Source: Okeania sp. KiyG1
Lineage (GTDB): Bacteria > Cyanobacteriota > Cyanobacteriia > Cyanobacteriales > Microcoleaceae
Direction: 5' to 3'
Assembly: GCF_014132355.1 (NCBI RefSeq)
Contig: NZ_BLZO01000070.1
Location: forward strand, 1 to 64,000
Length of the DNA: 64,000 bases
The translations under genes were made by a program, and so were the position numbers. This document shows, one piece after another, positions 1 to 64,000 of this stretch (positions are counted from its first letter, which is position 1; each line of letters opens with the position of its first letter). The notes under the pieces were generated by a model that did not search any database, had not been told where the DNA came from, and was given only the letters and a program-made list of their open reading frames with translations.

Positions 1-184
1 CTTCTATAGAACCCCTGAGTGGATCTATTTAAAAATATAGGGAGAGTGTGGGGAGTGTGGGGACCCACCCCTAACCCCTCCCTGGAGGGGAATGTGGGAC
101 TGTGGGGACCCACCCTAACCTCCCTGGAGGGGAATGTGGGGACTGTGAGGAGATGGAAGCAAATTTCAACTTGCTAGGGTTGCC

Positions 185-225
185 AGCAGATGCGACTCAC
201 GTCGTCGACGTGAGTCGCATCTGCT
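185..225. repeat. Perfect long inverted repeat (20-bp stem, 1-nt spacer)
   Basis: The arms 185-204 and 206-225 are exact reverse complements around a single T. The core reads GACTCACGTCG-T-CGACGTGAGTC. There is no T-tract after it, so it does not look like a simple terminator. It lies in the gene-free stretch 1-369, which otherwise holds only two copies of a C-rich repeat (ACCCACCCCTAACCCCTCC, 63-81, and a near copy at 109-125). A short open frame crosses this stretch but shows no protein-like features. Confidence 0.85.
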
Positions 226-369
226 TGCCTCCTCTATTCTCGTTCCTGAATTTCGGTCTTCACTCCTCAGTCGTCGGGTCGGACTTCTGCCAAAAGCACA
301 TACCGCCTATAAAGATACGATCGGGGATTCTATACGTTTACTGCTGAGTGCTGAGTGCTGACCGTTTTT

Positions 370-1800
370 TTAACGTCGTACCTTACCTAAAGCGATCGTG
401 ACATCCACAAGCATATTCAATGCTACATCTTTACCAGGACAGATGCGTCCAGCACTACGATCGCCTACGGAATGGAAACCCATGTGGAAAGGGCAAAGAT
501 TTTCTCGGTTGGCATCAAATTGATAGGTTGTCGGACCCCAAAAGTTCTCGTCTAATAATCCTAAGCTGATAGGAATTAATATTTTTGTACCAGTAGGAAA
601 AGTTCGATATCTGCCAGCTATTGTCACTGTAAAAGCATCGGTTGCTATTTTATGGGAGGCGATAACGGGTGCCCAGAGACGGGAACATTCTAAGATATAT
701 AGTCGCACAGACTCTCGGTTGTCGAGGTCAAGTTCATCCCAATAATGAGTAGGGTTAATTTCAGATGTATTTCTACCTTTGTAGGCAGGAAGAGGTCGAT
801 CGCCCATGGCGGTTTGACCAAGATGTAGAGGACCTTGTAAAGCTGCTATACTCATAATAGATGTCATCATTTTGGCTAATTCTCGTCTTGTCATGCCATT
901 ATACTGATCGCTCTGTTCGTTAAAGTTAGCTAAGACAGGAGAATTTTCATATATGGTTGCTGCTTGTTCGATCATCTCTGAAATTTTTCCATGCCCAAAT
1001 ATGTTGAACTTTTCTAAGATACTACTAACACCTGCAAAGTAGCGCAGTGTACCCTGACGTGTATAGTGTAAATCTGTGAGGAAGTCCATTGTACTCTTAT
1101 CATTAGGGTCTAGCTTAAATAAAACATAGTGAAGATATTCAATCAGAAACCGTTTCCAACCCCGCTTATCCTCGCTAAAGAAAGCTTCACCATGACCGTG
1201 AGACATATCTATATAATCTGCTGCTAACTTTTCAATAAGTTGTCTGGCGATCGCATCTTGCTGACGTGTTATTGAGGAGTCATTGAGAATATAATCCTGT
1301 AAACATCTGCGGAAAGCTTCATGGTCATTACTACCTGTTGCTTCTTCGTCTGAAAGTGCCAGTAGGAAAACGTTTCTGCCGCCTACATCTTGATTAGGCA
1401 AATGATTTGCTTCTAGTAGGATGGTGGCTAGGCGGGATGTTCGAGCTTGTGGAGAAGTCAGTGCTGTTTCTATAGCTTCAAATTCTCCCATGACTACCTG
1501 GCCAGCACAACAAAAGTTGGGTCCTAAAACTAGGCGTTTCTGGTCTAGGTATGTAGGAAGATTTGCTGCTAAACCTTCTATCAAGATAATTATTGGCAGC
1601 AAGACTTTGCTAAAGATATTTTCTGGATGTTGAAGTGCCCAGATTTGAAAATTATTCAGCCCAATATCTATCAATGATGCTGTATAGGTTGGTTGTTGTT
1701 TTGGTGGGGTAGTTGAAGTCATATTATTTCTCTGTGTGGTTGTTGAAAAAATGGGGGCATAAGTCGTAAGTAGTCTAACATTTGATGCGAATTTTATCAC
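370..1800 (-). CDS. Cytochrome P450, CYP74-like
   Basis: A P450-fold haem-thiolate protein of 476 residues. The ExxR motif of helix K is ECSR at residues 371-374. The haem-binding loop is GRICPGKDVAL with the likely axial cysteine at residue 454. The sequence after the cysteine (CPGKD) resembles the CAGKD of CYP74 enzymes, which rearrange fatty-acid hydroperoxides without O2 or a reductase. The region where the oxygen-activating AGxDT helix I should lie (about residues 305-325, QGPLHLG) has no acid-threonine pair, which fits that comparison. Substrate is inferred only. An internal ATG at 1722 (residue 27) is an alternative start, because the first 26 residues look unlike the family. No redox partner lies nearby. 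Confidence 0.75.
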   Translation of the reverse strand: MIKFASNVRLLTTYAPIFSTTTQRNNMTSTTPPKQQPTYTASLIDIGLNNFQIWALQHPENIFSKVLLPIIILIEGLAANLPTYLDQKRLVLGPNFCCAGQVVMGEFEAIETALTSPQARTSRLATILLEANHLPNQDVGGRNVFLLALSDEEATGSNDHEAFRRCLQDYILNDSSITRQQDAIARQLIEKLAADYIDMSHGHGEAFFSEDKRGWKRFLIEYLHYVLFKLDPNDKSTMDFLTDLHYTRQGTLRYFAGVSSILEKFNIFGHGKISEMIEQAATIYENSPVLANFNEQSDQYNGMTRRELAKMMTSIMSIAALQGPLHLGQTAMGDRPLPAYKGRNTSEINPTHYWDELDLDNRESVRLYILECSRLWAPVIASHKIATDAFTVTIAGRYRTFPTGTKILIPISLGLLDENFWGPTTYQFDANRENLCPFHMGFHSVGDRSAGRICPGKDVALNMLVDVTIALGKVRR

Positions 1801-2361
1801 CTACATTTCGCAGATAAAATACAGTACTTACGACTATATATAGCGTATATATAATAGACATCTCCAAAAATACTCAAACGCCTATCTTAACTATTTTTAG
1901 TGGGGCAATGTAGCTGCCACACTTGCTCTACCAAAGCCACTCATTAAGATATTTAACTTATATAGTTTTATAGGTATAAGAGATACTTCGTGTTACTAAT
2001 ATAAATATTTATTGTACTTTGCCTTATTATTTTTTATCTCAATTTTTCAGGATTTATACCAATAAAAATTACCTAATTATTAGTCTGATTAAATGGTTGC
2101 ATCTGAATGCAAGAATAAAGTCAAAAATTTATCGCTTTTAGGCAACAGCTCCGAAAGGCAACAGGTAACAGGGAATAGATAAGAAAAAAGTGTTTTTGCT
2201 TGCTATGAGATGCACCCGATTAAATCACATATTATTAGGATTACTTTTTCATAATTATTATCTTTTAAATCGAACTTAAAAATGTAAGATATATATTTAG
2301 TGTGCCTGTGTAAACCCTGAACCAAAGAAATCTTTCGTATTTTCAGCATAATATTAAAGAT
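1801..2361. other. Intergenic, A+T-rich, no gene seen
   Basis: The stretch separates the divergent P450 and ovoA genes and so must hold both promoters, but no clear operator is visible. It contains one copy of the recurring motif TAGACATCTCC (1856-1866, reverse orientation) that recurs in other gaps of this window. Confidence 0.5.
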
Positions 2362-4663
2362 ATGACGAAAAATCCCAATCTAGAGATGACTACACTGCTT
2401 TTGCTGAGGCCGAAGGCAGAGGAAAATCAAGCCGAGCCACTAATAGGAAAGCGCCCGGAGTGGTGGTGGACTGGGCCCCGTCCTACAGAAGTCCTGCACG
2501 CCCTGCCAATGCCAAATCTGGCAACCTGCACGCGACATCAGGTTCTAGACTACTTCAATAACGGCTGGCTGATGACGGAGGTTTTGCTGTCGGCACTACA
2601 GGGCGAACAAGCGTTCCTAGACCCTCCCTATCACCAACTGCGTCATCCTCTAATCTTCTACCTGTGTCACCCAGCTGTACTTTACATCAACAAGCTGCGG
2701 CTGGCTGGACTGATCGGCGAGGCGATCGATCCATACTTCGAGCAATTGTTTGAAACTGGGGTTGACGAGATGTCCTGGGACGATATGTCCAAGAACGAAA
2801 TGGATTGGCCATCAGTCCGTGAGGTGGTCGAGTACAGGCGACGGGCCTACAAGATTGTCCGAGAATTGATCGAAACCATGCCAGCCCTGGAAGAAGGCCA
2901 CGAACCCATCACCATGGAGAATCCCGCCTGGGCACTGTTCCTGGGATTTGAACACGAACGCATCCACATCGAAACCTCCAGCGTCCTCCTGCGAGAGTTG
3001 CCACTGTCAGTTTTGCGTCAGCCAGAAGCATGGCCTACTCCCCACCCTTCAGCTTTTGCAGAAAGTCAGGCGATCGAGAACCAGTTAATTCCTGTTCCTG
3101 CTAGAACAGTTACGGTTGGCAAGCCTTGGGCAGAGCCGTTATTTGGCTGGGACAACGAATATGGTAAGCGACAGGTAAGAGTTCGGAGTTTCCAAGCTAG
3201 TAAATACCTGGTGACTAATCAGGAATTTTATCAGTTCGTTGTTGCTGGTGGATACCAGGAGTCGAAATACTGGACAGAACATGGCTGGGCCTGGCGACAA
3301 AACTGCAACGCTAAATGGCCTACCTTCTGGGTAGCTGACGGGCCTGCCGGGCTGCACCAGTACCGACTACGGACCATCTTCCAGGTGGTGGATATGCCCT
3401 GGTCCTGGCCTGTAGCAGTCAATTGGTACGAGGCCAAGGCTTATTGTGCTTGGAAGACCGAGCAGGACAACAGCCCCATGCCTTATAGGCTGTTGACAGA
3501 AAATGAACATCACCGCCTGCGCGAGGACGATGAGGCAGTGCCTCAGTCAGCAAATTTGCATCTGACCTGGGGGTCGGAAACCCCGGTCAACGCCCTACCT
3601 CCCAACACAAATGGATTTTACGATGTCTTCGGCAACCTCTGGCATTGGTGCGAGGATGACTTTCATCCCCTGGAGGTTCCGAGTACACCGGATCTACGAC
3701 GACTTCAGCACTCCTTGCTTCGATGGCGAGCATAAGATGATCCTGGGCGGGTCTTTTATCAGTACTGGCGATGAAGCTACCCGCTGGGCTAGGTTTCATT
3801 TCCGACCGCACTTCTTCCAGCACGCAGGATTCCGGCTAGCTTGCTCAGAGGAGGGCGATGCCACCTGTGACGCCGTACTGATTCGCAAGAGCAGCGGGGT
3901 CGAAGCCTATGAAGGGGATAAAATTCTGGGAGAGAACCTGATGCTGCATTATGGGTCGGCAGATGAGGCAATGCCCTACAACTTTGGCCCCAAAGATGCG
4001 GTGGGATTTCCCCAACAGATCGCTGCCCTGACCCTGGAGACTTGCTTGAGTCTGGGCATTGAGATGGGGCAAGCCCTGGATGTCGGCTGCGCGGTGGGTG
4101 GCTCAACTTTCGCCCTGGCGCGGGAATTCCAGTCAGTGTTAGGGATCGACCTCAGTGCTACCTTTATAGAAGCTGCCGAGACCCTCCGTCGTGAAGGCCA
4201 ACTGACCTATCGCCGACGGGAGGAGGGGGAAAATACTAGCGTTGCTGAAGCCCAACTTCCTGCAGGTCTGGATCGGGGCCGTGTTACTTTTCGCCGTGCC
4301 GATGCCTGTGCCTTACCACCGGAGTTAGTTGGGTTCGATGCCGTACTAGCTGCTAACCTTCTCTGTCGTTTAGCTAGCCCTCGGGCGTTTCTAGGGCGGT
4401 TGTGTGGTGTCCGTGGGCTGGTACGATCGGGTGGAGTACTGGTGCTGGCAACTCCATTCACCTGGGACGAGCGCTTCACACCACGGGATGCCTGGCTTGG
4501 CGGGCGTGATGGAGAGTCTTCTTTCGCTGCATTACAGGCAGAGTTAGACGGGGATTTTGAACTTCTGGAAACGCGGGATATGCCGTTTCTCATCCGGGAG
4601 CATGGCCGCAAGTTTCAGTATGTAGTAACCCTGGTCAGTATGTGGAAACGGCGTGGTGCCTAA
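2362..4663 (+). pseudogene. ovoA: 5-histidylcysteine sulfoxide synthase OvoA, one frameshift
   Basis: OvoA makes the first bond of ovothiol biosynthesis, joining cysteine sulfur to C5 of histidine with O2 and non-haem iron; its C-terminal methyltransferase then methylates the imidazole. Visible parts are an N-terminal DinB-like domain (about residues 50-210) with the iron motif H198-x3-H202-x-E204 (HERIHIE), an FGE-sulfatase-like domain (about 240-490) and a C-terminal Rossmann methyltransferase with motif ALDVGCAVGGS. The frame of 2362 ends at 3735 with nonsense after DDFHPLE, while the true continuation (YDDFSTPCFDG, ILGGSFISTGDEA) is in the next frame. One extra base lies near 3663-3684, for example in the CCCC run. 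The whole gene is visibly richer in G+C than both neighbours, which suggests transfer. Start chosen at the first ATG after the A+T-rich gap. Confidence 0.9.
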
Positions 4664-5037
4664 TGGTACTTAGACATTTTTTGGCAGAAAAACTGCTTGA
4701 AAGCCAGTCTAGACAAGGGAATTACGTCAAAACCCTAAAAATGGCTAAAAGCCTCGATCATAAAGGATTTATACATTTTAGACGTAAAAACCTCTCCTTG
4801 TCTATATTTGAGCCTATTTTTTGCTGCTATTTTGTGTAAGTCCTGCTAAGGCCTTATTAGTACAATTCTAGCAAAGATTTAAAGCAACGCTGGCTCTTCT
4901 CAATTTAGTATGCTAAAGTGATGGCTAATTTTTCTGAAAGCCTTTCCCCATAAGACTTTTATAGGTTGAGCTTGCAGATTCAGTCCGTAAGTAGCGGGAA
5001 AGCAATTTTAAATAGTCCTTAACATGGAAGTTAAGTC
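4664..5037. other. Intergenic, no gene seen
   Basis: A+T-rich stretch between ovoA and the TerB-like gene. G+C drops sharply right after the ovoA stop, marking the edge of the compositionally distinct segment. No repeat or convincing hairpin was seen. Confidence 0.5.
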
Positions 5038-5982
5038 ATGATAGAGATTTTTAAACAGGTTGTCTACGTTTTAGCCTTTGCGTCATTAGGCATAATAGCG
5101 GTAAAATTATACCTTCTTGCGAATAAAATTTGGACGCGAAAACACGAACGAGCAGTTGCTGAAAGTGTCTCGGTCACTGGATATCTTATGGGTTTGGTGC
5201 CAGACGTAATATTGGCGTTGAACTTTTTAATTGATGGACAGTGGCAGGGTCTGTTCTCCTATGTTTTATTTATTGGTTTTGCAGTCATGTCCATCCTGAT
5301 CGGGTTAAAACTATGGGTTGAAGCAGAGAGAAAAAAAGGATTATGGACGCTCTTAAAACAAGCGTTTCAGCAGGACAAAGAAGAAGCGGGAAATTTGGCT
5401 AAGTCATTTCTGAAGCCATCTGGGGCAAAAACAATTATCAAGATTCTCGGTCAGATTGCTCTGATTGATGAAGTTCTAGAACCGCGAGAAAAAGAGTTTG
5501 TCCAGACTTTTGCCAACAATTGGAACATCAATTTTGACTGGGACGAGTTAACAAGTAACAGAGCAGGTAGCAACAAGGTAAACTATGTTAAGTTGCGTCA
5601 AGACTTTTCTGACTATCTAGCTACTAGTCCACCGGACAAGCAGGTATCCCAATTAAAAGATGTGATCACTGCCTTAATAAACGTTGATGAGGAAGTTTCT
5701 GAACAGGAGCAGTTAATTTTAGGGGAATTGAATGGTCTATTTTCCCGCTATTTGGATCAACACGATAATTTGGAAGTGTATCATGTAGTCGTTGCTCCAC
5801 AGAGCGATCGCCAGGAGGAAGTAATAGCAAATTCATTCCCAGAGCTATCGCGGTATTCTGTAGGTGAAGGTCATGCTTATAATAACGGACCATTTTACTC
5901 CAAGCAATACGCCCAGATAATCTGCGAGCAGTATCGGAGTCTGAATCTTTTCAGCATTGTGGCAGCAAGTTTGCCAGCGTAG
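5038..5982 (+). CDS. Membrane protein with TerB-like domain
   Basis: A 314-residue protein. Three hydrophobic segments (about residues 5-27, 45-65 and 72-92) precede a cytoplasmic-looking helical part at about 130-245 with the acidic helix pattern of TerB/DUF533 domains (LGQIALIDEVLEPREKEFV, then ITALINVDEEVSEQEQLIL). TerB domains are linked to metal or stress response and often bind metal through acidic residues. The tail (about 250-314) is unassigned. It is a single gene with no operon partner, and its function is unknown beyond the domain. Confidence 0.6.
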   Translation: MIEIFKQVVYVLAFASLGIIAVKLYLLANKIWTRKHERAVAESVSVTGYLMGLVPDVILALNFLIDGQWQGLFSYVLFIGFAVMSILIGLKLWVEAERKKGLWTLLKQAFQQDKEEAGNLAKSFLKPSGAKTIIKILGQIALIDEVLEPREKEFVQTFANNWNINFDWDELTSNRAGSNKVNYVKLRQDFSDYLATSPPDKQVSQLKDVITALINVDEEVSEQEQLILGELNGLFSRYLDQHDNLEVYHVVVAPQSDRQEEVIANSFPELSRYSVGEGHAYNNGPFYSKQYAQIICEQYRSLNLFSIVAASLPA

Positions 5983-6139
5983 CTGCAAAGAAAGGCAACA
6001 CTTGACAGAGTGCGATAACCTCCCACTCGACGAGCAATAATCTCCCCGAGTGGGAGCATAAAGTTAAAGACCTACTCTTGGTAGTGCCAATTTCTCGATG
6101 AACCGTGTGGGTGAAAACCTCTGAAGTTGCTGGAACGTA

Positions 6140-6934
6140 ATGAAAATGAAGAAACAAAATCACAAAGATTTCAATTCTCAAACTTCTATACACTATGCCA
6201 ATGTGAGCACTTCTTACAACGAATCCTTTTTCACTGAAGATGGTTCTGACTATCAAAGGTGGCAATTAGATCGTGTGTTGCATCATCTGCGCTTGCAACC
6301 AACAGACCAAGCTATAGACCTGGGATGCGGTACTGGGGTATTTACCAGTGCGCTCTACACCAAAGCGGGGTTAACTAAAAACATCCTCGCTGTCGAGCCA
6401 AGTCAATCTATGTTAAATTTAGCTCAAACTTTGCCCGGTATCGCGATGCATTGCTCTGACGCGCAGAGTTTCGTGCAAGATCGCACCATCCGATATAATA
6501 AGATACTGATGAACGGAGTTATACACCATATCCCTCCAGCAGACTTACCTGAATTATACAGTGGAATATATCGGCAATTGCACCAAGGTGGCATCCTGCT
6601 AACGGTAACAAGACCTGAGATCGTCCACTACCCATTTTTTCAAGCAGCATTGGAACAGTGGCTAAAACAAACACGGGCACATACAGTAGATATTTTAGCC
6701 AAATATATGGAAGAAACTGGCTTCTCAGTTTCTTATCAAACCTACTACTACCCCGTCCAAATTGCTAAAAATAAATGGTTGGAAATGATCCGAAACCGCT
6801 TTTGGTCCACTTTTAGCTATTTTAATGATGAGGAACTGGAAGCGGGCATAACTAAATTGACAACTAAGTATGCTCAAACCGATGTTCTCAAGTTTGAAGA
6901 GGCTTTAATATTTATTGAAGCTGTGAAGAATTAG
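6140..6934 (+). CDS. Class I SAM-dependent methyltransferase
   Basis: 264 residues with SAM motif I AIDLGCGTG at about residues 58-66, an acidic motif II (LAVEPSQSM) and a post-motif region ILMNGVIHHIPPADL typical of UbiE/type-11 small-molecule methyltransferases. The substrate cannot be told. It lies 157 bp after the TerB-like gene and 259 bp before a second, only distantly similar methyltransferase, so the two may be co-located by chance. ATG start; the upstream sequence (GCTGGAACGTA) gives a weak ribosome site. Confidence 0.8.
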   Translation: MKMKKQNHKDFNSQTSIHYANVSTSYNESFFTEDGSDYQRWQLDRVLHHLRLQPTDQAIDLGCGTGVFTSALYTKAGLTKNILAVEPSQSMLNLAQTLPGIAMHCSDAQSFVQDRTIRYNKILMNGVIHHIPPADLPELYSGIYRQLHQGGILLTVTRPEIVHYPFFQAALEQWLKQTRAHTVDILAKYMEETGFSVSYQTYYYPVQIAKNKWLEMIRNRFWSTFSYFNDEELEAGITKLTTKYAQTDVLKFEEALIFIEAVKN

Positions 6935-7193
6935 AGTTATAGCAGTTCTCATTCTTTGTGTGATCTGCTGTCGGAGATTGCTAGCCCGACTGCGTTGGGT
7001 TGCTCGCTAACGGGGAGGGGTAACTCTATTTCGCCTAAGTTACTTGCTAGTCTACCCTCCACGCTGTGCGAAAAATCGCTCCGGACAAATAGGCGATTGT
7101 GCTATACCACATAAATTTGAGAAATGCTATATCCTCTTGTAAAATTTCTCAGTAAAATTGCGCGCGATTGAGCAAACTAAGAAGAGTAAACCC

Positions 7194-7886
7194 ATGCAAG
7201 AAATTCCCTATAGCAAAATTAGACAATGGTTTCAGGAGGATCGTTACCAAGAGCAGTCTGAGTCTGCCTACGGAGATCCTCAAGAACAGCTTCTCAAGTT
7301 CTATAATATGCTTGAATCCTGTGGCGATCTGACTACAGTCTTAGACCTAGGATGTGGCGATGGTAGGAATACCATTGCTTTAGCTCGGAGAGGATATCAT
7401 GTTACCGGAATTGATGTTGCCGGAGAACAAGCATTACTTTACCGTGCTCGCCAAGAATCTCTGGAAAATGTCAGATTTATCACTGGCGATCTAACCCTGT
7501 ATCCTTTTGACAAGGAATCCTATGACTGTGTGTTATGTGCATGTGTTTTACATCTCCTAAGTGCGGAACAGATTGAAGTCGTGGCCTGTAAGGCTAAAAA
7601 AGCTCTCAGACAGGGTGGACTGATTTACCTTGATGTTCTTACCAACATCAAACGAACTTTCAGGGATTCAGGGGAAGAATTTACCTATACTGGATTGGTA
7701 AATTGGTCTGATCGCCAAGCCCAGGATTTTTTCACTAGGCTGTTCTCAAACTGGTCTGTTTTAGATATGTTCTCGTTTCATGAAGAAGGAGATTGGCCTG
7801 TTCAACCGGGGAATGATCCCATTCCTCCCTATCATTATAGTGAAGACTATGTTTGCGTAATTGCCCAAAACACTGCAGATGAGTGA
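7194..7886 (+). CDS. Class I SAM-dependent methyltransferase
   Basis: About 230 residues. Motif I is VLDLGCGDGRNT, motif II GIDVAG, then ITGDLTLYPF and LCACVLHLLS, the order of a type-11/25 methyltransferase (tellurite-resistance TehB-like subgroup is possible). ATG 7194 is preferred to the TTG 36 nt upstream, because AAGAAGAG lies about 9 nt before this ATG and the extra residues (MRAIEQTKKSKP) are not family-like. Substrate unknown. Confidence 0.8.
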   Translation: MQEIPYSKIRQWFQEDRYQEQSESAYGDPQEQLLKFYNMLESCGDLTTVLDLGCGDGRNTIALARRGYHVTGIDVAGEQALLYRARQESLENVRFITGDLTLYPFDKESYDCVLCACVLHLLSAEQIEVVACKAKKALRQGGLIYLDVLTNIKRTFRDSGEEFTYTGLVNWSDRQAQDFFTRLFSNWSVLDMFSFHEEGDWPVQPGNDPIPPYHYSEDYVCVIAQNTADE

Positions 7887-7896
7887 AAATAACGCA

Positions 7897-8124
7897 AAGC
7901 GATTAATTGCTAATAGCGCTAATGTTAATCTTGTCAAAAACAAACAGGGCGCTCCTCTGTTGCATTAAGTTATAGAGTGTCGCCAGACAGAGGTCGCCCA
8001 ACTGTTAATTTTTAACGGTGCTAATGTTAATGCTAGAGACTAAAGCGATCGCTCTGTTTTGCATACAGCAGTAAAATCTAACTTGAAGGAGCTTGTGAAA
8101 TTTTTGCTAGACTGGGGTTATTAA
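7897..8124 (+). pseudogene. Ankyrin-repeat remnant
   Basis: One continuous frame reads as two and a half ankyrin repeats (LIANSANVNLVKNKQGAPLLH, then QLLIFNGANVNARD, then VLHTAVKSNLKELVKFLLD) but is interrupted by TAA at 7966-7968 and 8041-8043. The repeats keep the ANVN / LLH signatures, so the coding origin is clear even though the frame is dead. It has no start codon or N-terminus and directly follows the methyltransferase. It is probably the scrap of a longer ankyrin protein. Confidence 0.75.
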
Positions 8125-8218
8125 CTGTTGAATGAAAATTGTAAAAGCGTAGTTGCTATTATAAGAAAAGTGTTGTTACCTTAAACAGGTAATAACTCTA
8201 ATAAATTATAGCGGGTGA

Positions 8219-8420
8219 ATGCGACTGGTTGACAGACATATTATTAACCGAACACATCAATATTGGCGGGTGTGTGATGAGTTAGCCTTTAAATCAAAAA
8301 ACTTGTACAACCTGGCTAACTATTATTGTCGTCAGCATTTTTTCAAGTGCGGAAAAAGTCTGGATTTAACCAAGCTATATCACGCTACCAAAGATAGCGA
8401 TGCCTATAGAGTATTACCAA
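8219..8420 (+). pseudogene. TnpB (IS200/IS605 OrfB) N-terminal fragment
   Basis: The first about 66 residues (MRLVDRHIINRTHQY, SKNLYNLANYYCRQ, KDSDAYRVLP) match the start of IS1341/IS891-type TnpB, an RNA-guided nuclease of IS200/IS605 elements. The similarity stops after VLP, and the rest of the frame is repeat sequence (CTTCTTCCTT) and antisense of the following secretion gene. The RuvC and zinc-finger parts are absent, so this is an inactive relic. Confidence 0.7.
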
Positions 8421-8496
8421 CGTTCCATTTACGCGAGCGAAAAACTTTCTCTTCTTCTTCCTTCTTCCCTCTTGCTTCTTCCTTCTTCCTTAACAA

Positions 8497-10449
8497 TCAA
8501 ATCCCACTCCACTCCCTTAAAATTGGTAAAACAAAAGTAATAGGCGCTCTTTCTTCTACTCGTACTCGTGTTGTTGTGGTTGTACCAGCAGTTAATTTTT
8601 GTTGGGGTCCTTTTGAAGAAGACCATTGATAACCACTAAAGGTATTGGGGTCTAATTTTAGTTGAGCGATCGCTTCAATTTTTCCCCCACTTTCGCCGAT
8701 AATATTTTCTACTATTTCGGGATTTCCTACTACAAAGTTTGCACCTTCTTTTGTTACTGGAAAATCAGATACAGAAATAATTTTGCCGATAATTCCGCCA
8801 AATCTTTCCCGTTTTACGGTATCGGGAGTGATTAAAATTTCCATCTCTGGTGTGATGCGTTTGCCATCTGAAATAGCAAAATAACTGACTGCTTGTAGTT
8901 CTCCTGATTTTCCTTTGATATTAATTTTACCTAGAGTAGTACCTGGATTTACAAATTGTCCGAGAGTAGTTTGTATTTCCAAAATACATCCATCTACAGG
9001 ACTAAGAATTTTGCTATTATCAGCAATTTGTTTTTCTAATTGAGCAATTTCTCGTTTAACTTCTTCTATTTGATTTTGGCGTGTATTAACTGCTTCTAAA
9101 TTTTCTTGTTCTAAACGTTTTCTCTGAGTATCTAAATCTTGTAAATCTGCTTTTATTTGAGTTATTGTATTCTGATTTTCTAAAAATTTTTGCTTTGTTT
9201 CTGTTTCTCGTAGTTTGAGTTCTTGTAATTCTGCTTTAATTTCATTAATTCTGTTGAGATTATCTAAAAATTGTTCGTCTGTTTCGGTTGTTTGTAAATC
9301 TAATTCTTGGATTTGAGTTTCAATTTCTCTAATAGTATTGAGGTTGTCTAAATATTGTTGATTAACTTGTGCTTCCTGCACTTTTAATTCTGCTAATTCA
9401 GTCTCAATTTCTTTGATATTATTGAGGTTTTGTGCATATTTTTCTATAGCTTCTGTTCGCTCTACTTCTAGTTGTTTTAGCTCTGCTTCTATTTCTGTAA
9501 TATTTTGCAGATTTTGTTGATATTCTTGTTTGCTTTGCAGTAGAGTATCTTCAGAAATGGCTCCCTGTTCATATAAGTCTTGACGTCTTTTTAGTCTCTC
9601 TTCAAAAGTAGGAGCTAACTCTCGTGCATCTTGTAAACGTTGCAGTAGACTTTCTCGTTTCTGTTGCAATGCTATTTCATTTTGATTAAGCAAAATAGGG
9701 GTTAAAGCTTTGGTATTTTCTAACTTTTGTTCCAGGGCAATTTTTTGTTCGGCAAGTGCTGCTAGTTGTTTTTCTTGTAGCTCGGGAGTTAGTGCTTTAG
9801 TATCTTGTAAACGCTGTTGTAAGCTAGTTTTTTGTTTGGCGATCGCTTCTAATTTTTTCTCTTTTAATGCGGGAGTTACTGTTTCTAGGTCTGACAAACG
9901 TTTTTCTAAAGTCTGACGTTGTTCTCGGATGGCATTTAATGTATCGTTTTGCAGTATTGGCGCTATTGCCTGAGTATCTTTCAAGCGTTGTTCTAAACTG
10001 TTTTTTTTCCCTGCTAAAGCTTCTATTTCGAGTTGAGTTCGTTGATTTTGTAATTGTTGAGTATTTTGAGCTTGAGATTCTAGTTGAGTTAGTTTATTTT
10101 GTTGTAATTCTAATTGTTTTTTGAGCTGAGATGGATCGATAGTTGCCAGTACATAATTTTTTTTTATGCACTGCCCATCTTGTATATTTAAAGATTGTAA
10201 TCTACCAGCGATCGCTGACTGAAATTCTATTACTTGTCGGGGGCGAATTAATACTCCTTTTCCACTAATAGTAATAGGTATTTTGCCGAAAATACTCCAT
10301 AATAAACCCAGAATTACTAGACTACCTAATGTTGCTAAAGGTAGCCAATCTTTGAGAGTAACTACTTGCATTAATTGGTCTAGTCGTTCTGGGGAAGAAA
10401 GCCGTTCTAAAGATTCTTTGCGGAATATACGGCGCTGTTTTTCAGACAT
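8497..10449 (-). CDS. HlyD-family secretion adaptor with two coiled-coil repeat arrays
   Basis: A 650-residue membrane-fusion protein, most like the NHLP bacteriocin-system secretion protein. It has a cytoplasmic N-terminus, one membrane helix (about residues 36-53, LPLATLGSLVILGLL), a first biotinyl-lipoyl-like half (GKGVLIRPRQVIEF), a very long coiled coil, and the second half with VDGCILEIQTTLGQFVNPG near 490-510. The coiled coil is built from about five copies of a 29-residue unit (about 139-283, consensus EKKLEAIAKQKTSLQQRL) followed by about five copies of a 28-residue unit (about 310-449, consensus NLNTIREIETQIQEL). No ABC transporter or precursor peptide lies next to it. Its end overlaps repeat sequence shared with the tnpB relic. 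Confidence 0.8.
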   Translation of the reverse strand: MSEKQRRIFRKESLERLSSPERLDQLMQVVTLKDWLPLATLGSLVILGLLWSIFGKIPITISGKGVLIRPRQVIEFQSAIAGRLQSLNIQDGQCIKKNYVLATIDPSQLKKQLELQQNKLTQLESQAQNTQQLQNQRTQLEIEALAGKKNSLEQRLKDTQAIAPILQNDTLNAIREQRQTLEKRLSDLETVTPALKEKKLEAIAKQKTSLQQRLQDTKALTPELQEKQLAALAEQKIALEQKLENTKALTPILLNQNEIALQQKRESLLQRLQDARELAPTFEERLKRRQDLYEQGAISEDTLLQSKQEYQQNLQNITEIEAELKQLEVERTEAIEKYAQNLNNIKEIETELAELKVQEAQVNQQYLDNLNTIREIETQIQELDLQTTETDEQFLDNLNRINEIKAELQELKLRETETKQKFLENQNTITQIKADLQDLDTQRKRLEQENLEAVNTRQNQIEEVKREIAQLEKQIADNSKILSPVDGCILEIQTTLGQFVNPGTTLGKINIKGKSGELQAVSYFAISDGKRITPEMEILITPDTVKRERFGGIIGKIISVSDFPVTKEGANFVVGNPEIVENIIGESGGKIEAIAQLKLDPNTFSGYQWSSSKGPQQKLTAGTTTTTRVRVEERAPITFVLPILREWSGI

Positions 10450-10608
10450 TAATAACTTTAGATGAACTTCCCATGACTTTTTTTACATGAGCTGAGATAT
10501 TATTCAAAAAGTAAATAAGTAAAAAGAGAAATCCATTTATTGTACCTCATAACAACGGGAAGCGCTTTCAATAATTAATTATTAATAATTAATAATTAAT
10601 AATTAATT

Positions 10609-10835
10609 AGGGCTTGCTGATTAAATATAAAAGTCTTTACATATAAAGGTTTTAGCCTTTTTAAGTATCAAAAAGTGCGAGGTTTTAGGTGGTAATGGTT
10701 CAAAAATTTAGGATTTTGGTCAAGAGTTGGACAGAAAAATCAAGGAACGATTCTTCCTACTATCTCCTCTATAATTCCCATTTATCCTGAGTCCTGAGTC
10801 CTCCCCTGACCAAAAGACTTCCATAAGCAAACCCT
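10609..10835 (+). repeat. Dispersed repeat family A, full copy
   Basis: It begins AGGGCTTGCTGATTAAA and ends AGCAAACCCT, so the ends are inverted (AGGG(C/T)TTGC). The interior has the family core CAGAAAAATCAAGG followed by CTATCTCCTCTATAATTCCC. Other copies or parts are at 10868, 17826-17960, 31233-31619, 41041-41315 and (inverted) about 21617. It is flanked by short tandem AATTATTAATT runs. Confidence 0.8.
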
Positions 10836-10867
10836 AATTATTACCGAATAATTAATAATTAATAATT

Positions 10868-11095
10868 AGGGCTTGCTGATTAAATATCAAAGCATTGACT
10901 GATATTGGTTTTAGGTTTTTTATGTCTATTAAAAGCATGAGCTTAGAAGAAGCGGTAGTTACAAAAGTGAGGATTTTCACCGAACCAAAAGCCGAAAAAT
11001 CACTCTTACTATTGTTTTGGCCACTGACTATGTAATTCCCATTTATTCTTTTTTCTCCTTTAAAGTAGAGGCTTTAAACCTTAATTATTAGGTAA
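10868..11095 (+). repeat. Dispersed repeat family A, diverged copy
   Basis: It starts AGGGCTTGCTGATTAAATATCAAAGCATT like the copy at 41041. The right end is diverged and runs into an AATTATTAGG stretch before the LRAT-domain gene. Together with the preceding copy it fills most of the gap 10450-11103, in which no gene is seen. Confidence 0.65.
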
Positions 11096-11103
11096 ATCTT
11101 CAA

Positions 11104-11790
11104 TTATTTATTTTCAATTAAATTTTGACTTCTTAAAAGTGTCTCTGTCATAGTTGCCAATTTCTGCAAACTAGATTCTAATTCATCAGCACGTTGTTGA
11201 TGTTTTTTCTTACGCATTAGAGCAGCACGAGCTAAATCTTCCCGGTCTTGTTTTACTGCGGCATGTGCTACTTTTTGCCAGGTATTTATTTCCTGTCTAA
11301 CTTGTTTATATTCTGGTTGAATATTTTCCCAAGCTATTTTTATATCCGCTAAAGCTTTGTTGACCAATTCAGCAGTATCTACGTCAGTTTTTACTCCTAA
11401 AATTGCTTGCTTAATTGGTTCTGATATTTGTTCAACATTAATGTTATAAAGCAGAGGAATAAAGTTTTTTACCTGTTGACTGTGACTAACTCCAGTTATG
11501 CACCAAGTCGCAAAATGTTCGCAATTATTTTTAATAATATTATATTTTCTTTCTCCTAATCTACTTTCTGCTCTTTGAATGACTGTATCAGCAATATAAC
11601 GAACTGGGTAACGTTTCACATAAACTTTTCTTCTATCAGTAAAATATTCTTTAGAAGTTCTTTCAATAGTTTCTGTACCTTTGCGATAATGAATAACTGT
11701 TCCATCACCACAGTCAATGCCATGATGTTCGTAAACACCATCTATATTTAGAAACTCTCTAAGAGTATATATTTGGTCTCCTCTTGCCAT
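11104..11790 (-). CDS. LRAT-domain protein with PspA/Vipp1-like C-terminal helix
   Basis: 228 residues. The N-terminal about 110 residues are an LRAT (NlpC/P60-like) domain, a thiol hydrolase/acyltransferase fold: GVYEHHGIDCGDG gives the catalytic histidine and NNCEHFATWC the catalytic cysteine. From about residue 155 a charged helix follows with HAAVKQDREDLARAALMRKK, very like the PspA/IM30 helix that ends QKGREDLAREALLRK and contributes to membrane remodelling. Neither a signal peptide nor a membrane helix is seen. An acyl-lipid or peptide amide substrate at a membrane is an inference. Isolated gene between repeats. Confidence 0.75.
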   Translation of the reverse strand: MARGDQIYTLREFLNIDGVYEHHGIDCGDGTVIHYRKGTETIERTSKEYFTDRRKVYVKRYPVRYIADTVIQRAESRLGERKYNIIKNNCEHFATWCITGVSHSQQVKNFIPLLYNINVEQISEPIKQAILGVKTDVDTAELVNKALADIKIAWENIQPEYKQVRQEINTWQKVAHAAVKQDREDLARAALMRKKKHQQRADELESSLQKLATMTETLLRSQNLIENK

Positions 11791-11885
11791 ATTATTTTTT
11801 CAAATTTTACTTAATTTAACTAGCTATCAGCTATTAGCTATTAGCTTAAAAAGGTAGTACATAGATAATGGTATCTGTTTATCGA

Positions 11886-12100
11886 ATTATTAATTATTAA
11901 TTATTAATTATTAAATCATTCTGGTTTAAAGCCTCCCTTTTAAGGGGAAAAAGCGGTCGTAGCGCAGCTTCCCGTAGGGTGGGATGGCGAAGTCTCCTCG
12001 CCATATCCAATCGACCAAGAGAAGAAAAATATTTCCTTATATTCAATCCTCTCGGTTTTAACCAGAGGTAATTATCAATTATCCATTATCCATTATCCAT
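11886..12100. repeat. Dispersed palindromic repeat family B
   Basis: The element runs from ATTAATTATTAATTATT through TTTAAAGCCTCCCTTTTAAGGGG, a variable centre (CGCCATATCCAATCGACCAAGAG) and ACCAGAGGTAATTATC to a TCCATTA tandem. Related copies are at about 13650-13775, 25475-25600, 25989-26145 (inverted), 31268-31396 (inverted), 38550-38750, 38960-39080 and 50850-51010. It fills most of the gap 11791-12143, which has no gene. Confidence 0.75.
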
Positions 12101-12143
12101 TAATAAAGGAGCATTCCGTCAGGAAACGCTTTTTCACCTAATT

Positions 12144-12925
12144 TTATTTTAATCTAATTGAGACAAGTTTTACACAAACTAAAACCACTAACCCTAAAGC
12201 TAAAATTCCAGCAGTAACTGCAATTACTGGCATATCTAAATGACGAATTACAATAGCTATAAGTGCCCAAACAAATACCAGAGGATAAGCAATATCTTGC
12301 TTTTGTATATTAATAATTGCTGCAATAATTGCTCCAATTATTAACATAACTATTGTCCAAACTATGGCAACTTGTCCTGTACTATTCCAGCCTAAATAAT
12401 GGAGGGCGCTTGCTATATTCACAATCGTTGCGACACTAATCCAAGCAAAATATATACTGATGGGATAATGAACTAACCATTTATCTTTTTTTGACACTCT
12501 TTCATAACTAATTCCTAAATTTAGATATAGGCAAATTAAACAGCCTAAAATTCCTAACATTGCCAAAACGGAAAGAGTAAATAATTCAAATTGAAATAAA
12601 AATACCCAAACTATTTGTGCCAGACTTGCACCCACTAAAAAATATCCACATCTCTGTAAAATTGGATTTTCTCTTTGTACTGGTAATACTTGATAAATTC
12701 CAAAACTAATTAAACCTAAATAAATTAATCCCCAAATTGCAAAAGCATAACTAGCCGGAATAATCAAAACATCCTGAAATACAGTATTAGAAATTTCGCC
12801 AATAGTTTTGCCACCAGGAGGAGCAAGATTAACATAAACATTCAGAAAAAAGCAGCAATAATCCCTATTAAATTAGCCCACTGCCGAATAATGTTTGAAT
12901 TAAATTTGTTAGTATTAGTTTCCAT
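12144..12925 (-). pseudogene. Tryptophan-rich sensory protein (TspO/MBR-like), one frameshift
   Basis: A multi-helix membrane protein. The intact-looking part (from 12767) has about six hydrophobic helices and the family segment IIPASYAFAIWGLIYLGLIS. The true N-terminus lies upstream: ATG at 12925 reads METNTNKFNSNIIRQW to GIIAAFF and then hits TGA at 12844-12842, while the next frame continues LNVYVNLAPPGGKTIGEISN straight into the downstream part. One T is missing from the six-base T run (plus-strand A run 12846-12851). Restoring it gives one protein of about 261 residues. It may be a sequencing error rather than decay. Confidence 0.8.
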
Positions 12926-13157
12926 AATTATCTTTACTCTTATTAATAAATCCGATTAAAAAGCGTTTCCTGACGGAATGCTCCGCAAACAGATACCTAA
13001 TTATATGCGCAAATTTTTAGGCTCATAGATAATAGCTGATAGCTAGTTAAGCCAAATTATAACTTAGCCCGGAAGTTGTTACCTCTACAACTAACCGGGC
13101 TACTTGTTTAAATAATTAGTTAATCTTAATCAAATTATAACATCTATATTTGTAGAA

Positions 13158-13532
13158 TTAATCTCTAATTACTTCTAGTCCACAAGCTTCTGCCAGTTGT
13201 TGTGCTATACTCTTATATTGACGGGGTGGAGTGTGAGTATCTAAATCTAAATTAAAACCTTCAATAACACGCTGAATTAATTTTGAACGCCATATAGCTT
13301 CTATTTCATAATCAGAACTTAGGCTACCTTCAGATAAAGCTAACCTCAATTTATCTAATATTTGAAATTGTCCCACTAAAATTGCTGCTTTAGTAACATC
13401 ATTAGAATCAGTATCAAGAGCATCTAGTTGCCTACTAACTCGATTCCATTCACCATCAATTATCTCGATTAGAACTGCAGCAAGTTTAGCATTACGTTGT
13501 TGTGTCAATATCTTAAATTCGTCCTTAGTCAT
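13158..13532 (-). CDS. Conserved-looking hypothetical protein, all-helical
   Basis: 124 residues from the ATG at 13532 (a second ATG lies one codon earlier). It is predicted to be mainly helical, with many charged residues and no membrane segment or known motif. Codon usage is like the neighbours, which supports a real gene. AGGAGTTAATA upstream gives a ribosome site. Function not recognised. Confidence 0.5.
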   Translation of the reverse strand: MTKDEFKILTQQRNAKLAAVLIEIIDGEWNRVSRQLDALDTDSNDVTKAAILVGQFQILDKLRLALSEGSLSSDYEIEAIWRSKLIQRVIEGFNLDLDTHTPPRQYKSIAQQLAEACGLEVIRD

Positions 13533-13649
13533 CATTATTAACTCCTAAATATATGATTATCGACTGTCTAATTTTATATATCACATCTACACTGTTGACT
13601 CCCATGAATATAATCTTAAATTTTGAATAATTTATTTCTTACCGAATAA

Positions 13650-14120
13650 TTAAGGTTTAAAGCCTCTCCTTTAAAGGAGAAACAATGAATTAATTTTCCC
13701 TTTTGCGTCAATCCTCTTCTTTTCAAGGAGAGGTAATTGTTAATTATTAATTATTAATTATTAATTATTAATTGTAGAAATGGCCTATTGATTTGACATC
13801 AAATAATCAGTTAATCAATTAATAGATAATGGCTTAGATTTACATATTTCATAAATTGCTGATTATTAAGCTAAAAATCAACAATTTCAACAAAGAAAAA
13901 CATGGAATTTAGTTTTTTTATTGCATTAATAAATCACAAATTAAGATGTAACTATCTTTTTTGAATTTTGTATTACAATTTTGGCACCAACTGTTAAGTA
14001 GGTAGGTCATTTCAGTTATCAGTACCGACCTCTGGAGCAAGAGGCTTGAAAATACTGAATCGAATATTTTTTTCATCCTCTTAAAAGGGGAAGTTTTAGA
14101 CCCTATTTTTTGGTAAAATT
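13650..14120. repeat. Repeat family B copy followed by family E copy
   Basis: A family B copy (13650-13775: ACCGAATAATTAAGG, TTTAAAGCCTCTCCTTTAAAGG, CAAGGAGAGGTAATT) is followed at about 14009-14120 by family E (GGTCATTTCAGTTATCAGTACC, GAGGCTTGAAAATACTGAA, then CCTATTTTTTGGT). Family E also occurs at 21419-21573 and, inverted, at 36812-37113. The gap 13536-14301 holds no gene apart from these. Confidence 0.7.
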
Positions 14121-14301
14121 AAATCTAAAGCGTCGGCAGAGATTTACGTTTGCGGAGCATGACCTAGGAAAACAATCCCATAGTAACGACTGCTTTCCTC
14201 GCAATTTGTTCCCAAACTTTCCTGAATTTTTCTGATAATAACTGATTAACCTGAGTATAATAATCTATCAGCAATAAAATTCTCTTAAAGGAATCTAAAT
14301 A

Positions 14302-15417
14302 ATGACAAAATTACGAGTAGGTTTATTATTTGGTGGTTGTTCCGGGGAACATGAAGTATCCCTTAATTCGGCAAAAGCGATCGCTACTGCTTTAACTCAA
14401 GGTCAAAATACAGACAAATACGAACTGATGCCAATTTACATTCAAAAAGATGGTCGTTGGCAACCAACTGATTTTTCTCAACAAGTGTTGGAGTCTGGCA
14501 ACCTACCATCATTGCCGCTTATAGATGGAAATCAGAATGATAATTCCGAGACTGAAACAACCTCCTCTATTGCTTCTCAAAGCTCGTCTAACCTCTGGCA
14601 AACTCCTCCTCAAGCAGCTCAGATAGATGTGTGGTTTCCAGTGCTTCACGGTCCCAATGGCGAAGATGGTACCATACAGGGTCTACTGAAGTTAATGCAG
14701 GTTCCGTTTGTGGGGTCTGGGGTTTTGGGGTCAGCAATGGGTATGGATAAGATCGCGATGAAAATGGCTTTTGCTCAAGTAGGTTTGCCCCAGGTAAAAT
14801 ATCAGGCAGTGACACGATCGCAGATTTGGTCTAATCCTTGTGTGTTTCCCAAATTGTGTGATGATATTGAGGCAGCTTTAGAATATCCCTGTTTTGTTAA
14901 ACCTGCAAATTTAGGCTCATCAGTGGGTATTGCTAAGGTGCGGTCGCGCTCGGAATTGGAAACTGCCTTGGATAATGCCGCTAGTTATGACCGTCGAATT
15001 ATTGTTGAAGCAGGTGTGGAAGCTAGAGAGTTGGAATGTGCGGTGCTGGGAAATGATGTCCCGAAAGCTTCTGTGGTGGGAGAGATTACTTTTGACAGTG
15101 ATTTTTATGATTATGAAACTAAGTATACAGAAGGAAAAGCAGATTTATTTATTCCAGCGCGAGTCAGTGAAGCGATCGCTACTCAAATTCAAGAAATGGC
15201 AACTCAAGCATTTTTAGCTGTGGATGCTGCGGGTTTAGCTAGGGTAGATTTTTTCTATGTAGAGAAAACAGGGGAAATTTTGATTAATGAAATTAATACA
15301 ATGCCTGGTTTTACTGCGACAAGTATGTATCCTATGCTCTGGAAAGCTAGTGGAATTCCTTTTTCTGAGTTAGTAGACTGTTTAATTCAGTTAGCATTAG
15401 AAAGACATTCTCATTGA
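14302..15417 (+). CDS. ddl: D-alanine--D-alanine ligase
   Basis: 371 residues. It joins two D-alanines with ATP for peptidoglycan precursors in the cytoplasm. Motifs: N-terminal [17 protein letters not shown], the [14 protein letters not shown] loop, ATP-grasp residues [12 protein letters not shown] and [10 protein letters not shown], and the metal/ADP end [17 protein letters not shown]. Length is normal for the family. TTAAAGGAATC lies upstream of the ATG. The gene is single and flanked by repeats. Confidence 0.95.
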
Positions 15418-15509
15418 AGAAGGCAGAAGGCAGAAGGGAAAATTGCTTATAGATAGTTAACACTTTGATGTAGGTTGGGTTGAGCGAAAGCGAAACCCAA
15501 CATTTATCT

Positions 15510-17336
15510 TTAAATATCTTTCTCAGTCTTAATTAAGTGGAAAGAAAGAAACTCCTTAATAATTGGTATTAGCAGTTCTTCAAACTTAAGAAAATCATCT
15601 TTTTCACGTCTTGTTTGACAGATATATTCACAGAATTCCCCCTTGTTAAATATTTCACCTTTATCCTCACCATAACCACCTGTGTTTGGATTTTTTTTGT
15701 AAAACCTCTCTTCAAACAATTCGGCTGGGAAAAGATTTTCAATACCTTTTTTTACTTTGCCATTCTCAGTATTCTCAGGTATACAACGAATGAATATAGA
15801 ATCAAAATTTTCACCTTTTTTTTCTGTATCACAGTCATAAAGAAGCAATACCTTTCTAGTAAAATGACTTTGATTATTCACCAGAATTTTTTTTGCAGCA
15901 TTCAAGTTTGTGTCTCCACCATCTTTTCCTTCCTTGCCAACTTCATCAATTTCTAATTGCTCTAATAAATCTTGATTTCCTAACAATTCCAAGGCTGTTT
16001 TTATATATTCAACATCTGTTTTTCCTTCTGTTAATACTAAAGGTTTAGAGTCTTCTAAAACCTTCTCTTCAACTGCATCCTCAAAACTCTTTGTCTGACT
16101 ATAGAACTCAAAAGATTTCTGAAACTCCTCAAATCTTTCGGTAGTAATTTGTTTACCTGTAGGCATTTCCAAAATTTGAATACCATCAGCGCCAAACTCA
16201 CGCTCCATACCAAGTAGAAAAAGTGGCGAATGTGAAGTGACAATAAATTGTACTTTTGGAAATAATTTAACTAGCTGAGGAAGAACTTTGTATTGTAAAT
16301 CTGTATGTAGATGAGCATCAATTTCATCTATTAAAATAATTCCCTTAATTTCACTTAGACTAATACTTTTTTGAATATCTGCCATATCTGCATAGCGGAT
16401 AATTGTCGCAAAGAGATTGAAGAGTAAAGCTTGTCCTCCTGAAAGGTGGTTCAATGATGGAACTATTACTCCATTTCCCAAACTAATTGCAATTCGTCCA
16501 TATTCATAATTTCGATGGTTCAACACTAATGTAGCTTTTTCATCCTCAATAACTTTACGAAGCAGTTGCTCAACATTCTGTATTCCCATTTTAAGTTCCT
16601 TTTTTGAATGGCTAGAATGCAGATGTCGTTTCACTGAAGTTAGGAGGGGAGTATCTGTTTGCTCAACAAACTCTAAGTCTACAAGCGAGTCAAGTAATAC
16701 ATCCATCAACCACTGTTGATTATTCTTTGCGGATCGTTCAACAATTAATGGTTTTCTAAGTTCTCCTGATATCTTTTCATAGTTGCTAAACAGAAGTCGA
16801 TCTTCTACTGCTTTATAATTTAACCAATGAGGACGCTCATGGCGAGATGATGGGAAAAAACAAACTGCTCCAGTTTGGAAAAAAGTTTCAATTTGCTTTT
16901 CATCTCCTTCAACTCCTTTCTCATCGGATTCATTAATTGAAATTGAATGTACTAGCTTCAATTTATTTTTTACCTTCTCGGAATATCGATTTATATCTAC
17001 TCCACCAAGTTTTTCTACATAATAAAACTTATTATCTGCGTCCGAGAATTCTAGAAAACTAAGACTTCCACCAGATAAAGAGTATATATCTCCATCACTA
17101 ACTACTTTTAAAAAGTAACTGTACTTAAAGTGCTGTCCTATGACGATGTCGCGAAACTTCTTCTTTGCTAACTCTGCTAGTGCATCAAGAATATAAGCTA
17201 ATAAAATGGTTTTTCCCGTTCCATTTTTACCTACCAAAATTAACGGTTTTGGATTTCCCGAATCATCTAAGCTTAAGGAAATATCTAGCTTACTAATCGG
17301 TCCGACATTTTCAATAAAACACTCGCGCAGATACAT
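15510..17336 (-). CDS. OLD-family AAA ATPase with TOPRIM-like nuclease domain
   Basis: 608 residues. An ABC-type ATPase carries Walker A GKNGTGKT (36-43), signature LSGGQ (298-302), Walker B IILIDEID (333-340) and switch TSHSP (367-371). A C-terminal TOPRIM-like part follows: TEGKTD (436-441, the glutamate) and LLLYDCDTE (497-505, DxD). This order is that of OLD nucleases, several of which act in phage defence alone or beside reverse transcriptases or UvrD helicases. No such partner is adjacent, so it would be a stand-alone (class 1-like) OLD protein. A defence role is inference. Confidence 0.8.
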   Translation of the reverse strand: MYLRECFIENVGPISKLDISLSLDDSGNPKPLILVGKNGTGKTILLAYILDALAELAKKKFRDIVIGQHFKYSYFLKVVSDGDIYSLSGGSLSFLEFSDADNKFYYVEKLGGVDINRYSEKVKNKLKLVHSISINESDEKGVEGDEKQIETFFQTGAVCFFPSSRHERPHWLNYKAVEDRLLFSNYEKISGELRKPLIVERSAKNNQQWLMDVLLDSLVDLEFVEQTDTPLLTSVKRHLHSSHSKKELKMGIQNVEQLLRKVIEDEKATLVLNHRNYEYGRIAISLGNGVIVPSLNHLSGGQALLFNLFATIIRYADMADIQKSISLSEIKGIILIDEIDAHLHTDLQYKVLPQLVKLFPKVQFIVTSHSPLFLLGMEREFGADGIQILEMPTGKQITTERFEEFQKSFEFYSQTKSFEDAVEEKVLEDSKPLVLTEGKTDVEYIKTALELLGNQDLLEQLEIDEVGKEGKDGGDTNLNAAKKILVNNQSHFTRKVLLLYDCDTEKKGENFDSIFIRCIPENTENGKVKKGIENLFPAELFEERFYKKNPNTGGYGEDKGEIFNKGEFCEYICQTRREKDDFLKFEELLIPIIKEFLSFHLIKTEKDI

Positions 17337-17485
17337 CTATAGATCTTTAAAATTTAGGTTATGTTATATTATACCTTTATTTTCATACCTCTTTACTAAA
17401 AAATTAAGGAAATTTTGCTAATTGAATAAACTGCTATAAACTTGGTATGTACTATATTTCCCAGAAATATTAGGAGCCATTAATT

Positions 17486-17752
17486 ATGGATACAGATATT
17501 ATTGTTAGCATTACAGCAGATGGTCAACTAGAACTGCCACCAAAAATTAAACACCAGATTAAACCAGGGGATAGATATAAAGTTTCCATTGCAGAAGACT
17601 CAATAATATTCCAAAAAATTCAGCAACCCCAAGACTTAAATGATTGGTTTCGGCACATTGAAGAATTAGGACCAGACCCAAATCAACCTTCTCTCCAGGA
17701 AATTAGTGAAATCGTAAAAGAAGTGCGACAGGAAGATAAGTTTAAGAAATGA
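17486..17752 (+). CDS. Antitoxin-like protein (AbrB/SpoVT-type N-terminus)
   Basis: 88 residues. The first about 40 (VSITADGQLELPPKIKHQIK, PGDRYKVSI) look like a swapped-hairpin AbrB/SpoVT DNA-binding fold, and the acidic remainder may wrap the toxin. The stop overlaps the start of the PIN frame (ATGA), the usual coupling of a toxin-antitoxin pair. AGGAGCC precedes the ATG. Because the toxin is broken, the antitoxin is an orphan here. Confidence 0.7.
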   Translation: MDTDIIVSITADGQLELPPKIKHQIKPGDRYKVSIAEDSIIFQKIQQPQDLNDWFRHIEELGPDPNQPSLQEISEIVKEVRQEDKFKK

Positions 17753-17862
17753 GAGTTGTTTTAGATGTGAATGTTTGGATTTCAGCTTGGCTCTGGGGTG
17801 GTGTTCCTGGTCAGATTCTATGCATAAAAGGCAGGGGGGATTACAGAAAAATCAAGGGATAA
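17749..17862 (+). pseudogene. PIN-family toxin, N-terminal fragment cut by repeat A
   Basis: It begins MRVVLDVNVWISAWLWGGVP, the start of the TIGR00305 PIN-toxin family, with the first catalytic aspartate at residue 6. After VPGQIL the frame enters repeat family A (ATTACAGAAAAATCAAGGGA) and stops at 17860-17862 after 37 residues instead of about 130-140. The three downstream acidic residues of the active site are lost, so it cannot be an active nuclease. Confidence 0.8.
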
Positions 17863-17960
17863 ATATATCCGACTACCTCCTCTATAAATTCTATTCTCCC
17901 CTACTCCCCTACTCCCCCGCTCCCCTACTCCTAAAAAAGACTTTTTCAGCAAACCCTACT
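17826..17960 (+). repeat. Dispersed repeat family A, right half
   Basis: It shares ATTACAGAAAAATCAAGGGA, GACTACCTCCTCTATAA and the terminal CAGCAAACCCTA with the copies at 10609 and 41041. A tandem of CCCCTACTC (17888-17930) is embedded. It truncates the PIN toxin on its left, and its right terminal supplies the stop codon of ppsA on the other strand. Confidence 0.75.
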
Positions 17961-20387
17961 TAACTTCTCCAACTTCGCCACCTCAACCCGAGTCTTCAAC
18001 ACAGAATCAGGATTCAAACTAATAGAATCAATCCCCAACTCCACCAACAACTTCGCAAACTCAGGATAATCACTCGGCGCCTGACCACAAATACCAATCT
18101 TACGCCCACACTCATGAGCAATAGTAATCGCAATCTTAATCATTCGCCTCACAGCATCATGGCGTTCATCAAAAATATCTGCTACCAATGCCGAATCTCG
18201 GTCTAAACCCAACACCAACTGAGTCAAATCATTCGACCCAATAGAAAATCCATCAAACACTTCAGCAAACTGTTCCATTAAAATCACATTACTCGGTAAC
18301 TCACACATCACATAAACCTGCAAACCATTCTCACCCCTCTCCAAACCATACTTAGCCATCTCCCCTAAAACCTTCATTCCTTCTTGAGGAGTACGACAAA
18401 ACGGAATCATCGGAATTACATTTGCCAATCCCATTTTATCCCGCACTCGCTTCAGCGCCAGACATTCCAAACCAAAAGCATCCCGATATTTAGGATGATA
18501 ATAACGAGACGCACCCCGCCAACCAATCATCGGATTTTCCTCATCAGGTTCAAACTGTTTCCCTCCCAATAAATTAGCATATTCATTACTCTTAAAATCG
18601 CTCATCCGCACAATAACAGGTTTCGGATAAAAAGCAGCAGCGATCGCTCCCATTCCATAAGCTAGGCGATCGACGAAGAAATCTGCCTTATTTTCATATC
18701 CCATAGTCAACTCAGCAATTTCTGCTTTTTCCCCCTCATCTTCCACTTCGTCAAAATGCAACAATGCTAAAGGATGCACCCCAATCTGATTAGCAATTAT
18801 AAACTCCAATCTAGCCAAACCCACACCATCAACAGGAAGTGCCGATAACCGAAAAGCCTCCTCTGGGTTGCCCACATTCATCAAAATCTGAGTGCGAGTT
18901 TCTGGCAAATCATCCAATACCGTTTCCACAACCTCAAACGGCAACAACCCATCATAAACTATCCCCACTTCTCCCTCAGCACAGTCAACAGTAACCGCCT
19001 TACTATTGTACAATAGTTTCGTAGCATTTTCGCAACCAACAATCGCCGGAATACCCATCTCCCGTGCAATAATTGCAGCATGACAAGTACGCCCACCTTG
19101 GTTCGTAACTATAGCGCTAGCCTTTTTCATAATGGGTTCCCAGTCAGGGTCAGTTTTGTTGGTTACTAATACCTCCCCTGGTTGAAATTCATAAATGTTA
19201 TCCTTATCCAGAATTATGCGTACTTTACCTTCACCGATCGCCTGACCCACAGAACGACCTGTTAACAACACTTTCCCTTTCTCCTGCAACTGATAACTAC
19301 GCAGCAGATTACCAGATTTTTGAGATTGCACTGTTTCTGGTCGCGCCTGAACTATATATAAACTCTCGGTGATGCCATCTTTTGCCCACTCAATATCCAT
19401 CGGCGTGTAACTACCGCGCACTTGGGAATAATGGTCTTCAATAATTATCGCCCAATGGGCAAGTTGCAGAATTTCATCATCACTCAGAGCAAACTGTTGT
19501 TGCTGTCGCTCTGGTACAGGTACGTTTTTAATGGAATTACCGCCATCATAAACCATTTTCAGAGCTTTAGTGCCCAGGCGTTTGTTGAGAATAGTACGGA
19601 AACCTTCCCTAAGAGTTGGTTTAAATACTAAGTATTCATCGGGGTTAACTGCACCTTGTACCACATTTTCCCCTAAACCATAAGCTGCTGTAATTAGGGC
19701 AGCATTTTTGAACCCAGTTTCGGTATCTATGGAAAACATCACACCAGAGGTAGCAAGGTCGGAACGCACCATTTTTTGAATGCCAACTGAGAGAGCGACA
19801 TCGAAGTGGTCGAAACCTTTGATAGTGCGATAAGAAATGGCGCGGTCGGTGAATATTGATGCGAAACACTTATGAGCCGCTTTGAGTACACTTTTGACCC
19901 CGTGAATATGGAGGTAAGTTTCCTGTTGTCCGGCAAAACTGGCATCTGGTAAGTCTTCAGCAGTGGCACTGGAACGCACAGCAACATCTGTGTCTTGACC
20001 GTAGAGATAACAAAGAGTTTCGTAGCTAAGAGCGATCACTTTTTCGAGTTCTGCTGAAAAGGGTGTATTCATTATCAATGCTCGTGCTTTTTTGCCCCGT
20101 TGTTGCAAATTTTTCATATCTTCAACATCAAGGTCGGCAAATAGTTGGCGTAGTTTGACTTCTAAACCAGCAGATTTGATGAAGTAACGATAAGCGTAAG
20201 CAGTGGTAGCGAAACCATTAGGAATATTGATATTTTTGGGGGTAAGTTGTTGCATCATTTCTCCTAAAGATGCGTTTTTACCTCCTACTAAAGAAATGTC
20301 ATTAATACTAACTTCATCAAACCACAATACTAAGCTTTTCTCTTTAGCAGTAAAAGTCTTGTTTTTAATTGTTAATGTTTTTAGCAT
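17946..20387 (-). CDS. ppsA: Phosphoenolpyruvate synthase
   Basis: 813 residues. It converts pyruvate, ATP and water to PEP, AMP and phosphate, a gluconeogenic step. An N-terminal pyruvate-phosphate-dikinase ATP-binding domain (LVGGKNASLGEMMQQL, RSSATAEDLPDASFAGQQ) is followed by the phosphohistidine domain (GGRTCHAAIIAREMG, swivelling histidine) and the C-terminal barrel (VMCELPSNVILMEQF, GSNDLTQLVLGLDRDS). Length fits the family. The last codons (AGT AGG GTT TGC TGA) coincide with the terminal sequence of repeat A, so the native end may have been slightly altered. Confidence 0.95.
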   Translation of the reverse strand: MLKTLTIKNKTFTAKEKSLVLWFDEVSINDISLVGGKNASLGEMMQQLTPKNINIPNGFATTAYAYRYFIKSAGLEVKLRQLFADLDVEDMKNLQQRGKKARALIMNTPFSAELEKVIALSYETLCYLYGQDTDVAVRSSATAEDLPDASFAGQQETYLHIHGVKSVLKAAHKCFASIFTDRAISYRTIKGFDHFDVALSVGIQKMVRSDLATSGVMFSIDTETGFKNAALITAAYGLGENVVQGAVNPDEYLVFKPTLREGFRTILNKRLGTKALKMVYDGGNSIKNVPVPERQQQQFALSDDEILQLAHWAIIIEDHYSQVRGSYTPMDIEWAKDGITESLYIVQARPETVQSQKSGNLLRSYQLQEKGKVLLTGRSVGQAIGEGKVRIILDKDNIYEFQPGEVLVTNKTDPDWEPIMKKASAIVTNQGGRTCHAAIIAREMGIPAIVGCENATKLLYNSKAVTVDCAEGEVGIVYDGLLPFEVVETVLDDLPETRTQILMNVGNPEEAFRLSALPVDGVGLARLEFIIANQIGVHPLALLHFDEVEDEGEKAEIAELTMGYENKADFFVDRLAYGMGAIAAAFYPKPVIVRMSDFKSNEYANLLGGKQFEPDEENPMIGWRGASRYYHPKYRDAFGLECLALKRVRDKMGLANVIPMIPFCRTPQEGMKVLGEMAKYGLERGENGLQVYVMCELPSNVILMEQFAEVFDGFSIGSNDLTQLVLGLDRDSALVADIFDERHDAVRRMIKIAITIAHECGRKIGICGQAPSDYPEFAKLLVELGIDSISLNPDSVLKTRVEVAKLEKLSRVC

Positions 20388-20759
20388 TGCTTTTATTTCC
20401 CCTAAAATTAAGCTGTTTCATCACGTTACGGTACAGCTTGGATACAATTTTTGTCACAAATTTATATTCAAGGCAAATCACTATATTTTTCCCTTGAAAA
20501 AGTTATTTATTGTTAATGATCGACAATCTATATCACATCGATTGCTAACAATTATTTCTTGATTTATAGTTGTGTATTATCCATCTATCTTATTAGAGAA
20601 ATTTTGTTAAAAACTTTTTCTCTATATTTATATATTAATTAAATTCTGTATAACCGACAACTTTTCTGAGGTATGCACCTTAGTTACCAAAAGTAAAAAA
20701 TTGTTGATAGGAGTAGTGTAGAGGTACTTATTACAAAAGATTAAGTGCTTTAATGATTC

Positions 20760-20967
20760 GGCGTTGCTGAATTGAAGTATGAATGCGCGGTTGTTTGGCT
20801 CTGGTCAAGCACCCGCGCATCCCCCGTTCAACAAAAAGCGCAGCAACATCTGGCTTCCCCCTTTTCAAGGGGGACGGGAGGGGGATCAAGGGGGACTTTT
20901 AGAGTTTTATTCCCCCCAAAATTGGGGGGCTAGGGGGGCTTGCATCATACCCAGAATCAGCAACGCC
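20760..20967. mobile_element. MITE-like element family C, copy 1
   Basis: 208 bp with terminal inverted repeats GGCGTTGCTGA / TCAGCAACGCC. The interior has AACAAAAAGCGCAGCAACAT, then CCCCCTTTTCAAGGGGGA and GGGGATCAAGGGGGACTTTT. A near-identical copy lacking the left terminal is at about 44822-44993. It is non-autonomous, with no transposase inside. Confidence 0.8.
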
Positions 20968-21104
20968 AATAATTCTTATAGAGGGGGTTTGACTACGACT
21001 CATCTGAGGTAGATACATTACTGAGACCTATAATTAAGCTTAAATAGAAATCAAATAACGATGGTTAATCCCTTTTTTTTAATCCCAACTATAGTTAAGT
21101 TCAT

Positions 21105-21315
21105 ATATAGCAGAAGGAAGAAGAAAGAAGCGGTGCGACCCCGCGTCCGCGTCAGACGCAAGCGGTCAGACCCCGCGACGACGACAGCTCGCTTGCGGAA
21201 CGCTGACCAACAGAGGGAATGCGCACCAAGAGAGGAAGAGGGAAGAAGGAAAAATATTGCTTTGTCTGGGTTTTAAGTTGTCGATCTGTCCTAACCTTTC
21301 CTTCGACTGCTATAT
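21105..21315. mobile_element. MITE-like element family F (ATATAGCAG...CTGCTATAT)
   Basis: Terminal inverted repeats ATATAGCAGAAGGAAG / CTTTCCTTCGACTGCTATAT. A shorter sibling is at 31098-31189, and a fragment (GAAGGAAAGGTTAGGACAGA) at 43749-43768. The centre carries a G+C-rich insert (GCGTCCGCGTCAGACGC). It lies in the gene-free stretch 20388-21848, which also holds family E (21419-21573), an inverted part of family A (about 21617) and a CCCCTACTC tandem (21787-21833). Confidence 0.7.
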
Positions 21316-21848
21316 TAAGTTTTTTTGGCGTTTTTACTTACATAAAAGGTATTAAATAACCTTTATATATCTGTAAAAATATTGATTTTAATCTCAAAAA
21401 TATAGCAACCGTCATTTCAGTTATCAGTTATCAGTTATCAGTTATCAGTACCTCTCTCTGCCTATTTGCGCAGCATTCCGCAGGAAAGTTAGAGGCTTGA
21501 AATATTGAACTTGATTTTTTTTCATCCCCTTGAAAAGGGAGTCTTGAGACCTTATTTTTTGGTCAGGTTAGTTAGAACAATTAGTGCGAGCATCTTGCTC
21601 GCGTTATAAATCATCATAATTAGGGTTTGCGGAAAAAGTCTTATGGGTAAGGGTAGGAGTGCGGTGAAAATATCAGGAACGCGAACGGACAAGATGCCCA
21701 TTCCACAAAACTATTAAAATAATCCCGCATTTATGCAACGCCGGAAATTCAGAAATAGAATAGAGAAAAAAGTAGAAAAATGCTCCCCACTCCCCTACTC
21801 CCCTACTCCCCTACTCCCCTACTCCCCTACTCCTGGATAATCAAGAAT

Positions 21849-23867
21849 CTAATTTGCCGCCGCCTCTGCTACAGTCGTAATTACTTCCTGGAATATCACC
21901 TCATCTTTACGAGGGTCCGCATGAGCAACCTTCACCTCTATGCGATCGCCCACATTGACAGACCGACCAAACCGCATCGCCAACTCTAACCCCAACTCTT
22001 CCAATAACACCAACCCTAAATTAATTTCTTCTTTCAACCACCTAATTATCAACGCTTGCCAAACCTCATCAGAATTACGTCGCAAATATTCCAGTCCCCA
22101 GTAACGGTTAGTACACCTTTCCACACTAGAAGCTTCTTTCACAGCAGGAACTAAACTCATTACTATTTCTTGCATCTGGTCTCGACTAAAAGGTAACTCC
22201 TCTCCTCGTAAATGAGCTTTAATTTGAAAGTGAGCCAATAGATCGCTATAACGCCGAATCGGAGAAGTAATCTGAACGTAAGTTTCTAAGGCCAAACTAG
22301 CGTGACGAGCTGGTATAATGCCCATTTCACTTTTAGGCATACATCTACGCATCGCACAAGACCGAACTGGTCCAGCAGGCAATAATATTAGTTCAGCCTC
22401 TGGTGGAAGTTCCGGTTGAGGTTGACTGCGATAAGGAAGTGGAATATCATGCTTTTGACCATATTTTGCCCCAACCTCTCCTGCCATAATCATCATCTCT
22501 GCCACTAGCTGTCTTGATGGTGAGTCGTCCAATACCTCTACTTTTACTTCCTCACCTTCAACTTTAATCACTGACTCTGGCATATAGATACTAATAGAAC
22601 CTTGTGACTGTCGCCACTGAAATCTTTGTTTAGCCCACTGGTCGAGGGCGTGAATTTCTGGCTCTAGCTGAATCTTTAACTGTAACATCTCATCTACATC
22701 ATCATAAGTCAGGCGGTAGGTTGGTTTGATTAAGCTAGCATGAATGCTGTAGTCTACAACTCCTCCACTTTCATCTAAAATAATGCCAAAACTCAAGGCG
22801 CTGCAAATTTGTCCCTGAATCAGACTCATTGGCCCTGTGGCCAACTCTGACGGGAACATCGGAATCATACCAGTGGGTAAATATAATGTAGTAGTTCTTC
22901 GCCTTGCGTCTAGGTCTAACTCATCACCAGGAGTAAGTAAACGAGTGGGGTCGGCAATATGTACCCATATCTTTTGTCGATCATCTTCTAAAAATTCGAT
23001 ACTGAGGCCATCATCTATTTCTTTTGTGCTTTCATCGTCTATGGTATAGACCTTTAGATGAGTTAAATCCAAACGGTTTGTATCTGGATCTGGCGGGGGA
23101 AATTGCAGGCAGCTTTGAGCCACTTCTAGTACCTTGGTAGAAAAATGTTTTGGAATCTGACTACGTCGCAGAAATAGATTTTCATGTTCGCTCCATATAC
23201 CTAGATCCATTAATAGTTGAAATGCTGCTTCTGGAGTTTCTGGTAATTCTAAGAGTCCCAAAGTATCCATTGCCTGGGTACGATTAGAAGCTTCTTCTCC
23301 ATAAGTCGCCAATTTTTCTATTACATCTAGGCGGTTATAATCGCTTGGTTGCCACTCTACCTCTTCTCCTGCTAGTCGGTTACGCACCCGGAGTAAAAAG
23401 TTTTCTAGTTCTTGTTGTTTTTGTTTTTGGACTTCTTGCTGATGTTTGATTTCTCCTACTTGAGCTACAGGTCGGGGTTCGTAGCGATCGCCTTTTTGCT
23501 TAAAGTAGAGTTTATCGTCTGATAGTAATATATACGCTGCATAACATTGGGCTGGTGTTTGTTCTGAAAATAGCAGTAAGGCCATTTCTTCTGGATTTAC
23601 TGTTTCTGATTCTTCTACCAGTAGTTCCCATGCTAATTCTATACTTGAAGGGTCTATATAAGTTTCTACTTCCTGAAGAAATTTGGGAATTTCTGATGAT
23701 TTGTAACCTTCTCCTGCTACTTCATAACTGATTTGTTTTGGAGGTATGCTGTGAGATTGACCATTTTCTTCGACCACGACCCAGTTTTTTTTACCGTCTG
23801 GACGTTCTGTGATAGCTAGTCGCCGTTCTCCATGCAATCTAAATTCAATTAATTTTCCCTTCTCCAC
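21849..23867 (-). CDS. rnb: RNase II/R family exoribonuclease
   Basis: 672 residues. A 3'-5' hydrolytic exoribonuclease: N-terminal cold-shock-like part, central RNB domain with catalytic acidic cluster TIDDESTKEIDDGLSIEF and VHIADPTRLL, further RNB motifs ALDQWAKQRFQWR and SPIRRYSDLLAHFQ, and a C-terminal S1-like tail (SVNVGDRIEVKVAHADP). It is last of the rpmG-rpsR-RNase group on the minus strand, an order kept in cyanobacteria, and is probably co-transcribed with them (158 bp gap). Confidence 0.92.
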   Translation of the reverse strand: MEKGKLIEFRLHGERRLAITERPDGKKNWVVVEENGQSHSIPPKQISYEVAGEGYKSSEIPKFLQEVETYIDPSSIELAWELLVEESETVNPEEMALLLFSEQTPAQCYAAYILLSDDKLYFKQKGDRYEPRPVAQVGEIKHQQEVQKQKQQELENFLLRVRNRLAGEEVEWQPSDYNRLDVIEKLATYGEEASNRTQAMDTLGLLELPETPEAAFQLLMDLGIWSEHENLFLRRSQIPKHFSTKVLEVAQSCLQFPPPDPDTNRLDLTHLKVYTIDDESTKEIDDGLSIEFLEDDRQKIWVHIADPTRLLTPGDELDLDARRRTTTLYLPTGMIPMFPSELATGPMSLIQGQICSALSFGIILDESGGVVDYSIHASLIKPTYRLTYDDVDEMLQLKIQLEPEIHALDQWAKQRFQWRQSQGSISIYMPESVIKVEGEEVKVEVLDDSPSRQLVAEMMIMAGEVGAKYGQKHDIPLPYRSQPQPELPPEAELILLPAGPVRSCAMRRCMPKSEMGIIPARHASLALETYVQITSPIRRYSDLLAHFQIKAHLRGEELPFSRDQMQEIVMSLVPAVKEASSVERCTNRYWGLEYLRRNSDEVWQALIIRWLKEEINLGLVLLEELGLELAMRFGRSVNVGDRIEVKVAHADPRKDEVIFQEVITTVAEAAAN

Positions 23868-24025
23868 ATTTATATATCCCTATAAATTTTCAACTGCCTT
23901 TGACTAGGTTGTGGTATTTTTTAGTTTGAGATTTTTTGACTTTGGCTTTTATAAGCATTTCCTGACGGAATGCTTTTTAACTTTTTCAGATTTTCCCAAA
24001 ATCTCAAATCTCAAACATTTTATCT

Positions 24026-24244
24026 TCAAGTTTCCCGATTAACGTAGGGTAATAAAGCTACTAATCTAGCTCTTTTAATACTTTTCGTTAAATCTCTTTG
24101 CTGTTTTGAAGTTAAACCAGTTATTCTTCTTGGCAGAATTTTACCTCTTTCTGTAATATATTTCTTGAGTAGTTCCACATCTTTATAGTCGATTGGATCT
24201 CCTGGTTTAATTGGTGATACTCTTTTGCGGAAGTAATTCGCCAT
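24026..24244 (-). CDS. rpsR: 30S ribosomal protein S18
   Basis: 72 residues with the S18 core [20 protein letters not shown], then [20 protein letters not shown] and [10 protein letters not shown]. It is a small-subunit platform protein that pairs with S6. It lies 74 bp after rpmG in the same direction. Confidence 0.97.
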
Positions 24245-24318
24245 TTCTAATTATTTGTTAGTTATTTTTTGTTTACGTTTTAACTATTTACTTACTATTT
24301 TTAATACTCACTGAATTT

Positions 24319-24507
24319 TTACTTAATTTCTTTGTGAACTGTATGTTTATTACAGTGAGTACAGAATTTCTTCAATTCTAATCTTGAGGTTGTATTCCTA
24401 CGGTTTTTAGTTGTTGTATACCTAGACACACCTTGTGAACGTTTACTAGAATTAGTTCTACATTCTGTGCATTCTAGTGTAATAACAATTCTGACTCCTT
24501 TAGCCAT
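24319..24507 (-). CDS. rpmG: 50S ribosomal protein L33
   Basis: 62 residues. It has the zinc-ribbon cysteine pairs ECTEC and CTHCNKH and the family segment [20 protein letters not shown]. First gene of the rpmG-rpsR-RNase II group. Confidence 0.97.
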
Positions 24508-24540
24508 TTTTCAGTTTCCATGAATGTTAGACACAAATTA

Positions 24541-25074
24541 CTATCTTCTCACATAGCGCTTGGCTTCGTCAACTAGCCATCTTACCTTAATATCTAGGGA
24601 GTAACCACGCATTGTCCCTACTACTATTGTCTGAGCTATTCTGTCATGGAAAGCTTGTTGATACCTTTCAATATCTACCAAAGCTACTGTAAAGTCCAAA
24701 AATAAAGGCATTATTAGTAGTAATACAGCAGCATTTCCTGATGTTAAATTACTAATGCCTAACATGGCCAATGCACCAGATAATGCTAAAATTCCTTCTC
24801 GCTTTGATAGCTCTAGGATACCTGGATTTCTTTGGTATCTAGTATCTAAAACTTTCATATCTAGAGCATAGTGCCCTATACTCTGACCATGGTTTTTATG
24901 GACAACTAGCACTCGTGTTATTATCCAAAGTACCATAAAAAATAAAATAAACGTGAACCAATTATTGCTAATTATGGTACTCAAAAACCAAACTACTACA
25001 GCATCTATACTGAATGCTGCTGCACGACGGGATAGAGGTGCTTTTGGTAATTGGGGTATAATATTATCGCTCAT
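24541..25074 (-). CDS. RDD-family membrane protein
   Basis: 177 residues. It starts PLSRRAAAFSIDAVVVWFLS, the RDD signature (arginine and two aspartate/acid positions) in the first helix, with three to four hydrophobic segments and a charged C-terminus (VRWLVDEAKRYVRR). It lies 33 bp upstream of rpmG and is probably its operon partner. Function of the family is poorly defined (ion or metabolite transport has been proposed). Confidence 0.8.
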   Translation of the reverse strand: MSDNIIPQLPKAPLSRRAAAFSIDAVVVWFLSTIISNNWFTFILFFMVLWIITRVLVVHKNHGQSIGHYALDMKVLDTRYQRNPGILELSKREGILALSGALAMLGISNLTSGNAAVLLLIMPLFLDFTVALVDIERYQQAFHDRIAQTIVVGTMRGYSLDIKVRWLVDEAKRYVRR

Positions 25075-25474
25075 AAGATAGACCTTAATTATTTTTTGGT
25101 CTGGTTAGGAGAATATGTAACTGTTTTATTGGTTTTTGTTACTGTTCTATAATTTTATCATGCTTTTTATTTGTCAATTTTTCCGGGTTTTTCAGATAGA
25201 AGCTAATATACATAAGTTATTACTGGTAGCTATGGGTAGGGCTAATTTGATGGCTAAGTTAATAACTACTTAATAACTTGAATATGAAATTCAATCTAAT
25301 TCAATCTAAATTTTTACCGAAAAATTATGGTCTAAAGCATCCCCTTTTAAGGGGGTAAAAAAAAGAGCATATTCCATATTTCAATTCACTTTGCTTTCCT
25401 AGGTCATGCTGCGCAAACAGCTAGAGGTACTGATAACTGATAACTGACCTATAACTGAAATTACCGAAATATTG

Positions 25475-25600
25475 TGGGTATGCGCCTCCCCTTTTAAGGG
25501 GATAATAAATAAAAGTTTTCATGATTAGTCAATCCTCTTCTTTTCAAGGAGAGGTAATTCTAAATTCGCGCATTCTAAATTCTAAATTCTTGAACTCTTA
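25475..25600. repeat. Repeat family B copies in the 25-26 kb gap
   Basis: It reads GAAATTACCGAAATATTG, GCCTCCCCTTTTAAGGGG, then TCAATCCTCTTCTTTTCAAG and GAGAGGTAATTCTAAATT. A partial copy precedes it at 25316-25360 (TTACCGAAAAATTATGG, CCCCTTTTAAGGGG). The gap 25075-27463 holds no intact gene; only repeats and transposon remnants are seen. Confidence 0.7.
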
Positions 25601-25661
25601 TTTTGTGATCTCAACGTTGGTTGAAGACCCGCGCTCTCCCGAAGGGGAGCTAGGCCATGAA

Positions 25662-25819
25662 AACCAATCAATTTTGCGGCGCATGCCAATAGTGTGTTAA
25701 TCTTAAGTAAGGCTGCTGGGCTAGCAGTGTCAGTCTGTGGAGCGACCGTAAGACCAGAAAGAGGTTTGGCCTCGGAGGCAGGTGCTAGGAAGCAGAAAGT
25801 CCTGAACCGCGAGGTTTAG
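25662..25819 (+). pseudogene. TnpB C-terminal remnant
   Basis: An open frame ending at TAG 25817-25819 reads KAAGLAVSVCGATVRPERGL, then ASEAGARKQKVLNREV. This matches the degenerate tail of cyanobacterial IS1341-type TnpB (VRGVAGLAVNACGATVRP-like), which lies after the zinc finger. Everything upstream of it is missing. The coding end overlaps the putative omega-RNA, as it does in intact elements. Confidence 0.7.
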
Positions 25820-25863
25820 GAATCCCCCGCTGTCTCGTGAGAGCAGCGTCGGGAGGATGTCAA
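25690..25863 (+). ncRNA. Putative omega-RNA / right end of an IS200/IS605-type element
   Basis: The segment ends with GAATCCCCCGCTGTCTCGTG, a hairpin arm, and GTCGGGAGGATGTCAA, the form seen at the 3' end of TnpB guide-RNA scaffolds just before the guide begins. It overlaps the tnpB remnant. Whether it is transcribed is unknown. The sequence downstream (TATGTATAGTCACG) would be the guide segment. Confidence 0.6.
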
Positions 25864-25988
25864 TATGTATAGTCACGATCTTGAAAAAGGTTGTAGAAGA
25901 TAGGTTAATGCTTCTATTTTATGGGAATTAAACTCCAATAATTGCGGATAACGTAGGTAAAATGTGGATTTTTCAACCCTATTGTTTC

Positions 25989-26145
25989 ATTAATGGATAA
26001 TGGATAATGGATAATGGATAATGGATAATTATCTCTCCCTAAAAGGAAGAGGATTGACCTACTCCGAAAAAATTTATTTTTTTCCCTTGAAAGGGGAGGC
26101 GTTTAACCTAAATGGTTGAATTATTTAATTATTAATTATTCGGTA
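25989..26145. repeat. Repeat family B, inverted copy
   Basis: Starts with an AATGGATAATGGAT tandem, then TATCTCTCCCTAAAAGGAAG, CCCTTGAAAGGGGAGGCG and AATTATTAATTATTCGGTAA, the reverse of the copies at 13650 and 50850. Beyond it, 26146-26945 has no gene; an open frame there is only G+C-poor filler plus a C-rich repeat (CCTCCAGGGAGGGGTTAG). Confidence 0.7.
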
Positions 26146-26945
26146 AATATTACAAATAATAGATTTTAAGTAAATTTTTTTCACCCACAAGTTAAAGCTT
26201 AAAACCTAACATCTACTACCGAAAAGCTAATATAAATCTCCAAACATCAAAAATCAAATCAATTATTATCCATAAATTATCAATTATTTCTCCTTCCTGT
26301 TCCCTGTTTCCTCTTTTGTGGAGATGTCTAATAGAAACATAGCAAAACAAAAATAATATCGGAACAGAAAAACTAATAGTTAATGCTAATCTTGTTTTAT
26401 CTAAAAAAACACAACTGATTCCAAATTTCTAAGAAGTTGCATAGAAGAATATACTAATCACAATTGAGTGTAGCTCCAGATAGAAAAGTTCAGAACTTAC
26501 TTATCAATTATTGAAGCATTTTTCCAACAAAACCACTATATATACCATAGTGCTATAGTTTTAATCTACTATATGTAGTGCCTTTGCATAAGTGCTGAAG
26601 TTAGTAAATTTCATAATTATCAAACAGGATTGGGCCACGCAACCATGCCTTTTAAGGCGAAATATTTTTGGAGGGTTGCTCAAAATACCCGCTACAAAAA
26701 TAACTTCAGTAGGGGCGAATGGCCATTCGCCCCTACTTCCCTCCAGGGAGGGGTTAGGGGTGGGTTGACTTCTGACTTCTGACTTCATTAAGTGCCACCT
26801 AAGACAAAATAAAATTGGTATAACACTCAACACCTAATTTTGTGCCACTTTACATAAAATTGGTATAAGACCTAACACCTACGACCTACGACCTACGACC
26901 TAACACCCAATTCTGTGCAGCCTCACATAAAATTGGTTTAATTTA

Positions 26946-27279
26946 TTGACTTCTCCCCTGGCTGAAACCGAGGGGATTCTAAGTTGATACTATACAACAG
27001 GATAAATCCTTGTTGCTTCGTTTCTCATGATTCTGACCAAAGATATATTCTTTGGGGACAAGTCAAGATGCCCCTACACAGTCAGCTTAAGTAGGGGCGA
27101 ACGGCCGTTTGCTTCGCATAACTATCGTTAACGCCCCTACAGCTTTCTGCTTACTTTTGTCTAAACATTTGTATATCCAGATAATAGCAAAGGACAACTA
27201 AAGTTGTCTAGTCTAAACGACTCGCTTGTTTTCATCCTCCGGTTAAAACACGCTTGCTCTCAACGTCGCTTTTCGGTAA
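26946..27279 (-). mobile_element. tnpB-less omega-RNA element (family D), copy 1
   Basis: Read on the minus strand it begins TTACCGAAAAGCGACGTTGA and ends GAATCCCCTCGG, a short loop and CCAGGGGAGAAGTCAA, an omega-RNA-like 3' hairpin. Between them are TAGACAAAAGTAAGCAG and GGATTTATCCTGTTG hairpin arms. A second copy is at 41367-41664. No part of tnpB is present, so it would be a non-autonomous IS200/IS605 derivative. Confidence 0.65.
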
Positions 27280-27463
27280 AAAATATCTTTAATTTATTAT
27301 CAATAGACATCTCCAGAAAATAAACTTGCCCTTGATTTGCTATAAACTAGAGTTGTAAAAGTAAGTAAAAAAATCATTTTCCATGTTTTTTTCCTAAAAA
27401 AATCTTCCCTATTCCCTATTCCCTACTTTTACAAAAAGTCTATATATTTTTCGGAGATGTCTA

Positions 27464-28492
27464 ATGAAAGTCAACTTTAATATTGTTCGTCAGCATCAAA
27501 ATACTACTCCTAGAATTCAAACTTACACCTTAGAAGTTGAACCAGGCAATACAATTTTAGAATGCCTTAATCGGATTAAATGGGAACAAGATGGTAGTTT
27601 AGCTTTTCGTAAAAATTGCCGTAATACTATCTGCGGTAGTTGTGGAATGAAAATAAATGGTCGTTCAGCTTTAGCTTGTAAAGAAAATATTAGAAATGAA
27701 GTAGATAGACTAGAACAAATAGCTAATAATAGTAACAATAATTCTACTAATACTACTGCAAAATCTATTCCAGAAATAACTATTGCCCCTATGGGAAATA
27801 TGCCAGTAATTAAAGATTTGGTAGTAGATATGAACAGTTTTTGGCAAAATCTAGAAACAGTTGAACCTTATATCAGCACAAAAGCACGACAAATTCCAGA
27901 ACGAGAATTTTTACAGACTCCCACTGAACGAGATAAACTAAATCAAACAGGTAATTGTATTCTTTGTGGAGCCTGTTATTCTGAATGTAATGCTCGTGAA
28001 GTTAATCCAGATTTTGTTGGTCCACACGCTTTGGCCAAAGCTTATAGAATGGTCGCTGATTCTCGTGACAGTCAAATAGATAAAAGATTAGAAGAATATA
28101 ATCTTGACACAGCAGGAGTCTGGGGTTGTACCCGTTGTTATTATTGTAATTCTGTTTGTCCAATGGAAGTAGCACCTATGGATCAAATAGGTAAAATTAA
28201 ACAAGAAATTCTCGACCGTAAAGATCAACAAGCTAGTCGTTCTATTCGCCATCGAAAAGTATTAATTGATTTGGTTAAAGATGGGGGTTGGATTGATGAA
28301 CGAAAATTTGGTATTCAAGTAGTGGGTAACTATTTTAGAGATATTCAAGGATTATTGAGTTTGGGTCCATTAGGATTAAGGATGTTGGCAAAAGGTAAGT
28401 TTCCTTTGACTTTTGAACCTTCTGAGGGGACGGAAACTGTGCGATCGCTGATTGAATCAGTAAAAAATTGGACAATAAATCTACTGAAATAA
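27464..28492 (+). CDS. sdhB: Succinate dehydrogenase/fumarate reductase iron-sulfur subunit
   Basis: 342 residues. It carries electrons from the flavoprotein to quinone. The N-terminal [2Fe-2S] ferredoxin-like part has CRNTICGSCGMK and ALACK. The C-terminal part has CILCGACYSECN and GCTRCYYCNSVCPMEVAP for the [4Fe-4S] and [3Fe-4S] clusters. The C-terminal extension (about residues 290-342) is typical of cyanobacterial forms. No sdhA or membrane anchor lies nearby, as is usual in cyanobacteria. The start follows TCGGAGATGTCTA, a recurring intergenic motif, here giving GGAG about 9 nt before the ATG. Confidence 0.93.
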   Translation: MKVNFNIVRQHQNTTPRIQTYTLEVEPGNTILECLNRIKWEQDGSLAFRKNCRNTICGSCGMKINGRSALACKENIRNEVDRLEQIANNSNNNSTNTTAKSIPEITIAPMGNMPVIKDLVVDMNSFWQNLETVEPYISTKARQIPEREFLQTPTERDKLNQTGNCILCGACYSECNAREVNPDFVGPHALAKAYRMVADSRDSQIDKRLEEYNLDTAGVWGCTRCYYCNSVCPMEVAPMDQIGKIKQEILDRKDQQASRSIRHRKVLIDLVKDGGWIDERKFGIQVVGNYFRDIQGLLSLGPLGLRMLAKGKFPLTFEPSEGTETVRSLIESVKNWTINLLK

Positions 28493-28548
28493 TTCAGTAA
28501 TTTTATCTCCACTAAAAATCTTAAAAGCTAATCAAATTTATCAATATT

Positions 28549-28737
28549 ATGTCTGAAAATTTGACTTCTCAATCTACATCAGAATCTACTAAAAAAGTTG
28601 AAGCTACCAAGTCTAATGAACCTGCTTTTGGTTGGAATACTTACGCAGAAAAAATCAATGGTAGATTTGCGATGGTAGGATTTTTCATTTTGTTATTACT
28701 GGAATTATTTACTCATCAAGATTTTTTTCTTGGTTAG
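28549..28737 (+). CDS. hli: High-light-inducible (Hlip) chlorophyll a/b-binding-like protein
   Basis: 62 residues with one membrane helix. EKINGRFAMVGFFILLLLEL carries the ExxNGRxAMxGF chlorophyll-binding signature. It binds chlorophyll/carotenoid in thylakoids for photoprotection and photosystem II assembly. It lies 56 bp after sdhB on the same strand. Confidence 0.93.
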   Translation: MSENLTSQSTSESTKKVEATKSNEPAFGWNTYAEKINGRFAMVGFFILLLLELFTHQDFFLG

Positions 28738-28837
28738 GTTTACGGTAAAAAATAAAGTTTAATATATGCTAATAGCTAATCTTTGAGTGACATTTAGCTA
28801 TTAGCTATTAGCTATTAAACAGTCAAAAAATTAGTAT

Positions 28838-29560
28838 TTACAAATCTGATGTTTGACCTGATTCAATTACTTGGAGATTATACTGACCCCTACCTGTTTT
28901 ATCGTAAGAATTAACTATTACACGATATTTACCTGTAACAGTTAGAGTAATTGTTAGTTGAGAATTTGTATTTTTCTGACTAACATCATCATGTTCTCCC
29001 AGTAATTCACCAGTAGGACTAAATACTGCTAAATAAGTATCAAAGTCAGGACTTTCTAAGATTACAGTTACTACTTGACCTGTTGTTCCTTCAAAAGTAT
29101 GTTCATCATAAATACTTTCATCAGATGGAAGTACTAAGTCTCCATCACTAAGGGTTCCTTCTAGCTGTAATATTTCTTTTCCAACTTCTTGTTCTTGGGT
29201 AGAAGGAGTAGTTTCTTCTGGAGTTGGAGTAGTTTCTTCCTGGGTAGAGGGGGTAGTTTCTTCTGGAGTTGGAGTCTCTTCTAGAGTTGGAGTAGTTTCT
29301 TCTTGGGTAGAGGGGGTAGTTTCTTCTTGGGTAGAAGGGGTAGTTTCTTCTGGAGTTGGAGTAGTTTCTTCTGGAGTTGGAGTCTCTTCTGGAGTTGGAG
29401 TAGTTTCTTCTTGGGTTGGAGTATCCTGAACTAAAATTTCATTAGCATAACTAGAATTGACAACCAACGGATGAAATATAAGGATAGGGAAAAGTAAAGT
29501 TTTTCCCATAATACTTAGTAGACCAAAAGCAGCGATCGCCCAAAATCTTCCTTGACGCAT
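28838..29560 (-). CDS. Secreted PPC-domain protein with Thr/Pro/Glu repeats
   Basis: 240 residues. An N-terminal signal-like helix (about 8-35) is followed by a low-complexity linker of about 80 residues made of TPTPEET / TPSTQEET units, then a PPC (bacterial pre-peptidase C-terminal) beta domain at about 130-235 (STFEGTTGQ-like HTFEGTTGQVVTVIL, DTYLAVFSPTGELLGEHDD, GKYRVIVNSY). It is probably a cell-surface or periplasmic adhesion or spacer module. The related PPC domain of the protease upstream suggests shared origin. Confidence 0.75.
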   Translation of the reverse strand: MRQGRFWAIAAFGLLSIMGKTLLFPILIFHPLVVNSSYANEILVQDTPTQEETTPTPEETPTPEETTPTPEETTPSTQEETTPSTQEETTPTLEETPTPEETTPSTQEETTPTPEETTPSTQEQEVGKEILQLEGTLSDGDLVLPSDESIYDEHTFEGTTGQVVTVILESPDFDTYLAVFSPTGELLGEHDDVSQKNTNSQLTITLTVTGKYRVIVNSYDKTGRGQYNLQVIESGQTSDL

Positions 29561-29851
29561 TAATCACCTCAAATAAATATACTACTTAAATTCTCATTCC
29601 TAGCCTACTAGCATAGTCGGAAATAATCACAAATAATTATTAATTGAAAAAGTTTAGGGTAAATTTTAGTGAGTAATTACAGAGTTTCAGTGTTTCAGTA
29701 TAATCATCTTTTTTTATTTCAAAATCAATACTTGTACTGAATTTATTAACTGTTTGATTTTGCTGTAATACAATTTGTTTAACTTGCTATAAATTTCTAT
29801 TCCTATAAACCCGATAAACCCTATAAATAAGTAGATAAAATTTCAGACAAT

Positions 29852-31033
29852 TTATCTACTATAGTTGTTCCTTTCACGCTCAAAGAAAGGTCTAATTCTA
29901 GGTGAAACAGACTCAATTTTCAACTTATATTCTCCTGACTCTCCTGCTTCATAAGAATTTGCCAATAACTTGTAAGTTCCATTTTCTGGTAACGTAATCA
30001 CAATTCTGGCATTTTTCTCTCCACCACTATCATCATCTTGAGCTAATTCTTGACCATTTGAACTTAACAAAATTAAGTAAGAATCTATTTTATTGCTGCT
30101 CATATCAATAGAAATCTTTTGACCTGCAACACCCTCAAAAGCGTAAAGGTCATAGTAACTATTGTCTACAGGCAATACATTAGATTCACTGTCCAAATTA
30201 CCCTTGATTTCTATTAAACCATTAAGGTCTAACTTTTCAGCCTGCTTCTCATCAAACATTCCTGTTTGCTGTTGAGCTACTAAAGGCGCTCTTCCTTCTC
30301 GAACCGCTCTGAGAAACTCTGGGACTCTATCTATAGATATAGCAAAACCAATGCCAATATTACCCCCTAATTGACCACGAGTAAATATAGCAGTATTCAC
30401 ACCAATAAGTTCTCCAGAACTGTTCAATAGTGGCCCGCCAGAATTTCCAGGGTTAATAGCTGCATCTGTTTGGATTAATCCTCTTTCTCGGTCTATACGA
30501 CTAACTATTCCTACAGTAAGAGTACCTTGAAATCTGCCAAAAGGATTCCCGATGGCAAAAGCTCGCTGACCTACTTTTGTCGAACCTGGACGAGCTATTC
30601 TAATGGTGGGCAGGTTTCTTTCTCCTCGAATTTTGAGAACTGCTAAATCTAAATCTTCTTCACCAAAACCTATGACATCTGCTGTAACTTTTCTACCATC
30701 CGCTAAGGTCATTTTAACCACACCGCCTTGAGATACAACATGGGCATTTGTTAATACCATTCCGTCGGCACTAATAATGGCACCACTACCATTAGTTTTA
30801 TCTGTATCTATGGAAACTACTGCTTGACTAGCTTGTTCATAAACACGAATATTAGTTTTTTCTTCTACACTTAGAGAAAGTAGTGTTTCTTTTTGGTTTT
30901 TATTCAGGGGTCTGGGAATTGTATCTACTTTTATTTGAGCCTTAACTGGAGGAAAATTAGTTAAATTTACACCAACTGCTACTGCTACAATAAGTATTCT
31001 CGATGTGGTTTTTTGCAAAAATTTGGCATTCAT
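29852..31033 (-). CDS. HtrA/Deg-like serine protease with C-terminal PPC domain
   Basis: 393 residues with a signal peptide (about 1-32, ending VKAQ). Trypsin-like catalytic triad: H98 (LTNAHVV), D129 (DLDLAVLKI), S198 (NPGNSGGPL). The PDZ domains of HhoA/HhoB/HtrA are absent. Instead residues about 275-385 are a PPC beta domain (YAFEGVAGQKISIDM, DSYLILLSSNG, GTYKLLANSYEAGESG). Periplasmic or extracellular quality-control protease is likely. It is followed 291 bp downstream by a second PPC protein on the same strand. Confidence 0.85.
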   Translation of the reverse strand: MNAKFLQKTTSRILIVAVAVGVNLTNFPPVKAQIKVDTIPRPLNKNQKETLLSLSVEEKTNIRVYEQASQAVVSIDTDKTNGSGAIISADGMVLTNAHVVSQGGVVKMTLADGRKVTADVIGFGEEDLDLAVLKIRGERNLPTIRIARPGSTKVGQRAFAIGNPFGRFQGTLTVGIVSRIDRERGLIQTDAAINPGNSGGPLLNSSGELIGVNTAIFTRGQLGGNIGIGFAISIDRVPEFLRAVREGRAPLVAQQQTGMFDEKQAEKLDLNGLIEIKGNLDSESNVLPVDNSYYDLYAFEGVAGQKISIDMSSNKIDSYLILLSSNGQELAQDDDSGGEKNARIVITLPENGTYKLLANSYEAGESGEYKLKIESVSPRIRPFFERERNNYSR

Positions 31034-31097
31034 TTGTTGCTTGTCAAGTCTAGTTTATATTTAATATTATTACGCAGTATTTTTTGAAAAAAGAGTT

Positions 31098-31189
31098 ATA
31101 TAGCAGAAGGAAGAAGAAAGATGGAATTGTATTACATTGTCTGAACTTTAAACTTTTGAGCTGTCTTAATCTTTCCTTCGACTGCTATA
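31098..31189. mobile_element. MITE-like element family F, short copy
   Basis: 92 bp between ATATAGCAGAAGGAAG and CTTTCCTTCGACTGCTATA, sharing both ends with 21105-21315 but only part of the interior. Confidence 0.7.
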
Positions 31190-31232
31190 CCAATTTGACA
31201 AATGTTTGCTACAAATAGTTATGTGTCTACTT

Positions 31233-31619
31233 AGGGCTTACCGATCTAAATCTCAAAGCATTGTTCAATAATGGATAATTGATAATTTATAATTTATAAT
31301 TACCTCTCCCTAAAAGGAAGAGGATTGAATCAAAGGAAAATTAATTCATTGTTTCTCCACGGCGAGTGAGAGGATTTTTACCTTAATTATTCGGTAAATA
31401 AAGGTATTGGCCTTTTGAGAATCGAAAAAAGTGCGCCTATTTCAATTCACTTACCCTCAAAAAGTGAGAATTTTGGGGTGAGGGGGACAGAAAAATCTCT
31501 CGAACAATTATTCCTCCTACTTTCCCCTCCTGGGAGGGGTTAGGGGTGGGTCCCCACATTCCCCTCCTGGGAGGGGTTAGGGGTGGGTCTCTACACTTTG
31601 CTTTTTTCAGCAAACCCTA
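31233..31619. repeat. Family A repeat with a family B element inserted
   Basis: The ends AGGGCTTACCGATCTAAA and CAGCAAACCCTA are those of family A. Between about 31268 and 31396 an inverted family B copy (TACCTCTCCCTAAAAGGAAG to TTAATTATTCGGTAAA) is nested in it, which shows that B moved after A. Downstream, 31722-31855 is a pure CTTCCTT tandem. The gap 31034-31911 has no gene. Confidence 0.65.
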
Positions 31620-31721
31620 CTTAGGAGTCAGAACTCAGAACTCAGATAGGGGAACCGTCAGTAGGGCGACGTACAAATCACTATATCAATATATTAAGTA
31701 TCATCTCTGAGCTAAAATACA

Positions 31722-31855
31722 TCTTCCTTCTTCCTTCTTCCTTCTTCCTTATTCCTTCTTCCTTCTTCCTTCTTCCTTCTTCCTTTTTCCTTATTCCTTA
31801 TTCCTTCTTCCTTCTTCCTTCTTCCTTTTTCCTTCTTCCTTTTTCCTTCTCCAAA
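31722..31855 (+). repeat. CTTCCTT tandem array
   Basis: About eighteen 7-nt units of TTCCTTC with a few TTTTCC/TTATTCC variants, ending 57 bp before the upp start. Shorter tracts of the same unit are at 8446-8490 and 43800-43848. Length is expected to vary between strains. Confidence 0.85.
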
Positions 31856-31911
31856 TAGTTATGTGATAGTTTAAGATTAATAAATTGGTATTTTATTGGA
31901 ATTAGGCGATC

Positions 31912-32562
31912 GTGACTATGCAGCTTCGTGTTTATGTCCCACCCCATCCTTTAATAAAACATTGGTTAGGTGTAGCTCGTGACATAAATACACCCTCTGC
32001 TTTATTTCGTTCTGCAATGACAGAATTAGGTCGATGGTTAACCTATGAAGCAATTCGAGATTGGTTACCTATAGTAGAAACAACAGTACAAACTCCTTTA
32101 GCTGAATGTCCTGCTACTTTTGTTAATCCTCAAGTCCCTGTCGTAGTCATACCCATTCTTCGAGCTGGTCTAGGATTATTAGAAGGGGCACAAACTGTTT
32201 TACCTTTGGCATCCATCTATCATCTGGGAATAGTTAGAAATGAAGAAACTCTCGAACCTAGCTGTTATTTGAATAAACTGCCTCCCCAGTTGGCCCCTAA
32301 TGCTCGGGTTTTGATTTGCGACCCAATGTTAGCTACTGGTGGCACAATTATGCAGGCCATGACTGAATTAACTGAGCGTGGGGTTGATGTTGCTTCAATC
32401 AGAATTATTTCTGTAGTAGCTGCTCCTCCTGCTCTACAAAAGTTGAGTGTTACTTATCCTGACTTGGTTGTTTACACAGCAACTATTGATGAGGTTGTTA
32501 ATGATGTCGGCTACATTATACCAGGTCTTGGCGATGCTGGCGATCGAACTTTTGGTACTTAA
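31912..32562 (+). CDS. upp: Uracil phosphoribosyltransferase
   Basis: 216 residues. It salvages uracil with PRPP to UMP. The PRPP loop is ICDPMLATGGTIMQAM and the uracil-binding end is GYIIPGLGDAGDRTFGT. The N-terminus QLRVYVPPHPLIKHWLG is typical of cyanobacteria. A GTG start at 31912 keeps the family MT(x)QLRV beginning; ATG 31918 is the alternative. Confidence 0.93.
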   Translation: MTMQLRVYVPPHPLIKHWLGVARDINTPSALFRSAMTELGRWLTYEAIRDWLPIVETTVQTPLAECPATFVNPQVPVVVIPILRAGLGLLEGAQTVLPLASIYHLGIVRNEETLEPSCYLNKLPPQLAPNARVLICDPMLATGGTIMQAMTELTERGVDVASIRIISVVAAPPALQKLSVTYPDLVVYTATIDEVVNDVGYIIPGLGDAGDRTFGT

Positions 32563-32700
32563 GTTATATCAAATCCGGTGGGGTTGTACATAGAATCTGG
32601 TTATATACATAGATATCTCCAATATTAATGAACTCAGAAGTCAGAAGTTATTTTTGTAACGGTTATTTGAGCAACTCTCCAAAAATATTTCCCCTTACCT

Positions 32701-32896
32701 TAAAAGGCGGGGTTTTAAACCCAATTATGTAGATAAAAATCAAATCAATTATCCCACTCTTATTTATCAATTCTTTCCCTCTACTCCCTACTCCCCTACT
32801 CCCCTACTCCCAATTAAAAGGCGGGGTTTTAAACCCAATTATGTAGATAAAAAATCAAATCAATTATCCCACTCTTATTTATCAATTCTTTCTCTC
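32701..32896 (+). repeat. Two-copy direct repeat, 114-bp period
   Basis: TAAAAGGCGGGGTTTTAAAC starts at 32701 and again at 32815, each followed by CCAATTATGTAGATAAAA and ATCAATTATCCCACTCTTAT. CTACTCCC tandems follow the first copy. It lies in the gene-free stretch 32563-33473. Confidence 0.85.
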
Positions 32897-33035
32897 TATT
32901 CCCTAATCCCTTTTTTGGAGGCTAATTAACTATTGTTGATTTACTAATATTTATTAACATAAGTTCATATAAAATGATACAGCTATACCAATCTAGTTGT
33001 ATAGATTATGCTAATATCTGGCAAATAGAGTAGTT

Positions 33036-33215
33036 TGTGGTGCAAAACCAGGCCACTAAGTAACCGCTATCCTGATAAGTTGCCGCGCTTCATGGTCAAG
33101 TAATTAAAACTTCTGTTGAGCCGATAACCAAGGCGAAGTAAGTGTTTAAAAGCGTCTACAGGTTTTCTTGTAGACATTGGGAGATACCTCCTCAGTAATC
33201 TAATTACTGTGCATT
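33036..33215 (+). ncRNA. Candidate structured RNA (several hairpins), unidentified
   Basis: A stretch richer in G+C than its surroundings with several good hairpins: GTGG/CCAC (33037-33056), GTCTACA/TGTAGAC (33154-33175) and CAGTAAT/ATTACTG (33193-33209). It has no open frame and no repeat-family similarity in the window. It does not look like RNase P, tmRNA, SRP or 6S RNA as far as their core sequences are recognised by eye. Strand is a guess. Confidence 0.3.
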
Positions 33216-33473
33216 GTTAGCATTTGTTAGCAAAATCGTATCGGAGATGTTTAATATCTGTTGATAATTCTATAATTACTTCAAGATTTCATCTCCCCCA
33301 CTCCCCTACTCCCTACTCCCCTACTCCCCTACTCCCAACTATATAATTCAACTGGATTTGATATTACTGGCCACTTGAAATAAATCAAAATTAATTTATT
33401 TTTAACATTCCATTAAGAATATGCTATAGTTGGAGGATAAAGATTAATATAAACAATTAGCTATTTGCTAAAT

Positions 33474-33797
33474 ATGAGTAATAGAGATGGTTTTGCAAGT
33501 GGTTTGATTGCAGGAGCAGCAGTCGGTGGCTTGGTAGGTGGATTGTTGGGAATTTTAGTAGGAGCAAGGGTTTCTAATGATGCAGATGAGGCCGAAAATT
33601 TATTAGAGACTCAAGATACTGAAACACAAAAAGCTACAAAAGAATCAGAAAGTATACAGGAGACTCGTCAAAGCTTGGAAGGTAAAATAGCACAGTTAAA
33701 TCAAGCAATTGATGAAGTGCGCCAACAAATAAATGGTGTTAATGGCAGCTTGGCTAATACTGGGCGATCGCTCTCTGAAGAATCCTCAAATTATTAA
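33474..33797 (+). CDS. YtxH-like small membrane protein with coiled coil
   Basis: 107 residues from ATG 33474 (a TTG three codons earlier is less likely). A glycine-rich helix (ASGLIAGAAVGGLVGGLLGI) near the N-terminus is followed by a charged helical tail with heptads (SLEGKIAQLNQAIDEVRQQI). It resembles YtxH/gas-vesicle-like general stress proteins. Function unknown. Confidence 0.7.
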   Translation: MSNRDGFASGLIAGAAVGGLVGGLLGILVGARVSNDADEAENLLETQDTETQKATKESESIQETRQSLEGKIAQLNQAIDEVRQQINGVNGSLANTGRSLSEESSNY

Positions 33798-33924
33798 GAA
33801 TAAGTCTAGATTTTATGAAATAGATTTTAGAGATGGCTCAGGATGAAAGATGAATAAGACAAAGCTATGCTAAAATATACTTTAAAATCTATTAATTGTT
33901 TGTAGTTTCAGAATAATAAAACTT

Positions 33925-34209
33925 ATGAATGCCTCTATAGGACTGTTAGCGGAAACTTTAGGAACATTTGTACAAATATATTTAGTTTTAATGTTCATTA
34001 GGATTTTATTAAGTTGGTTCCCCAACATTAACTGGTACGATCCACCATTCTCTGTATTGAGTCAGTTGACAGACCCTTATCTAAATATATTTCGTTCTAT
34101 CATTCCGCCCTTGGGAGGTATAGACTTTTCTCCAATAATTGCTATATTTGCTCTCCAGTTTGTAGCTCAAATTTTGACAGGATTACTAAGTGGCTTGGCG
34201 GCTTATTAG
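33925..34209 (+). CDS. YggT-family membrane protein
   Basis: 94 residues with two YggT helices (TFVQIYLVLMFIRILLSWFP and PIIAIFALQFVAQILTGLL) and the family loop NWYDPPFSVLSQLTDPYLNI. In cyanobacteria and plastids members help nucleoid distribution or cytochrome assembly. It follows the YtxH-like gene by 127 bp. Confidence 0.9.
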   Translation: MNASIGLLAETLGTFVQIYLVLMFIRILLSWFPNINWYDPPFSVLSQLTDPYLNIFRSIIPPLGGIDFSPIIAIFALQFVAQILTGLLSGLAAY

Positions 34210-34300
34210 TGTTTATCAAATAGTTTTCTCTCATTTGAAATAACTTTAAGGCAGATTGAAAAAAGATATTAATTCTTCAAACTCAACCTGCCTTTAAGAA

Positions 34301-34759
34301 TTAAAAGCCATCAAATTCTTCTATAGTTTGCCACCGAACTTTATGAGAAAAGCCAGATGATTTAAACTGTTTAAGTCTCAATGGAGTAGGTAGATTTGCG
34401 GGTATAGAAACTCTGATTTCAAAATCAGTGACACCTGGGGGGACTTCTTCAATTGACCCAAGTCTTGTACGATTTTCCATAACATTATTATTATCAGCGT
34501 CATAAATACGCCCATATACATCAGCATCATACAAAGTTTTATCAGAAGTATTTTTAGCTTTACCACCGATAATAAAACAATTAGCTGTCATACTAGAACC
34601 ACTAGAAATCATTCCTTTTTCTAAACTTGGGGGGCATTCTTTGTAATCTAGATCGTATAGCTTAACTGGAATTGCTGCCCAAGCAGGGCTAGTCCAGAGC
34701 CAAGTGACTATGGCAACAAGGGTAGATATAATAATTTTGGCAAAAAATGGCGCTCTCAT
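34301..34759 (-). CDS. Secreted protein, FxLYD-like
   Basis: 152 residues. A signal peptide ends near AWAA (residue 28). The mature part has a beta pattern GKAKNTSDKTLYDADVYGRI like FxLYD domains of exported proteins, then YDADNNNV and PPGVTDFEIRVSIP. It has two cysteines (42 and 61). Convergent with yggT (91 bp apart). Function unknown. Confidence 0.6.
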   Translation of the reverse strand: MRAPFFAKIIISTLVAIVTWLWTSPAWAAIPVKLYDLDYKECPPSLEKGMISSGSSMTANCFIIGGKAKNTSDKTLYDADVYGRIYDADNNNVMENRTRLGSIEEVPPGVTDFEIRVSIPANLPTPLRLKQFKSSGFSHKVRWQTIEEFDGF

Positions 34760-34857
34760 ATAATATAAATTTAGATTGAGAATTATAAATAACTCTAGCT
34801 TATTTTTTTAAAGGTTATCGGCGTTGGTAAATTATTGCATGATATTAATCTTAACTA

Positions 34858-34988
34858 CTTAGGAGTAAACCCACCCCCAACCCCGACCGTGGAGGGGAGG
34901 GGAAGTCAGGAGTAAACCCACCCCCAACCCCTCCCAGGAGGAGGGAGTCAGGAGTAAACCCACCCCCAACCCCTCCCAGGAGGGAGAA
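34858..34988. repeat. C-rich tandem repeat (CCCACCCCCAACCCCTCCC)
   Basis: Three units of AGGAGTAAACCCACCCCCAA about 55 bp apart. Related C-rich pieces lie at 63-125, 26742-26766, 31530-31588 and 41230-41260. The gap 34760-35364 has no gene beyond this. Confidence 0.75.
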
Positions 34989-35364
34989 AGAAGAAGAAAG
35001 AGGAGTAGAAGGATAAAGTTTTTTCGGGGAGCGTAAAGGTCATGGACTTCTATCGCGTTCTTATCCGGACATGATATCATACCTCAAATTACCAACCCCA
35101 GGTTATCAAAAAAAATTGAGTCTAGTAATACTAAGCATCTCAAGTAACCTTTGAGTATATTAAACATCTGGCGAGCGTAAAAAATCAGATCGATTATCTA
35201 TAGCACTATGTAAATCAATTCTTTCAGCCTACTGCCTGCTCCCTACTCACCTATTCCCTCTTTTCTAGAGATGTATATTGGGTATAGTCAGTCTTAATAA
35301 TATAATTTGCATTCGCGTAACGTTGCGTAGTAAAAAAATCCGCAGCAGACTATTGCTATTTTTT

Positions 35365-35741
35365 TTATGCCTTCTGCCAGTCAGGTCTCAATTTTTTTGC
35401 CCCTCGCAAATAGGTATGAACAATTTTTTGAGCCTGAGTTTCTGGCATATTCACATGAATCAAAAATCTGATACAACGCTCTAAACTACCTTCAACGTGC
35501 ATCTGCTGCACATCTAATAAAGGTACATTATTCCAGTTTGGACGTTGGCGGGCGATCGCAGCCGGAAAAATAGCATCTAAGTCACGAGTTACAGAGAAAG
35601 TCGTACTAATAATTTGGCCTGGATCTATTTGATTATGGTTTTCTAGTTCATCTAGTAGTTCCGTTACTGCCTCTTGAATGGCTTCTTTTGAGTTTTCTGA
35701 GGCAGTAGTTGCCCCACAATTGCTTGAACTCGCCACACCAC
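35365..35741 (-). pseudogene. aroH: Chorismate mutase (AroH class), frameshift near N-terminus
   Basis: AroH turns chorismate into prephenate for Phe/Tyr synthesis. The body has SVTRDLDAIFPAAIARQRP, then VPLLDVQQMHVEGSLERCIR. The expected N-terminus VWRVQAI(x)GATTASENS is split between frames: GTG 35741, with GGAGG 8 nt upstream, reads VVWRVQAIV, and after ATTGTGGGG the frame must shift to reach GATTASEN. One G is missing in the run at 35712-35715. The alternative uninterrupted frame begins MASSSNCGATT, which loses the conserved arginine WRV. It follows sppA by 38 bp. Confidence 0.8.
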
Positions 35742-35779
35742 GCCAAAGTCCTCCAAATCAATAACTTTATTATTTTAAA

Positions 35780-36598
35780 TTAAGGTCGATACAGCCACAA
35801 AGGTAAACCATTGGTAGAGACTTCAAATTCTACCCAGCTTTGAGCTGCCGACAGTTTTGATGATACCTGATTATTACCCAAAACTCGACTTACTAAAGAT
35901 TTTGGTTTTTCAAGGGTACAACTTTCGGTCTTCTCTGGGTCTAATTTGATCAGTTCACAAAGCCATTTACGGGCATCTTCTTCAGTACCTAAACGGTCAA
36001 CCACACCTAATTCTAGTGCTTGTTCCCCTGTGAATATTCGGCCATCTGCAAAACTTCTGACAGTTTCTACAGCTAAATTCCGCGCCTCAGCCACTATTTT
36101 GACAAACTGCTGATAACTATTATCAATCAAGTCTTGGAGAATTTGCTTTTCTGGTTCTGTCATTTCTCGGTCGAAGGCTAATATATCTTTATATGGGCCA
36201 GACTTTACTACTTTAAAAGAAACTCCTACTCTTTCTAAAAGGCGTTCTACATTGTTGCCGCGCAAAATCACCCCAATACTACCTGTAATTGTCCCAGGAT
36301 TAGACACAATATGTTGAGAACCCATGCCAATATACACACCCCCAGAGGCTGAGATATTGCCGAAACTAGACACAATTTTGACTTTATCTTGCAAATTTTT
36401 CAGGGCATTGTAAATTTCGTGAGAGTCAGCAACAGTGCCTCCGGGACTATCTATTCTCAGTAACAGACCAGGGAATTTTCTTTCTTCTACGGTTTTCAGT
36501 GCTTCTAAAACTCTTTTTCTGGTGTCGCTCGCGATAACACCACTAATTTCAATTCGGGCAATTTGTTTACGATACCGAGGCTTAAATGGCCAAATCAT
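35780..36598 (-). CDS. sppA: Signal peptide peptidase SppA (protease IV)
   Basis: 272 residues, the short single-domain form. The catalytic serine is in SSFGNISASGGVYIGMG and the lysine in VKSGPYKDILAFDR. LLRIDSPGGTVADSHEIY is the substrate-groove signature. It degrades cleaved signal peptides or trims light-harvesting proteins in cyanobacteria. Upstream partner of aroH on the minus strand. Confidence 0.92.
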   Translation of the reverse strand: MIWPFKPRYRKQIARIEISGVIASDTRKRVLEALKTVEERKFPGLLLRIDSPGGTVADSHEIYNALKNLQDKVKIVSSFGNISASGGVYIGMGSQHIVSNPGTITGSIGVILRGNNVERLLERVGVSFKVVKSGPYKDILAFDREMTEPEKQILQDLIDNSYQQFVKIVAEARNLAVETVRSFADGRIFTGEQALELGVVDRLGTEEDARKWLCELIKLDPEKTESCTLEKPKSLVSRVLGNNQVSSKLSAAQSWVEFEVSTNGLPLWLYRP

Positions 36599-36811
36599 AC
36601 TTTGTATTCAGTCAAAAGTCAAATTTAATTATAGCACAAATTATTTGAATTACTTTTAATAACATATTAAATTAAAATTGTCAATCAAGATAAGATTTAA
36701 TGAATATTGTGAAATTTTGCCTTATTATTAGTTAAACAAAATTAATCGTACATATTTTTACGAAAAATTGTTACAATTTGTAAATAAAGTTTTAATATTA
36801 ATATTTAAAAT

Positions 36812-37113
36812 AATGACCAAAAAATAGGGTCAATAATCTCTCCTTGGCTGGGCCACGAGCTGTAGCTCTACAAGGGGATGGAAAAGCGGTCGTAGCACAG
36901 CTTCCCGTAGGGTGGGATGGCGCCATTCGGAGCGGCTCTGATAAGAGCGGGTTTCCTCGCCATATCCATGAGACCAAGAGAAAGTAAACTTCAGTATTTC
37001 GTCAGCAAGAGGTACTGATAGCGTAGCTCCGACCATAGGAGGCTAACTGATAACTGATAACTGATAACTGATAACTGATAACTGATAACTGATAACTGAT
37101 AACTGAAATGACT
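36812..37113. repeat. Repeat family E (inverted) ending in a TAACTGA tandem
   Basis: It starts TGACCAAAAAATAGGGTC, contains GTAGGGTGGGATGGCG and CCTCGCCATATCCATGAGAC, and ends with about nine TAACTGA units and ACTGAAATGAC. It runs into the first codons of the EamA gene. Upstream, 36599-36811 has only A+T-rich sequence. Confidence 0.7.
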
Positions 37114-38151
37114 ATGCAGCTAAAACTGACTAACTCAAAACTCCCCTTTGCACCACTGTTATTAATTGCTCCCTTTTTCTTCTGGGGAACTGCAATGGTG
37201 GCGATGAAAGGTGTTATTCCTCAGACAACACCATTCTTTATGGCAGCAATGCGTATATTGCCAGCAGGTATATTATTGTTACTGGTAGGAATGATTCAGG
37301 GAAGACCTCAACCACAAGGAAAAATAGCTTGGTTGTGGATTTTATTATTTGCCTTGGTAGATGGTGCTTTGTTTCAGGGGTTTTTGGCTCAAGGGTTAGT
37401 CAGAACAGGTGCTGGTTTGGGTTCGGTGATGATTGACTCCCAACCTCTGGCAGTAGCTATTTTATCATTGTGGTTATTTCAAGAGAGAATTAGATTTTGG
37501 GGTTGGTTAGGGTTAGGTATTGGTGTTTTTGGTATTAGTTTAATTGGTTTACCTGATGAATGGATCGGGAGTTTGCTGCATCCAGAAACAATAGAAGCGT
37601 CTCTGGGAATAGATGCACTGTTTCAAAGTGGAGAATGGTTAATGTTATTAGCGTCTCTATCTATGGCAGTAGGAACAGTTTTAGTACGTTGGGTTTGCAA
37701 ATATAATGACCCAGTTATGGCAACTGGTTGGCATTTGATTTTAGGTGGTGTTCCATTACTTGCTATTTCCGCAGGGTTTGAGTCTGGACAGTGGGTAAAT
37801 ATTGATGGGTATGGTTGGATAGCTATGGGTTATGCGACTATTTTTGGCAGTGCGATCGCTTATGGTTTATTCTTTTATTTTGCTTCTTCTGGAAATCTTA
37901 CCAGTTTAAGTGCTTTAACTTTTCTAACTCCAATTTTTGCTTTATTGTTTGGCAATTTCTTTTTAGGAGAAGTTTTGAGTTCGCTACAGTCAGTAGGAGT
38001 GGGCTTGACTTTAGTTAGTATTTATCTGATTAATCAACGAGATGTATTAGCCGAGAAGTTGAATTTTAGTAGTTCAAAACAAGAAGATATTTCAAATACT
38101 AATTCTGGCAAAATATTGATACAATCTCAACAAGAACCAACGGAAGTTTAA
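37108..38151 (+). CDS. EamA/DMT-family transporter
   Basis: 347 residues with ten hydrophobic helices in two EamA halves (LLIAPFFFWGTAMVAMKGVI and MLLASLSMAVGTVLVRWV). The family exports amino acids or other small metabolites. The C-terminal about 35 residues are polar. ATG 37108 lies within the end of repeat E (TGAAATGAC); the next ATG, 37114, may be the original start. Confidence 0.88.
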   Translation: MTMQLKLTNSKLPFAPLLLIAPFFFWGTAMVAMKGVIPQTTPFFMAAMRILPAGILLLLVGMIQGRPQPQGKIAWLWILLFALVDGALFQGFLAQGLVRTGAGLGSVMIDSQPLAVAILSLWLFQERIRFWGWLGLGIGVFGISLIGLPDEWIGSLLHPETIEASLGIDALFQSGEWLMLLASLSMAVGTVLVRWVCKYNDPVMATGWHLILGGVPLLAISAGFESGQWVNIDGYGWIAMGYATIFGSAIAYGLFFYFASSGNLTSLSALTFLTPIFALLFGNFFLGEVLSSLQSVGVGLTLVSIYLINQRDVLAEKLNFSSSKQEDISNTNSGKILIQSQQEPTEV

Positions 38152-38415
38152 GTGCAAGTTGGAGTTTAAATATCAGAGAAAATTTAACTAAAGTGCTTTT
38201 CATTTGGGTAGACCATAGTAGGGATTATTTCCTAGGTTATGCTCGGCAAAAGCGAATCATCCCTACAAAATTTTAGTTTTGACTTGAGGTCATCAATATG
38301 AAAACCGCTGTAAGCAGATGATAATTAAGTTCTTGTTTGTAGTTGGACTTTAGCCCTAAGATAACTATCTCAGGACTTACCCATAGGGGAGTAGGGGAGT
38401 AGGGAAAATAGAAAG

Positions 38416-38463
38416 ATTTACTGTTTACGGTCTATGACCGTAAACAGTTTAGTAAATTTTTTT
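38416..38463 (+). terminator. Rho-independent terminator
   Basis: ACTGTTTACGGTC (38420-38432) and GACCGTAAACAGT (38436-38448) form a 13-bp stem with a TAT loop, followed by a seven-T tract at 38457-38463. It could end the EamA transcript about 265 bp downstream of its stop. Confidence 0.75.
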
Positions 38464-38549
38464 GCTTACTTGATTATTCAAAATTTTTCTCCTTCCTGAA
38501 ATTTATAGTAGCTTGACTTTTAGTAATTTAAAAATCTGTGGTTTATATA

Positions 38550-39080
38550 GTTACCGAATAATTAATAATTAATAATTAATAATTAAATAATTCGCGCCTT
38601 GAAGCCTCCCTTTAAGGGGAAATAAGCGGTTGAGGGATGGCGAGGTCCCCTCGCCATATCCAATCAACCAAGAGAAGAAATAATATTTCCTTATATTCAA
38701 TTCCGTAACGGTTAAAACCCGAGGTAATTATCAATTATCAATTAATGAAATAGACATTACCTAAATAACAAGGGTTTATTCATAACTTTACTGAATCTTT
38801 AAATAAGCACCTACTAACTCTGAATTACTTGATAGAATATTCATAAAAATGCCCGTAAATACCATGATTTTTTCTTCAATTCAAATACTTATCAAATACT
38901 TATAAGTAATTTTACTGAATATTTCAAATCCCAGAGTTCTGCCAGAGCAAGGAGAAGATTAAGAGGAGGAGACCTCGCCATATCCATCAGACCAAGAGAG
39001 AAAAATGTTTCCTTTGAGTCAATCCTCTTCTTTTCAAGGAGAGATAATTATTAATTATTAATTATTAATTATTAATTGTT
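38550..39080. repeat. Two repeat family B copies
   Basis: Copy one (38550-38750) starts TTACCGAATAATTAATAATT and ends ACCCGAGGTAATTATC. Copy two (38960-39080) holds CGCCATATCCATCAGACCAA, CAATCCTCTTCTTTTCAAGG and the AATTATT tandem. The gap 38152-39207 has no gene; the terminator and these repeats account for most of it. Confidence 0.7.
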
Positions 39081-39207
39081 GAAGACTATGAATCCAATCC
39101 AATTGAAGTAAGCGATACGGCTGATTTTTTTAACCAAAGCACTTTTTATTTATTACTTATTATATTCTTTAGAAGATGAGTAGAGTTAGATTTCGATCAA
39201 TTTAATT

Positions 39208-40938
39208 ATGGCAACTATTGTTGGTACAAGTGCTGGTGAAACCCTTCGCGGAACTGCTGTTGGTGATGAAATTTTAGGCAGAGGTGGAAATGACAATATC
39301 AGAGGCCGAGCAGGTGATGATCTGATTAGAGGAAATGGCGGCAATGACTCCTTAGATGGGAACGGAGGAAGTGATACCCTGCGAGGTGGAAACGGCAACG
39401 ACCAGCTTGATGGAGGGGGCGGACAAGATTTACTCCGAGGTGGTAATGGAAATGATGACCTGATTGGGAGTCGTGGAAACGATACTGTCAATGGTGGAGA
39501 TGGCATTGACACCGCTAACTACGCAGATTTAGGGGAAATCATTACCCTGCAAGCCGTTGGCGTGGTTGACAAAGGCAATGCGGGAACAGACCAAATTGAG
39601 AATATTGAGGTCATTGTTGGTGCTACAGGCCAAGATAACGTTATTGATGGTACTGTTTCCGGTGGCGCAACATCTGCCTTTGATATTGATTTATCGGCAC
39701 AAAGTCTCACCGTGACAGGTATTCCCGGTTTAGGAAATGTTAATTTCACGGTGGAAAACTTTGTTAACGTCATTGGCACTTCCAACACCGATACCATTGT
39801 CGGAAACAGTAGTGACAACCTCTTCAGTGGAAGCCAAGGAAATGATACCCTTGATGGGGGAAGTGGTAACGATACCGCAGATTATAGCAATTTAGGTCAA
39901 GCTATTACCCTGGAACGCGCAGGCATAATAAATAAAGGAACGGCAGGAACTGACCAAATTCTCAATCTCGAAACTATTATTGGTGCAACTGGACAAGAAA
40001 ACGCCATTGACGGTTCGACGGGAACCAGTGGAGTCACCTCTTTTGATATTGACTTATCTCAGGAAACTTTTACCGTTGAGAATATTCCGCAATTGGGTAA
40101 TCAAACCTTTGAGATTATCAACTTTGTGAATGCCACTGGAACTTCCAACGATGATAATATTGTTGGAAATGAGAGTAATAACGTCTTTGGAGGCAGCCAG
40201 GGAGATGATACCTTTGATGGTCAAGGCGGTGATGATACCGTTGATTATAGCGATTTAGGTCAAGCTGTCACCCTAGAACGCGGAGGTGTCATCAACAAAG
40301 GTAGTGCAGGTACAGACAATATTCTAGAAATAGAAACTATTATTGGGGCGCAAGGACAAGATAACGCCATTGATGGTTCGACTGGAATTAGCGGTCAAAC
40401 TTCTTTTGTGGCTAACTTGGCGAACGAAACCTTCACTGTTCAAAATCTTCCTGGACTAGGAAATCTTGACTTTAATGTTGTTAACTTTGTCGATATTACT
40501 GGAACCTCTCAAGGTGATGACTTAGTCGGTGATGCCGAAGAGAACGAACTCCGGGGTGAAGGCGGAAGGGATACTCTTGTTGGTGGTGCTGGAAATGACC
40601 GCATTTTCGGTGGTCGAGGTCGAGACCGTTTAACAGGGGTCGATCTAAACAGTGCTAACCCCGGTGCAGGTGAGATTGATATCATCAACGGAAATAATGG
40701 TCGAGATACTATTGTTCTAGGTGATGGAAGCAATGTTTTCTACTCCTTCAATGGTAGTAGCGACTTTGCAGATATCCAAGATTTTGAAACGGGTCAAGAT
40801 ACTATTGAACTGACTGGTAATTCGGGAGACTACTTCTTCAACTCCGATAACACCGCAATATTCTTAAGTGCTAATAATGACTTAATTGCTGAGTTTACAA
40901 ATGGATCATTTAATCAGGGTGACCTCATCTTTGTATAA
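39208..40938 (+). CDS. RTX-type calcium-binding repeat protein
   Basis: 576 residues without a signal peptide, as expected for type I secretion. N-terminal RTX nonapeptides (GGNGNDQLDGGGGQDLLRGG, about residues 28-105) are followed by three tandem units of about 115 residues (about 105-450), each starting YADLG/YSDLGQAITLERAG and ending with an RTX-like GNDTLDGGSGND. Another RTX block (GGAGNDRIFGGRGRDRL) and a C-terminal domain (GQDTIELTGNSGDYFF) follow. A surface or extracellular structural role is likely. No T1SS genes are adjacent. Confidence 0.88.
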   Translation: MATIVGTSAGETLRGTAVGDEILGRGGNDNIRGRAGDDLIRGNGGNDSLDGNGGSDTLRGGNGNDQLDGGGGQDLLRGGNGNDDLIGSRGNDTVNGGDGIDTANYADLGEIITLQAVGVVDKGNAGTDQIENIEVIVGATGQDNVIDGTVSGGATSAFDIDLSAQSLTVTGIPGLGNVNFTVENFVNVIGTSNTDTIVGNSSDNLFSGSQGNDTLDGGSGNDTADYSNLGQAITLERAGIINKGTAGTDQILNLETIIGATGQENAIDGSTGTSGVTSFDIDLSQETFTVENIPQLGNQTFEIINFVNATGTSNDDNIVGNESNNVFGGSQGDDTFDGQGGDDTVDYSDLGQAVTLERGGVINKGSAGTDNILEIETIIGAQGQDNAIDGSTGISGQTSFVANLANETFTVQNLPGLGNLDFNVVNFVDITGTSQGDDLVGDAEENELRGEGGRDTLVGGAGNDRIFGGRGRDRLTGVDLNSANPGAGEIDIINGNNGRDTIVLGDGSNVFYSFNGSSDFADIQDFETGQDTIELTGNSGDYFFNSDNTAIFLSANNDLIAEFTNGSFNQGDLIFV

Positions 40939-41040
40939 TCTTACAGCAGTCTTCTAGTGGATGAGGTACAAAGTTTTATTGCTATAGGCAACAGGCAACA
41001 GCTCATCTGGCAACAGGCAACAGGGAATATAGGAATAAAT

Positions 41041-41315
41041 AGGACTTGCTGATTAAACATCAAAGCATTAACTGATATTGGTTGTAGCTTTTTTTTATCT
41101 GAAAAAGTGTCAGCTTTTCAGTGGAAAAAGCTCATGCATGCTAGTATTTTGGGAGGATTATGGCAGACAAATCAAGGGACAATTTTTCCGACTACCTCCT
41201 CTATAATTCCCCGTTCCTCCTGTCTTCCGCTCCTGGGAGGGGAGGGGCGAGGGTGGGTTGTCTCCTGTCTCCTGTCTCCTACCCTAACCCATAAGACTTT
41301 TGAGCGCAAACCCTA
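41041..41315 (+). repeat. Dispersed repeat family A, full copy
   Basis: AGGACTTGCTGATTAAACAT to GCGCAAACCCT, with the core ACAAATCAAGGGACAATTTT and a C-rich CTCCTGGGAGGGGAGGGG insert. The stretch 40939-41616 has no gene: this repeat is followed after about 50 bp by the family D element. Confidence 0.75.
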
Positions 41316-41366
41316 GTTAGGGAAATGCGATCGCCATGAAGCCACAAATTCAAATTATGGCTTTTT

Positions 41367-41664
41367 TTGACTACTCCCCGCAGCTGTTGCCGAGGGGATT
41401 CTAAGTTGATACTACGCAACAGGATAAATCCATGTTGCTTCGTTTTTTCGAGCGCTGACCAAAGATATACTCTTTGGGGACAATTTCCGCGGTGCCCCTA
41501 CACAGTCGACTTAAGTTTAACCCATGCTTTGCTGCTTACTTTTGTCTAAACTTTTGTATATCCAGATAATAGCACAGGACAACTAAAGAAGTCTTGTCTA
41601 AACGACTCGCTTGTTTTCATCCCCCGGTTAAAACACGCTTGCTCTCAACGTTGCTTTTCGGTAA
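41367..41664 (-). mobile_element. tnpB-less omega-RNA element (family D), copy 2
   Basis: On the minus strand it runs from TTACCGAAAAGCAACGTTGA to GAATCCCCTCGGCAACAGCT and GCGGGGAGTAGTCAA. Conserved with copy 1 (26946-27279) over both ends and the GGATTTATCCTGTTG hairpin, with centre sequences differing by insertions. It supplies the last 15 codons and the stop of the GMC oxidoreductase gene upstream. Confidence 0.65.
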
Positions 41665-43170
41665 TATAGTATCTGCAACTCTCAGAGCATTAGCTGCAAT
41701 AGTCAGAGCTGGACTAACACCCAAAGCATTCGGCATAAAACCACCATCTACAACAAAGACATTTTCATGGTCATGTAAACGACAGTCTTGGTCAAGCACA
41801 GATGTATTTGGATCTTTACCAAAGCGAGTTGTACCTACTTGGTGGGACGTATGAATATCATCCTTATGACCCATTGCCCCAAAACATAATACCGCTCCTG
41901 CTGACCGAAAAACCCGTTTTAACTTGGTCATGTAATACCGAGAACGGAAAACATCATAGGAATGAAATTTGTGGAACAGACGAATTTTCCCATCCTTACC
42001 AACTTCTATCCGATTTTCCTGTTGGGGTAAATCTTCCACAATACCAGTTATTACCAACATCCGCTTCAACAGAAATTCGGCGATAGGTTGAGGTATTGGC
42101 ACGGGAAAATTTTCTTGTAGAGAAAGAAGTCCGGGAATAGGTACAGTTTGAGCTAACCCTAATTTATGTGGAAATTCTTTGGAACCAAGATAGAGGTCTG
42201 TAAACCCTAACTGTTTAATAAATTTATCCGCCCCACCAGTAGATTGTTTGAATAATCCCGCCACTAAAGCACCACAATGATACATATAATTCCGCCCTAC
42301 TTGTCCGCTACGCCCTGTTAAACCAGATTTCATCAGAATAACTGGACTACCCAATGCTCCAGCAGACAGAATATAAGTTTTAGCTGTGAGTTCTTCAACT
42401 GTGCCAGTTTTGCGACAACGAAGGCGAATAGCAGTAACTTTTTGCCTGGTATTAGTAACTAAATATTCTGCCTCTGTCAGAGTTTGAACTTTGAGGTTAT
42501 AATTAGTAACTGCCTTATCAATAGTACGCATCACTGTAGAAGCACGAGATTCATTGGGACAGTAGAAACCAGGACATTTAGAACAACGTAGACAAGTATC
42601 GAAGTTTATACCGAAGGCAAGATGAAATGGAGTTAGTCCCGCAGCTTTTATACCTTTTTCTAATTGTTGGTTAATTGGTTCGAGTGCTGGAACAGTGGCC
42701 GGATAACCATTACTTGGCGTACCAATATTTAACATTTTGTGTGGTTTATCCCCGGCGACATTAAATAAAGCTTCTGCCTGGTCGAAGTAGGGAGCCATAT
42801 CATCATAGGCGATCGGCCAATCCCAGAGATGACGGGGTAGCCATTTGTCATAAAATTTACCTGGATGGAAATCGTAGGGACTTGGGCGCATGAGTACTCC
42901 TCCATATAGGGATGTACCACCACCTAATATTCCTGCGATGTGAAGTTGGGCGTTACGTCCATTGACTTGAATTTGGCGATCGTCAAAAGCTTCTTTATTA
43001 ATCAGCATTCGTTGCTCATCTTGAAAAGCTTCAACATCACTAAATCTAGGGCCACGTTCCACTAGGAGAACTTGTTTACCAGCTTTTGCTAGAGTATGGG
43101 CAATTGTTCCTCCTCCTGCACCACTGCCAATAATTATTGCGTCAAAATCGTAACCCACTACTCTCTCCAA
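41617..43170 (-). CDS. GMC-family FAD oxidoreductase
   Basis: 517 residues. The FAD Rossmann motif AIIIGSGAGGGTIAHTLAKA lies near the N-terminus, followed by LVERGPRFSD and GGGTSLYGGVLMRPSPYDF. A cysteine cluster CLRCSKCPGFYC (about 195-206) suggests a ferredoxin-like insert. The C-terminal GMC domain has DQDCRLHDHENVFVVDGGFM and SPALTIAANALRVADTI. It oxidises an alcohol or glucose-type substrate, not known here. The last 15 residues (PKSNVESKRVLTGG) are encoded inside the family D element. Confidence 0.88.
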   Translation of the reverse strand: MERVVGYDFDAIIIGSGAGGGTIAHTLAKAGKQVLLVERGPRFSDVEAFQDEQRMLINKEAFDDRQIQVNGRNAQLHIAGILGGGTSLYGGVLMRPSPYDFHPGKFYDKWLPRHLWDWPIAYDDMAPYFDQAEALFNVAGDKPHKMLNIGTPSNGYPATVPALEPINQQLEKGIKAAGLTPFHLAFGINFDTCLRCSKCPGFYCPNESRASTVMRTIDKAVTNYNLKVQTLTEAEYLVTNTRQKVTAIRLRCRKTGTVEELTAKTYILSAGALGSPVILMKSGLTGRSGQVGRNYMYHCGALVAGLFKQSTGGADKFIKQLGFTDLYLGSKEFPHKLGLAQTVPIPGLLSLQENFPVPIPQPIAEFLLKRMLVITGIVEDLPQQENRIEVGKDGKIRLFHKFHSYDVFRSRYYMTKLKRVFRSAGAVLCFGAMGHKDDIHTSHQVGTTRFGKDPNTSVLDQDCRLHDHENVFVVDGGFMPNALGVSPALTIAANALRVADTILPKSNVESKRVLTGG

Positions 43171-43852
43171 ATATATTTTTTTAGTTTTGTTTTTGATTAA
43201 ATCAGGATTTAGGCAAATTATTAGACAATACGCTATCAGTAGGGGCGAATGCCATTCGCCCCTACTATATATGGCGCTACTATAGTTAGGACATCGGGTG
43301 ATTATGATGATTTATGACGCGAGCAATATCCTCGCACTAATTGTCCTAACCGCCTTGGCGGTTGCTATATATATGGCGCTTGGTGCGTAAGTCCCCGTCT
43401 CACTTGACGCGAGCAAGATGCTCGCACTAATATATATGAATAATTTCTAATAAATTGTTTGTTATTTGAGATACAAAAAATTTTATACCTAGCAGGACTT
43501 ACACAAATTTACTTTTAAAGTACCATTTGTAGGGGCGAATGGTATTCGCCCTCCCCATTTCTAGAGTCTGGTGCGTAAGTCCTTTCTAGAACAAAAAGGG
43601 GAGTAAATATTATCAATATAAAAAAGCTGAAAATTTAAAGTTTACCTCTAGCAAAAAAATAGCGATCGCCTTACTTAACCTCTGAATTAAAAAACAATAC
43701 TATCAAGTTTCTAATTTAGCTTAGAGCATCAATAAATAATAATAATAGAAGGAAAGGTTAGGACAGATCGAGAGATTAAAACTCAGACAAAGCAATATTT
43801 TTCCTTCTTCCTTCTTCCTTCTTCCTTCTTCCTTCTTCTGCCTTCTTCAACT
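43171..43852. other. Intergenic with short duplicated hairpin motifs
   Basis: No gene. GACGCGAGCAA(T/G)ATCCTCGCACTAA-type hairpins occur at about 43316-43340 and 43404-43428 (also at 21583-21604), and GGGGCGAATGxCATTCGCC at 43243-43262 and 43533-43551. A CTTCCTT tract (43800-43848) abuts the next gene's stop. Confidence 0.6.
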
Positions 43853-44716
43853 TTAAACTTTCTCTTTTTCAGGTTCCTGTGCAAACAATTTTTCTAAACG
43901 GTCTGCCCAATTTTTCTGATTAACATTAGCATCTTGAATATAGGGAGAAATTGCGATTAGTTTCATAAATAATTCATTAAAAACTGAAAGAGGGAAACGC
44001 ATTGGTCTCATTATGTCTAAGAATAAAACTACACGGACACCATCAGTTTCATTCCAAGCTTCATGGGGAAAAGAATCATCAAACATCATACTTTTTCCTT
44101 CTTCCCAATGACGTGTTTCATCACCCACCCGAATGCGACATTTTTCTTTTGGTTCAGGTACTTTTAATGCCAATAAATAACGAACAACTCCTTTGTAAGG
44201 ACCTCGATGTTCGGGAATATGTTTACCAGGTAATAAAATAGAAAAGAATGCTGTTTTCATCCCCGGAATTTTTTCGATTAAACGGGTTGTTTCTGGGCAT
44301 CTTTGACAATTTTTTTCTGATTTAATACCATACCCATACATAAAAAATGTTTTCCATAAATCATCTGGGCTAGTATAATCAGCTTGGTCTGGAGAAATGT
44401 CTTGGAAATTTGGTAAACTATCTCGGTATTTGAGGAGTTCATCTAATTCTTTCCGAATCAATACCCAATTTGCTTCTACCTCAGTGGTCCAGTCAAATTG
44501 TTTAGAATCAAAAAATGCTGTATCACCAATCAAGGAATATTTAGGAATTAACTTTTCATAATATGCAAGAAGTTTAACTCCAATACCATATATTAATATT
44601 CTCCTAAATTTTGCCCTGATTGTTTCTAAAGAGAGATTCACCATAGATTTTTTTTTGCTTGAATTTAAGCTGTTTGGATAGTTTTTATTTAACCAATCCA
44701 AGTTAATATAGTACAC
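43853..44716 (-). CDS. Aspartyl/asparaginyl beta-hydroxylase family (LpxO-like)
   Basis: 287 residues. Fe(II)/2-oxoglutarate dioxygenase signature: IPEHRGPYKGVVRYLLAL gives the first histidine and 2OG arginine, CRIRVGDETRHWEEGKSMMF and DDSFPHEAWNETDGVRVVLF the second histidine. LpxO hydroxylates lipid A acyl chains, while the related AspH acts on protein Asp/Asn. Substrate unresolved. An ATG at 44641 (MVNLSLETI) is an alternative start. Confidence 0.82.
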   Translation of the reverse strand: MYYINLDWLNKNYPNSLNSSKKKSMVNLSLETIRAKFRRILIYGIGVKLLAYYEKLIPKYSLIGDTAFFDSKQFDWTTEVEANWVLIRKELDELLKYRDSLPNFQDISPDQADYTSPDDLWKTFFMYGYGIKSEKNCQRCPETTRLIEKIPGMKTAFFSILLPGKHIPEHRGPYKGVVRYLLALKVPEPKEKCRIRVGDETRHWEEGKSMMFDDSFPHEAWNETDGVRVVLFLDIMRPMRFPLSVFNELFMKLIAISPYIQDANVNQKNWADRLEKLFAQEPEKEKV

Positions 44717-44821
44717 AAACTCATATTTTGGAAGTCGAGAATAATTAAAACTTTTTTAAAAAATTGTCTATAGCACTGCGTCTTTTGGTATCCGTTCTTA
44801 TAAACCTACGATTATCTACAT

Positions 44822-44993
44822 ATGTTTGATTCTGGTCAAGCCCCTAAATCCCCGTTCAACAAAAAGCGCAGCAACATCTGGCTTCCCCGATCCTGCGGGG
44901 GACGGGAGGGGGATCAAGGGGGACTTTTAGAGTTTTATTCCCCCCAATTTTGGGGGGCTAGGGGGCAAAATCATATCCAGAATCAGCAACGCC
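44822..44993. mobile_element. MITE-like element family C, copy 2 (left end missing)
   Basis: It is near-identical to 20760-20967 from CTGGTCAAGC through AACAAAAAGCGCAGCAACAT to the right terminal TCAGCAACGCC, but the left GGCGTTGCTGA is not found. It lies in the gap 44717-45244, otherwise without a gene. Confidence 0.75.
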
Positions 44994-45244
44994 AGATTTT
45001 GTAATGAAACAATTAGGTAGATTTTTTCAGGTTACAGAAACAACGGATTTTAAAAAGTTTTTTTAGATATTGATAAAATAGAAAAATATCCTATAACTTT
45101 TGTAAGCTGACATAAAAAATGATCGAGTAGAGGGAGAAATTTTTAAGTTAATTTAATTGAATTCCAAACATAGAAAAATTATACAATTGATATTTCCAAC
45201 AGAATCAGTTGAAAATCCAGATATCTTTAAGTTTATAGAAACTA

Positions 45245-46449
45245 ATGAAAAATCCCAATACAAAATATGATTTTCTAATTGTAGGTAGCGGCATCTTTGG
45301 TATTACTGCTGTTGTAGAATTAGCCAAAAGAAAATATAAAGTGGCAGTTATTAACCCAGATACCATTCCCCATCATCTAGCAGCTTCTACTGATATTACT
45401 AAAGTTGTCCGTATGGAATATGGTACTGATAAAGAATATTTCCGCATGGCAGAAATATGTATTGACCGCTGGAAAGAATGGAATGATTTTTTTTGGGGAA
45501 GAATTATATCACGAAGTAGGTTTTTTTAATGCTGTGTAAAGATAAAATAGAAAGCGATCGCCATAGCTTTGAAAAATTTAGTTACCAAAATCTCGTTGAA
45601 AGTGGTTATTCTCCAGACAGAATGAATGCTGAAAGTATTAAAGAACGTTTTCCAATGGTGAATAACTCGGTTTACATAGATGCTAATTTTAATCCGAAAG
45701 CAGGTTATGTAGAATCTTCACTGGTAGTAGAAAAACTAACTGAGTATGCTTGTTCTTTAGGTGTTGAAATTTACCAAGGGCAAACCGCAGAAAGTTTTAT
45801 TGTGGAAAATGGGAAGTTGCAAGGAATCAAAACTAGAGAGGGAAATACTTTTAAATGTGGTCATGCGCTGGTAGCAGCAGGTGCGAATACTCCCTATCTT
45901 TTGCCAGAACTACAACCTTACATGAAAACGACTGGTCATCCTGTTTTTTGGTTAAAACCTCAAAACCCTAAATACTTTTCGTCGCCCTATTTGAGTGTTT
46001 TTGCAGCCGATATTTCTAATTCTGGTTGGTATGGTTTTCCTTTTTTGCCTAAATATGGTGTTGTCAAAATAGCTAAACATTCTAGTGGTGTACCTCTTCA
46101 TCCCGAAAATAGCGATCGCCGAATTAAGGATGATGAGGTAGAGAAGATGCGGTCTTTTGTGAAGATGACTTTCCCCGAATTGGTAGATGCACCTTTGGTG
46201 TATACTCGTAGATGTTTATATACTGATACCCTTGACGGACACTTCTGGATAGATAAACATCCAGAAATTAAAGGTCTTTCTGTGAGTAGCGGTGGCAGCG
46301 GACATGGGTTTAAAATGGCACCTTTATTAGGAGAAATTGCAGCGGATATTGTGGAAGGGAAATCACATCAATTTTCTCAAAGGTTTAGATGGCGACATTT
46401 AACACCTGATACCGTTCAAGCTGAAGAAGCGAGAGGTACTGAAATTTAG
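45245..46449 (+). pseudogene. FAD-dependent oxidoreductase (DAO/sarcosine-oxidase-like), two frameshifts
   Basis: The N-terminus has the dinucleotide-binding motif FLIVGSGIFGITAVVELAK and VVRMEYGTDKEYFRMAE. The C-terminal part has LVAAGANTPYLLPELQPY, RCLYTDTLDGHFWIDKHPEI and VSSGGSGHGFKMAPLLG, like N-methyltryptophan/sarcosine oxidases. The frame of 45245 stops at 45529, but WNDFFGEELYHEVGFLMLCK can be rebuilt by removing one T from the run 45487-45494 and one from 45521-45527. Two homopolymer slips 30 bp apart suggest a base-calling problem or recent decay. Confidence 0.8.
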
Positions 46450-46464
46450 TGCTACTTTGCGCTG

Positions 46465-46591
46465 ATATAGCGTTTCCCATAGTCGTAAGGTACATCTATA
46501 AATTTTTATTTTTATCCTATTCCCTATTCCCTGTTCCCTGTTCCCTAAAATCAGGAATTTTGTACCTCACGCTTTTTGGGAATTGCTATAT
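46465..46591. mobile_element. MITE-like element family G, copy
   Basis: Ends ATATAGCGTTTCCCATAGTC / CACGCTTTTTGGGAATTGCTATAT with inner GTAAGGTAC/GTACCTCAC. A CCCTATTCCCTGTTCCC tandem lies in the centre. Relatives are at 48713-48857 and 53914-54038. Confidence 0.7.
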
Positions 46592-46635
46592 ATTTTTTTA
46601 AGTATAATAATTTATGTAGTCAATTAAAAAGTTTT

Positions 46636-46887
46636 ATGAATAAACAAATAGTTGATAAATGGACTTATGGTGGTGTTGTTTTTTCTTTGTATTCTCTTGC
46701 AGGTTCCCGATCTTCTAGGGAGTTTGTTTTAGAGTGTACTCACTATGATTCTCGTTCTTTTCCTGCTCAAGATATATCAAAAGCTAAGATTTATGCTCAG
46801 TCTTTGATTCAAAACGATATTCTACCTAAAATGACTAAAGAAGGTATCATTACAACGGTAGCCCTAAATAGAGTTGTTGAGAAATAA
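46636..46887 (+). CDS. Small hypothetical protein
   Basis: 83 residues from ATG 46636; an upstream in-frame ATG at 46576 lies inside the family G element and is less likely. Sequence: MNKQIVDKWTYGGVVFSLYS, then EFVLECTHYDSRSFPAQDIS. It could be a cyanobacterial small conserved protein; no known domain was recognised. Confidence 0.45.
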   Translation: MNKQIVDKWTYGGVVFSLYSLAGSRSSREFVLECTHYDSRSFPAQDISKAKIYAQSLIQNDILPKMTKEGIITTVALNRVVEK

Positions 46888-47394
46888 AAAGTGAAAATGC
46901 TCAAATACTTACTATATAAGGTTTGTATGATTTTAGGATTTAAAAACACTATGAGCTTTGACTGATAAAAGTTTTAGCCATGTTTTTAGCTTAATTCCCA
47001 ACAACTCACTCTAATATGTAAGGATATTAATTGCTACATCCCTTTAATTGTCAGAAGGTAGACCAGAAAAATCATTACTTGTTTACCACTACCCATTACA
47101 AGAATAGATACTATTATATCATGTCTGGATGAACAGTTATAAATAATTAGGGAGGAGTCAGGAGTCAGGAGGGAAAACAAGGGAAATAAAGAATATATCA
47201 GGAGGAGAAGAAAACGAAACCGAAAATTATCCAGCAACGAAACCCAACATCATTATTATCCCTGTGTGTCACTTCGTTATACTTAACCTACTTCTTGCTT
47301 GATTATCTTGGTTTTTGTTGGGTTGCGCTCTCGCTTAACCCAACCTACTCACTTGTGTTTCACTGATAACTGATAACTGATAACTGATAACTGA
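46888..47394. other. Intergenic, no gene seen
   Basis: A+T-rich. It holds a short AGGAGTCAGGAGTCAGGAGG tandem (47154-47172) and ends with a TAACTGA tandem (47366-47393) that touches the arsJ stop codon. Confidence 0.55.
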
Positions 47395-48651
47395 TTAATC
47401 TCCCCCACCAGCTTTCCAAGCAATAGCTTGACTCGGTTGAGGATCGGGTAACTTCAAAGAAACTAAAGCTGCTCCCAACACAAACAACATCGATACCCAC
47501 AGACAACCAACTAAACCAAATATCTGATAAACCAACCCAGATAAAACGGTACCTGCAAGACGACCACCAGAATTAGCCATATAATAGAAGCCAACATTTA
47601 AAGCTACTTTATCATCATCTGTAAATGCCAATACCAGGTAGGAATGAACCGCAGAATTAAAAGCAAACACTACACCAAACAGCATCAGTCCACTAACAAT
47701 AACCCAATTAGCAGGTAAACCTGATTGTAATGCAATAGCGATCGCGCCGGGAATACCAGTTAATGTAAACGTCCAAAATTGAATAGTTTTTGATTGTGGT
47801 GGCTCACCAGAACCAAATTTTTGTATAAGTGTTGGTGCTAAAGATTGAATAATACCATAACCAATAACCCAAGAAGCCATAAATCCACCAACTTCATAAA
47901 ACGACCAACCCAAAGTACCTTGCAGAAAAACAGGTAATCCTACTACAAACCAAACATCTCGCGAACCAAATAAAAAGAAACGGGCCGCAGAAAGAATATT
48001 AATTTCCTGACTTTTAGAAAAAAGTTGTTTAAATTTCACCTTCTGCTTAATTTTGCCCATACCCTTTGGCAACATTAAACCAGTGAACAAAATTAAAAAC
48101 AACCCTCCCGCCATTATCCACAGAGCATTGACAAATCCAAATAATGACAGCAGCGCACTACCTACAAAAAAACCAACTCCTTTCAGAGCATTCTTAGAAC
48201 CAGTTAACACTGCCACCCACTTGAATAGAGATGATTGAGCATCTTGGGGAATAACTAACCGAATAGCACTTTTAGAACTCATTTTCGTTAAATCTTTAGC
48301 GATTCCCGAAAATGCTTGTGCTACCATGACATAAAATACAGCTAACCATTGTACCCAACTTGGATTTACATAAGAAAGCATAATTAGGGCAAAAACCTGT
48401 AACCCAAGACCACTGTAAAGAGTGACTCTTAATCCAAATTGAGAACCGATCCAACCACCAAAAAAATTAGCCAAGATGCCAAAAATTTCATAAAATAGGA
48501 ACAAAAAGGCTATTTCCAAGGGAGTATAACCTATGTTGTAGAAGTAGAGTAGCACCAACATTCGCAAAGCACCATCAGTGATGGTGAAACCCCAGTAAGC
48601 AAGGGTGACTAGGGCATAATTTTTTATACTAGCACTTGTAGTAGAAGCCAT
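47395..48651 (-). CDS. arsJ: Organoarsenical efflux MFS transporter ArsJ
   Basis: 418 residues, about twelve hydrophobic helices. It exports 1-arseno-3-phosphoglycerate made by Gap3, a two-protein route for arsenate resistance. N-terminus NYALVTLAYWGFTITDGALR and the loop MVAQAFSGIAKDLTKMSSKS are typical of ArsJ. It is in the same direction as gap3 but separated from it by a toxin-antitoxin module and a MITE, so co-transcription may be weakened. Confidence 0.9.
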   Translation of the reverse strand: MASTTSASIKNYALVTLAYWGFTITDGALRMLVLLYFYNIGYTPLEIAFLFLFYEIFGILANFFGGWIGSQFGLRVTLYSGLGLQVFALIMLSYVNPSWVQWLAVFYVMVAQAFSGIAKDLTKMSSKSAIRLVIPQDAQSSLFKWVAVLTGSKNALKGVGFFVGSALLSLFGFVNALWIMAGGLFLILFTGLMLPKGMGKIKQKVKFKQLFSKSQEINILSAARFFLFGSRDVWFVVGLPVFLQGTLGWSFYEVGGFMASWVIGYGIIQSLAPTLIQKFGSGEPPQSKTIQFWTFTLTGIPGAIAIALQSGLPANWVIVSGLMLFGVVFAFNSAVHSYLVLAFTDDDKVALNVGFYYMANSGGRLAGTVLSGLVYQIFGLVGCLWVSMLFVLGAALVSLKLPDPQPSQAIAWKAGGGD

Positions 48652-48712
48652 GATTTTTATTACTTTAAACTATTGTAACCAATTTTCTAACATTAAACCT
48701 TCGATTCTTAAC

Positions 48713-48857
48713 ATATAGCAGTTTTCAGCCTGGTGAGGTACATTAATGATCCCCCTAAATCCCCCTTATAAAGGGGGACTTCCAGTTCCCCCCTTCTCAA
48801 GGGGGGTTAGGGGGGATCTCCAGAAGTGTACCTCACGCTTACTGGGAAATGCTATAT
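48713..48857. mobile_element. MITE-like element family G, copy inside the PIN gene
   Basis: 145 bp between ATATAGCAGTTTTCAGCCTG and CACGCTTACTGGGAAATGCTATAT with inner GTGAGGTAC/GTACCTCAC. The centre is CCCCCTAAATCCCCCTTATA and its near complement. It interrupts the 3' end of the PIN toxin gene. Confidence 0.8.
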
Positions 48858-49215
48858 CAGAATCATTAGAAACCAAAACCAGATTATGATGAATTGCGGT
48901 AGCTGCAATCAGAATATCAGGAAATTGTATAGGGGTTCCTTTGTTCCTTAAATTTGCATAAATACCAGAGGCGATATTAATTATTTCTATTCTGTCTAAA
49001 AACAAAATATTGATATTACTTTTACACAAATTATCCAAAATAGCTAACTTTTTTTGGGAATTAATTGCTAATAAGCCCCCCTTACTTTCAAAATACGTAA
49101 TACAACTGATAAAGAGTTTTTCTCTTCTATAATTAACATCATCAAGGCGAACCAATAGTCTAGAATCTTGTTTAATAAGAGGAGTTAGAATATTTGTATC
49201 TAATAAATATGTCAT
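48766..49215 (-). CDS. VapC-like PIN toxin with MITE-derived C-terminus
   Basis: 149 residues. PIN-domain acidic residues: LLDTN (D6), the E in TYFESKGG (about 43), and PDILIAATA (about 99). The last aspartates would be in SNDSD (about 115-119). After SNDSDI the family would run about 12-15 more residues, but here 30 residues (AFPSKREVHFWRSPLTPLEK...) are read from the inserted family G MITE, which also supplies the stop. All acidic active-site residues are upstream of the insertion, so activity may remain. Overlaps no gene; its antitoxin is 2 bp upstream. Confidence 0.75.
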   Translation of the reverse strand: MTYLLDTNILTPLIKQDSRLLVRLDDVNYRREKLFISCITYFESKGGLLAINSQKKLAILDNLCKSNINILFLDRIEIINIASGIYANLRNKGTPIQFPDILIAATAIHHNLVLVSNDSDIAFPSKREVHFWRSPLTPLEKGGTGSPPL

Positions 49216-49217
49216 TA

Positions 49218-49518
49218 CTACATTTTCCTCAAATCTCGCATTGCTGCATCAAACTCTTCTATTTCTTTAGGTGTTAAATCACTCAGTAATCTAAATAATA
49301 CTTGTCCTCCCAATATACGTCTGATTCTATCACTAAGTATTTCCTCAGTCATTTCTTGTAATTCTTTTAGAGAACAATTTCTCAGAAAAGTATCGAATAT
49401 ATTGCGTTTCATCTCTTTCTAAATTTTCAAACAAATTATCAGTAGCAAGGAAATTCTCTATAATTGGAATTACTCTCTGCTTAAAAATATCTTTCATCGT
49501 AATAGAAACTTCAGCCAT
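49218..49518 (-). pseudogene. Antitoxin partner of the PIN toxin, probably frameshifted
   Basis: ATG 49518 has AAGGAG upstream and reads MAEVSITMKDIFKQRVIPII to ENLERDE, then continues out of the family into TQYIRYFSEK to a stop at 49345. A second frame beginning ATG 49412 overlaps it (MKRNIFDTFLRNCSLKELQE, then TPKEIEEFDAAMRDLRKM) and ends 2 bp before the toxin. Joined at about 49405-49420 they give one antitoxin of about 98 residues. Alternatively they are two overlapping short proteins. Confidence 0.55.
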
Positions 49519-49803
49519 ATTTTTCTCCTTATTTATTTGATTTATAGTGCAATACAGTTCAGTTAAGGGTTTTTTGAAGAAGGAAGAAGAAAGAAGAAAG
49601 AAGGAAGAAGGAAAATACATAAGTCTATAGATCGATTTATGAGTTTTGGTATTATCTGTTTGCGCAGCATGACCTAGGAAACCGTATTGATTTATAGTGT
49701 TTCTCAAGTTACTGAGGTACGGTTGTTTTTCTACTCCCCTACTCCCCTACTCCCCTACTCCCTACTCCCTACTCCCTACTCCCTACTCCCTGCTCCCTAC
49801 TCC

Positions 49804-50814
49804 CTACTCCCTCTCTCTCAGAGCAACTTTTCGAGCTAACTCTACCATACGATTAGCATAACCCCATTCATTGTCATACCAAGCCAAAATTTTCACTTGA
49901 GTTTCATCTACTACCATTGTTGAAAGAGCATCAATAATAGAAGACCGGGGGTCATCTTTATAGTCAATGGAAACTAAAGGACGTTCTTCATAACCCAAAA
50001 TTCCTTTCAGTGGTTCTTGTTCGGATGCAGTTTTTAGCAAACTGTTAATTTCTGCCACCGAAGTAGGGCGAACCACTTCAAACACACAATCTGTCAAAGA
50101 AGCATTTAACAAAGGAACCCGCACCGCTAAACCATTCAACTTACCCTTAAGTTCTGGGTAAATTAATGTGATCGCTGTTGCCGAACCAGTTGTAGTCGGA
50201 ATCAGTGAAAGACTTGTAGCTCTAGCGCGACGCAAATCTTTATGAGGTGCATCAACAATAACTTGAGTATTAGTATTGTCATGGATAGTAGTAATAACTC
50301 CATGTTTAATTCCCAATCCTTCGTGAATCACTTTTACCACTGGAGCTAAACAATTAGTGGTACAAGAAGCTGCCGTGAGTAAGTGATGTTTTTCAGGTTC
50401 ATAGAGATTATCGTTAACACCCATGACTACATTTAAAGCTTCTTCTTTAACTGGTGCTGCCACAATTACCTTTTTGACACCATGCTGAAAGTAAGGTTCA
50501 AGAGTGCTTGGAGTCCTAAACTTGCCAGAACATTCCAACACAAGATCGACACCAAATTTTTCCCAAGGCACCTCACCTGGTTGAGAATATTCACTGAAAC
50601 TGAGAGGTTTACCATCAATTATTACCTGTTCGTCTGTTGCTTCTACTTCCGGCGACCACCTGCCATGTACAGAATCAAACTTAAGTAAATGTGCTGCTGC
50701 TGCCGTACCTCCTTTGATTTCATTAATGTGAACGAACTCTACTTCTGGCCATTCCCAAGCCGCACGCAGTGCCAACCTTCCCATGCGACCAAATCCATTT
50801 ATTCCGATACGCAT
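49804..50814 (-). CDS. gap3: ArsJ-associated glyceraldehyde-3-phosphate dehydrogenase
   Basis: 336 residues. It uses arsenate in place of phosphate to form 1-arseno-3-phosphoglycerate for export by ArsJ. NAD motif [15 protein letters not shown], catalytic C151 in [13 protein letters not shown], and the C-terminal [20 protein letters not shown]. The [16 protein letters not shown] segment is typical of the arsenic-linked subgroup. Tandem CCCTACTC repeats follow its stop. Confidence 0.92.
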
Positions 50815-50849
50815 TGCTATATTTTTCCTCCTTTAAATTTTCGATAGTT

Positions 50850-51010
50850 TTACCGAATAATTAATAATTAATAATTAAATAATTCTGGTTTAAAGCCTCC
50901 CCTTTTAAGGGGAAATAAAGAAATAATATTTCCTTATATTCAATCAACAACAGTTTTAACCAGAGGTAATTATCAATTATCCATTATCAATTATCAATTA
51001 TCAATTAATG
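50850..51010. repeat. Repeat family B copy
   Basis: TTTACCGAATAATTAATAAT, GGTTTAAAGCCTCCCCTTTT, AAGGGGAAATAAAG and ACCAGAGGTAATTATC plus ATTATCAATT tandem. It lies between gap3 and the phosphatase gene; the rest of the gap 50815-51225 has no supported gene. Confidence 0.75.
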
Positions 51011-51225
51011 AAATAGCAATAGTGAATAGCATAGTACGGGAGGAAGATGCTCCCACTGTAGTGTCTCATAATAAAAATAATTACAAAGCACTACCATTAC
51101 AATGCACCAACACCAAATTTTCTTTTTTCTTAACTAGCTCAGGACTTAGGCAAATTATTAGATAATACACTATCTGTAGGGGCAAATTGCATGATAGTAT
51201 CCAGCTTTTTAACCTCTTAAACAAG

Positions 51226-51675
51226 TTAATTTTTTGCCAAAGTCTGTAAAAAGCTACTTTGAGATTCCCGTAAATCAATTTCTGGGTTTGCAGTTGAAAT
51301 AATTTCCATTGCCTCATCATAAGATGAACCAGAAATAATCAAATACCCCGCAAGAGCAGTAGCTGTTCGTCTTTTGCCATTGCTGCAATGAATTATAACA
51401 CCATTGTTTTGACTATCAATAAAATCCTGTAGTTGTTTAATTTGTTCCCGACTTGGTGCAGTTCCTCCTTTGATAGGCAACCACAAGTAAGGTAAGTTTG
51501 CCTGTTTGTAAAGCTCTAAGTTAGAGGGGTCATCCATCAAAGAGATTATTGCACCGATACCTAGTTTCTGTAATTCTGGTAACTCTTCTTCAGTTGGTTT
51601 GCGAACTCCTGCTAGTTTATCTGGAATCACCCACCACAAGTTTTCTGTTATTGGTTGATTCGTTTCTTGTTCCAT
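51226..51675 (-). CDS. Dual-specificity/tyrosine phosphatase-like protein
   Basis: 149 residues. Signature VIIHCSNGKRRTATALAGYL gives the CX5R loop (C97-R103), with an N after the S where the family usually has A or G. It lies 2 bp downstream of arsH and is likely co-translated with it. In the ars context it might act on phospho-intermediates or as an arsenate-reductase-like enzyme, but it lacks the ArsC motif, so this is inference. Confidence 0.8.
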   Translation of the reverse strand: MEQETNQPITENLWWVIPDKLAGVRKPTEEELPELQKLGIGAIISLMDDPSNLELYKQANLPYLWLPIKGGTAPSREQIKQLQDFIDSQNNGVIIHCSNGKRRTATALAGYLIISGSSYDEAMEIISTANPEIDLRESQSSFLQTLAKN

Positions 51676-51677
51676 TG

Positions 51678-52301
51678 TTAGTTTTTCCTGTTATTCTCCA
51701 AACTTTTACGTTCGCTATAGCGGTCTGTCAAATAATCAATTTTATCTCGCAATAATAATGTAAACTTGTATAATTCCTCCATAACATCAACAACGCGATC
51801 GCGATACGCTGAATCTTTCATTGTCCCATCTTCATTAAATTCCTGATAAGCTTTCGCTACAGAAGACTGATTTGGAATAGTAAACATTCGCATCCATCTG
51901 CCCAAAATTCGTAGGGTATTAACTGCATTAAAAGACTGAGAACCCCCGCTCACTTGCATAACTGCCAAAGTTTTTCCTTGAGTTGGACGCACTGAACCAA
52001 TACTTAAAGGAATCCAGTCAATTTGATTTTTGAGAATGCCTGTAATATTACCGTGCATTTCTGGCGATGTCCAGACTTGCCCTTCAGACCATTGACTCAG
52101 TTCTAGCAACTCTTGAACTTTTGGATGAGAATCTTCTACTCGTCCTCGTAAAGGTAGATCGTGGGGATGAAAAAATTTCACTTCCGCTCCCATTTCTGTA
52201 ATTATCCGAGCAGCTTCTTCTGCTAACAAACGACTGTAGGAACGTTCGCGCAGAGACCCATATAGGAATAAAATTCTTGGAGGATGGTCAAAATTTGTCA
52301 T
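51678..52301 (-). CDS. arsH: Arsenical resistance flavoprotein ArsH
   Basis: 207 residues. NADPH-FMN oxidoreductase that oxidises trivalent organoarsenicals or cycles quinones. The FMN-binding signature is [19 protein letters not shown], followed by [20 protein letters not shown] and [20 protein letters not shown]. Second gene of the ars group, 148 bp after ACR3. Confidence 0.95.
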
Positions 52302-52449
52302 TTCTGAATTCTGTTATCAAAGTGTATGCTTTATTTAGGTGGTAGGTTTTAGATTTTAGGTGGTAGGTTGTCAAGAACAAATTTTAAGTTGGCAGTTTCA
52401 ATATATTCATAAATATAAATTTAGATTTCTCCCCCACTCCTCTACTCCC

Positions 52450-53682
52450 CTACTCCCCCCACTCCCCTACTCCCCCACTCCCCACTCCCCACTCCCCTAC
52501 TCCCCCACTCCCCACTCCCCTACTCCCTACCAATGGAGTCGCATAACAACGAGGGTCAATTAATGTTGCCTTTTCTGGTTGGCGAGGGAACCAAAAAGCT
52601 GTGCGTTTACAAAATTCTACCAACATCAACATTACTGGTACTTCTATTAATACTCCCACTACTGTTGCTAAAGCTGCCCCAGAATTCAAACCAAATAGAG
52701 TAACTGAAGTGGCGATCGCTACTTCAAAATGATTACTAGCTCCAATTAAAGCAGCAGGAGCAGCATCTTCATAATGTAATTTCATTTTCAAAGCTGCTAC
52801 ATAAGTAATCAAGAAAATAAAATTAGTCTGGAGAAATAGTGGTACTGCTATCAACAAAATATGAAAGGGATTTTCTACAATTAATTCTCCCTTAAAAGCA
52901 AACAATAAAACTAAAGTTATCAACAAAGCAGCAGTAGAAACCGGACTTAAATACTTGAGAAACTTACGCTCAAACCATGCTTTTCCTTTATTTTTGAAAA
53001 TCCAGTAACGGCTATACATTCCAGCAGCTAGAGGTAAACCCACATAAATTAGCACCGATAAAACAATAGTTTCCCAAGGCACAGTTAAATTATTAGCTGA
53101 CAGTAACCACCGTCCAAGTGGAGCATACAAAAATAACATTGTCAAGGAATTAATCGCCACCATTACTAATGTATGTCCCTGGTTGCTGTAGGAAAGATAA
53201 CCCCACATTAATACCATTGCCGTACAGGGTGCAATACCAAGTAATATTGTTCCAGCAATGTAGGAGTCTGCCAAAGCTACTTCTGTACCGCGCAATATTT
53301 CTGTACCTGTTAATAGTGGACGGAATAGCCAACCGAGGAAAATTTGCGCAAACGCTACCATGGTAAAAGGTTTAATTACCCAGTTAATGATTAATGTTAA
53401 GATGACGGGTCTGGGAGCATGAGCTGCATTTCTGGTTTGGGTAAAGTCTATTTTTACCATGATGGGATACATCATAAAAAATAAACAGATAGCAATGGGT
53501 ATGGATACTTGATAAATACTCATGGCATCTAATGCACTGGCAACACCAGGAAATATTTTCCCTAGTGCAATACCTGTGAGGATACACAAAGCTACCCAAA
53601 CGGTGAGATATTTTTCAAAGAAGCTAAGTTGACCCCCTGCTTGCACAGCAGATGTGTTTACTTGTGATGAATTTGTACTCAT
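52450..53682 (-). CDS. arsB: Arsenite efflux transporter, ACR3 family
   Basis: 410 residues, about ten hydrophobic helices. It extrudes arsenite. Signatures: [35 protein letters not shown] (the conserved cysteine) and [20 protein letters not shown]. The native end is probably near YATPLV; the last about 26 residues ([14 protein letters not shown] twice) are read from a CCCCACTC/CCCTACTC tandem repeat, which also supplies the stop. First gene of the ars group. Confidence 0.93.
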
Positions 53683-54337
53683 AATTTGTGTAATTAATAT
53701 TCTGTTCGTTTTGTGAGAACTTTATACATATTTAGGTTGAATAAGATTGCATTTACTGGGATATTTGGTTGATCGGTGGTATTGAATTATTTAGCAAGTT
53801 TTTTAGTAAGAGAGTAGACTGCTGACGCTACAGACATTGAGCATTACTGCTACTCCAATGATGACGATCTTGCTGCTTGAAATTTTTCAGCAGTATTTTT
53901 GTTCATATTTTTTATATAGTGCTACGCGAAATGGGAATAGGGAACAGGGAATAGCAAACTGTAAAAGGGTTTTTTCGTGCGGAAATGCTCCGTGAACAGG
54001 ATTAAAAAATGTCCTAACCAATTCTGGTAGTGCTATATCTGTTATATTTCAAAAAAAATTGATATTTGAGACAATTCAAGTATAACTAAAAAAGTGGAGG
54101 TAAGTACAAACTTATGCAATTTCCTATCAAGTCAAAAGCTATACCTATAGCCTAGGTTGTGGTCGGATAGTTCAATCTCTCCTGCAATACCCCTGCTAGG
54201 AGAAAATGTATGAGTATAAGATATTCGTATGTATTTGTTAATAAAATATATGTATTATTTATATGTCACTCATAAAATTTAGACATTTGGTCTCGGATTG
54301 GTATACTTGAAGCATAGGGTATACCAAATCCAAATTT
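53683..54337. other. Upstream region of the ars group
   Basis: No gene. It must hold the promoter of ACR3; no arsR gene or clear ArsR operator is visible. A family G MITE lies at 53914-54038. Confidence 0.5.
53914..54038. mobile_element. MITE-like element family G, diverged copy
   Basis: Ends ATATAGTGCTACGCGAAATG / AATTCTGGTAGTGCTATAT, with GGGAATAGGGAACAGGGAAT in the centre, as at 46465-46591. Confidence 0.55.
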
Positions 54338-54411
54338 GGACGTATAGCTCAGTTGGTTAGAGCACTACCTTGACATGGTAGGGGTCACAGGTTCGAGTCC
54401 TGTTACGTCCA
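54338..54411 (+). tRNA. trnV-GAC: tRNA-Val (anticodon GAC)
   Basis: 74 nt. Acceptor GGACGTA/TACGTCC, D arm GCTC-AGTTGGTTA-GAGC, anticodon stem CTACC/GGTAG with loop TTGACAT giving anticodon GAC, and T arm ACAGG-TTCGAGT-CCTGT. Discriminator A; CCA is not encoded, as usual in cyanobacteria. It directly precedes the segment with phage-like genes. Confidence 0.97.
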
Positions 54412-54775
54412 TAGTCCTGCAACCCCCACCAGTAAAGGTGTTGCTCTAACACTCGCTAAAGCTCGACTGAGCTAATCAATAATCACTGATTTTCTTCTGC
54501 CAGTATACTGCCAATTTGATATAGAAATAAAATATTTGTCATGAAGATGGCCATATTCGCCCTACTTCTTCGTGCTGGCCACTTATGATTATCAATATTA
54601 ACTTTAGGTGTAATATCTTTTCTTAAACAAAGTTATATAAATAATTTGTATAACAAATAATATTACGCATACAACCACGAGTAAAATACAAAAGTTGGCA
54701 TTTTGTAAAATTTCTAGTATACTTAAAAGTGTTCAGCTTCCTGCTTTGAGCTTTTGGCCATTAAACAGGATTAGG

Positions 54776-55018
54776 TGGCCATGCCAGCTAGAGGGATCAT
54801 AACGTAGCGACCGAGGTAGCCTCACTCTAGTTAAATCCTCGACAAAATAGGTTAGTCAAGATTGCTTGTACGATGCAACGGTAATTCTGAGAACTTGCAC
54901 GCACCTTATACAAAACGCGAAAACAAACAGGAGAATACTACGGTTCGGGAGTCTTCTAAGCAAGAATCCTTGCATAAGCGAGGCGATACAGGTTCAAGTC
55001 CTGTCTTCCGTTTTTTTT
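54776..55018 (+). ncRNA. Structured RNA candidate ending in a tRNA-like T arm
   Basis: The last 72 nt (54940-55011) end in a perfect T arm ACAGG-TTCAAGT-CCTGT and CTTCCGT followed by eight Ts. The 5' end ACGG can pair only with CCGT (4 bp), and no proper D or anticodon arm is seen; instead CTTGC-ATAA-GCGAG forms a hairpin. Upstream to about 54776 the sequence is G+C-richer, with paired pieces (GCTAGAG/CTCTAGT). It might be a degenerate tRNA, a tRNA 3' half left at an integration site, or an intron-bearing tRNA-like RNA. Confidence 0.35.
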
Positions 55019-55040
55019 GTCTAGGTGGGTAATGTAGCTT

Positions 55041-55070
55041 AAGATTGGCTTATAAGCCAATCTTTTTTTT
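55041..55070 (+). terminator. Rho-independent terminator
   Basis: AAGATTGGCTTA (55041-55052) and TAAGCCAATCTT (55053-55064) form a perfect palindrome followed by a T tract to 55070. It would stop plus-strand transcripts from the tRNA/ncRNA region just before the convergent PP-loop gene. Confidence 0.8.
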
Positions 55071-55077
55071 TAACAAA

Positions 55078-55884
55078 TCAATCTTCAATAAAGCAACCAC
55101 ATCCCCCTATAAAATCGTCTGATGAGTTAGACTGCATTGATTCAGATTCAATTCTTTCCCTAAATTGCTTGAGAGTCAATGTACCTCCTTTCTCCCTTAT
55201 GATGCAACCACTTTGTTTGGAGATCAGCTCAAGAAACTGATTTTCTCTTTTCTCGTGATACATATATCTTTCAGGGAAATGATTTAGCAATTTCCTAAAC
55301 TGCTTCTTCCCTGCTTTCGAGCAGAAACCCCCGCAATTTGCATGAGAAAAACCATATTCGTAGAGCCTTGGCGGCTTTAAACCATCGTCTTTTATCGTCT
55401 GAAAAATTTGATTTCGATCTACCCAATCACCCCAACACAAAGGATAATCTACGCTATAAGGCTCCCAATTCTTGGTTATTTTCTCAGTCCTATGGTATTC
55501 ATTGAAATCTATCCCAAAATACAATACGCATTCAGTGGCAGAAAAATTTGAAGAAACAAACTTACGACAAGGTTTGATTTTAAGCTCCATAGAGCAATTA
55601 GAGACTCTATGATTAACAAATCTTTTTTCTTCGTATATATCCCACGGAGTTTTTTTGTTTTTTAGAACGACTAATTCTGTTTCTAGAAAAAACGCTCCAT
55701 CGTATAGAAACCTGTAATTGTCCTCATCTTCAATGTTTGTGTCTGCAAAGACTAGCAGGCAATTGTCTTTTCCATATTTTTCTACAACCATTTTTGCTGC
55801 AACATAACTAGCCGCTCCACTAGAGTAGAAAATAATATGCTTCACTCCAGAATTACATTTGCTCTCAGTCAAACTCATATTCAT
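55078..55884 (-). CDS. PP-loop (PAPS-reductase-like) protein, phage type
   Basis: 268 residues. An adenine-nucleotide alpha-hydrolase fold: HIIFYSSGAASYVAAKM sits where the SGGxDS PP-loop is found, and FADTNIEDEDNYRFL resembles the following strand. Cysteine-rich ends (CGGFCSKAG, GGCGCF) may bind metal. Phages and defence islands carry such proteins for base or sulfur modification. The PP-loop is atypical (no K/D), so adenylation is uncertain. It begins the phage-like segment. Confidence 0.65.
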   Translation of the reverse strand: MNMSLTESKCNSGVKHIIFYSSGAASYVAAKMVVEKYGKDNCLLVFADTNIEDEDNYRFLYDGAFFLETELVVLKNKKTPWDIYEEKRFVNHRVSNCSMELKIKPCRKFVSSNFSATECVLYFGIDFNEYHRTEKITKNWEPYSVDYPLCWGDWVDRNQIFQTIKDDGLKPPRLYEYGFSHANCGGFCSKAGKKQFRKLLNHFPERYMYHEKRENQFLELISKQSGCIIREKGGTLTLKQFRERIESESMQSNSSDDFIGGCGCFIED

Positions 55885-56011
55885 TGTGGGTAAATTTCTT
55901 TCTTCCGTACAGCAAGTATAACATTTTTAGGCGATCGCTCTTTTCCCAAATCATGCTTTAATTCAGCAACACCATTTTTGTATAAATAAACTGTATAAAT
56001 AACTTGTTGCA

Positions 56012-56045
56012 CAAAAAAATCTAGTGCGTACAAGACACACTAGAT
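56012..56045 (-). terminator. Rho-independent terminator after the DUF4031 gene
   Basis: On the minus strand ATCTAGTGTG (56045-56036) pairs with CGCACTAGAT (56028-56019) around TCTTGTA, followed by seven Ts (56018-56012). It ends the DUF4031 transcript 37 bp after the stop. Confidence 0.8.
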
Positions 56046-56081
56046 AAACGTTATTTCTATTAAATCATTTTGATTACAGTA

Positions 56082-56348
56082 TTAGCTTTCTTTGTTCTTC
56101 TTCAGCTCTTTCATCATTTTAACGAGACCCCTGGAGTTAATAGGAATAGCTCCATGTTTGATAGCTAACTTTTTCTTTGACTGTGAGACATCAAAATGCT
56201 CGTGCCAAGTACCACGAACTTGGATCCACTCTTCTTTGAGACCTATCTTGGCTGCAAATTCAATTAGCTCTTCTGTAGATGTGTCACTACTCATATGACA
56301 CATTACCATATTCCGAAATCTGCCATTATAATCATCAACGTAAATCAT
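56082..56348 (-). CDS. DUF4031-domain protein
   Basis: 88 residues. MIYVDDYNGRF, MSSDTSTEELIEFAAKIGL and TWHEHFDVSQSKKKLAIKHG are the DUF4031 signatures, a small family common in phages. AAAGGACG precedes the ATG. Molecular role unknown. Confidence 0.8.
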   Translation of the reverse strand: MIYVDDYNGRFRNMVMCHMSSDTSTEELIEFAAKIGLKEEWIQVRGTWHEHFDVSQSKKKLAIKHGAIPINSRGLVKMMKELKKNKES

Positions 56349-56375
56349 AATCGTCCTTTATTGTTTTGTTCGCAA

Positions 56376-57434
56376 CTATCCTTTAAATCTATAGCAATAG
56401 CACCCATTAAGCTTGATGAACTCCCAACCTAGCAAACTCATTACTTGGTGGCGTTTAGCAGTGTTTGTTTTTGGGAATATTCCACCGACTACTCCTCGGT
56501 TAAAACAAGCGATCGCCTCTGACGAAGTTATCGTAGTATCAACGAGTTTCTCGCCTTTGACAATTCGTTTTGAATTGATTAAGTGAAAGCGGTGAATCGT
56601 TGAATCTAAGATAGGTTTTAAATATCTTGTCTCAGCGATATACTCTTGAACGGGGTATGATAAAAGCATTGCATGGTGTAATACTTCAGGTGCGCTCTTA
56701 CTAGGTGCAGGAGGATTGTTATTGCTTTTCTCCTGTACCTTTTCCTTAGGAGGATCTTGAGAATCTGCCATAGCAGTTGAGCGAATCTGATATCCAGCTA
56801 ATTGATGGAAGAAGACGCGAGTACCAGCGATCAGCATTGCAGTAGTTAATTTTGGGTTGTCATTAGGTATCCATTCTGCAATGATTTTTTCCGGGATTAA
56901 GGAAACCCTTTGAATCCCCCCTGGAGTTTGGACTTCAACCATTTTTACTTTGACTGAGGAAACCCCCTGAAGTTTAACAACTCGCTTAGAGATAGCTCCC
57001 TGGGTTACGCCTGACAATCTCGCGTAACCTTTTATAGAGCAAAAGCTTTCTCCAGTTTCAGTGTTAATGATAATCTCAATCCCATCATCGCTAATAAAAG
57101 TTTTGTGGACTAATTCACGCTCTTCAGACTTTCCCTTCGCTTGTTTCTCAGGAGATGGTTCCACTAAGACCTTACGCGCCTTCTGCGGATACTTAGCAGC
57201 TTCATACATTTCTAAGCATTTTCGGTCTATCTCTACTTCAAAATATTCTATATAGGAAATCGCCGGGAAGAACTTCTCCCAGTCACTATTCAGTGATTCA
57301 GTACCTACAAAAAAATCTAAATTCTCTGCCACCAAAGACTCACCTTCTAGTGAAATTAATTCATTGTCAGAGCTGTAAGTAGCCGTCAACTCCCAAAAAT
57401 TTCCTACGAACTTTAATTTTCTCATGTTTCTCAT
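56376..57434 (-). CDS. Phage antirepressor-like protein, long paralogue
   Basis: 352 residues from ATG 57434. A domain at about residues 110-225 (GIEIIINTETGESFCSIKGY, QTPGGIQRVSLIPEKIIAEW, NDNPKL) is shared with the next gene (GVEIVINPDFPDEIFCSVAG, LTPSGINQVKLIPKYIVEEW, MDNPTA). The rest is a proline-rich linker and a C-terminal domain ending GWEFIKLNGCYCYRFKG. The longer start at 57527 would place a terminator's T tract and a conserved leader hairpin inside the coding region, so it was not chosen. Transcription regulation is an inference. Confidence 0.6.
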   Translation of the reverse strand: MRNMRKLKFVGNFWELTATYSSDNELISLEGESLVAENLDFFVGTESLNSDWEKFFPAISYIEYFEVEIDRKCLEMYEAAKYPQKARKVLVEPSPEKQAKGKSEERELVHKTFISDDGIEIIINTETGESFCSIKGYARLSGVTQGAISKRVVKLQGVSSVKVKMVEVQTPGGIQRVSLIPEKIIAEWIPNDNPKLTTAMLIAGTRVFFHQLAGYQIRSTAMADSQDPPKEKVQEKSNNNPPAPSKSAPEVLHHAMLLSYPVQEYIAETRYLKPILDSTIHRFHLINSKRIVKGEKLVDTTITSSEAIACFNRGVVGGIFPKTNTAKRHQVMSLLGWEFIKLNGCYCYRFKG

Positions 57435-57449
57435 GGTCAATAAAATATT

Positions 57450-57490
57450 CAGTTTCTGGGTTCGTTTGATTTTGTGAACCCAGATGACTG
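57450..57490 (-). promoter_or_regulatory. 5'-leader hairpin, type shared with 58299-58347
   Basis: Inner stem TCTGGGTTC (57455-57463) / GAACCCAGA (57476-57484), 12-nt loop, outer CAGT/ACTG, with a 1-by-2 internal loop (T / TG). It ends 16 nt before ATG 57434. Compared with the sibling leader, two inner base pairs change in a compensatory way. Confidence 0.65.
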
Positions 57491-57525
57491 TATTTTTACT
57501 GGGGTAATCGCAGTAACTACCGTTC

Positions 57526-57560
57526 AAAAAGGATAGGAGATCCTAACAGCGGATCTCCTA
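57526..57560 (-). terminator. Rho-independent terminator between the paralogues
   Basis: TAGGAGATCC (57560-57551) pairs with GGATCTCCTA (57543-57534) around GCTGTTA, followed by five Ts (57530-57526). It lies 19 bp after the stop of the 57579-58283 gene. Confidence 0.8.
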
Positions 57561-57578
57561 GAGAGAATTAATCAAAAA

Positions 57579-58283
57579 TTACTTGTGGCGGGAACGATGT
57601 TTAGCTAAAGCTTTAATAAGTTTATTGTTAAAATTGTAGCTAAGCGGGTATTGAGACATAGAAGCCAAGAAGTGGAATGCGTCTTCACTTATCGCTCTTG
57701 CTCCGCGAACATCTAACTGGCCTACCTTGATGCAACAGAATCTTATTTCACGCCTGTCCAGATGTTTGAATAGCAAAGCTGCATCACTTAGCCCCAGATA
57801 TTTACAAACACCATCCACGAGGAACCAGAGCCCTTCTTCATCATCTGTAGCGATTTCTATCTCACATTCTTCTGAAAAGTAAAATTTTACAATGTCTTCC
57901 TCATCAAGAACCAATTTCTTGATATTTTTACTTTTCCAATGAGAGAAACTGCGATATACGGTTTTCCAGATAAAGGGAGATGGATAATGGGAGATTGCGA
58001 ATTGAAATTTTGCAAGCGCTGTTGGGTTATCCATCCGCAACCACTCCTCAACGATATATTTCGGTATTAATTTGACTTGATTAATACCCGAAGGGGTTAG
58101 TATTTTGACGACATCAAATTCAATGCCGGACTTTTTAATCCGATAAGAAATCGGCCTTGGGGGCATCTCGGCGAGACGGCGATATCCTGCTACGGAACAG
58201 AAAATTTCATCAGGAAAATCAGGGTTTATTACAATTTCAACTCCGGTATTGCTTTGGAGCATTTTGTAGGTTAAATTAGTCAT
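57579..58283 (-). CDS. Phage antirepressor-like protein, short paralogue
   Basis: 234 residues. The N-terminal about 95 residues are homologous to the middle of the 56376-57434 protein. The C-terminal half (FSEECEIEIATDDEEGLWFL, then VDGVCKYLGLSDAALLFKHL, DRREIRFCCIKVG) resembles a BRO-N/KilA-type domain of phage antirepressors (W-FV..DVC..LGLS). The leader hairpin 58299-58347 ends 16 nt before its ATG. Likely DNA-binding regulator; target unknown. Confidence 0.65.
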   Translation of the reverse strand: MTNLTYKMLQSNTGVEIVINPDFPDEIFCSVAGYRRLAEMPPRPISYRIKKSGIEFDVVKILTPSGINQVKLIPKYIVEEWLRMDNPTALAKFQFAISHYPSPFIWKTVYRSFSHWKSKNIKKLVLDEEDIVKFYFSEECEIEIATDDEEGLWFLVDGVCKYLGLSDAALLFKHLDRREIRFCCIKVGQLDVRGARAISEDAFHFLASMSQYPLSYNFNNKLIKALAKHRSRHK

Positions 58284-58298
58284 AATGTTCTTTTGTTG

Positions 58299-58356
58299 GA
58301 ATACAGTTTCTGAGATCAGTTAAAAAGAATCTCAGATGACTGTATTCTTTTTTTTT
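58299..58356 (-). promoter_or_regulatory. 5'-leader hairpin with T tract on the opposite strand
   Basis: Inner stem TCTGAGAT (58309-58316) / ATCTCAGA (58329-58336), 12-nt loop, outer GAATACAGT (58299-58307) / ACTGTATTC (58339-58347), with the same T / TG internal loop as 57450-57490. On the plus strand nine Ts follow (58348-58356), so it would also read as a terminator in that direction. Confidence 0.65.
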
Positions 58357-58421
58357 GCTCTCTAAGAAATTGCTATCATGTAGAAAAGATTTTCAGTCAA
58401 AAAAGAAGAGTAATTAGAACT

Positions 58422-58877
58422 ATGTATGATATTCTCTCTGGATACACCTGGGACGACATTGGTGTCACTTATGGGTTTAACACTAATGTGCCAATAGAAA
58501 TGCGAGAAAAGTTTCATAAAGCTGCTGATGACATCACAGGAAAGACTAGACTAACCCTAACTGAATCACCTACACCTGATATTTTTATAGGATTCGCAGA
58601 CACTCAAGGGTTCTTAGCCCTGGCTCATTACCCCGGTGAGTTTCTCATCAGTGGTGATATATTCCTTTCTCCAGAGCTATTGCAACAACCTGAGCGGTAT
58701 CAGGACTTCGTTGTGATACATGAGTTCGGTCATGCATTGGGGTTGGGTCACACTGATCGACAGGATTCAGTGATGACCGATAATTTAACGGGAATGGGAG
58801 TTGAGCAGATGTCTACCCAACTTACCCCCCTTGATACTTGGGCGATAGAGACTAGTTATCGCGATATTGTTGGCTAA
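58422..58877 (+). CDS. Matrixin-like (M10) zinc metalloprotease
   Basis: 151 residues. The zinc motif is HEFGHALGLGH (H100, E101, H104, H110), with a Met-turn methionine at 119 (DSVMTDN). The N-terminal part TYGFNTNVPIEMREKFHKAA, then ITGKTRLTLTESPTPDIFIG is like reprolysin/matrixin folds. There is no signal peptide and no prodomain. Its end overlaps the convergent gene by 26 bp. A phage-encoded intracellular protease is unusual; the substrate is unknown. Confidence 0.8.
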   Translation: MYDILSGYTWDDIGVTYGFNTNVPIEMREKFHKAADDITGKTRLTLTESPTPDIFIGFADTQGFLALAHYPGEFLISGDIFLSPELLQQPERYQDFVVIHEFGHALGLGHTDRQDSVMTDNLTGMGVEQMSTQLTPLDTWAIETSYRDIVG

Positions 58878-59427
58878 ATAACTGCTCTACTGCATGAGAA
58901 ACTCCTTTGTTTCTCATGAACTCTGTTAGTTTCCCTGTCTTAGCATACACAGAGAATATATCGACAAATGCATGTTCTTCAAACATGCAATATGCATTAG
59001 CTATCGCGATAGCTACACGACTAAAAAACACCCACTTACCTAATATTTCTATCGTGGGAACGAGTTCTATATCCTCTTCATCTTTTCCCAAACACAACAC
59101 CATTGCATAGGGTCCACATTCGCAGCGAAACAGCACCGTTTCATAAAAACTCTCTATTACATAAGTACCTGTTTTCTCTAAGAAATCGACTATTTCTTTT
59201 TCAGATATCGAATATAGTTCAGCCATCTTTGATATAGCAGCTTCGCTAGATTTTGCATTTTTTTTCATTTCAATAATTCCTCGATTTTTTTCTTTAATTG
59301 ATTGCTCGTAAGTTTTGACAATTCGGAAAGTTTTTCCCTCTACTTTTACCCAGCAGGTAACGATACCAGCCAAGGTTCTTAGGTACATATCGGCTTTAGC
59401 TCTGTCTCTAGTGGCTAACAATTCCAT
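58852..59427 (-). CDS. Hypothetical protein
   Basis: 191 residues, unrecognised. Features: MELLATRDRAKADMYLRTLA, a lysine-rich centre (GIIEMKKNAKSSEAAISKMA) and IEILGKWVFFSRVAIAIANA. It overlaps the upstream gene 59408-59875 by 20 bp, so the two are translated from one message. It might be a regulator (YSISEKEIVDFLE resembles a helix-turn-helix). Confidence 0.45.
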   Translation of the reverse strand: MELLATRDRAKADMYLRTLAGIVTCWVKVEGKTFRIVKTYEQSIKEKNRGIIEMKKNAKSSEAAISKMAELYSISEKEIVDFLEKTGTYVIESFYETVLFRCECGPYAMVLCLGKDEEDIELVPTIEILGKWVFFSRVAIAIANAYCMFEEHAFVDIFSVYAKTGKLTEFMRNKGVSHAVEQLFSQQYRDN

Positions 59428-59875
59428 TACTTTTCTTCGCTAACTCATTAGCTTTGCGAAGAAATTTCTGTAGGTCTTTATCTCTTGGTATTAGCTCTCT
59501 TCCTTCTACCAATTCCCACGGAAGTTGGATGACTATATTCGCAAGTTCTAGGCGTAGTTCACTTTCAATCTCATCGGGTGACTGTTTAAATTCAACTAGC
59601 TTGCGAAGGATAGAGTTAACTCTATCCTTATCTTTGATGATGCATACTTTTACATGATGGAAGTCAGGGTAAAGTTTTTCAATTCCTATTAATTCACCAT
59701 TAGAGGTGATAGCAAAACGTTCACCTTTCCAGCAATCATACGAAGCATTAAATTCATCTTTGGCTGATAAATAGTTTTTGACTTGAGAGTCGATAGCTAC
59801 TTGTAAGTAGTTGAAACAATAATTACAGGTAGTACAGAGGTTAAGGCAATCTTTGGTTTTTAATAGGCAAAACAT
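59408..59875 (-). CDS. Hypothetical protein with cysteine cluster
   Basis: 155 residues. CLNLCTTCNYCFNYL near the N-terminus could bind metal; the rest (SAKDEFNASYDCWKGERFAI, SPDEIESELRLELANIVIQL) is unassigned. First gene of the minus-strand pair starting just downstream of the 59910-59950 inverted repeat. Confidence 0.45.
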   Translation of the reverse strand: MFCLLKTKDCLNLCTTCNYCFNYLQVAIDSQVKNYLSAKDEFNASYDCWKGERFAITSNGELIGIEKLYPDFHHVKVCIIKDKDRVNSILRKLVEFKQSPDEIESELRLELANIVIQLPWELVEGRELIPRDKDLQKFLRKANELAKKSNGIVSH

Positions 59876-59909
59876 TTTTTCGTTGATAGGTCTATGTATG
59901 GATGATCTT

Positions 59910-59950
59910 TTTTGTACTACAAAAACATATTACAAATTTGTAGTACAAAA
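59910..59950. promoter_or_regulatory. Operator-like inverted repeat in a divergent promoter region
   Basis: TTTTGTACTACAAA (59910-59923) and TTTGTAGTACAAAA (59937-59950) are exact inverted repeats 13 bp apart. They lie between the divergent genes starting at 59875 (minus) and 60070 (plus). The half-site TTGTACTACAA is itself nearly palindromic, as expected for two repressor dimers. Confidence 0.7.
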
Positions 59951-60069
59951 TCACAAACTCTTGCCACTGAGGTAATCTAGCGGGTTTCTCTTTTATGTCC
60001 AAACTTCTTTGGGCCAATTTAATGCTAAAATAGAGAGTCATTTAACATTAGATTAAAGAGGTTGGAATT

Positions 60070-60255
60070 ATGCCCAGAGGGAAGCATAGACATGGATACA
60101 ATTGGAATGTACCTGATAAAGACAAAACAAATGTAAAAGTCCCGAAAGAAATAATGGAAGAGGTACAACAATTCGCTCAAGAATTGTGGGAGCAGAGAAA
60201 GAGGTCAGAAGAGCAGATGAGCCAAAGCGTTCAAGAGGATAGTGACAATGCCTAG
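60070..60255 (+). CDS. MPRG small protein, tandem paralogue 1
   Basis: 61 residues: MPRGKHRHGYNWNVPDKDKT, then VPKEIMEEVQQFAQELWEQR and an acidic tail. Basic N-terminus plus an amphipathic helix looks like a ribbon-helix-helix or copy-control protein, but this is not established. AGAGGTTGG precedes the ATG. Its end overlaps the next gene by 8 bp. Confidence 0.6.
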   Translation: MPRGKHRHGYNWNVPDKDKTNVKVPKEIMEEVQQFAQELWEQRKRSEEQMSQSVQEDSDNA

Positions 60256-60430
60256 AGGTGGTAGACGACATGGGTATGACTGGGGGATCTCTAAGAAGGA
60301 TCAAACCAGTGTCACAGTACCTAAGGCGATCGCAGAAAGGGTGAAAGAAATAGCTCAAGAAATATGGGAGGAGGAAAAAGCAAAAGAACAAGAGGATGAC
60401 CAAGAAGAAAATGATGATACTCAAGAGTGA
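60248..60430 (+). CDS. MPRG small protein, tandem paralogue 2
   Basis: 60 residues: MPRGGRRHGYDWGISKKDQT, then VPKAIAERVKEIAQEIWEEE, similar along its whole length to the preceding protein. An ATG two codons earlier (60242) is possible, but ATG 60248 aligns with the paralogue's start. AGAGGATAG lies upstream inside the first gene. Confidence 0.6.
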   Translation: MPRGGRRHGYDWGISKKDQTSVTVPKAIAERVKEIAQEIWEEEKAKEQEDDQEENDDTQE

Positions 60431-60531
60431 TTGACTTTCTATACTTGGGTGGTTGCTACCCACCTTCCTGCTGCTTAATTTGAGCAAACAATAGAGGCAT
60501 ATGCGCATCTGAGCGATGTCTTCAAGAATGC

Positions 60532-60768
60532 CTAGATTATTTTTTGCGTCATACCTTTAGCCCATTTCTCAAATGAACGCAAGATGTTTTTAATCTTACT
60601 CTTGGCTTGAAACATTGACTTGACATCTTCCCACAGAAGTGCGTACCTGTCAGCGTATGCTGTTTTCCAGGTTTTTAGGCGACGTAAATCACCATAGTTT
60701 TCTCTGATAATGGCTTTATCAATAAAAGAGAAATACTTTCTAAATTCAGATATTTTTGTCAAGTTCAT
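60532..60768 (-). CDS. Small hypothetical basic protein
   Basis: 78 residues from ATG 60768: MNLTKISEFRKYFSFIDKAI, then WEDVKSMFQAKSKIKNILRS. It is lysine-rich and helical, with no known family. A GTG at 60783 is in frame but lies in the leader hairpin. Confidence 0.45.
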   Translation of the reverse strand: MNLTKISEFRKYFSFIDKAIIRENYGDLRRLKTWKTAYADRYALLWEDVKSMFQAKSKIKNILRSFEKWAKGMTQKII

Positions 60769-60782
60769 AGTCTTATTAATCA

Positions 60783-60815
60783 CTGTTAGTAACTCAATCG
60801 TTGCTAACAGTTTTT
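60783..60815 (-). promoter_or_regulatory. 5'-leader hairpin, different sequence
   Basis: CTGTTAGTAAC (60783-60793) and GTTGCTAACAG (60800-60810) form an 11-bp stem (one G-T pair) with loop TCAATC. It ends 15 nt before ATG 60768, and five Ts follow on the plus strand, the layout seen at 58299-58356 and, less clearly, 57450-57490. Confidence 0.55.
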
Positions 60816-60998
60816 CTTTGCGACTGAAAATAGCCTAACATTGTTTGCAAGAAAAAATCTTTTAAGCATTATATAGATCTGCTTCGTAGTATTAATATTG
60901 CTAATATTAGTTATAAGCAAGTTTTATATAAAAGGGGTTGCTAGTTTTTGAGCAATTGCTCTATAGTAGAAACATAGCAAAAGAAAAGACGAGCAAAA

Positions 60999-61050
60999 AG
61001 GTAGGTAGCCTGAGAACCGACCGCGAAGGTTCGAGTATCGTAAGTTACCT
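60999..61050 (+). ncRNA. Short hairpin-rich stretch, unidentified
   Basis: AGGTA (60999-61003) and TACCT (61046-61050) close a region containing GAACCGACCGCGAAGGTTC. It is G+C-richer than the gap around it (60816-61285, otherwise without a gene). A leader or small RNA is possible; it could be chance. Confidence 0.25.
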
Positions 61051-61285
61051 CTCTGAATAAAGCTCACTTTACTGCTATAGGATTCTCAATTCATTTTGTT
61101 TAACAAATTATTGTAAGTAACTTGTTAAATAAACGCCGTTTTGGCGTTGAGAGTTATCTTGAATCTAGCCTGTCTGCGCTTGCAATCTATTTTTGTTGCA
61201 ATAGTTATTTATACAACCTTGTTATACAAGAACAGATACCTACAAAGACAGGCACTATCAGTACCTTGAAAATCAAATAGAGGAG

Positions 61286-62873
61286 ATGTGGAAACTCACA
61301 ATAACTTTAGAACTCTCTCCAGAGTTAGAAGCTAGGATGTGTTTGGATCCTGAAGAATACATAATTTCAGATTTAAAGCTTTTACTAGCTCCCATAGGAG
61401 AACTTATTTCCTATGAACTTGAAGAAGAAGGACCGGAAGAGTTTGATGAGATCGTTCAAAGAGTCACAGAGGCTTTCGATGGAAAAACAATAAACATTCC
61501 AGGAGGACAGCTCCCTCGTCCTTTAGGTAGTTCATACAACGAGAACCTAAATGAAGACCAGAAGAGAGCTATTGAGAACCTCAATAGTTGGTATTCAGGA
61601 GTCGAGCAGTCAACTATCTTGACTGGGGGTGGTGGCACAGGCAAGACTTATACCTTGTCTAAATGGTTATCATCATTGTTAAACGTTCAAGCAGACTTCT
61701 TAAGTCCTACACATGGAGCTAAGAAAGTGCTAGAAACCTCGCTCCAAAAAAATAGTATTTATTGCGAGGTAAATACTATAGCTCAATTCTTGGGGAAGCA
61801 GCCTGTTATTAACAGTGAGACTGGGGAACAAGAATTTAAGACAGTTGTAGACAAGGAAGGAGGTGATTTAGTCGTTTGTGACGAGTCTTCTATGATCGCC
61901 AAAGAAGACCTTGAAAGGATCCTTTCAAAAGGAAGAAAGATTTTATTCGTTGGAGATGAAGCGCAGTTACCTCCAGTGGGGAGACAATAGCTCCCGCTTT
62001 TGCGCTCGGTTGCCAGCAGATTCGGTTAAATCAAATCATGCGAGCGACTGGACATCTCGCTGAAGAAGTAGCGAAGACAAGAGATGCTTCTTTATCGGCG
62101 AGTATCTACCTTCCTAAAGCAGGAAAAGGGGTTAGTTATATCTCAATGGAGCAGGCTATTTCTATTGGCGTCGATCTATTCAAAAGTCAGGACTACGAAA
62201 AAGATGAAAATCACTGTAGGTTCTTGGCTTTTAGGAACGAAACGGTTGATTTTTTAAATCAACAATTTCGGAAGAAAGTAGGTGTAAATGCACTTTATCT
62301 TATGCATAACCGCATAAGATGCAATAAGCCAGTAACTCGCTTGTCCGATGACATGGAACGAGACTTGAATGGGTTGAGAAAAATTCAATTTAATATTTTT
62401 GTCAACATGGGTGACACGATCAAAGTGATATCGCCTCCAACGTCGATTCCGTAGAAAGTATTGTTAAAAAATTTGATGCTTTTATCAAGCGAGACGCCAT
62501 AGAGGTATTTTTTCCACTGTTAGCGGGGAAAATAATTGGATTTGAAGCGGAGATATCCAAGGGGCTTAGGTATGAATCCTACGTCCTTTCAGCCAGTTGC
62601 TCCGGACTAAAAGAAAATCTAATCACTAAGTTTCAACAAGAGCTTAAGAAGCCAAACCAAAGGGACGCTAGAAAGGTTCTCAAACTTCTTTATAATCTGG
62701 GAGATTCTTACAAGGATTTGTATGCGTCCACCGTACACAAAGCTCAAGGAGTCTCTATACGACATTGTTTCGTTTACCTAGACGATTTATTGCTATCTAA
62801 GACAATTCCACACGCTTTGTTGTACACAGCTTTCAGTAGGGCATCAGAACAACTGTACATCATCAAGGATTAA
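61286..62873 (+). pseudogene. RecD/Dda-type superfamily 1B DNA helicase, two frameshifts
   Basis: Walker A GGGGTGKT (residues 114-121), motif II VVCDESSM, motif III FVGDEAQLPPVG. After one missing G in GGGG (61978-61981) the sequence goes on in another frame as ETIAPAFALGCQQIRLNQIM to about 62440, where a second one-base loss leads to NVDSVESIVKKFDAFIKRDA. The C-terminal motifs are STVHKAQGVSIRHCFVYLDD and LLYTAFSRASEQLYI. Reassembled length is about 530 residues, close to phage T4 Dda-like helicases. Such helicases open origins or remodel forks. Confidence 0.85.
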
Positions 62874-62878
62874 TCGAA

Positions 62879-63238
62879 ATGAAAATATTTCACTGGTCTG
62901 AAATCCATTACCTTCACCATCAAATCGCTCCAATTGAGTTGATGACACTGCCTGAAGGTCATGTTTTGCAACTTAATTGTCGCTTAGCGAAAGAAGTGCA
63001 GAAACTAACAGATAAAGAGTTGCGGTACGTTCGGTTTGACAATGAATATATCAAATATCGAGTCACACAACTGTTGGCAAAAATAACAGTAAGTGACAAA
63101 AAAAGAATTCTTTCAGGTCTACTGAGTGAACTAGAGGTCTCAAAGGTAACGCCAAATAATAACTTGTTATCTGCCTCAGAATCTCAAGAAGTTGTTATGG
63201 AGACGATTACTGATGAGATCGAAAACGAACAAGTTTAA
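62879..63238 (+). CDS. Hypothetical protein
   Basis: 119 residues, starting 5 bp after the helicase stop. MKIFHWSEIHYLHHQIAPIE, then KELRYVRFDNEYIKYRVTQL; a low-complexity acidic end. No known domain. It is likely in the same operon as the helicase and the DUF1064 gene, whose start it overlaps by 26 bp. Confidence 0.55.
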   Translation: MKIFHWSEIHYLHHQIAPIELMTLPEGHVLQLNCRLAKEVQKLTDKELRYVRFDNEYIKYRVTQLLAKITVSDKKRILSGLLSELEVSKVTPNNNLLSASESQEVVMETITDEIENEQV

Positions 63239-63680
63239 TGCAGTAAAGACTACAGCTAATGGGATCAAGTTTGATTCCAAGTACGAAAGTCAAGTATATC
63301 TTAAACTCAGACATATTTTGAGACTAGAATCAATTCATTGTCACCATAGAGCAGCTTATCTAGGAGAGAACGGTCCTGACAAAAGATTGTGTATCTCCAA
63401 TGCATATTGGAGAGTCGACTTTATGATCAAAGATGGTAGCAAATCTTTATTTGCTATCGAAGCTAAAGGGCGATTTACGCAACCAGATAAGTTTAAATTT
63501 CTCTTGTGGGAATTGTATCAGAACATTCCACTTATTGTTGTTCATTCAGAACGAAATAAACCAAGAGGGTTGCACTCCAGCGGGTTAGTTCATTTCCTGG
63601 TTTGGGAGCAATTTAATTTAATGTCAGGGAAAGATTTAGTAGAATTAGTCAAGGTAATCAAGAACAGATGTCGAGGTTAA
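63213..63680 (+). CDS. DUF1064 nuclease-like protein (phage resolvase type)
   Basis: 155 residues from ATG 63213. NKFNAVKTTANGIKFDSKYE and SQVYLKLRHIL are the DUF1064 start, WRVDFMIKDGSKSLFAIEAK the PD-(D/E)xK-like core (D, E-x-K). Phage members are thought to resolve Holliday junctions. An ATG 21 nt upstream is possible but adds non-family residues. Confidence 0.75.
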   Translation: MRSKTNKFNAVKTTANGIKFDSKYESQVYLKLRHILRLESIHCHHRAAYLGENGPDKRLCISNAYWRVDFMIKDGSKSLFAIEAKGRFTQPDKFKFLLWELYQNIPLIVVHSERNKPRGLHSSGLVHFLVWEQFNLMSGKDLVELVKVIKNRCRG

Positions 63681-64000
63681 AGTTGACAGAAAATGAGATA
63701 AATCTGATGCTTCAAATAGATACATTAGATTCTATCTCTGACTTAGAGGAAGAGACATTAGATGCTTTCTTCCCAGATGACTTCGTTTGGAAAGATTACA
63801 ATGCTCGCAGTATACCTGCTGATTATTTAACTATTCGCGAGCGAAGCACGATTTATTGCCGAAAGGACGATAAATATTTTTTCATAACGGATACATCCTA
63901 CCTAGGAAATTTCGTTTGGGTGATTTTTTCTGACCATCCTATGTTTCCAATCTTCCAATCGATTGGAAGATTGTTGAATGTACAGTTGAAAAAAACTGAT
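63668..64000 (+). CDS. Hypothetical protein, runs off the window
   Basis: ATG 63668 overlaps the end of the DUF1064 gene by 13 bp; 111 codons are open to the last base. MSRLKLTENEINLMLQIDTL, then SDLEEETLDAFFPDDFVWKD and KYFFITDTSYLGNFVWVIFS. No family recognised. It contains a perfect 26-bp palindrome at 63948-63973. Confidence 0.6.
   Translation, partial: MSRLKLTENEINLMLQIDTLDSISDLEEETLDAFFPDDFVWKDYNARSIPADYLTIRERSTIYCRKDDKYFFITDTSYLGNFVWVIFSDHPMFPIFQSIGRLLNVQLKKTD
63948..63973. repeat. Perfect 26-bp palindrome inside a coding region
   Basis: CAATCTTCCAATC (63948-63960) is followed at once by its reverse complement GATTGGAAGATTG. It encodes the residues around IFQSIGRLLN, so it is both coding and fully symmetric. 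Confidence 0.85.

Follow-up and report, generated by a model that had tools for sequence, protein, structure and literature searches.

Two related genes and their leaders in Okeania sp. KiyG1

The window, by which we mean the whole 64,000-nt stretch of this marine cyanobacterium that was analysed, carries on its minus strand two neighbouring genes for related proteins, each preceded by a hairpin in its 5' leader (Table 1). A sequence-only reading of this DNA had called the genes paralogues; their homology is real and partial, with 42% identity over residues 4–90 of the short protein (E 1.9e-13). The shared part is HTH-like, and in the long protein it forms the middle, between an N-terminus of ~100 aa with no assignment and a C-terminal module in common with a BRO protein of Okeania sp. 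SIO2B3. Neither Pfam nor PHROGs matched the long protein at E ≤ 0.1, and an anti-repressor label for it is suggested solely by its shared modules. In the short protein, the C-terminal half matched Pfam Bro-N (E 0.0064, below the gathering score) and the anti-repressor family phrog_2899 (E 2.8e-4). A PADLOC HTH model matched both the long protein (E 8.1e-4) and the SIO2B3 protein (E 4.2e-7). Relatives of the shared module were found in three genomes of the same family (G370, G353 and G285) and in Anabaena phage A-4L (31.6% identity). Searches with the long protein matched A-4L alone among phages (two records of one phage) and nothing among plasmids, while the short protein had no match among viral contigs, genome contigs, phages or plasmids. 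The structure predicted for the short paralogue had a pLDDT of 36, and searches of solved structures returned no meaningful match. The relative of the long paralogue in phage A-4L is ORF14R, ahead of which lie two copies of AAGGTGCGAACCAATTGACC (L013 6333–6352 and 6390–6409).

The proposed move of the long gene's start from the TTG at 57527 to the ATG at 57434 makes sense, as a frame opening at the TTG would run through the hairpin; another in-frame ATG, at 57422, is also possible. An intrinsic-terminator-like hairpin follows the short gene, so the leader hairpin of the long gene (hairpin A) is probably preceded by a separate promoter and is probably not needed to end the short-gene transcript. 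Judging from their spacing, the DUF4031 gene and the long paralogue are probably on one transcript.

The neighbouring genes encode, besides the DUF4031 protein, a PAPS-reductase-like protein, a helicase, a resolvase-like nuclease and a methyltransferase with phage-family matches, and these matches make the setting phage-like. No capsid, tail, terminase or integrase gene was identified among 18 protein queries against PHROGs (two of them from the related SIO2B3 genome), and three candidate open reading frames at the right end gave no match at all; a prophage is therefore what we infer. A possible integration site is a tRNA-Val gene (54337–54412) close to the left-hand limit of the phage-like genes. 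Among these genes, on the plus strand and divergent from the short paralogue, lies a matrixin-like metalloprotease gene (58422–58877; Peptidase_M10, E 6.3e-11). Several frames occupy 58852–59875 where SIO2B3 has one of 201 aa, and the helicase at 61286–62873 is likewise split where SIO2B3 has a single 532-aa frame, which may mean decay of the window's element or errors in the assembly. A relaxed TTTGT-N3-ACAAA palindrome has eight plus-strand matches in the 64 kb, seven of them within 6.6 kb of phage-like genes (54645, 56003, 59911, 59937, 61095, 61121 and 61218), some paired and some ahead of genes. These look like operators of a phage repressor. The SIO2B3 element has just two scattered matches and repeats another palindrome between genes, TTATATAAGTAATTACTTATATAA or part of it (L022 ~12179–12202 and 12874–12891), possibly the mark of a different immunity type.

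Table 1. Features of the two loci (window positions, except for the SIO2B3 copies)
Feature	Position	Strand	Basis or remark
DUF4031 gene	56082..56348	-	Pfam PF13223, E 3.1e-23; 27 nt downstream of the long paralogue
Long paralogue, 352 aa	56376..57434	-	start ATG 57434 (or ATG 57422)
Hairpin A	57444..57496	-	fold z, own-genome pattern, covariance model R1
Intrinsic-terminator-like hairpin with T5	57534..57560	-	directly after the short gene
Short paralogue, 234 aa	57579..58283	-	shared module, then Bro-N/anti-repressor-like domain
Hairpin B	58298..58348	-	fold z, covariance model R1
T8 tract	58349..58356	+	after hairpin B read antisense; intrinsic-terminator shape that way
Hairpin C	L022 10769-10817 (Okeania sp. 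SIO2B3, genome G250)		fold z -6.56 sense, -3.29 antisense
Hairpin D	L022 11756-11805 (SIO2B3)		covariance model from A, B and C, 20.1 bits; 10 nt before the neighbour gene's ATG

Hairpins A and B are built from the same parts in the same order, as the sequence-only reading had it. Each has an outer stem, then a 2/1 internal loop with CA facing A on the sense strand, an inner stem of 8–9 bp and a loop of 10–12 nt. In A, a 9-bp inner stem (UCUGGGUUC/GAACCCAGA) closes a 12-nt loop, and the outer stem consists of 4 bp of continuous pairing, CAGU/ACUG, followed by an imperfect A/U extension with two A.A mismatches. In B, the inner stem is UCUGAGAU/AUCUCAGA plus a U.G pair and the outer stem has 9 bp; with the closing U.G counted the loop is 10 nt, so that the 12-nt loop ascribed to both copies holds for A and not for B. 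The claim that each hairpin ends exactly 16 nt before an ATG proved to be an artefact of unequal stem ends (57450 and 58299). Measured from equivalent columns, the distance is 9 nt to the ATG at 57434 for A and 14 nt to the ATG at 58283 for B, and it is 20 and 10 nt for copies C and D, respectively.

As sense-strand RNA the hairpins fold with z scores of -5.73 (A) and -5.56 (B), in either case better than any of 200 dinucleotide shuffles. Within the 10.98-Mb genome, the exact pattern CAGTCATCTG...CAGAAACTG is confined to these two sites, and a reversed-pattern control gave zero matches. Covariance model R1 scored them at 68.1 (A) and 70.0 bits (B), both being among its building sequences. In a survey of 75-nt leaders from a greedy gene list of locus L021, with 60 shuffles each, the A and B leaders had the lowest z (-6.7 and -6.2). 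Hairpins of unrelated sequence gave two further leaders nearly as low a z (-6.0 for that of L021:14559 and -5.5 for that of L021:13017); strong leader hairpins per se are thus not rare in this element. Just past the window, at L021 12948–12988 (contig 64947–64987), a 314-aa gene has a perfect 16-bp hairpin with a 9-nt loop 28 nt ahead of its ATG; this hairpin is unrelated in sequence to A and B.

Further copies in Okeania sp. SIO2B3 and the conservation of shape

The covariance-model search that had been suggested for cyanobacterial and cyanophage genomes did yield a further covarying copy, hairpin C, with two more pairs changed on both sides, and a weak one, hairpin D; its harvest was narrow, both being in SIO2B3. 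Hairpin C precedes the gene of a 573-aa BRO protein with two Bro-N stretches (E 8.5e-33) and a match to the anti-repressor family phrog_130 (E 5.3e-62). The C-terminal 127 residues of this protein are 53% identical to the long paralogue of the window, and residues 167–264 match the N-terminal half of BstA in the PADLOC BstA model (E 1.2e-7; phrog_6287, E 9.1e-6). A search of viral contigs with the C-gene protein gave no match. Hairpin D has the 2/1 internal loop and 9-bp inner stem of A–C and a sense-strand fold z of -5.86; it lies below significance at genome scale and was absent from the genus scan (6 genomes, E ≤ 10). In scans of 183,671 bases with filters off, only D and a palindrome at locus L063 reached at least 20 bits besides A, B, C and their reverse strands. 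D is therefore likely a fourth copy, ahead of a gene for which we saw no match to the BRO/HTH regulator family. The genes downstream of A, B and C begin with different modules (unassigned in A, HTH-like in B and, judged by eye, Bro-N in C), so the leader is kept independently of the N-terminal coding sequence.

Within the D leader (L022 11746–11820), CCCTC before the hairpin pairs with a GAGGG Shine-Dalgarno-like stretch in the 75-nt fold, a pairing that is lost once 30 coding bases are added.

Aligning A, B and C on the common structure left 51 of 54 cells paired, with 10 of the 18 pairs invariant and 5 changed on both sides. The shuffled mean for such changes was 2.3, and 6 of 500 shuffles reached 5, a frequency that by the tool's own warning is not a probability. 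Sliding the partners by 1–3 columns left 23–46% of cells paired. Two inner pairs had been said to differ between A and B in both arms, and they do: the first is G-C in A, G.U in C and A-U in B, and the second is U-A in A, U.U in C and A-U in B. Copy C is thus the exact intermediate of both inner double changes; it is identical to A over 14 nt on its left side and to B over 12 nt on its right. A third difference in both arms lies in the outer stem extension, where A-U of A is G-C in B, and in C the outer stem has changed from G-C to A-U and from A-U to U-A. In pairwise alignments among A, B and C the hairpins scored z 6.9–8.9 and their 60-nt flanks -0.7 to 1.6 (mononucleotide shuffles). For pairs with D, the values were 4.6–4.9 for the hairpin and -1.0 to 2.5 for the flanks, the 2.5 (B versus D, downstream) being reached by 4 of 300 shuffles. 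By these alignments the copies are homologous, a conserved island within diverged DNA. The covariation counts are small, from three firm copies in two genomes, and the same sequences defined the structure; within that base they support selection on the folded shape. Since a third copy with changed letters retains the same shape, the fold itself is probably what matters.

Distribution of the element

Among 389 genomes of the order, a covariance scan returned matches at E ≤ 1 in 19, of which two were convincing, the window's genome and SIO2B3; in the other 387 no match exceeded 27.2 bits. The six next matches (23.5–27.2 bits, from five genomes) either folded poorly or were palindromes with a layout other than the motif's, and the top three lie inside, at the end of, or adjoining housekeeping-type genes. 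Judgement was by folding for the window's genome, SIO2B3 and these five, and by score alone for the remaining 12 of the 19. Two 31-bit matches among 217 genomes of a second family, both intergenic between housekeeping-type genes, were rejected by eye, and the genus scan (6 genomes, E ≤ 10) returned nothing new.

We collected 33 homologue loci with ~1.5 kb of flank and scanned 22 of them as such. The best match had 23.0 bits (L063), and the others at most 19.1; the L063 match is a palindrome resembling a terminator that separates convergent genes, on the downstream side of its BRO gene. L014, L015, L019, L020, L058 and L059 were covered within the scans of L021 and L022, and L077, L078, L079, L081 and L083, by score and place repeat copies or fragments beside scanned loci, were left out. 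The first 13.8 kb of Anabaena phage A-4L gave no hairpin match up to E 3. Seven exact-motif matches in viral contigs and one in another genome of the order (L005) folded without the full hairpin, and of 11 matches to a looser pattern (4 viral, 7 in genome contigs) only that in SIO2B3 (L053) folds as the motif. Scans that covered more than 40 genomes were run with stricter filters and would miss divergent copies such as D. On these scans the element seems specific to one Okeania phage-like lineage rather than a general BRO leader, and its scope is so far narrow, with three firm copies in one genus. An Rfam search of window positions 52001–64000 (E ≤ 10) returned six matches, none overlapping the hairpins, which therefore match neither the c4 antisense RNA (RF01695) nor another Rfam family. 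We found no published description of this hairpin element in the literature.

Possible modes of action

Many phages encode BRO and anti-repressor proteins. How the expression of these proteins is kept down is known for few, and a leader with an exact intermediate offers a testable handle. Our favoured explanation, to which we assign a probability of roughly one half, is that the hairpin is a cis-acting mRNA element in the 5' leader of BRO/anti-repressor-type genes of one Okeania prophage-like lineage. Three such genes each have a copy before them, alike in position and orientation; that the copies act in the mRNA is what we infer. A phage or host RNA-binding factor would recognise the stem around the CA/A internal loop, and because the hairpin ends 9–20 nt before the start codon, the bound form would hinder 30S entry; alternatively, the unbound hairpin might set mRNA stability. 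Anti-repressor-type regulators would thereby be held low until the lytic switch, and a regulated protein may itself be the putative binding factor.

Several features weakly favour sense-strand RNA as the acting form: the asymmetric loop kept in A–C, the presence of three G.U cells and no A.C when the A–C alignment is read on the sense strand, and the position before ATGs. The fold z is also better on the sense strand in all four copies, although in three of them the antisense strand has the lower folding energy, which speaks against this reading. A sense-strand intrinsic terminator was rejected, as a U-tract is present in A only. The predicted fold leaves the region 5–15 nt before the start codon unpaired at 0.25 in A and 0.27 in D versus 0.88 in B and 0.83 in C; A and D would partly occlude it and B and C would not, so there is no common sequestration scheme.

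A less likely reading, and the best placed of the alternatives, is that the inverted repeat is a double-stranded DNA operator, bound by dimeric HTH/BRO proteins or a phage repressor and controlling transcription. The repeat lies near gene starts, the proteins carry HTH-like modules, and separate operator-like palindromes (TTTGTNNNACAAA) occur in the same region. The sequence-only reading had allowed for either selection on RNA structure or a symmetric operator, and while the folded shape is supported, the half-sites are not equally spaced: CAGT-N3-CTG faces CAGT-N2-CTG in A and B, with the same offset in C, so that a 1-nt asymmetry is kept in all three. Five pairs, moreover, change base with complementarity kept, which a protein reading sequence alone would not preserve, and no promoter hexamers stand out nearby. 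A promoter scan found 11 promoter-like sites versus 12.6 expected, with no promoter or transcript start assignable near the hairpins, a result that counts against the mRNA reading as well.

It is improbable, in our estimate, that the hairpins act on the plus strand as terminators of an antisense RNA covering the ribosome-binding site and start codon, for which the sar RNA over the P22 anti-repressor is reportedly a cis-antisense precedent. The antisense side is the T-richer one (6, 8, 4 and 3 T in the 8 nt past the stem of A, B, C and D versus 5, 0, 2 and 0 on the sense side), and the antisense folding energy is the lower in A (-20.6 versus -18.5 kcal/mol), B (-22.8 versus -21.0) and D (-16.7 versus -15.0). 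C is the sole copy with the lower sense energy, and it is far weaker in antisense (-11.5 versus -16.6 kcal/mol). With up to 12 nt, most loops are longer than is usual in intrinsic terminators, the conservation of sequence and internal loop goes past a terminator's needs, and the sole plus-strand promoter-like match near A (57419–57446) would start inside the hairpin.

Descent without function, in which a palindrome was duplicated with the genes, its copies are alike through recent origin or recombination, and its symmetric differences arose by gene conversion between arms or copies, we regard as quite improbable. The copies are few, and C joins an A-type 5' arm to a B-type 3' arm, as a crossover of two leaders would. 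Against this, the flanks and coding N-termini have no detectable similarity and the shared protein parts are 42–53% identical, so unconstrained hairpin DNA should have diverged too; the outer stem of C has in addition changed compensatorily.

Protein-bound translational operator hairpins are known from ribosomal-protein leaders and phage coat-protein operators, and the c4 antisense RNA is a case of RNA control of phage anti-repressor translation. The Okeania hairpin resembles such operators in being short, with a conserved internal loop, close upstream of a start codon, but it excludes the start codon itself and its binding protein is only putative. In IsrK-anrP of Gifsy-1, an RNA near the start controls synthesis of a phage anti-repressor (PMC4825925), and PMC2864571 lists Proteobacteria and phages for the c4 antisense RNA. 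The Okeania element would be like both in placing a structured RNA near the start of a prophage anti-repressor-type gene, with a plausible role in the lysis-lysogeny decision. Unlike them, it consists of just one short hairpin, with a 2/1 internal loop, that recurs before several genes, with no separate small RNA seen and no Rfam match.

With BstA and aba, too, a cis element is conserved where a prophage gene for a protein with a KilA-N/BRO-type domain has its 5' end. In the available text of PMC8585504, aba is a 63-bp element of a Salmonella prophage that takes in 29 bp before bstA and 34 bp at the beginning of the gene, has terminal direct CCCGCC repeats and apparently acts as DNA; the term "inverted repeat" has 0 occurrences in that text. 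The Okeania hairpins, by contrast, are inverted repeats and end before the ATG. That they serve as cognate DNA for prophage self-recognition in the manner of BstA is therefore very improbable: the C-gene protein has a BstA-like stretch, but the A and B proteins lack a BstA model match at E ≤ 1, and the hairpin precedes several genes, one of them (D) without a family match.

The hairpin could also be a portable recognition tag for modular prophage BRO/KilA-N/HTH regulators, kept before genes whose proteins differ in domain order. The regulators themselves would read it, and from prophage to prophage the tag and its reader would change in concert. We hold this proposal to be rather unlikely. As part of it, the reading of the tag might amount to autogenous control of translation, if the tag is RNA, or to aba-like self-recognition, if it is DNA. 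In another Okeania genome (G326), a BRO gene lies between two direct copies of GAAGAATTTCAGTTGACTGAACTTTAATCTT (L060 ~1064–1092 and 2237–2265), as if it formed a mobile or duplicated cassette.
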